The notes below the pieces were generated by a model, which saw only the letters and a list, made by a program, of their open reading frames with translations, was not told where the DNA came from and searched no databases. Below are positions 1-22,371 of a stretch of 22,371 nucleotides of DNA, piece by piece. The stretch's first letter is position 1. Each line of letters opens with the position of its first letter. Made by a program: the position numbers and the translations under genes. This DNA is from a virus. The stretch covers positions 1 through 22,371 of IMG/VR virus record IMGVR_UViG_3300050821_000084; one strand, 5' to 3'.

Positions 1-754
1 TTGCGCAGCCGTCAGTGCCTTGCGGGAAGCCACCATGCGCTGCCTGGACATCATCGAACATCGGACGCACCACGACGGAACCTGGACCATAGCCGCCATA
101 CTGCACCCATGCGCGCGTGCATCCTGGCACTTCCAATGCCCACTGCTGGTAATCGGCCACGCTGCCGCCCTGCGGTGGCGCGCGATACCGTTCAAGCATG
201 CGGGTGCGTAGCTCGTCGTCCTGTTCCTGATCCGCGCCGCCGGTCGTTGGTCCAACTGTCAGGCCACCGGAATTGATGCCGGATGGAGGCGCGCCAAGGC
301 TGATCGGTGTGCCGTCGTCGCAGTCAGTCAACGCGCCGGTCACCGTGGCGATAAAGGGAACGAGGATGTTGCCGGTTGCATCGACTGTCGCATCCTCGGT
401 TGACACGTAGGGCGTGCCATCCTGGCGCGTGAGCGATGCGCCTGCCGGCAATGGCGTGCCGGTCTGGCCGGTGAACTGTGCCGTCCCGCTCGCCGCCGTT
501 GCATCCTTGCGGAAGATGCCGACCAGCGCCGCCCAGCCTTCCAGGTATTCATCGCGGGCGGTGAACGGCACGCCCATCAGGCTCGTCCAGTCCACATACC
601 CATAGACTGAATACGCCAGACCAGACATGACCCAGGCGAGCACACGCAAGACGGCATTGCGCAGCAGACCATCAAGCCCCGGCACGCCGGATGTGGTGAT
701 GTCCTGGATTGCCTGATTGTGCAGCGCAGTCAGCGTCGGTCGTGCATATGGCAT
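1..754 (-). CDS. Baseplate J-family protein (Mu gp47-like), 3' end cut by window edge
   Basis: This is a baseplate wedge protein of the Baseplate_J / Mu gp47 family, expected to help link the central hub to the periphery of the baseplate. The reading frame is open from an ATG at 754 to the left edge, giving 251 codons with no stop; full-length relatives are roughly 350 residues, so about the last quarter is missing. Family-like features include an N-terminal helical part (PGLDGLLRNAVLRVLAWV), a YLEGWAALVGI segment, a beta-rich middle (PAGASLTRQDGTPYVSTEDA), and the conserved stretch DDELRTRMLERYRAPPQGGS that precedes the C-terminal half. The start lies 4 bases after the stop of the gp46-like gene, with a weak GGGGTGA Shine-Dalgarno. 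Its place as the last gene of a gp45-gp46-gp47 run matches Mu order. The family call is firm. Confidence 0.9.
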   Translation of the reverse strand, partial: MPYARPTLTALHNQAIQDITTSGVPGLDGLLRNAVLRVLAWVMSGLAYSVYGYVDWTSLMGVPFTARDEYLEGWAALVGIFRKDATAASGTAQFTGQTGTPLPAGASLTRQDGTPYVSTEDATVDATGNILVPFIATVTGALTDCDDGTPISLGAPPSGINSGGLTVGPTTGGADQEQDDELRTRMLERYRAPPQGGSVADYQQWALEVPGCTRAWVQYGGYGPGSVVVRPMFDDVQAAHGGFPQGTDGCA

Positions 755-758
755 TAAG

Positions 759-1346
759 TCACCCCACTCGTCGCAGCCGGTAGACAGTTGGCGGCGGGAC
801 CTGCATCGGCGATTGCAGGACTGCCAAGCCTTGCCATGCCCATGCGAAGGCAAAGCGACTCATGGAACCATCCGGCTTGATGATGGCGATCCCGATGCCG
901 AGTGCATTCGAGCCGGCCACGTTGCCGAGCCAGGATGTATTGACGACAACCTGTTTCGCTATGCCGTCAGTTACCAGCCATTGCAAGGCATCGGACGCAT
1001 AGCGGCGTGCAAGGCCCAGCGTGTCGCGGGTTTTCTTCGCGCGTTCCAGTTGCCACAGGTTCGATCCAAGCGGCTGATCGTTGTAAGGATCAGCCCACCA
1101 GCCGCGCCGGTCGGACGTTCCGTCAGTTGGCACGAAATCAGCCGTCGCCAGCTTGTCGGTGAACAGCGACACGAGACACGCTGTCTCCAGGTCCTGGCCG
1201 GTCTGCAAGTCGCCTTCTGCCAGCGACCAGTCGCCTTGCGCATTGACGTTATCCCACGCAATGAAGACATCGCCGGCATCATTGGCAGGCGGCGGCTGCG
1301 TGCCGTCAGAAATGATCCACAGGCCCAGGTCTTCAATCCAGGACAT
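759..1346 (-). CDS. Mu gp46-like baseplate protein
   Basis: This 195-residue protein belongs to the phage GP46 family, a small baseplate component found next to gp47/J in Mu-like tails. The diagnostic segments are visible in order: [14 protein letters not shown] near residue 55, [20 protein letters not shown] near 80-100, the [10 protein letters not shown] segment, then [20 protein letters not shown], and a beta-rich C-terminus. The DRRGWW and [10 protein letters not shown] motifs are typical of the family. The ATG at 1346 overlaps the end of the upstream spike-fibre gene by 14 bases, so translation is probably coupled. The exact structural role of gp46 proteins is less well established than that of gp47. 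Confidence 0.9.
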
Positions 1347-3894
1347 TCAACCGGCTTTCCAGGTCTGCGACCTTTGCAGCAAGTTGCTGCACCGCACCGC
1401 ACAGCGCGGCGATCATCGTGTTGGCATTGATCGCCCACATCGTCGTGGCACCCTTGCTGGCTCCCTCTTCACTGCCGACGATGGCTGCGTGGGGCAGCAC
1501 TTCGTGAACGCGCTGTGCGACGAGGCCGATCGGCACCACGGGTGCATCGGCGTTCGCCACAGGCGCGGCGGACAGGTCGCTGTAATCGCGCCAACGGAAT
1601 TGGTGCAGCGGCATTGCGCGGATCGCCTCGAGGCAATCGAAGCTGGCGGGCTCGATGTCGAATTTCAGCCGTTCATCCGAGGTGCCCTGCAAGGCCCATT
1701 CCGCCGCATTATCGACGCGGATAAAGGTGGTGGCGCCGTCCCAGCGGAAGTTGAAGCCACTCGCGCCGATATTGTCATATTCAATACCGCGTCCCTGGAC
1801 ATGCACATCCGATATGAAGTGCAGGTCGCCGGAACCACCACAATACCAGAGATAACCACCCGGCCCGATCCACGTCAGCGTGCCGTTGGTGGCGTTCCAA
1901 TCATAATACCAGCCCGGCGCGAACTGCATGATGACGCCATTGCCGCCTGCACCAATGGCGGTGTTGCCGGCACGGCACGCCATATTGCCGGTGAATTGCG
2001 CGTTACCCACATTGTCGATCCACATCGCAGTGGCATTGTTGGCGATATAGTTCAACTGACCATTGGATACGCTCCAGGCGAAGTAATATCCGCTTTGAAA
2101 ATTGATGACGTTGTTCGTGCCGTCACCATTCAAGTAGAAACTCGGCGCGGTCGGAAATGAGATATAAGCCGCGCCGCTGGTGATGATGTTCCCGCTGACA
2201 CTGAACGTGTTGGTCGCGTCTTCCAGCGCGAGAACAATGTCGCCGCCATAGGCAAAGCCGAGATAGCCTTGCCGCGTGCCTGCCGCATTGAAAAAGCCGA
2301 CATAGCCTGTGTGCGTGGCATCCCCAGGAACAAGCTGAACCGCGCCGACGCCTTGGCCGACTCCTACCGGCCCAGTAAGCGTGCCGCCAGTGATGGGCAG
2401 CACCTGGGTCCATGCTGCACTCACCCGGCCATATACCAAGCCGTTCGACGGCGCTTCTGCGATCCCCGGCCCCTGCGGTCCGGTCGCACCCTGCGGGCCT
2501 TGCGGTCCGGTTGCGCCGGTCGGTCCAGCAGGACCTGTCGCGCCGGTTGGGCCTTCCGGTCCAGGCACGGTGGAAGCAGCACCCTGCGGCCCCTGCGGGC
2601 CGGTCAATCCGATGGGACCTTGCGGGCCTTCCGGTCCAGTTGATCCGGTCGCGCCGGTCAGCCCCTGCGGGCCTTGCGGACCTGGAACCGTGGAGTCTGC
2701 TCCGGCAGGTCCTTCAGGACCTGTCGCCCCGGTCGCTCCAGTCGTGCCCTGCGGGCCTTGCGGTCCTGTCGGGCCTTCCGGTCCAGGCACGGTCGATGCC
2801 GCCCCCTGCGGGCCTTCCGGTCCAGCAGGACCTGTCGCGCCGGTCGGGCCTTCCGGTCCAGTCAGACCAATCGGCCCCTGCGGGCCGGCAGGACCTGGAA
2901 CCGTGGAGTCTGCTCCAGGCGGTCCCTGCGGTCCGGTTGCTCCGGTCGCTCCAGTCGTTCCTGGCGGGCCTTCCGGTCCTGTCGGGCCTTCCGGTCCAGG
3001 CACAGTCGATGCCGGTCCCTGCGGCCCCTGTGGGCCGGTTGCGCCGGCAGGTCCTTCAGGTCCTGTCAGTCCAATCGGGCCTTGCGGACCTGGAACCGTG
3101 GAGTCTGCCCCGGCAGGTCCCTGTGGTCCGGTTGCTCCGGTCGCTCCGGCTGCGCCCTGCGGGCCTTCCGGTCCTGTCGGGCCTTCCGGTCCAGGCACCG
3201 TCGACGCCGCGCCCTGCGGCCCCTGTGGGCCGGTCTGGCCGGTCTGTCCTGGCGGGCCTTGCTGTCCGGTCTGGCCGGTCGGGCCGGCAGGTCCTTCAGG
3301 TCCAGCAGGTCCTGTCGGTCCAGCCGGCCCCTGTGGTCCTGGTGGTCCTTCAGGTCCAGGCGTGCCGCCGCCCCCGCCGCCGTGCGTGTCCACGTAGTTC
3401 TTTGTGGCGACCTCGTTGGGCTGGGCAGGTTCATACGCCATGGTCTGCCGGCCCTCGACGTGGACCAGCGGCGTCGTCATGGTCACAGTGCTGGAAGCGT
3501 TCACCTCGACCTGGGGAACGGTCATGGTGTGCTTGCCGGTTGCGGTCACTTCAATGTTGCCGCCGTTCGCCAGCTTCACCACGCTTCCAGAATTGTCATG
3601 CAGCGCGACTTCGCCCTGCTTCTGATTGCGCAGTCGGTATTGCTGATTGCCGGTTGCCACGATGACGCCATTCGACCTGTCGCCAGACGCGAAGATCCCC
3701 ATCGCGTCTGATCCTGGCGGCGCATGCGATGCCAGACCATAAATTTGCAACGTCGGCATGGCGTCGATTGTCTCAGGCGGGAAGCCTCGGACCTGGACGC
3801 GATGAACCGGCCCGCTGTCATCCGTCGCGGTGATCTTCAGCGGAGCAACCATCATCCGCGCCGCCCGGTAAAGCCGGTCGGTCACGCTGCTCAT
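1333..3894 (-). CDS. Mu gp45-like baseplate spike fused to collagen-like fibre with S74 chaperone domain
   Basis: This 853-residue protein has four parts. Residues 1-155 resemble Mu gp45, the trimeric central spike: a Gly/Val-rich OB-like region with [10 protein letters not shown] and [17 protein letters not shown], then [15 protein letters not shown] and a beta-helix-like stem. Residues 156-176 hold a fibre motif (ATKNYVDT) and a six-glycine linker. Residues 178-476 are Gly-X-Y collagen repeats broken seven times by STVPGP. Residues 485-735 are a beta-rich fibre body. Residues 738-853 are a peptidase S74 intramolecular chaperone with the TSDERLK cleavage motif (Ser739, Asp740, Lys744) and a C-terminal coiled coil. 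The ATG at 3894 overlaps the hub gene stop (ATGA); the open frame extends upstream to 4041, but that part only shadows the hub gene. All four parts are trimeric in known relatives. Ordinary gp45 proteins are about 200 residues, so this is an unusual fusion. Confidence 0.9.
2467..3363 (-). repeat. Collagen-like Gly-X-Y repeat tract with STVPGP-delimited higher-order units
   Basis: This stretch encodes residues 178-476 of the spike-fibre protein, close to 100 Gly-X-Y triplets. Seven STVPGP interruptions start at residues 231, 264, 296, 330, 367, 401 and 441. They alternate between [14 protein letters not shown] and GAD-STVPGP(Q/A)G contexts, which gives larger units of 65, 71 and 74 residues. 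The DNA repeats too: a 23-base match occurs at 2678-2700, 2891-2913 and 3086-3108, and a 20-base match at 2549-2568, 2771-2790, 2984-3003 and 3179-3198, the latter spaced 222, 213 and 195 bases apart. Confidence 0.93.
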
Positions 3895-5087
3895 GTCTGC
3901 ACCGTAGAGGCAGCAGGATTGAGCTTGTCCGCATTCGGCTTGGTCGGATTGAATCCTTTCACGTCTTCCTGCGTGACCAAGGTATTCGGTGACGTTGGCG
4001 CAACCGAGAACGCTTCCGGTGGCCATAGCGACAGGTGGCAATGCTGGCCGGCTTCATCGCGAACATAGGTCACGGAGCCGATCAGCCAGGATTTATTCGG
4101 CAGCTTCAGTTGCGGCGCGGCAATCGGTGCCAGCATGTTCGGTGCCCACAGCTTGCCGGCTGCATCGCGCCATGCATCGCATACCACGTTGAAGGCGAAT
4201 GACTGGCCCCAGCGTCGTGCCTTCTCCCATGCTGCACGCTGACCGGCCAGTGGCTGGCCGAGCACGAACTGTTCGGAAATCACGTAGAGCTTGCGGAACC
4301 GGGGAACGTCTTCATCCTTCACCACCACGCCGATCTGCGGCATGTTCACCCCGGCATCCGTTCCAAGTGCGGCGACCGAGATCAGATGGCCCTCGTATTC
4401 CGAATAGCGTTGGTCCATCGAGAACATGACATCCGCTGACTCGACGTTCTCACCAATGGCGAAGCCGGATGCCATCGACTCAGTGCCGACGGTTGCCAGC
4501 ATGATCGAACCGTCTGGCATATCGTAGACCAGCAGCCGCGAGTATTTGGTCACGCGGTCGATGATGTCCCACACGGTTTCGCCAAGGTTGATATTGAATT
4601 GCGGGATTTGCGGCAGACCTGTCGCGGTGCTTTGCACCGGCACGCCGTAAGGCTTGGCCAACCGCTGCGCAATGGTCAGTGCGTCGCCGTTGACAACCTG
4701 CATCCCTGGAGCGGATTGCTCGCCTGCGCTGATACCTTCCACCAGTGCCGAGCAATCGCACAGGTCCTGCGACTTGCTGCGGCCTTCAACGCGGATCGTA
4801 TGCTGTCCTGACGCAATGGATGACGCATAGCGATCAACGTATCCGGTCATCACCAGATCGCCGCCGATGGTGACGGTGCATGGCTGGCCAGCCTTCAGGT
4901 CGATGTCAGGCGCATTCGGGTATTTCTCAGTCACTTCGATCGAAAAGTTGGCAGGTATGCCGGCCAGCGGGCGTGTCATCTGCACACGCTGCCAGCCTGA
5001 CAGCACCTGATTGCCGACCGTCAGGGACAAGGTATCCGTGGACCCTGGTGGCGTTCCGCGTGGTGGCACGCCATGCGCTTCGCTCAT
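3891..5087 (-). CDS. Mu gpP-like baseplate hub protein
   Basis: This 398-residue protein matches the Mu gpP (gp44) / phage late control D-like hub family, the T4 gp27 counterpart that forms the centre of the baseplate and receives the spike. Seen here are the N-terminal [19 protein letters not shown] segment, the beta-barrel start [30 protein letters not shown] (a hub barrel signature), the YVDRY and [17 protein letters not shown] motifs, and the central [20 protein letters not shown] segment that places the second barrel. The start overlaps the preceding stop (ATGA at 5084-5087), and its own stop overlaps the ATG of the spike fusion. Order gpN, gpP, gp45 is the Mu order. The C-terminal 30 residues (Asn/Pro/Lys-rich) look unstructured. 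Confidence 0.92.
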
Positions 5088-5650
5088 TGGCTGAGTGTCG
5101 GGAAGCTGACCGGCAGGAACAGCGGATGGGCCGGCAACGCTGAACCGACAAGCTGCGGCTCCCTGGTCGTGTCCTGGTAGAGCGTCCAGGCTTCAGTCAG
5201 CGACGGCATGGGGGCAGTGGTCCTGACATCCACCAGCCAAGCAAGGTTCGCGCCGCGCACTGCAAGGTCCATGGCAACAGCCGTGCGCAAGCTGCGCAAT
5301 GCCTGATAGGTGGCATCCCTGCCGGCGTCGGCAGTCCTGGTCGCCTGCGCGTCCAGCGCAGCGCACACGGCATCGCGGGTGGCCAACGCATCCTGATAGC
5401 TGACCGGCTGGTATGCCTGTGTGGCGACTGCCAAGGCTGCGCACGCGGCACATCTCAGGTTGTCGGCAATGGCGTCCTGGGCCGTCTGCGCTTTCTGTGC
5501 CAATGGACCGAAGCCAGGAACCGGCACCGGCACCCAACCGGCCAGGATCAGCAGCAGTCGGATGGCGTCAGCCGGATCAGAGGCAGACTCGGCAACGGCA
5601 TTGCACAGCGCCACGCCTGCCGACGCGAAGGCATCAGATTGCGTGCTCAC
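5084..5650 (-). CDS. C-terminal half of gpN-like (DNA circularisation family) tail protein, as a separate gene
   Basis: This 188-residue protein looks like the C-terminal half of the Mu gpN / DNA circularisation family, which is normally one polypeptide of about 450-490 residues. Family-like features are the helical AAVATQAYQ-type segment ending in the YQDALATRDAVCAALD helix, LRSLRTAVAMDLAVRGANLA, and the ending PSLTEAWTLYQDTTREPQLV, which resembles the PSLVLAYRLY...HPGF ending I recall for full-length relatives. A GTG at 5650 overlaps the TGA of the upstream gene (GTGA), so reinitiation is likely. A hydrophobic, proline-rich stretch (LLLILAGWVPVPVPGFGPLA, near residues 32-51) lies near the new N-terminus. 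The assignment to gpN rests on remembered family patterns plus position, so treat the exact homology as probable. Confidence 0.75.
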   Translation of the reverse strand: MSTQSDAFASAGVALCNAVAESASDPADAIRLLLILAGWVPVPVPGFGPLAQKAQTAQDAIADNLRCAACAALAVATQAYQPVSYQDALATRDAVCAALDAQATRTADAGRDATYQALRSLRTAVAMDLAVRGANLAWLVDVRTTAPMPSLTEAWTLYQDTTREPQLVGSALPAHPLFLPVSFPTLSQ

Positions 5651-6456
5651 AGCAGGCTTGCCGTCAGGTTGACCAGACCGGCTGCGGCGTAGACTGCCGT
5701 GCGGGCCTTCGTGGCATCGCTCAGAACGCTTTGGACGGTCGCGGTGGCTGGCTGCATGGTTGTGCGGCTGCCGGTCCCGAACCGGCCATAGAAGCCTTGC
5801 AGACCGCGCACGCAGTTGAATATGCGCGAGGCATCATTCATCGAGCCGGATGCCATGCTGGTGAACTGACTGATGCCTGCCGTTGCCTGCCGTGCGACGT
5901 TGCCGATGCCGGCCAGCGAAATCCCCAGGTCCGAGGCGGATGCCATGTTCAGCGCGCCGGCTTGCGCCAGGACATTCTGACCTGTGGCAATCATGGTGGA
6001 CGGAAACTGGACGTCGCCGGCAATGATGAATGAGAACTGAACCTCGACCACGCGGCCACGCTCGCGCCGGTCTGTCACCTGGAACTCCAGCATAACGCAT
6101 TCGATGCTGCCAAGCGTGGGATGCACCAGCGTCCCAGGTCCAGGCTGTTCGCAGGCGTCGATCATGGCGTCCCGCTGCTGGTAGACATCATCGCCCACCA
6201 TGAAAGCCTGGACCGAGAAGCGCCGGGGCAGCTTGCCCAGGTCTTCTGCCCAGGCATCATCGCGGTATGGGTATTCGTGGATGGCGACACGCCGACCGGC
6301 CACCGTGTCGCCGGCATCCAGCACGAAGCCGACGCCGCGCCAGGACCCCGGTTGAAGTTGCAGGAACCATGAACCATCGGCCCAGCTTTCGCCGGTATTG
6401 TCGATGATGCGTGACGTTCCAAGCGTCTGCGTCACAAGCCCGGTGAAGTCGCTCAT
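5647..6456 (-). CDS. N-terminal part of gpN-like / DNA circularisation family tail protein
   Basis: This 269-residue protein carries the DNA_circ_N domain of Mu gpN-type proteins, now regarded mainly as baseplate or tail structural proteins. Residues 25-145 show the expected pattern: QPGSWRGVGFVLDAGD, then GRRVAIHEYPYRDDAWAEDL, LPRRFSVQAFMVGDDVYQQR, DAMIDACEQPGPGTLVHPTL, and the beta strand ending VEVQFSFI. The protein ends at residue 269, where single-gene relatives continue for about 200 more residues; the next gene supplies that part. The ATG at 6456 overlaps the tape-measure stop (ATGA). The stop overlaps the GTG of the following gene. Confidence 0.87.
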   Translation of the reverse strand: MSDFTGLVTQTLGTSRIIDNTGESWADGSWFLQLQPGSWRGVGFVLDAGDTVAGRRVAIHEYPYRDDAWAEDLGKLPRRFSVQAFMVGDDVYQQRDAMIDACEQPGPGTLVHPTLGSIECVMLEFQVTDRRERGRVVEVQFSFIIAGDVQFPSTMIATGQNVLAQAGALNMASASDLGISLAGIGNVARQATAGISQFTSMASGSMNDASRIFNCVRGLQGFYGRFGTGSRTTMQPATATVQSVLSDATKARTAVYAAAGLVNLTASLL

Positions 6457-8459
6457 ATGCTGGCCATGTCCTGATGTTCGACGCGCACGGGTGCCACGTT
6501 CACTGATCCTGATCCGCTGGCCGTTACGGCGCTGTTCGGTGGCGGGTTCTTATGCGTGATGGAAACATCGACCGCGCCGTTGACCGGCTGCGGTGCCTGC
6601 GCAACCTGGACAGGCGGTGCCTTGGCGCTGGCAATTTGGTTCGCGTAGTTCATCCGCACGCCGGCATTGCTGACGGCTGGACGTTCATATTCGCGTTCGA
6701 CCAGCGAGGCCGCTTCACCGGAAGACTTTGTGCCGCGCAGCCGGCCCATCATGCCGGCATATTCCGGGGAGTTTAGCTCTTGCCGCAGGAAGCCATAATT
6801 CGCTTCGTCGCTCTTGGGGTCCAGGTTGTTCGCCTTGGCATATGCCTCGAAGGCATCGCGGCGTGGTCCGGTCCATTGCGCCCAACCGAAGCCACCGCGC
6901 CCGCTGATCGGCTTGCCTTCCTGGACGGCTTGCAGACCTGACTCCGCTTGCAGGTTGCCGACCAAGCCTGATGCCTGATCCGGCGTTAGGTTCAGGTCTG
7001 CCGCCAGCTTGTCGCGGATGGCTGCGCCGCGCTGCGCATTGGCTTGCGGCAGGTTCATCGGTCCTGGTGCTGCCTGCTGCTGGATAGCTTCAGGCCCCTT
7101 CCACATCCGCTCCAGGCCCTTTTCAAGCCAGCCTCCGCCGCCTGCTGGTCTGCCCTGGCGCTTCATCATGTCTTCGTATGACAGCGTTTCGCCGGTTGCC
7201 TGATTGTGGAAGGTGGGCAGGCCGAACGCGCCGCCTGACTGCTGGTCGAAGCCCATCGCCTTCGCTTTGTCTTCGATGTCCTTCTGACCTGCCTTGTTTT
7301 TTTCATAGGTGGTGACCAAGGCAAGCGCAGCAGCAATGGGGGCGAGCGCAGCAGACAATGGACCAAGTGCCACCACCACCTGACCAATGGAAGCAACCAT
7401 GCCGACAGCCCACTTCAACGCGAAGGCTGCGGCAATCGCCTCGGCAACATCTTTGATGGTATCCAGGTGCGTGACCACCCACTTGAGTCCATCAATCACG
7501 CTCTCGATGCCGGCTTGCACCTTGGTCCAGTCCACATTCTCCAGCCACGCCGCGAATTTCTGCGAAATCTCGTCAACCGCTTTGATGATGTCTGGCGTGT
7601 GCTTTTCTACGAACTCGCTGAACCGTTGAAGCAGTGGGCCGAAGTCGCGCGCCAGGACAATCGAAATCTGTTGCCCCAGCCGGTCGATGGCAACGCCGGC
7701 CCTGCCTTGCGCCTCGCTGAACTGTTGCAGCGTCTTGCGCTGCTCGTCGGTCAGGTCCTGGTATCGGCTGACATCCGAGAACCATTGGCCGAAGGTCTGG
7801 CTGGATTGCCGGAACGTCTCCACCAATTTGCTGCCGCTCGCGCCCAGCGTGGCGGTTGCAGCACTGGCGCGGTCGTATGGGTCCGTTAGACCACTGACCT
7901 TGCGGATCACTTCCGGCATCAGGTCTGCGGCGCTGCGCAGGTTGCCGTTCGCATCGCGGATGTTGATACCCAGCCGGTTGAACCACTGGATAGCTTCAGT
8001 GCCGCCCTTGCCGATGGCGATGTCGCCTATCGTCTGGTGCAAGCTGGTCAGGCTGTCGGTCATCGTGGACGCTTCGCCGCCGGCAAGGCGCGTCGCGTCC
8101 TGGAACTGTTGCAACTGCTGCGTGGTGATGCCGATGTCGTCGGCATTCTGGACAAGCTGGTGTGACCACGAGGCATAGGACTGCACCAGCTTGACCATAC
8201 CGGCGATGGATGCCGCGCCGGTCAGCGCGCCCATCACCGGGACGATGGCAGTCAGCGTGCGCAGGACAGTGGAAGCAGCCTTGCCGATCCACTCGAAGCC
8301 TTGCGCAACCTTGCGCAGACCGGACACGTCAACGAACCTGGATACTTGCCGCGACATCCGGTCCATCGGCGCACGCATCGCGGTGATGCGCCGGTTGATT
8401 GCCTCGATTTGCTTCGTCGCATTGTCAACGACGGAATAGGTGACGGAATATCCAGCCAT
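6453..8459 (-). CDS. Tail tape measure protein with C-terminal phage tail lysozyme domain
   Basis: This 668-residue protein sits at the tape-measure position between the tail chaperone and gpN. The N-terminus (VDNATKQIEAINRRITAMRA) is helical, followed by hydrophobic segments near residues 61-95 and 335-385 and long helical stretches such as LTDEQRKTLQQFSEAQGRAG. Residues about 478-612 resemble the phage tail lysozyme domain (Phage_lysozyme2): LTPDQASGLVGNLQAESGLQ with a candidate catalytic Glu506, then GGFGWAQWTGPRRDAFEAYA. The C-terminal 45 residues (DVSITHKNPPPNSAVTASGS) match the tail end seen on other Mu-type tape measures. By family function it sets tail length and enters the cell envelope during infection; the lysozyme would open the peptidoglycan locally. 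The ATG shares a base pair overlap (TAATG) with the stop of the frameshifted chaperone product. Confidence 0.9.
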   Translation of the reverse strand: MAGYSVTYSVVDNATKQIEAINRRITAMRAPMDRMSRQVSRFVDVSGLRKVAQGFEWIGKAASTVLRTLTAIVPVMGALTGAASIAGMVKLVQSYASWSHQLVQNADDIGITTQQLQQFQDATRLAGGEASTMTDSLTSLHQTIGDIAIGKGGTEAIQWFNRLGINIRDANGNLRSAADLMPEVIRKVSGLTDPYDRASAATATLGASGSKLVETFRQSSQTFGQWFSDVSRYQDLTDEQRKTLQQFSEAQGRAGVAIDRLGQQISIVLARDFGPLLQRFSEFVEKHTPDIIKAVDEISQKFAAWLENVDWTKVQAGIESVIDGLKWVVTHLDTIKDVAEAIAAAFALKWAVGMVASIGQVVVALGPLSAALAPIAAALALVTTYEKNKAGQKDIEDKAKAMGFDQQSGGAFGLPTFHNQATGETLSYEDMMKRQGRPAGGGGWLEKGLERMWKGPEAIQQQAAPGPMNLPQANAQRGAAIRDKLAADLNLTPDQASGLVGNLQAESGLQAVQEGKPISGRGGFGWAQWTGPRRDAFEAYAKANNLDPKSDEANYGFLRQELNSPEYAGMMGRLRGTKSSGEAASLVEREYERPAVSNAGVRMNYANQIASAKAPPVQVAQAPQPVNGAVDVSITHKNPPPNSAVTASGSGSVNVAPVRVEHQDMASI

Positions 8460-8922
8460 TAGCGGCTCGCTGCTTCCTTCTCGCGTTCAGCAATGCGTTG
8501 GGACTGTTCAGCCCACCAGATTAATTCCCTGCCGGTCAGGCCCCATGCATCATGCGGCCCCCAGTGCCAGAAGCGAGTCAGGTCTGCGATGAGGTCTCGC
8601 CATCCTCCGGGGTATCTTTCAGTATGGCGGACAAAAAACTGAAGGCCTCCTTCAGTTGGCTGTTGCGCAATTCCAGCACGACTTCGCGCGGGACCTTGGC
8701 CACGGCGGCGATTAGTGCAATCTGGTAGCGCCTAAACATGTATGCGGTGGGATTAGGCACATTCAATTCAAGCTCGGCGCGCTCCAGCATCTTTGCCGTC
8801 GGTTCCTCCAGGTGCAAATTGGTGAACCGTTTCTTTTGAAACGTCACGTCGATGTCCATGTCCAGCGTGGCCGGAAGTTCCGGCTCGCTGACATCCGCGA
8901 ACTCACTGTCCATGATGTCCAT
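8459..8922 (-). CDS. Frameshift fusion of tail assembly chaperone (gp41-like plus P2 GpE-like), 154 aa
   Basis: Ribosomes that slip -1 at 8632-8638 leave the gp41-like frame after 97 codons and read 57 more codons to a TAA at 8459-8461. I translated the new frame by hand: it has no early stop. It begins VRHTERYPGGWRDLIADLTR and continues FWHWGPHDAWGLTGRELIWW, ending in a charged helix. The WHW-P...L-W-A-Q...I pattern is that of the P2 GpE family. This region has no start codon with a convincing ribosome binding site of its own, and it would otherwise be a 119-base hole in a tightly packed operon. The product is the equivalent of lambda gpGT or P2 E+E', which recruits tube subunits to the tape measure. 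Its stop overlaps the tape-measure ATG. Confidence 0.82.
8578..8922 (-). CDS. Mu gp41-like tail assembly chaperone (unshifted form, 114 aa)
   Basis: This small acidic protein lies between tube and tape measure, the place of the tail assembly chaperone (lambda gpG, P2 gpE, Mu gp41). The core VTFQKKRFTNLHLEEPTAKM followed by ELNVPNPTAYMFRRYQIALI is typical of the gp41/gpE family: a short beta hairpin then a helical bundle. The N-terminal 20 residues are acidic and probably disordered. The ATG at 8922 has GGAG nine bases upstream, overlapping the end of the tube gene; a second ATG at 8913 is too far from it. Ordinary termination at 8578 gives this form. A minority of ribosomes probably shift into the longer form. 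Confidence 0.9.
   Translation of the reverse strand: MDIMDSEFADVSEPELPATLDMDIDVTFQKKRFTNLHLEEPTAKMLERAELELNVPNPTAYMFRRYQIALIAAVAKVPREVVLELRNSQLKEAFSFLSAILKDTPEDGETSSQT
8632..8638 (-). other. Programmed -1 ribosomal frameshift site, T TTT TTG
   Basis: The minus strand reads T TTT TTG with codons 96-97 of the chaperone (TTT TTG, Phe-Leu) in the zero frame, exactly the X XXY YYZ layout needed for simultaneous -1 slippage. After slipping, both tRNAs pair with TTT TTT and reading resumes at 8631-8632 in the frame of the GpE-like extension. The same T6G heptamer is the known slippery site of phage P2 gene E. A possible 9-bp stem with one bulged A (8624-8632 pairing with 8594-8603) follows at once; a downstream structure of this kind often stimulates shifting, although here the spacer is shorter than usual. 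Confidence 0.82.
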
Positions 8923-8925
8923 GGA

Positions 8926-9291
8926 TTATGACTCCGATACGTCGATACCATCGAAGCGGACCTGGAAGGTCCCTTCTGCGGCTCGCACTTCCAGCGCAGC
9001 GGTGTTCCACATGTTGGAACCGCCGACCACCTTGCCATTGGCCAGCGTCACCAGGACCTCTACGCAGCGCATGTCGTTGAAGTCGCCCACCGTGATTTCG
9101 CCGCTGTCTCGCAAGGTTGCCTCGATGAAGCCCTGGATGGGAACCTCGCTGAAGCCATGCACGCTATCGAGGCCGACCAGCGTTTCCCGTTTCCACTTTG
9201 CAGGCGACCAAGTGACATCGCTGACAACCATGTATGCATTGCCGTCGATGGTGACGCCGGTAATACCGGCAAGCCGTTCACATGCAGCCAT
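8926..9291 (-). CDS. Mu gpM-like tail tube protein
   Basis: This 121-residue protein is the tail tube subunit of the Mu gpM family, forming stacked hexameric rings inside the sheath. It has the family's length and pattern: RLAGITGVTIDGNAYMVVSD, VTWSPAKWKRETLVGLDSVH, FIEATLRDSGEITVGDFNDM and the C-terminal strand FQVRFDGIDVSES. The ATG at 9291 is preceded by AAGGGGG five bases upstream, starting within the stop of the sheath gene. Sheath-tube-chaperone order is that of Mu and P2. A strong ribosome binding site suits a protein needed in many copies. Confidence 0.92.
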   Translation of the reverse strand: MAACERLAGITGVTIDGNAYMVVSDVTWSPAKWKRETLVGLDSVHGFSEVPIQGFIEATLRDSGEITVGDFNDMRCVEVLVTLANGKVVGGSNMWNTAALEVRAAEGTFQVRFDGIDVSES

Positions 9292-9301
9292 CGTTACCCC
9301 C

Positions 9302-10774
9302 TTACGACTTGCGGAACTGAAGCAGGATTGCGATCTGCCGGAGCTGATTGACCAGATCGACCGGCGCGAGAATCTTCACCAGACCGTTGCCAGCATCTTC
9401 CACCACAACCGACTTGGCGAAGGTGCTGCTGTTCTGGACATAGCCGCCAGCTTCCAGTGCGCGGTATTCGCTGATCACTGATGCGCGGATCATGGACGGG
9501 TTCACGCAGTTGGAACCGGCCAGGATGACGGTCTGATCGCTGACGAGCTTCTTGCGGGCATACCGTGTCAGCAGGTAGTTCGACAGGTCACGCGCCACGA
9601 ACATCAAGCCATACATGGTTTCAACGTCCAGGTATGAGTCATCGTTCGCGCCGGCTGCGTTCTTCTGGTAGGTCGTGGCCATCCGTTCCAGGATCACCGT
9701 ATCGTCGTCGCCGACGCGCGTGCTGCTTAGACCGTCATAAAGCAGCGTGTTGCGCTCCCCGAGTGTCCAGCGATCAGGAACCGGCGGCGCTTTCAACGTG
9801 GTGTTGATGTATTGCAACGGCAGACCTGGATCGACGCGCAGGCTGGCAGCCGATGCCGCGCACACTTCTGTCGCCCATATCCAGACCGGATCAGGCGAAC
9901 CATTGAACGGCATCACCGACATATGCTGGTCATTGCGTTGCAGGCCGAAGGCAGTGCATTCGCCCAGCGTGCCCCGGAAGGCAGCAAACGCGCCGCCATA
10001 GATCATCTCCTGCCAGGACCAGCGGCCAGACGCATCAGACAGGAAGCCTTGCAGGGCGTTTAGTGATGCCGTGTCGTTGTAGGGCAGACAGATGAAGTCG
10101 TAAGGCTGCGAAGACAGGTTCGCCAAGCCGTTCGCGAGCGAGGGGTTAGCAGTCCCGCCAGCCATGGCTGCAATCGTCACTGTCAGACCGGCAACCGGAT
10201 ATTCGCCGCCTGCCGTTCCCAGATAGTTCTGCTGAACCTGGATGTCGTTGCTCGCAAGCCCTTTGTTCTTTGCGGTCAGCGTGACCACGCCAGTAGCCGC
10301 CGCAGCGGTCACGGCAAGGTCAGGATTGGCAGTGATGGCAGCCGCCAGGGCAGCCCCGGCAATGGCAGCCGTGTCGCCAAGGTTGACTGGTGCCTGAACC
10401 AGCACACCGCCGATGTAGATATTCAGCGTGCCTGGAGCGGTCGCGGTGCCGGCAAGCGTGATGGTGCCCACTGCTGCCTGACCGGCTGCATTGTCAGCCA
10501 GGGGCAGCATGTAGACCGCGCCGAAGGTATCAATCGACAGGTAGCGTTGCGCCATCTGTGCCAGGATTGATCCTTGACCGCATAAGGTCAGGACCTGCGC
10601 CACGCTTTCAATCAGGACAGGAACATCAGGCGTTGCGTTGCCGGCTGCGGTGATCTGCCCGATGAGCAAGGTCTTTTGCAGGACCTGCGACGTGTTGGCT
10701 TGGCTCGGGTCCATTTCGACATAGACGCCGGGGACCCGGTTGGAGCTTGGATAGTAAGTGAAGTTGATACCCAT
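9302..10774 (-). CDS. Mu gpL-like contractile tail sheath protein
   Basis: This 490-residue protein is the contractile sheath subunit of the Mu gpL family. It begins in the family's way (YPSSNRVPGVYVEMDPSQAN), continues with KTLLIGQITAAGNATPDVPV, and has the central PYDFICLPYNDTASLNALQG segment and the C-terminal core (LMFVARDLSNYLLTRYARKK; LAPVDLVNQLRQIAILLQFR). An Ala/Gly/Thr-rich domain near residues 105-210 is probably surface exposed. Two in-frame ATGs exist. The one at 10780 overlaps the DUF2635 stop but lies only 2 bases from GGGAGG, while the one at 10774 lies 8 bases away, so I chose 10774. Confidence 0.93.
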   Translation of the reverse strand: MGINFTYYPSSNRVPGVYVEMDPSQANTSQVLQKTLLIGQITAAGNATPDVPVLIESVAQVLTLCGQGSILAQMAQRYLSIDTFGAVYMLPLADNAAGQAAVGTITLAGTATAPGTLNIYIGGVLVQAPVNLGDTAAIAGAALAAAITANPDLAVTAAAATGVVTLTAKNKGLASNDIQVQQNYLGTAGGEYPVAGLTVTIAAMAGGTANPSLANGLANLSSQPYDFICLPYNDTASLNALQGFLSDASGRWSWQEMIYGGAFAAFRGTLGECTAFGLQRNDQHMSVMPFNGSPDPVWIWATEVCAASAASLRVDPGLPLQYINTTLKAPPVPDRWTLGERNTLLYDGLSSTRVGDDDTVILERMATTYQKNAAGANDDSYLDVETMYGLMFVARDLSNYLLTRYARKKLVSDQTVILAGSNCVNPSMIRASVISEYRALEAGGYVQNSSTFAKSVVVEDAGNGLVKILAPVDLVNQLRQIAILLQFRKS

Positions 10775-10776
10775 CG

Positions 10777-10959
10777 TCATTCCCTCCCGACGCGGCGCGC
10801 TTCATCAGGCGCAGCCGGCGCTTCATTGGTCACGTCGCCATCACGCAGCCGGCGCAGCCAGAACGAATCACCGTCAGGAACCTCGCGGCCCTCTGCCGGC
10901 AACAGTTGGAAGTTGCGAGGATCGCGCACCGCACGACCCTCTACGGGATAAACCATCAT
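10777..10959 (-). CDS. DUF2635 family small protein (Mu gp38-position)
   Basis: This 60-residue protein has the compact DUF2635 pattern: VYPVEGRAVRDPRNFQLLPA, then EGREVPDGDSFWLRRLRDGD. Genes of this family commonly lie just upstream of the sheath gene in Mu-like tails, as here. Its function is not known. The frame is open upstream to 11070, but that extension overlaps the previous gene and has no matching content. GAAGGAG, starting in the stop of the upstream gene, lies 8 bases before the ATG at 10959, which fixes the start. It is presumably translated together with the sheath gene. Confidence 0.85.
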   Translation of the reverse strand: MMVYPVEGRAVRDPRNFQLLPAEGREVPDGDSFWLRRLRDGDVTNEAPAAPDEARRVGRE

Positions 10960-10972
10960 ATGCGCGACTCCT

Positions 10973-11578
10973 TCAGCATGGGTTGGCAGCAGGATCAGGC
11001 CACGGACCATTGGTCGGCGGTTGCGGATTGTCGCCGGTCGGAATTTGGATGACAGCGGCAGGCATATCACCAGCCGTTACCGGCGCTTTGAAGATGTCGA
11101 CCTCGATGCTTTCCAGCGGAATGCTAGGCGGCTGCACGCCATCCGCATCTGTGATCATCCAGTCAAGGCCGAACTCCCATTGATACCAGAGGCGCGCCCG
11201 GTCCAGGTCCAGGTATCGCGCGCCGGTAAAGGATGCGCCGCGCACCATGCGGCAATCACCAATGGTCAGGTTGAGACACGAGGCGAATATCTGTTGCTCG
11301 ATATCCTCGAAATTCATGGTCGGTGCCTGTCCGCGCCGGTCAGTTTGCGCGTCAAGTTCCACTGCGATGCCGATGCCCTTGTGGACTTGCTGGATTAGCC
11401 CGGTCCAGACCTGATTGGGATCTGCTTCCTGGCCAAGCGGCAGGACATAGGCAGCCGGCAGCGGCATCGACGTGTTGTAATTGCGCAGACCTGCATAGAA
11501 CTCGGCTGCGCCGGCAACACGTCCGCCGAAGATCGGCGCATTCGCCCGCAGTTGGGAGATGAATGCCGCCATGATCAC
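10973..11578 (-). CDS. Tail terminator-like protein (Mu gp37 position)
   Basis: This 201-residue protein lies between the HK97 gp10-like protein and the DUF2635/sheath pair, where contractile-tail phages encode the tail terminator or Mu gp37-like protein. Visible patterns are FISQLRANAPIFGGRVAGAA, the strand YVLPLGQEADPNQVWTGLIQ, the strand GIGIAVELDAQTDRRGQAPT, and the helix FEDIEQQIFASCLNLTIGD; this alternation of helix and strand is typical of phage terminator folds. The C-terminal 35 residues are Pro/Asn-rich. A GTG at 11578 overlaps the previous stop (GTGA) with GGAAG 8 bases upstream; an ATG at 11572 is the alternative. The role is inferred from position and general pattern. Confidence 0.72.
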   Translation of the reverse strand: MIMAAFISQLRANAPIFGGRVAGAAEFYAGLRNYNTSMPLPAAYVLPLGQEADPNQVWTGLIQQVHKGIGIAVELDAQTDRRGQAPTMNFEDIEQQIFASCLNLTIGDCRMVRGASFTGARYLDLDRARLWYQWEFGLDWMITDADGVQPPSIPLESIEVDIFKAPVTAGDMPAAVIQIPTGDNPQPPTNGPWPDPAANPC

Positions 11579-12111
11579 TTGGTCTGCTTCCAGGTCAGTG
11601 CCTTGGTCAATGCCAAGCGCACGCGGCGGTCAATCTCGGTGTGTTCCTGATCCATCACACGATCCAGGAACGGGCGCGGCTCCAGCACCCGCTTGGTGTA
11701 AACGCCTTTCGCGCGCACGCGCCGGCCAGTGCGCCGGTTGATCGGCATCCTGGTGCCAGGATTGCCGCCACCGTGCGCGCCGGCTTCCAGGAACAGCGCG
11801 TAATACTGACGAGCACGCACGGCGAAGCCTTCGCCGCTTGCATATACGTATGTCTTCAATGATCCGCGCAGCGTGTTGGTAGGCGATGCTGGCGGCTCCC
11901 CTGGCGCACTGGCGCGGTATGCCGGCGCGGCTGGACGGTATGCCGTTGCACCGTGCTTGCCATACTGCCGCCCGCCGCCGTTCCCCTTGTTGATCAGGCG
12001 TGCCGTCTTGGTCTTCACATCATTGCCGGCTGACCGCATGAGCTTTTTAAGCTCGCGCTTGTCCAGCGTGACGCCGCCCCAGTTGGTGACGGTCAGCTTC
12101 AGGTCGCTCAC
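11575..12111 (-). CDS. HK97 gp10-like neck / tail completion protein
   Basis: This 178-residue basic protein resembles the HK97 gp10-like family of neck or tail-completion proteins, which sit at the head-tail joint. Supporting features are an N-terminal helix (KRELKKLMRSAGNDVKTKTA), a central Pro/Gly-rich segment (SAPGEPPASPTNTLRGSLKT) of the kind found in these proteins, the strand pair FAVRARQYYALFLEAGAHG, and the C-terminal EPRPFLDRVMDQEH (RPFL is a typical family motif). It is rich in Arg and Lys. It starts with GTG at 12111, overlapping the upstream TGA (GTGA). Its neighbours fit the role. Confidence 0.82.
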   Translation of the reverse strand: MSDLKLTVTNWGGVTLDKRELKKLMRSAGNDVKTKTARLINKGNGGGRQYGKHGATAYRPAAPAYRASAPGEPPASPTNTLRGSLKTYVYASGEGFAVRARQYYALFLEAGAHGGGNPGTRMPINRRTGRRVRAKGVYTKRVLEPRPFLDRVMDQEHTEIDRRVRLALTKALTWKQTK

Positions 12112-12563
12112 GGTGCAGCAGCCGCGCCGTCATAGGGTTCGGTCAGCAGGTCATTGCGCGTCGCGTCGCTGTCATCCGGCGTGGTCCTGCTGCGCTCTAG
12201 TTCGCATTCCAACTGGATGAAGCGTTTGCGGCCGGCAATCTCCATTGACCGGCGCACCCGGTAGACTTCGCTGCGCAGGCTGCCATCCGGGCGTTGCGTG
12301 GTCCTGACCACGACTTCGATGGTGCTCGGGTAGTCCTGCCAGCGGATGAAGATCATGTGCGTGGTCGGCGTGTCGACCTGGACCGACTGGTAGAAGGTCC
12401 CCGGTCTGGTCGCCTGGATGTCAGCGTGAACGGTTGCCAGCGGGACAAGGCTTTCGGTCAACGCCAGATCATCAGCCGGGGCTTGGTCGCGGCGATACAA
12501 CGTCACGAGCCAGCGTAGCGAGCCTATAGACTGCGCCAGAGCGCCTGACGGGTTATCCGGCAT
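12108..12563 (-). CDS. Head closure / head-tail adaptor protein (SPP1 gp16 type)
   Basis: This 151-residue protein resembles phage head-tail joining (head closure) proteins, a small beta-barrel that plugs the connector after packaging. Seen are IGSLRWLVTLYRRDQAPADD at the N-terminus, ATVHADIQATRPGTFYQSVQ with the FY element usual in these proteins, THMIFIRWQDYPSTIEVVVR and YRVRRSMEIAGRKRFIQLEC. The His-X-Ile-X-(Y/F)-R-W-like strand and the late RF-LEC strand are typical. The ATG at 12563 lies 3 bases after the connector gene stop. Gene order portal-side connector, closure, gp10, terminator is standard. Confidence 0.87.
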   Translation of the reverse strand: MPDNPSGALAQSIGSLRWLVTLYRRDQAPADDLALTESLVPLATVHADIQATRPGTFYQSVQVDTPTTHMIFIRWQDYPSTIEVVVRTTQRPDGSLRSEVYRVRRSMEIAGRKRFIQLECELERSRTTPDDSDATRNDLLTEPYDGAAAAP

Positions 12564-12566
12564 GGT

Positions 12567-13199
12567 TCAGCCTGCGAAGGTCCACAGCCTGTGTGGACCC
12601 ATCAGGAGCGCCGCAGCGGCGGGCATTTCTGCTGATACGTCGCCCCGCTGTTCGTAGAGGAAGGCGGTCAGCAGCAGGATCGCATGCCGGATGCCCATCG
12701 GGACGGCATCAGGATCGCCGTCGTCGTATCCGGCTGTATAGTCGATGATCATGGACTGCTGCGGGATGCGGGGCAGAAGCTGCGGCTTGACGGCAACGTA
12801 TCCAGGTTCGACCGCCAGATTCAGGTCGTAGTCGTCAGGATCGGCAACCTGCATGTTGCCCAGCGCGCCCCAGGTGATCTGTTCGACTGATTGGCAAGGC
12901 GCACGCGGTAGCTCTATCGGTCGTTTGACCAGCGGTGGCCAGTTTAACGGGAAGACGATTAAGCTCTGTGGCACGAGCGGCGTGGCGGTTGGCGGCGGTG
13001 CCCAGGTGACGGCGAATTGCAGCTTCTGCGTGAAGATTGCCCGGTTGAGATATTGCTCGGCCCACTCGCGTGCGCTGGTCACATACATGGCCAGCAGGTC
13101 ATCGTCATAGTCCGCGTCGATCCGGCAATGCTTACGCGCAAGGTCTGTCGTGACCGGCTCGGTTGTCGGCGGCTGGATGACACGCAGCGCGGCATACAT
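12567..13199 (-). CDS. Head-tail connector protein (HK97 gp6 type)
   Basis: This 210-residue protein matches the HK97 gp6 / SPP1 gp15 family of connectors that form a ring beneath the portal. The N-terminal helical part is characteristic: EPVTTDLARKHCRIDADYDD followed by LLAMYVTSAREWAEQYLNRA. The beta middle (IELPRAPCQSVEQITWGALG, then DDYDLNLAVEPGYVAVKPQ) and the final helices (PMGIRHAILLLTAFLYEQRG) complete the fold. The start is an ATG at 13199, a few bases after the preceding TAG. The length is at the long end of the family, as is common in proteobacterial phages. Confidence 0.9.
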   Translation of the reverse strand: MYAALRVIQPPTTEPVTTDLARKHCRIDADYDDDLLAMYVTSAREWAEQYLNRAIFTQKLQFAVTWAPPPTATPLVPQSLIVFPLNWPPLVKRPIELPRAPCQSVEQITWGALGNMQVADPDDYDLNLAVEPGYVAVKPQLLPRIPQQSMIIDYTAGYDDGDPDAVPMGIRHAILLLTAFLYEQRGDVSAEMPAAAALLMGPHRLWTFAG

Positions 13200-13202
13200 C
13201 GG

Positions 13203-13415
13203 CTATTTCTTGACGATGCCAGCCGGTGCTGTCTGGCGGGCCGGCGCGTTCGGGTCGTGCGGTACCATCAGGTTCAGCGGCGTGGCAAGACGCTTGGCTG
13301 CAAGGTCCTGCGCGGCTGCCATGGGCACGGCGATAATCTCACCCTGATTGTAGTGCTGGAAGCGCCGCAGCGTTCGCATGCTGACGAGCGTGCCATTGGT
13401 ATACGACTCACTCAT
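13203..13415 (-). CDS. Small hypothetical protein of the head module (70 aa)
   Basis: I do not recognise a named family. The gene has a clear ribosome binding site (GAAGGA, 7 bases before the ATG at 13415) that begins in the stop of the Ig-domain gene, so it is probably real. The protein is 70 residues and ends in Lys-Lys. Its segment FQHYNQGEIIAVPMAAAQDL resembles the N-terminal YNPGEVASFTAGEKQVLADK of the Ig-domain protein upstream. This short helix-forming pattern (YN-GE...A..L..k..) recurs in small phage proteins encoded after major capsid genes. A minor head protein or capsid-connector accessory is a guess. Confidence 0.75.
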   Translation of the reverse strand: MSESYTNGTLVSMRTLRRFQHYNQGEIIAVPMAAAQDLAAKRLATPLNLMVPHDPNAPARQTAPAGIVKK

Positions 13416-13426
13416 TGGTCAGTCCT

Positions 13427-13828
13427 TCATTGGATGACAACGCCATTCGATGGCGGCGCGGCTGTTGATCCTGCTGCGTTGGTTGCCGTCACGATGCAGG
13501 TCCCGGTCAGTCCCACGTCGGCAACTTGCGTGGCATAGGTAGGCGAGTTCGTCCCGACGTTCACGCCGTTGACTCGCCATTGGTAGGCATAGCTGGTCGG
13601 CGTGCCGTTCCAGTTTCCCATCGTGCAAGTCAGATTGGACCCGACCTGTTGCACGGCAGGCACTGAGACGTTCGATGGCGGTGAAAGGATCACGCCCTTG
13701 TCGGCCAGGACCTGCTTCTCGCCAGCCGTGAAGCTCGCGACTTCACCTGGATTGTAGCTTGCCCAGTGCTGGCTGAAGGTCACGACCTGATCGCGTTGCG
13801 GGATGCCTTCCACCGCCATCACATACAT
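13427..13828 (-). CDS. Small head protein with C-terminal Ig-like domain
   Basis: This 133-residue protein follows directly after the major capsid gene. Residues 1-47 carry a small YNPGEVASF...VLADKGV motif. Residues 50-133 read as an Ig-like (bacterial/phage Ig) domain: VGSNLTCTMGNWNGTPTSYA, the hallmark YQWRVNG strand, TNSPTYATQVADVGLTGTCI and VTATNAAGST, with two Cys (in LTCTM and TGTCI) placed like an Ig disulfide pair. Ig domains on phage heads usually decorate the capsid surface and may bind sugars or mucus. The start at 13828 is set by AAGGAG 7 bases upstream, partly overlapping the capsid TAA; the frame is also open further up, but that region is capsid-coding. Decoration is an inference from position. 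Confidence 0.87.
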   Translation of the reverse strand: MYVMAVEGIPQRDQVVTFSQHWASYNPGEVASFTAGEKQVLADKGVILSPPSNVSVPAVQQVGSNLTCTMGNWNGTPTSYAYQWRVNGVNVGTNSPTYATQVADVGLTGTCIVTATNAAGSTAAPPSNGVVIQ

Positions 13829-13839
13829 GCTGCGACTCC

Positions 13840-15372
13840 TTATGCCGGATCGGTCAACGTAGGCGGTGGGTTCGCGCCGGTCGCCAGCGCCGGTCTGACG
13901 GCTGCCGCCTGCGACCACGTAGGATTGAGCGGCTGTGTCGTCCAAGGTGCCCCAGGCGATCCAGGAACGCCGGTAAAGGCCCAATCCTGCGTCAGCAGGA
14001 CCACCAGCGACTGAAGGTGACGCATGTTGCAATCATGCTCGGCAATCACCCTGAACAGCGATTGATCACGCTGGAAGGCACTCACCATCGACGTTCCATC
14101 ATTGTAGGCGGCAACGTCTGATGCATCCACGACCACGTTGTATGTGTCCGCGATGACGAAATCAGCCATGTCCACGAAATAGATTTCGGATGCCTTGGTA
14201 TTGGCACCCATGACAAGGTTCGTGGGTATCTGCTGCGTCAGCCGGATCGGATAGCCTTCCCACATGCCGCGCTCGATTTCGTCCTTCCAGTAGAAGCCGC
14301 CCACCTGATCGCGCGCCAGACTGATGAAGCGGGCAATCGTGGGTGCCATGATCCAGGTCGGCCGGATCATCCGCGACATGCCGTTTTGCAATGCCAGGAT
14401 GGCAGCCGACGCGCCCGACAGGATTGCCGTCAGTTGATCGCCTGGAGCCGGCGTGGCCGGCATCGCAGTCACTGTGATCAGGTTGGATGCCTGGACCAGA
14501 TGGCGCAGCCCGACCGGTCCCTTGTCAGTGCCATCGCCACGGATGAAAGCAAGGTCTTCGCGGCGTGCGATGGTCTGGACCAGATCATCGCGGACGATTT
14601 CTTCGACGCCAATCGGTGAACGGCGGATCAGGTCATTGCTGACCGGAACCATCGCCGTCAATTTCTTGGCGACGAAGTTGACATCATCGAACCGCTCTTG
14701 GCTGATCCCGATGTCGTCAAGTTCGTTCTGGTAGGCAGCAGTGGCACCGCCGGCCAGACGCGGGATTGTCAAGTTGCCCATCGGCATCCCGACTTCCATC
14801 GGGTTCGCGCCGCGCACTGCCGTCATGGCACGCAGAAGCTCGATCAGGTCCGCCATGAAATCTTGCGGAATGAGCGCGCCACCTTCGCCGGTCACGCCCG
14901 AGTTGAGCGCCCTGGCCACGATGTCATCACCGAAGCGGTTGGTCACGAACTCGGCTGCCTTCTCCATCGAGACATGATGGAAGCGGGCATGCAGCAGACC
15001 AATGACGTAGCGTGCTGCCTTGACGCCGCGCTTGTCCTTCAGACCGGCATCAGGATCGCGCTTGGCACGCGGCGGTGTCGTCGTGGTGCGCAGGCGGAAG
15101 CCGCCGCCCGGTTGCACGGTCTTGTCGTCATCGTCATCAGGATCACCCTCTGCGGCATCCTGTGCGCCTTCTGCTGCTGCCTGCATGGCAGCGGCGACAC
15201 GTTGCAGGCGCTGGTCAATGGCAGCCAGGGCAGACGACAACTGGTCGAACGTGCTTTGCTGCTCGTCTTCCGGCTTGTCATCATCATCGGCCTTCACAAG
15301 CTCGCCCATCTTGGCGACAATCTCGGAGCGCCGACGCTTCAGTTCGCGGTGTTTTTCAGACAAGGTGGCCAT
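13840..15372 (-). CDS. HK97-fold major capsid protein
   Basis: This 510-residue protein forms the head shell. The N-terminal 100 residues are the delta-domain scaffold: charged coiled coil (SEKHRELKRRRSEIVAKMGE), a DDDDK acidic run, and a Gly/Arg-rich hinge, normally removed by the protease. The mature HK97 fold follows: SGVTGEGGALIPQDFMADLI, the strand PMGNLTIPRLAGGATAAYQN, FVAKKLTAMVPVSNDLIRRS, FIRGDGTDKGPVGLRHLVQA and the C-terminal core KASEIYFVDMADFVIADTYN. A Pro/Gly-rich 30-residue tail extends past the usual end. The ATG at 15372 has AAAGGGA 8 bases upstream. The gene lies immediately after the protease, as in HK97. Confidence 0.95.
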   Translation of the reverse strand: MATLSEKHRELKRRRSEIVAKMGELVKADDDDKPEDEQQSTFDQLSSALAAIDQRLQRVAAAMQAAAEGAQDAAEGDPDDDDDKTVQPGGGFRLRTTTTPPRAKRDPDAGLKDKRGVKAARYVIGLLHARFHHVSMEKAAEFVTNRFGDDIVARALNSGVTGEGGALIPQDFMADLIELLRAMTAVRGANPMEVGMPMGNLTIPRLAGGATAAYQNELDDIGISQERFDDVNFVAKKLTAMVPVSNDLIRRSPIGVEEIVRDDLVQTIARREDLAFIRGDGTDKGPVGLRHLVQASNLITVTAMPATPAPGDQLTAILSGASAAILALQNGMSRMIRPTWIMAPTIARFISLARDQVGGFYWKDEIERGMWEGYPIRLTQQIPTNLVMGANTKASEIYFVDMADFVIADTYNVVVDASDVAAYNDGTSMVSAFQRDQSLFRVIAEHDCNMRHLQSLVVLLTQDWAFTGVPGSPGAPWTTQPLNPTWSQAAAVRPALATGANPPPTLTDPA

Positions 15373-15392
15373 GGTTCATATCCCTTTGTGCA

Positions 15393-15406
15393 GCGCGTTC
15401 CCGCGC
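15393..15406 (-). promoter_or_regulatory. Small GC-rich hairpin in the capsid gene leader
   Basis: The 58-base gap between protease stop and capsid start is the longest non-coding stretch seen here. In it, GCGCG and CGCGC flank a GGAA loop (GNRA type), forming a 5-bp stem just 5 bases upstream of the capsid Shine-Dalgarno. It could mark an mRNA processing or stabilising element, or be chance in GC-rich DNA. No run of T follows, so it is not a classic terminator. Confidence 0.3.
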
Positions 15407-15430
15407 AGTGATTGGTGGACGTGCGCGGCC

Positions 15431-16123
15431 CTAGACTTCGTTTGCCAGGGCAAGTTGGAACGCGCGTCGGCGGCGCGCTCGTGCTGTTATTAATTCTTGA
15501 TTAAGCGATGTCACTTCCTCGCCGGTTGTCGGCGGGGTGTCGGACGCGACTGCCGTTCCTTCGCCCGGTCCTGGCGCGTCAATCAGCGCCTCGGGGTTTG
15601 CCGGAACGGTGACAATGGATAGCTCCACGAGTTCCTGTTCCTCGAAGTCGATGCCGGGGAACCAGTCATCCGCGCCGCGTGCTGCATCGCGCGTGTATGA
15701 CCACTTAACAGGTCTGAAGCCTACGCTGGTGGCAGCAATGAAGCCGCCGCGCGCCAGCCGGTAGACCGACTCCGCGAACTGGCCACCTTCCGGCGTGTCC
15801 TGCGGGATGAATTCGACGGATGCCTTCAATGCGCCGTCTTCAACCTTGACATCGAACGCGCGTCCGATTGGCAGCCTGGATGCATCATGGCCCCAGAGCA
15901 CTACCGGGTTCTGCTTGTAGTTTTTCAGGTCCCAACCGGCGATGGCGATCTTGTCCTGCTCGCGGTCAACGGCATCAGTGCTGATCGTGAAGCGCAACGC
16001 CCGCACGTCGCCGGTCATGGCTTCAGCAGGTCCGATGATCTGCTTGCGGATGCCAATGGCACCCCTTGTCACGTTCCGGCCCCGGTTGAAGGTCTTAAAC
16101 TGCGTTGCGCTGACGATCATCAT
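15431..16123 (-). CDS. HK97-type prohead protease (peptidase S78)
   Basis: This 230-residue enzyme matures the procapsid by cleaving the capsid delta domain and then itself. Candidate catalytic residues are His79 (VVLWGHDAS), Ser133 (ATSVGF) and Glu167 (ELVELSIV); the Ser-Glu spacing of 34 equals that of the HK97 triad (Ser114, Glu148). The DREQDKIAIAGWDLKNYKQN segment and LSIVTVPANPEAL are family hallmarks. The C-terminal 45 residues are low-complexity and probably part of the tail cleaved off. The ATG at 16123 overlaps the portal stop with GGAGG 9 bases upstream; a second ATG follows at 16120. It lies between portal and capsid, as expected. Confidence 0.94.
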   Translation of the reverse strand: MMIVSATQFKTFNRGRNVTRGAIGIRKQIIGPAEAMTGDVRALRFTISTDAVDREQDKIAIAGWDLKNYKQNPVVLWGHDASRLPIGRAFDVKVEDGALKASVEFIPQDTPEGGQFAESVYRLARGGFIAATSVGFRPVKWSYTRDAARGADDWFPGIDFEEQELVELSIVTVPANPEALIDAPGPGEGTAVASDTPPTTGEEVTSLNQELITARARRRRAFQLALANEV

Positions 16124-17469
16124 CCCCCGGCCCCTCCAGGTTGCGGCTGCGGCGCAGCGGCAGTGGGTGCATTGCTTGCCTCGGACGGCGCTTCTGCGGT
16201 TGGCGGCTGGTCAGTTGGCACAGCGGTGTTCAACGGCACGCGGTATTCGTCGCCGTGGCCGTCGTCTATCGGGTTCATGTTCTCCCTGGCGCGCACCTCG
16301 TTGCGTGACATCCAGCCATTGAGCGTGCCGATCTGATATGCCTGGAACCTCGTCAGCAGGTCACCCCTGGTCATGTCATCGAAGTCGAATTTGCATTCCA
16401 AGGTCATACGCTCGTCATCGAATAACAGGTGATGATCGAACAACTGTTCCAGCGACCGCGTGACCGGCTTTAGCGCGCTGTCAACGTATTGCTGATTCTG
16501 TTGCTCGATATTGTTCAGCGTTGCCTTGTCAAGTTCGCCAAGCCGGTGCGGTGGCACGCCATACAGACGGCATATGTCGACAACCTGGAAGCGGCGTGTC
16601 TCCAGGAACTGCGCTTCCTCGTTGGTGATCGCCACCTTGTCGAATTTCATGCCTTCCTCAAGCACCGCAGCCTTGTGGGCGTTCTGCACGCCGGCATGCG
16701 TCTCGCGCCAGGAATTGGCGATGCGGTCTGCTGCTTCCTTGGATAGCTTGCCAGGATGACTGATCACACCGCCGATCTGCCCACCTTGGCGGAACAGGAC
16801 GCTTCCATGTTGCTGCGTGGCCAGTGCAAGGCCGATGACATCCTGCGCAATGGCGATGGGGGAGACACCGACATACCCATCCATGCTGATATTCTTAATG
16901 TGGATCATGTCATCAGGCGGCACGACCAGACCGTATCCAAGCCGGCGGCTATTGATGCGATACCAGAGTTCACCATCATCGGTCAGCATGATCGTGCAGC
17001 GATCAGGAGCGATGGGGACAAGCTCTATGGGGTTCGCGTCACTATCACGTTCGACTACCACGAAGGCATTGCCGCGCAGGCAGAGCGACGTAATGCCGTA
17101 GCCGATAAACTCGAACCATGTTTGCCAGCGGTTCGGCCTGACGAAGACCTTGTTGAGCGGATGCCTTAGCTCGCGCTTGTATCCGCCGCCGCCCAGCTTT
17201 CGCCGGATGAACGGCGAGAGCATTGCGATGTCCTGGCTGATTGCACGAATGCAGCCATACACCGCTGCGGCTTGCAGCGCGGTAAACGGCGTGACCGGCA
17301 CGCCGGTATTCGATGCATAGCCACCAAGCGCGGCATACAGCATCGGCTGCGGCCAGCCCAGACCGCCCAAGGTAGACGTGACAGCAGCATCGGCCTTCTG
17401 GACTGCCGGCATCATCAGACGCGGCTCGCGCGCCGTGCCCTGAAGGGAACCGTATGGTCGCAAGGTCAT
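16120..17469 (-). CDS. HK97-type portal protein
   Basis: This 449-residue protein forms the dodecameric DNA gate at one head vertex. It has the HK97 portal sequence: [20 protein letters not shown] (start of the core), the [20 protein letters not shown] helix, the [14 protein letters not shown] strand, [36 protein letters not shown], and the [20 protein letters not shown] motif preceding the crown. The last 45 residues are Pro/Ala-rich and probably disordered. The ATG at 17469 overlaps the upstream fibre stop (ATGA), so portal translation is coupled to that of a fibre gene, which is unusual. Confidence 0.95.
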
Positions 17470-19295
17470 GTTGCTGGCCCCAGGTCTACGATCATGTATT
17501 GCGAGCGATCCGTCACACTCGCATCGCCGCCAGTGATCGAAACCGGCTGGAGTGGTGCAGCACTGCCACCGTCCACCAATCGAAGCTGGATGGTCACGAC
17601 CGGATTAAATCCGGTGACATCCGCATACAGGTTGACCGTGAAGCCGGTTGCCGTGCGCTCGCCGCTCAGAAGCTGCATACCGTATATCCAGACGCGACGC
17701 TCGGGGTTGCCCATGATGCGCGCGGCTGCAAGCACGATGCCTTGCCCGTTTGGTCCGCCTGTTCCGGTCAGCTTCACATTGGCTGACAGGCTGACCATGA
17801 TCCGCGAAATACCGCCGCGCTGAATCGGGTAGGCTCGGACATCCAGGTTGAGCCATTCACCCGTCTCGGGAAGCGGGAAATCAATCGGGACGTTGTAAAG
17901 CAATGCAGGCGACCGCTGCTGCGTATCAACGTAAGACTTGGTTGCGGCATCCTGCGGCGCAGTCGGCATGCCAAGTGCAGTGATCTTCTGATTGACCATG
18001 CTTATCGGCACGGCAACCATCATCTGATTGTAGAACCACTGCATGACGACTTCGCCGCTGATCCCGACAACCACGACGTTGCCGGTGCGGTAGAAGCCGG
18101 TTGAATTGTCGCCGATTGCCAGACCTGGATCAGTGACGCTGGTGCCGCGCGCTGTTATCAGCGTGCCGTCCATCTGCCCGCCAGCCTTGGGAAGATACGG
18201 CGTCAGGTCAGGCAGCAGCGAGTCGGCGTAGCGTTTGGTGGCTGCCTGATCCGCGACAACCGGATCAGCCGCCAGCAGCAGCGCGCCGGTCATCTGTCCG
18301 CCATCCTTGCGGAGATACGGTCCCAGGTCAGGGACCAGCGCATCTGCATAACGCTTGGTCGCAGCTTGCAGGTCTGTTGCCGGATCAGCCGCGAGCGCCA
18401 GCGGTCCTAGCATCTGCCCGCCATCGAGGCGTAGATACGGCGTCAGGTCAGGTGGCAGACCGTCCGCATACCGCTTGGTCACGGCATGGTCAGGCTGCGT
18501 CGGGTCCAGGTCCAGCGAGAACGCCGCCCTTGCTCGTGATGCTTCCAGCAACAGTGTTTCGCCATTGATCGTCAGACCGCCCTGGAGCGTTCCGCCGGTC
18601 AGGGGCAGCACTGCAATCCAGCCGTGATTCAGCCGGCCATACGTCAAGCCTGGAGGCGCGTCGGGGAATGACGGCGGACCTTCAATGCCCTGCGGGCCTT
18701 GCTCCCCCTGGTCGCCTTGGGGACCTTGGATGCCTGGATCGCCACGCGGACCTGCTGGACCGATGCCGCCCTGCGGGCCGGCTGATCCTGGCAGACCTGC
18801 TGGACCTGCTGGACCTGCTACGCCCTGGTCGCCGCGCACGCCCTGGACGCCTTGCAGACCGGGCGGGCCGATGCTGCCTTGCGGTCCTGCTGGACCTGGA
18901 ACGCCTTGGGGTCCTTCCGGTCCAATCGGACCTGTCACCGGCCCCAGGCTGATCCATTCATCGCCTGTGTATACGAAGACATGCTGCGCCTGCGGATCAT
19001 CGTCCAATGGCTGGTAGACCACGCCTTGTCCGATGATGACTTGCAGCGCGACCGGCGGTCTGCCTGGACCATCGAAGTCGGCAGGGATCAGACCGTCCAG
19101 CGGCAGGTCCCCAGGCGATGCTACCAGACCGAACACGCCAACGATGGTGGTGACGCGGCCTTCAGGACCTGTCGGACCTGCTGGACCTTCTGGACCCTGC
19201 GGACCTTCCGGCCCTGGCGGTCCAGGCATGCCGGTTTTAACGAGAATGTCGATGGCGCGCGGCTCGCCAAGAATGCCGGTGATGATGTCAGGCAT
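17466..19295 (-). CDS. Collagen-like phage fibre protein located in the head module (609 aa)
   Basis: This 609-residue protein is built of parts. Residues 1-22 form a short hydrophobic anchor ([20 protein letters not shown]). Residues 23-46 are a first collagen block, 47-118 a small globular insert ([15 protein letters not shown]), and 119-208 a second collagen block. Residues 216-239 carry the fibre junction [19 protein letters not shown]. Residues 264-383 are three exact 40-residue repeats (ATKRYAD...GGQM). A last ATKSYVDT motif near 448-455 leads to a beta-rich C-terminal domain ending in [12 protein letters not shown]. The gene lies between large terminase and portal, not with the tail genes. 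ATG at 19295 overlaps the upstream stop (TGATG). Possible roles are a head fibre or a tail fibre encoded out of place; I cannot decide. Confidence 0.87.
18147..18506 (-). repeat. Three tandem 120-bp (40-residue) fibre repeats
   Basis: Units at 18387-18506, 18267-18386 and 18147-18266 encode residues 264-303, 304-343 and 344-383 of the fibre. The consensus core is ATKRYAD...PDL.PYL...GGQM.G.L, and each unit is exactly 40 codons. This kind of repeat is a common fibre-shaft building block; the third copy is the most diverged near its end. Confidence 0.93.
18672..19229 (-). repeat. Two collagen-like Gly-X-Y blocks of the head-module fibre
   Basis: Residues 23-46 (19158-19229) and 119-208 (18672-18941) are Gly-X-Y repeats. 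The blocks are separated by a 70-residue folded insert (18942-19157). They contain no STVPGP breaks, unlike the spike-fibre collagen, so the two collagen regions are not recent copies of one another. Confidence 0.9.
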
Positions 19296-19639
19296 CAGGC
19301 AGAGTCCGTCACAGATGGCGTCACGAAGACATGGCCGGAAACAACGGTCGCAACGGTGCCATCATCCAAGGTCAACTGAAGGTCCCAGACCGCGCTGCGC
19401 CTGTTCAGCTTCAGCGAGTCCTCCTGCGACAGATCAGCCTGGATGACGTTCGGCAGCGTGGTCTTCAGTGGCAACGCCAGGATCAGCGTCCCGCCATGGC
19501 GCTCGCGTATCTCGGACTTGGGCGAGGCAGTGGTCAGGTCGACCGGCTGCGTGCGCTGGCGGTCCTGCCAGAGCGTGAACACCCAGGTCGCGGTATCACC
19601 GCGATACAGTTTCAGGTTGAAGACTGCGGGGGCGAACAC
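19295..19639 (-). CDS. BppU N-terminal domain-like small protein (114 aa)
   Basis: This 114-residue protein reads like the N-terminal domain of BppU-type (DUF2479-like) baseplate upper proteins: [36 protein letters not shown], and the [20 protein letters not shown] strand. In other phages such a domain anchors a fibre or receptor-binding part to the baseplate. Here it is a stand-alone gene whose stop overlaps the ATG of the collagen fibre (TGATG), so it may be the anchor of that fibre. The start is a GTG at 19639 with a distant AAGG; I see no better start. The family match is by pattern only. Confidence 0.72.
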
Positions 19640-19662
19640 GCTCGGCAGGACCTTACGCTAGA

Positions 19663-20109
19663 TCACTTCGGCTCGGGTCGAGGCGGGATTGCTGCCGGAT
19701 CAACGGCAACATACCGCCAGCCTACGCCGGGGATGCCGGCGACGACCCAGTAGACCTTGGGCGCTGGCAGTCCCTGGTCAGGTGCTGGTGGCTGAACCGG
19801 CAGGCCCTGGTCAGGACGCACCGGCCCACCCGGCAGGCCCTGGTCAGGACGCACTGGACGTTCTGGACGCCCGCCCACAGGTGGCCAGATTGCGCCTGGA
19901 GGCGTCCCAGGCGGCGCTGGCTGGATTGGATGGCTGGGCGTCAAGGGTGGCCAGATACCGGGCGGCGGCGTCGGAAGCTCGTTGTCAATTCCCGGCTGTT
20001 CCTCGGGAAGCTCGTTGTCAATTTCGCCACCTTCACCGGGCAAGCCCTGATCAGGATGGCCGAGACCGCGCCTACCGATGACGCGGAGGAAACCTTTCAC
20101 GCGAGGCAT
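19663..20109 (-). CDS. Proline-rich 11-residue-repeat protein (148 aa), function unknown
   Basis: I cannot assign a function. The protein is about one quarter proline and built on an 11-residue period. PDQGLP or IDNELP begins at residues 19, 30, 41, 88, 99 and 110, and IWPP at 52 and 74 falls on the same period. The N-terminus (MPRVKGFLRVIGRRG) is basic; the C-terminal 30 residues (VYWVVAGIPGVGWRYVAVDP) are hydrophobic and may fold. GGAG lies 6 bases before the ATG at 20109. It sits 23 bases after the large terminase and before the BppU-like gene. Similar Pro-rich repeats occur, as far as I recall, in other proteobacterial phages; I do not know what they do. Confidence 0.8.
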   Translation of the reverse strand: MPRVKGFLRVIGRRGLGHPDQGLPGEGGEIDNELPEEQPGIDNELPTPPPGIWPPLTPSHPIQPAPPGTPPGAIWPPVGGRPERPVRPDQGLPGGPVRPDQGLPVQPPAPDQGLPAPKVYWVVAGIPGVGWRYVAVDPAAIPPRPEPK

Positions 20110-20132
20110 ATGTAACTCCGTTTCTGTTGAGA

Positions 20133-21842
20133 CTAACTCAGGACGAGCAAACCACGGCTCTCATAGACCGAGGTTGCATCGACGTGCGACATGCTGCGAG
20201 CAATCCCCATGATCACTGCCATCGTCGCGTCGATCTTGTTCTGATCGCGTGACCTGCGCGGCATGACGTTGCCGCGTGCATCGTAGTGGCCAACGGTATT
20301 CGATATGCACCATGCCAGCGGGCCGTTGCCGTCATGGCGCAGCCGGCCAGCGCGCGTTGCGGCGTCGAGTTCCTTGGTCGGCTCGCTGAAACTCTGGACG
20401 TTCTGGCGCATCTCCACCATCGGCACGCTTTCAGCCATTAGGCGCTGTGAAAGCTGCACCGCGTTCCATGGATCAAACGCAACCGCCTGGACCTGGAACC
20501 GCTGACACAGTTCCAGGATGTCTGCCTCGATCCGCATGAAGTCGGTTTCGTTTCCTGGTGTGATGATCAACTGACCATCACGCGCCCAGCCTGGATAGGA
20601 AGGATTGCGCGCTTCGTTCACCGCGTCTTGGTTCAGGTAGCAGCGCGCGAATACGGCGTATCCGTTGCCGTCAGGGAACACGATGCCGATGGCGGTGAGG
20701 TCGGTCTTACTGGCAAGGTCCACGCCGATGTAGCAAGGCTGACCGGCGAAGTCGTCAATGGACAGCGATGGGTCTTTGCATTCCTGCCAGTGGCGCATAC
20801 TGAACAGCGCATCGTCAGCACCGACCCAGATATTCAGGTGGCGCGTCTTGAAGATGGACTCCTGCGAGGCGTTGTTCCTTGCCTGCTTGGCGAAGCTGCG
20901 GATCGCGTCGGGCATGACTGACTGACCCCAGCCAGGATTGACCTTGCGCCACGTATCCTCGTGCCAGGGGTCGTCCTTGGCGTCTGCCGTATAGATCAGG
21001 CTGAAAAGCCGGTCATCGTCCTGGATGCCTTCCAGGACCCGCAGCGAGTAATCCCATAACTGCTTGCCGATGCCTGCCGTGTTGTCGGTTGCGGTCGTGA
21101 TGCCGATCAGCAATGGCTGCTGACGTTTGCCCATGGCAGTCCGCAGAACGTCGTAGACCTGCTGCGTCTTGTGGCTGGCAATCTCGTCGCAGACCGCTAT
21201 CGCCACGTTCAGACCGTCCAGCGCCTTCGCGTCTGAACTGATCGGCGCGAACCGGCTGGCGGTGTGTTCCTGGAAGATCGCATTCACCATGACCTTGACG
21301 GAATGCGGCGGCTTCTGGATGCGGGATGTCCTGCGGACCATCTGCTGCGCCATGTCGAACAGGATGCGTGCCTGATCCCTGGTCACGGCTGCGGCGTAGC
21401 CTTCCGCGCCGCCCTCACGTTCCATGAACGTCGAGTAAAGCGCAGCCGGGGCAACAATGGTCGTCTTGCCGTTGCCGCGAGGGACGGCGATGAAGGCTTG
21501 CCGGAACCGGCGGACCTTCGTGCCGGCTTCCACGAAGCCATACAGGTTCGCGTAGACGAACCGCTGCCAGTCCATCAAGCGCAGCGGCTTGCCGGCTTCA
21601 GGACCTTTGATGTTCGGCAGCATCGACACGAACATCATCGCGCGGTTCGCCAGTGCTTCGTCAAACTGCCAGGGGCTATGACCTGCCCGAGCTTCCTGCA
21701 ATTCGCGGATGAACCTGGAAGCAGACATGCGCGCAGTCCTGCATGCGCCGGCATCGTCAGCCATGCGTTCTGCAAACTCGATGGCAGGGGAAACGTGGTC
21801 GCGACTAAGCGACATCCTTGGCAAGCTCGTCCCAAGGATCAA
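20133..21842 (-). CDS. terL: Terminase large subunit (Terminase_1 type ATPase-nuclease)
   Basis: This 569-residue motor protein packages DNA into the head. Its ATPase part shows Walker A PRGNGKTT (121-128), the Walker B/catalytic pair IAVCDE (Asp219, Glu220) and the coupling motif GITTATD (247-253). The C-terminal RNase H-like nuclease has acidic residues Asp375 (YIGVDLASKT), Asp457 (AVAFDPWN) and Asp538 (QNKIDATMAV). The upstream start at 21842 is a TTG with GAGG 6 bases before it and overlaps the small terminase by 38 bases; an ATG at 21815 (residue 10) is the alternative, with a poor ribosome site. Together with the P27-type small subunit it forms the packaging holoenzyme. I cannot tell from sequence alone whether packaging is cos or headful. 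Confidence 0.95.
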   Translation of the reverse strand: MILGTSLPRMSLSRDHVSPAIEFAERMADDAGACRTARMSASRFIRELQEARAGHSPWQFDEALANRAMMFVSMLPNIKGPEAGKPLRLMDWQRFVYANLYGFVEAGTKVRRFRQAFIAVPRGNGKTTIVAPAALYSTFMEREGGAEGYAAAVTRDQARILFDMAQQMVRRTSRIQKPPHSVKVMVNAIFQEHTASRFAPISSDAKALDGLNVAIAVCDEIASHKTQQVYDVLRTAMGKRQQPLLIGITTATDNTAGIGKQLWDYSLRVLEGIQDDDRLFSLIYTADAKDDPWHEDTWRKVNPGWGQSVMPDAIRSFAKQARNNASQESIFKTRHLNIWVGADDALFSMRHWQECKDPSLSIDDFAGQPCYIGVDLASKTDLTAIGIVFPDGNGYAVFARCYLNQDAVNEARNPSYPGWARDGQLIITPGNETDFMRIEADILELCQRFQVQAVAFDPWNAVQLSQRLMAESVPMVEMRQNVQSFSEPTKELDAATRAGRLRHDGNGPLAWCISNTVGHYDARGNVMPRRSRDQNKIDATMAVIMGIARSMSHVDATSVYESRGLLVLS

Positions 21843-22296
21843 TCTCGCCCTCGATCAACGGGGCGGCATGACCTGGAATCAGTTGGATGCGTGGCCGGCT
21901 GGCTGGCGAGAAACCGAGTTCCAAGGCGCAGCGCAGCATGATCAGCGATGCATGGTTCATAATTCGCAGATACGGTGACGAGATGGGGAAGCCATCCTTG
22001 CCCTTGGTCAACAGCGGCATCTGATTGCCGGCGTCCAGCTTCGCCTGCGTCATCATGGCAGTGCGATGCCGGTCTTCGGCTTCGACCCAGATCACCAAGA
22101 CGGCGCGATCCAGTGATTTCAGCAGACCACGCGGCGCGTGGCGCATGACATAGGCCCAGCCGTCTTTCTGGCTCGGTGTCAGGTAGTCGGGCGGGACAGG
22201 ATCAAGATCGGTTTCCGGCTGCGGCTCGTATTTGTTATGCCGCGTGACGTTCACCGTCCCCTGCAACTTCTTAAGCGCCGTCGGCTTGCGCTTCAT
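21805..22296 (-). CDS. terS: Terminase small subunit, P27 family
   Basis: This 163-residue protein recognises the packaging site in the phage genome and loads the large subunit. It has the P27-type (Terminase_4) layout: the opening KRKPTALKKLQGTVNVTRHN, PPDYLTPSQKDGWAYVMRHA, the helical core DRAVLVIWVEAEDRHRTAMM, SPYLRIMNHASLIMLRCALE and the end FSPASRPRI, which is the family signature GFSPASR. The ATG at 22296 overlaps the stop of an upstream partial gene (ATGA), with AAGG 4 bases upstream. It overlaps the large-subunit start. Confidence 0.92.
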   Translation of the reverse strand: MKRKPTALKKLQGTVNVTRHNKYEPQPETDLDPVPPDYLTPSQKDGWAYVMRHAPRGLLKSLDRAVLVIWVEAEDRHRTAMMTQAKLDAGNQMPLLTKGKDGFPISSPYLRIMNHASLIMLRCALELGFSPASRPRIQLIPGHAAPLIEGEIDPWDELAKDVA

Positions 22297-22371
22297 GCTG
22301 CCTTGCGCCTGATATTTGCCGGGATGCGTTCACGCGGCTGGATCGTCATGCCGTATTCGTTGCTGCCTGCC
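22293..22371 (-). CDS. 3' end of an unidentified gene upstream of the terminase
   Basis: One minus-strand frame is open from the right edge to a TGA at 22293-22295, which overlaps the small-terminase ATG. Only 25 codons are visible, ending in IPANIRRKAA. The overlap with the next gene argues for a real gene end. Many phages have an HNH endonuclease at this place, but there is too little sequence to say. Confidence 0.4.
   Translation of the reverse strand, partial: AGSNEYGMTIQPRERIPANIRRKAA

Follow-up and report, generated by a model that had tools for sequence, protein, structure and literature searches.

The central spikes of contractile tails are usually viewed as short, hard, metal-tipped needles. 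A gene in a viral contig (IMG/VR record IMGVR_UViG_3300050821_000084, positions 1 to 22,371; the 22,371 nucleotides are referred to here as the window) raises the question of whether such a spike can end in a long fibre instead. An earlier note, made from the DNA sequence, had read the gene as a Mu gp45-like spike continued at its tip by a collagen repeat, a fibre body and an S74 chaperone, and its best-supported reading is that the central spike carries a long fibre and does not end in a bare needle. Our analysis led to a similar view: the protein is likely the central spike of a Mu-like contractile baseplate, with the apex replaced by a collagen stalk that ends in an adhesin-type fibre. The gene architecture is well supported, while trimerization, location in the virion, cleavage, binding and the order of events are proposed by analogy with the protein families concerned.

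Modules of the spike gene

Positions 1333–3894 formed one open reading frame on the minus strand (ATG at 3894, stop codon at 1335–1333), encoding 853 aa (Table 1). A plus-strand reading was rejected as the wrong strand, with three stops. The gene occupied the canonical gp45 locus, in the order hub (gp44), spike, GP46 and baseplate J. Other genes in the window encoded a terminase, portal, S78 protease, capsid, head-completion and tail-terminator proteins. Since the window ends inside the baseplate J gene, the distal fibre genes of this phage and any second spike lie outside the fragment. Close to its C-terminus, a tape-measure-like protein (6453–8459, minus strand) contained a tail lysozyme domain (Phage_lysozyme2). 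Another fibre-like protein with collagen, of 609 aa, was encoded between the terminase and portal genes (17466–19295, minus strand), preceded by a phrog_1084 gene (19295–19639), and is possibly a fibre of the head or tail. Its possible homologues are collagen frames of 588–603 aa in the L090, L094 and L095 contigs.

Table 1. Coordinates of the modules, neighbouring baseplate genes and PAAR genes of two relatives.
Feature	Residues	Position	Strand	Basis
Spike module (gp45 N-terminal/OB part and beta stem)	1–150	3445..3894	-	PF06890, phmmer, Foldseek, AF2
Join: tail-fibre-like motif and Gly linker, at the apex position	151–176	3367..3444	-	Alignments
Collagen stalk	177–477	2464..3366	-	PF01391 (2.9e-32), block count, 195-bp tandem repeat
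Fibre body, beta-rich repeats	478–738	1681..2463	-	Identity to L006/L057 ends, PHROG tail-fibre matches
S74 intramolecular chaperone, with stop codon	739–853	1333..1680	-	PF13884 (2.9e-9)
gp44/GpP baseplate hub gene		3891..5087	-	PF21683, PF22255, PF21929; ATGA overlap with spike gene
GP46 baseplate wedge gene		759..1346	-	PF07409 (6.3e-30); overlaps 3' end of spike gene
Baseplate J-like wedge gene, cut by contig end		2..751	-	PF04865 (1.3e-46)
PAAR tip genes after truncated, apex-less gp45		L058:6438-6716; L060:4669-4938		PF05488

Of the four modules claimed for the protein, the spike, the collagen repeat and the S74 chaperone had Pfam matches, all above the curated cut-offs. Residues 21–84 matched Phage_Mu_Gp45 (PF06890; 3.2e-17, 62.7 bits against a cut-off of 24.1). 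In a sequence search, residues 1–178 matched Mu gp45 (9ki1_V) at 2.5e-9 and P2 gpV entries weakly. The AF2 model of residues 1–176 had a mean pLDDT of 67, with stem blocks at 81–94. Foldseek placed Mu gp45 (9ki1_V) first for this model (3.4e-8), followed by P2 gpV and the R2 pyocin spike, with a match to 3qr8 at 2.6e-5; TM-scores were just 0.4–0.5 because a trimeric stem was modelled as a monomer. The predicted gp45 match of the N-terminal residues was thus found with Pfam and, for 9ki1_V, in both sequence and fold.

The stalk matched Collagen (PF01391) from residue 177 (110.6 bits against a cut-off of 27.2), in agreement with the proposed collagen repeat of about 300 residues. Its 91 Gly-X-Y triplets formed 8 blocks, separated by seven regular breaks of the type A(A/D)STVPGP, and the tract contained 16 acidic residues and neither Lys nor Arg. 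Collagen rises by approximately 0.286 nm per residue. The span of 85 nm given in the earlier note is thus an upper bound, as the triplets account for approximately 78 nm. The exact collagen length could be mis-assembled, given the tandem repeat in its DNA.

The fibre body was 38–41% identical to the spike ends of two relatives (L006 and L057) and had tail-fibre matches in PHROG. A search of INPHARED with the fibre part returned weak matches to Streptococcus phage hyaluronidases and nothing else. Its AF2 model was of low confidence (mean pLDDT 52) and was left out of the fold search. At the C-terminus, residues 739–803 matched Peptidase_S74 (PF13884; 37.5 bits against a cut-off of 22), with a weak match to the MYRF S74 domain (7dc3). 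The residues singled out in the earlier note, Ser739, Asp740 and Lys744 (Ser-Asp-x-x-x-Lys), were invariant across ten aligned S74 domains, which together with the Pfam match confirmed the chaperone. By analogy with this family, the domain probably cleaves itself off at Ser739-Asp740.

Recurrence of the join and its variable ends

Other gp45 proteins with C-terminal collagen were searched for, as the earlier note had suggested. Six relatives were obtained in an initial scan of viral contigs, and five had the spike–collagen join. Scanning with a profile gave 54 loci, 14 of which were fused. When the join itself served as the query, four further fused contigs came up (L139, L147, L151, L152); in three of these, the N-terminal spike part had diverged. 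Besides the window, 18 loci had the join; they lay on 17 contigs, which came from 11 metagenome datasets. Several of these loci were identical in the spike part; 12 distinct spikes were distinguished, including that of the window. Over spike and join, dN/dS between the relatives and the window was 0.05–0.17, indicating purifying selection. The tree was compatible with one or two origins of the fusion.

A tandem repeat such as the collagen array is a typical place for a mis-join, and an assembly artefact could have linked a spike gene to a fibre gene. This was refuted by the recurrence of the join in open frames at 18 other loci from 11 datasets and by the purifying selection, so that the probability of an artefact is negligible. 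The claim of a genuine single-gene fusion is borne out by the other loci.

The fused proteins differed in their ends. S74 fibre ends were found in the window, L006, L007 and L057, a short ASQWDG and coiled-coil-like end in L009, L010, L049, L050, L052–L054, L139 and L152, and other end types again in L008, L055/L056 and L147. The final residues were common to the window, L006 and L007, behind different fibre bodies. The spike end of L007 was 47% identical over 230 aa to a separate S74 tail fibre (L101/L103), which belongs to another fused phage and not to that of L007. From the sequences, this likeness fits a swapping of modules between the spike and tail-fibre genes. On a contig of 83 kb (IMGVR_UViG_3300046536_000173; L056, L057, L102, L103, L109), two tail modules were found, each with its own fused spike of differing end type and an integrase-like gene nearby; these are possibly two prophages in one host.

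In the short-ended members (types of L009, L049 and L052), the S74 domain was absent and the fibre body small, which means that adhesion may not be a general feature. The collagen could also be a passive, mechanical spacer or shield for the tip, with a fibre end that has no receptor. The many relatives that end soon after the collagen, in a small coiled-coil-like cap, are consistent with this, as is the variable collagen length (24 to 92 triplets across the fused relatives). However, the diverse bodies of the S74 fibres in four members, and the end module shared with a separate tail fibre, look like an exchange of adhesins. As a general explanation we regard the passive spacer as unlikely; it may apply chiefly to the short-ended members.

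Seven fused contigs extending further downstream contained separate tail-fibre genes after gp48 (L097–L103, L110). The fibre on the spike is therefore an addition, and its candidacy as the sole fibre was ruled out. The same genes bear on a reading with two products, in which the full-length protein would be accompanied by a free fibre, produced from a start at Met152 or by cleavage in the Gly linker, leaving a short working spike and a fibre located elsewhere. Met152 was conserved in all fused spikes, with GAGGG or CAGGGG approximately 10 bases upstream. Because these upstream bases code for conserved residues (V-E/Q-G-R-Q-T), however, finding them conserved is not diagnostic of a ribosome site, and their distance from Met152 is long for one. 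A free fibre starting at Met152 would also have no domain for anchoring to the baseplate, in phages that already have separate tail-fibre genes. We consider two products distinctly unlikely and retain the fusion as a single spike-borne fibre.

The tip of the spike

In phage Mu, gp45 sits on gp44 as a trimer, and its apex contains metal, presumed Fe and Ca ions, thought to provide stability for penetration (PMC11915804). The His-X-His motif has been called the only conserved motif of myophage central spikes (PMC11448403). It was found in none of the 14 fused loci, in 25 of 40 plain viral relatives and, near the end of the protein, in 33 of 35 prophage relatives. These 35 prophage proteins, encoded in bacterial genomes, were all short forms of gp45 (122–224 aa) without collagen. 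The window protein had neither a Pfam Apex match nor a His-X-His metal site. As ten or so plain relatives also lacked the motif, it is typical but not strictly defining; plain spikes without His-X-His, PAAR or fibre were seen in L061, L066, L067 and L090–L096.

The earlier note had taken a single His in the linker as what remains of the metal site. The residues after YVD in fused relatives were TH, QH, QT, AN or AH; the linker His is thus not conserved, and its reading as a leftover His-X-His site was not supported. The four modules, the genuine fusion and the position of the join at the spike tip, as interpreted in the note, were supported.

The position of the join was supported by the relatives sharing it, by bare-tipped relatives and by two PAAR-tipped ones. 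The plain spikes of L058 and L060 (147–148 aa) stop at about the join of the fused proteins, and the next gene, whose start overlaps the stop of the spike gene, encodes a PAAR protein (PF05488; 7.6e-14 and 1.4e-18, respectively). In these Mu-like phages, a natural swap of apex for PAAR was observed. Taken together, the relatives with a His-X-His apex, the PAAR-tipped pair and the collagen-fused forms indicate that the tip is a swappable slot with three fillings.

No PAAR gene was found in the other contigs among the 24 searched, 12 fused ones included. The same 12 fused contigs had a single gp45 (PF06890 match) per tail module. Both results bear on the idea that the gp45 part only anchors an off-axis adhesin while another protein does the piercing. 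Loss of the apex would be tolerable given another piercing spike, and the genomes are incomplete. However, with one PF06890 match per tail module, at the canonical locus, and without a PAAR gene on the 12 fused contigs, an off-axis anchor is less likely, and we judge it improbable. The axial position of the fused spike is preferred.

Of the phages with names, phiKM1 and phiAP1 were the closest, and their spikes are plain. A search of 385 genomes from one bacterial class, that of an acetic-acid bacterium, found no close spike (best 37–40%), and the long frames from that search (G749, G479) looked like overlapping frames. In the order of this bacterium, gp45 was present in 97 of 397 genomes. Ten of the longest gp45 frames from this survey included real C-terminal extensions only in L125 and L126, neither with collagen. 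In L125 (G369:C240), a prophage gp45, the extension was a long, collagen-free repeat fibre that runs off the contig. L126 (G201:C6), also a prophage gp45, had the Apex motif, then a linker and an unassigned domain of approximately 120 aa. Two prophage spikes with the same C-terminus (L030, L031) came from MAGs labelled Telmatospirillum and Acidobacteriia, possibly through a binning mix-up. A literature search for spike or gp45 with collagen or fibre found no such fusion in the papers covered. Each module is already known; what was absent from the papers searched is a piercing spike with all of them combined at its tip.

Proposed mechanism and comparison with known systems

We propose that the N-terminal part and beta stem would be seated on the gp44 hub, and that the stalk, up to approximately 80 nm long, would extend along the tail axis. 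The fibre body would fold as a trimer with the help of S74, which would then probably cleave itself at Ser739-Asp740. The piercing spike probably doubles as a central antenna that touches the host: the fibre end would contact or bind the cell surface no later than the lateral fibres, so centring the baseplate. Contraction would drive the stem in, and the flexible stalk would bend aside or be dragged along. Entry would take place without a hard tip, for which the stem itself may suffice.

As a more tentative proposal, possible although we would not call it probable, this lineage pierces without a hard metal tip and uses the central collagen fibre to sense the host and guide or trigger injection, where relatives fill the same slot with a His-X-His apex or a PAAR cone. 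A tip replaced by a collagen fibre questions the need for a sharp apex in piercing, and the relatives tipped with His-X-His or with a separate PAAR form a ready comparison set for tip function.

The N-terminal part and beta stem are like those of Mu gp45 and P2 gpV (PF06890; 9ki1, 3qr8, 3vto), and so is the gene order gp44-gp45-gp46-gp47; the window spike would likewise be seated on its hub. While a compact, metal-binding His-X-His apex forms the end of the Mu and P2 spikes, the window spike continues into collagen, fibre and S74, and the protein is >4 times as long. The Gly-X-Y stalk with regular interruptions resembles the side tail fibres EPclA and EPclB of E. coli prophages, which are trimeric phage fibres with capping domains (PMC3368898); the window protein would likewise be a trimer. 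The anchor differs, being PfN in EPclA and EPclB and the central spike in the window. S74 tail fibres and tailspikes (PF13884) share the C-terminal Ser-Asp-x-x-x-Lys chaperone behind a variable fibre body, but have a lateral fibre attachment domain at the N-terminus in place of a piercing spike. Spikes with a separate PAAR (T4 gp5/gp5.4, VgrG/PAAR, L058 and L060) are alike in having the tip slot capped by another module. PAAR is a small, sharp, separate cone, whereas the module in the window is fused, long and collagenous. The central tail fibres of siphophages are also axial, located at the tail tip, and may bind a receptor; siphophage tails are non-contractile, and the protein at the fibre base is unrelated to the window spike. 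With the fused forms, contractile phages would have a central fibre comparable to those known from tails that do not contract.
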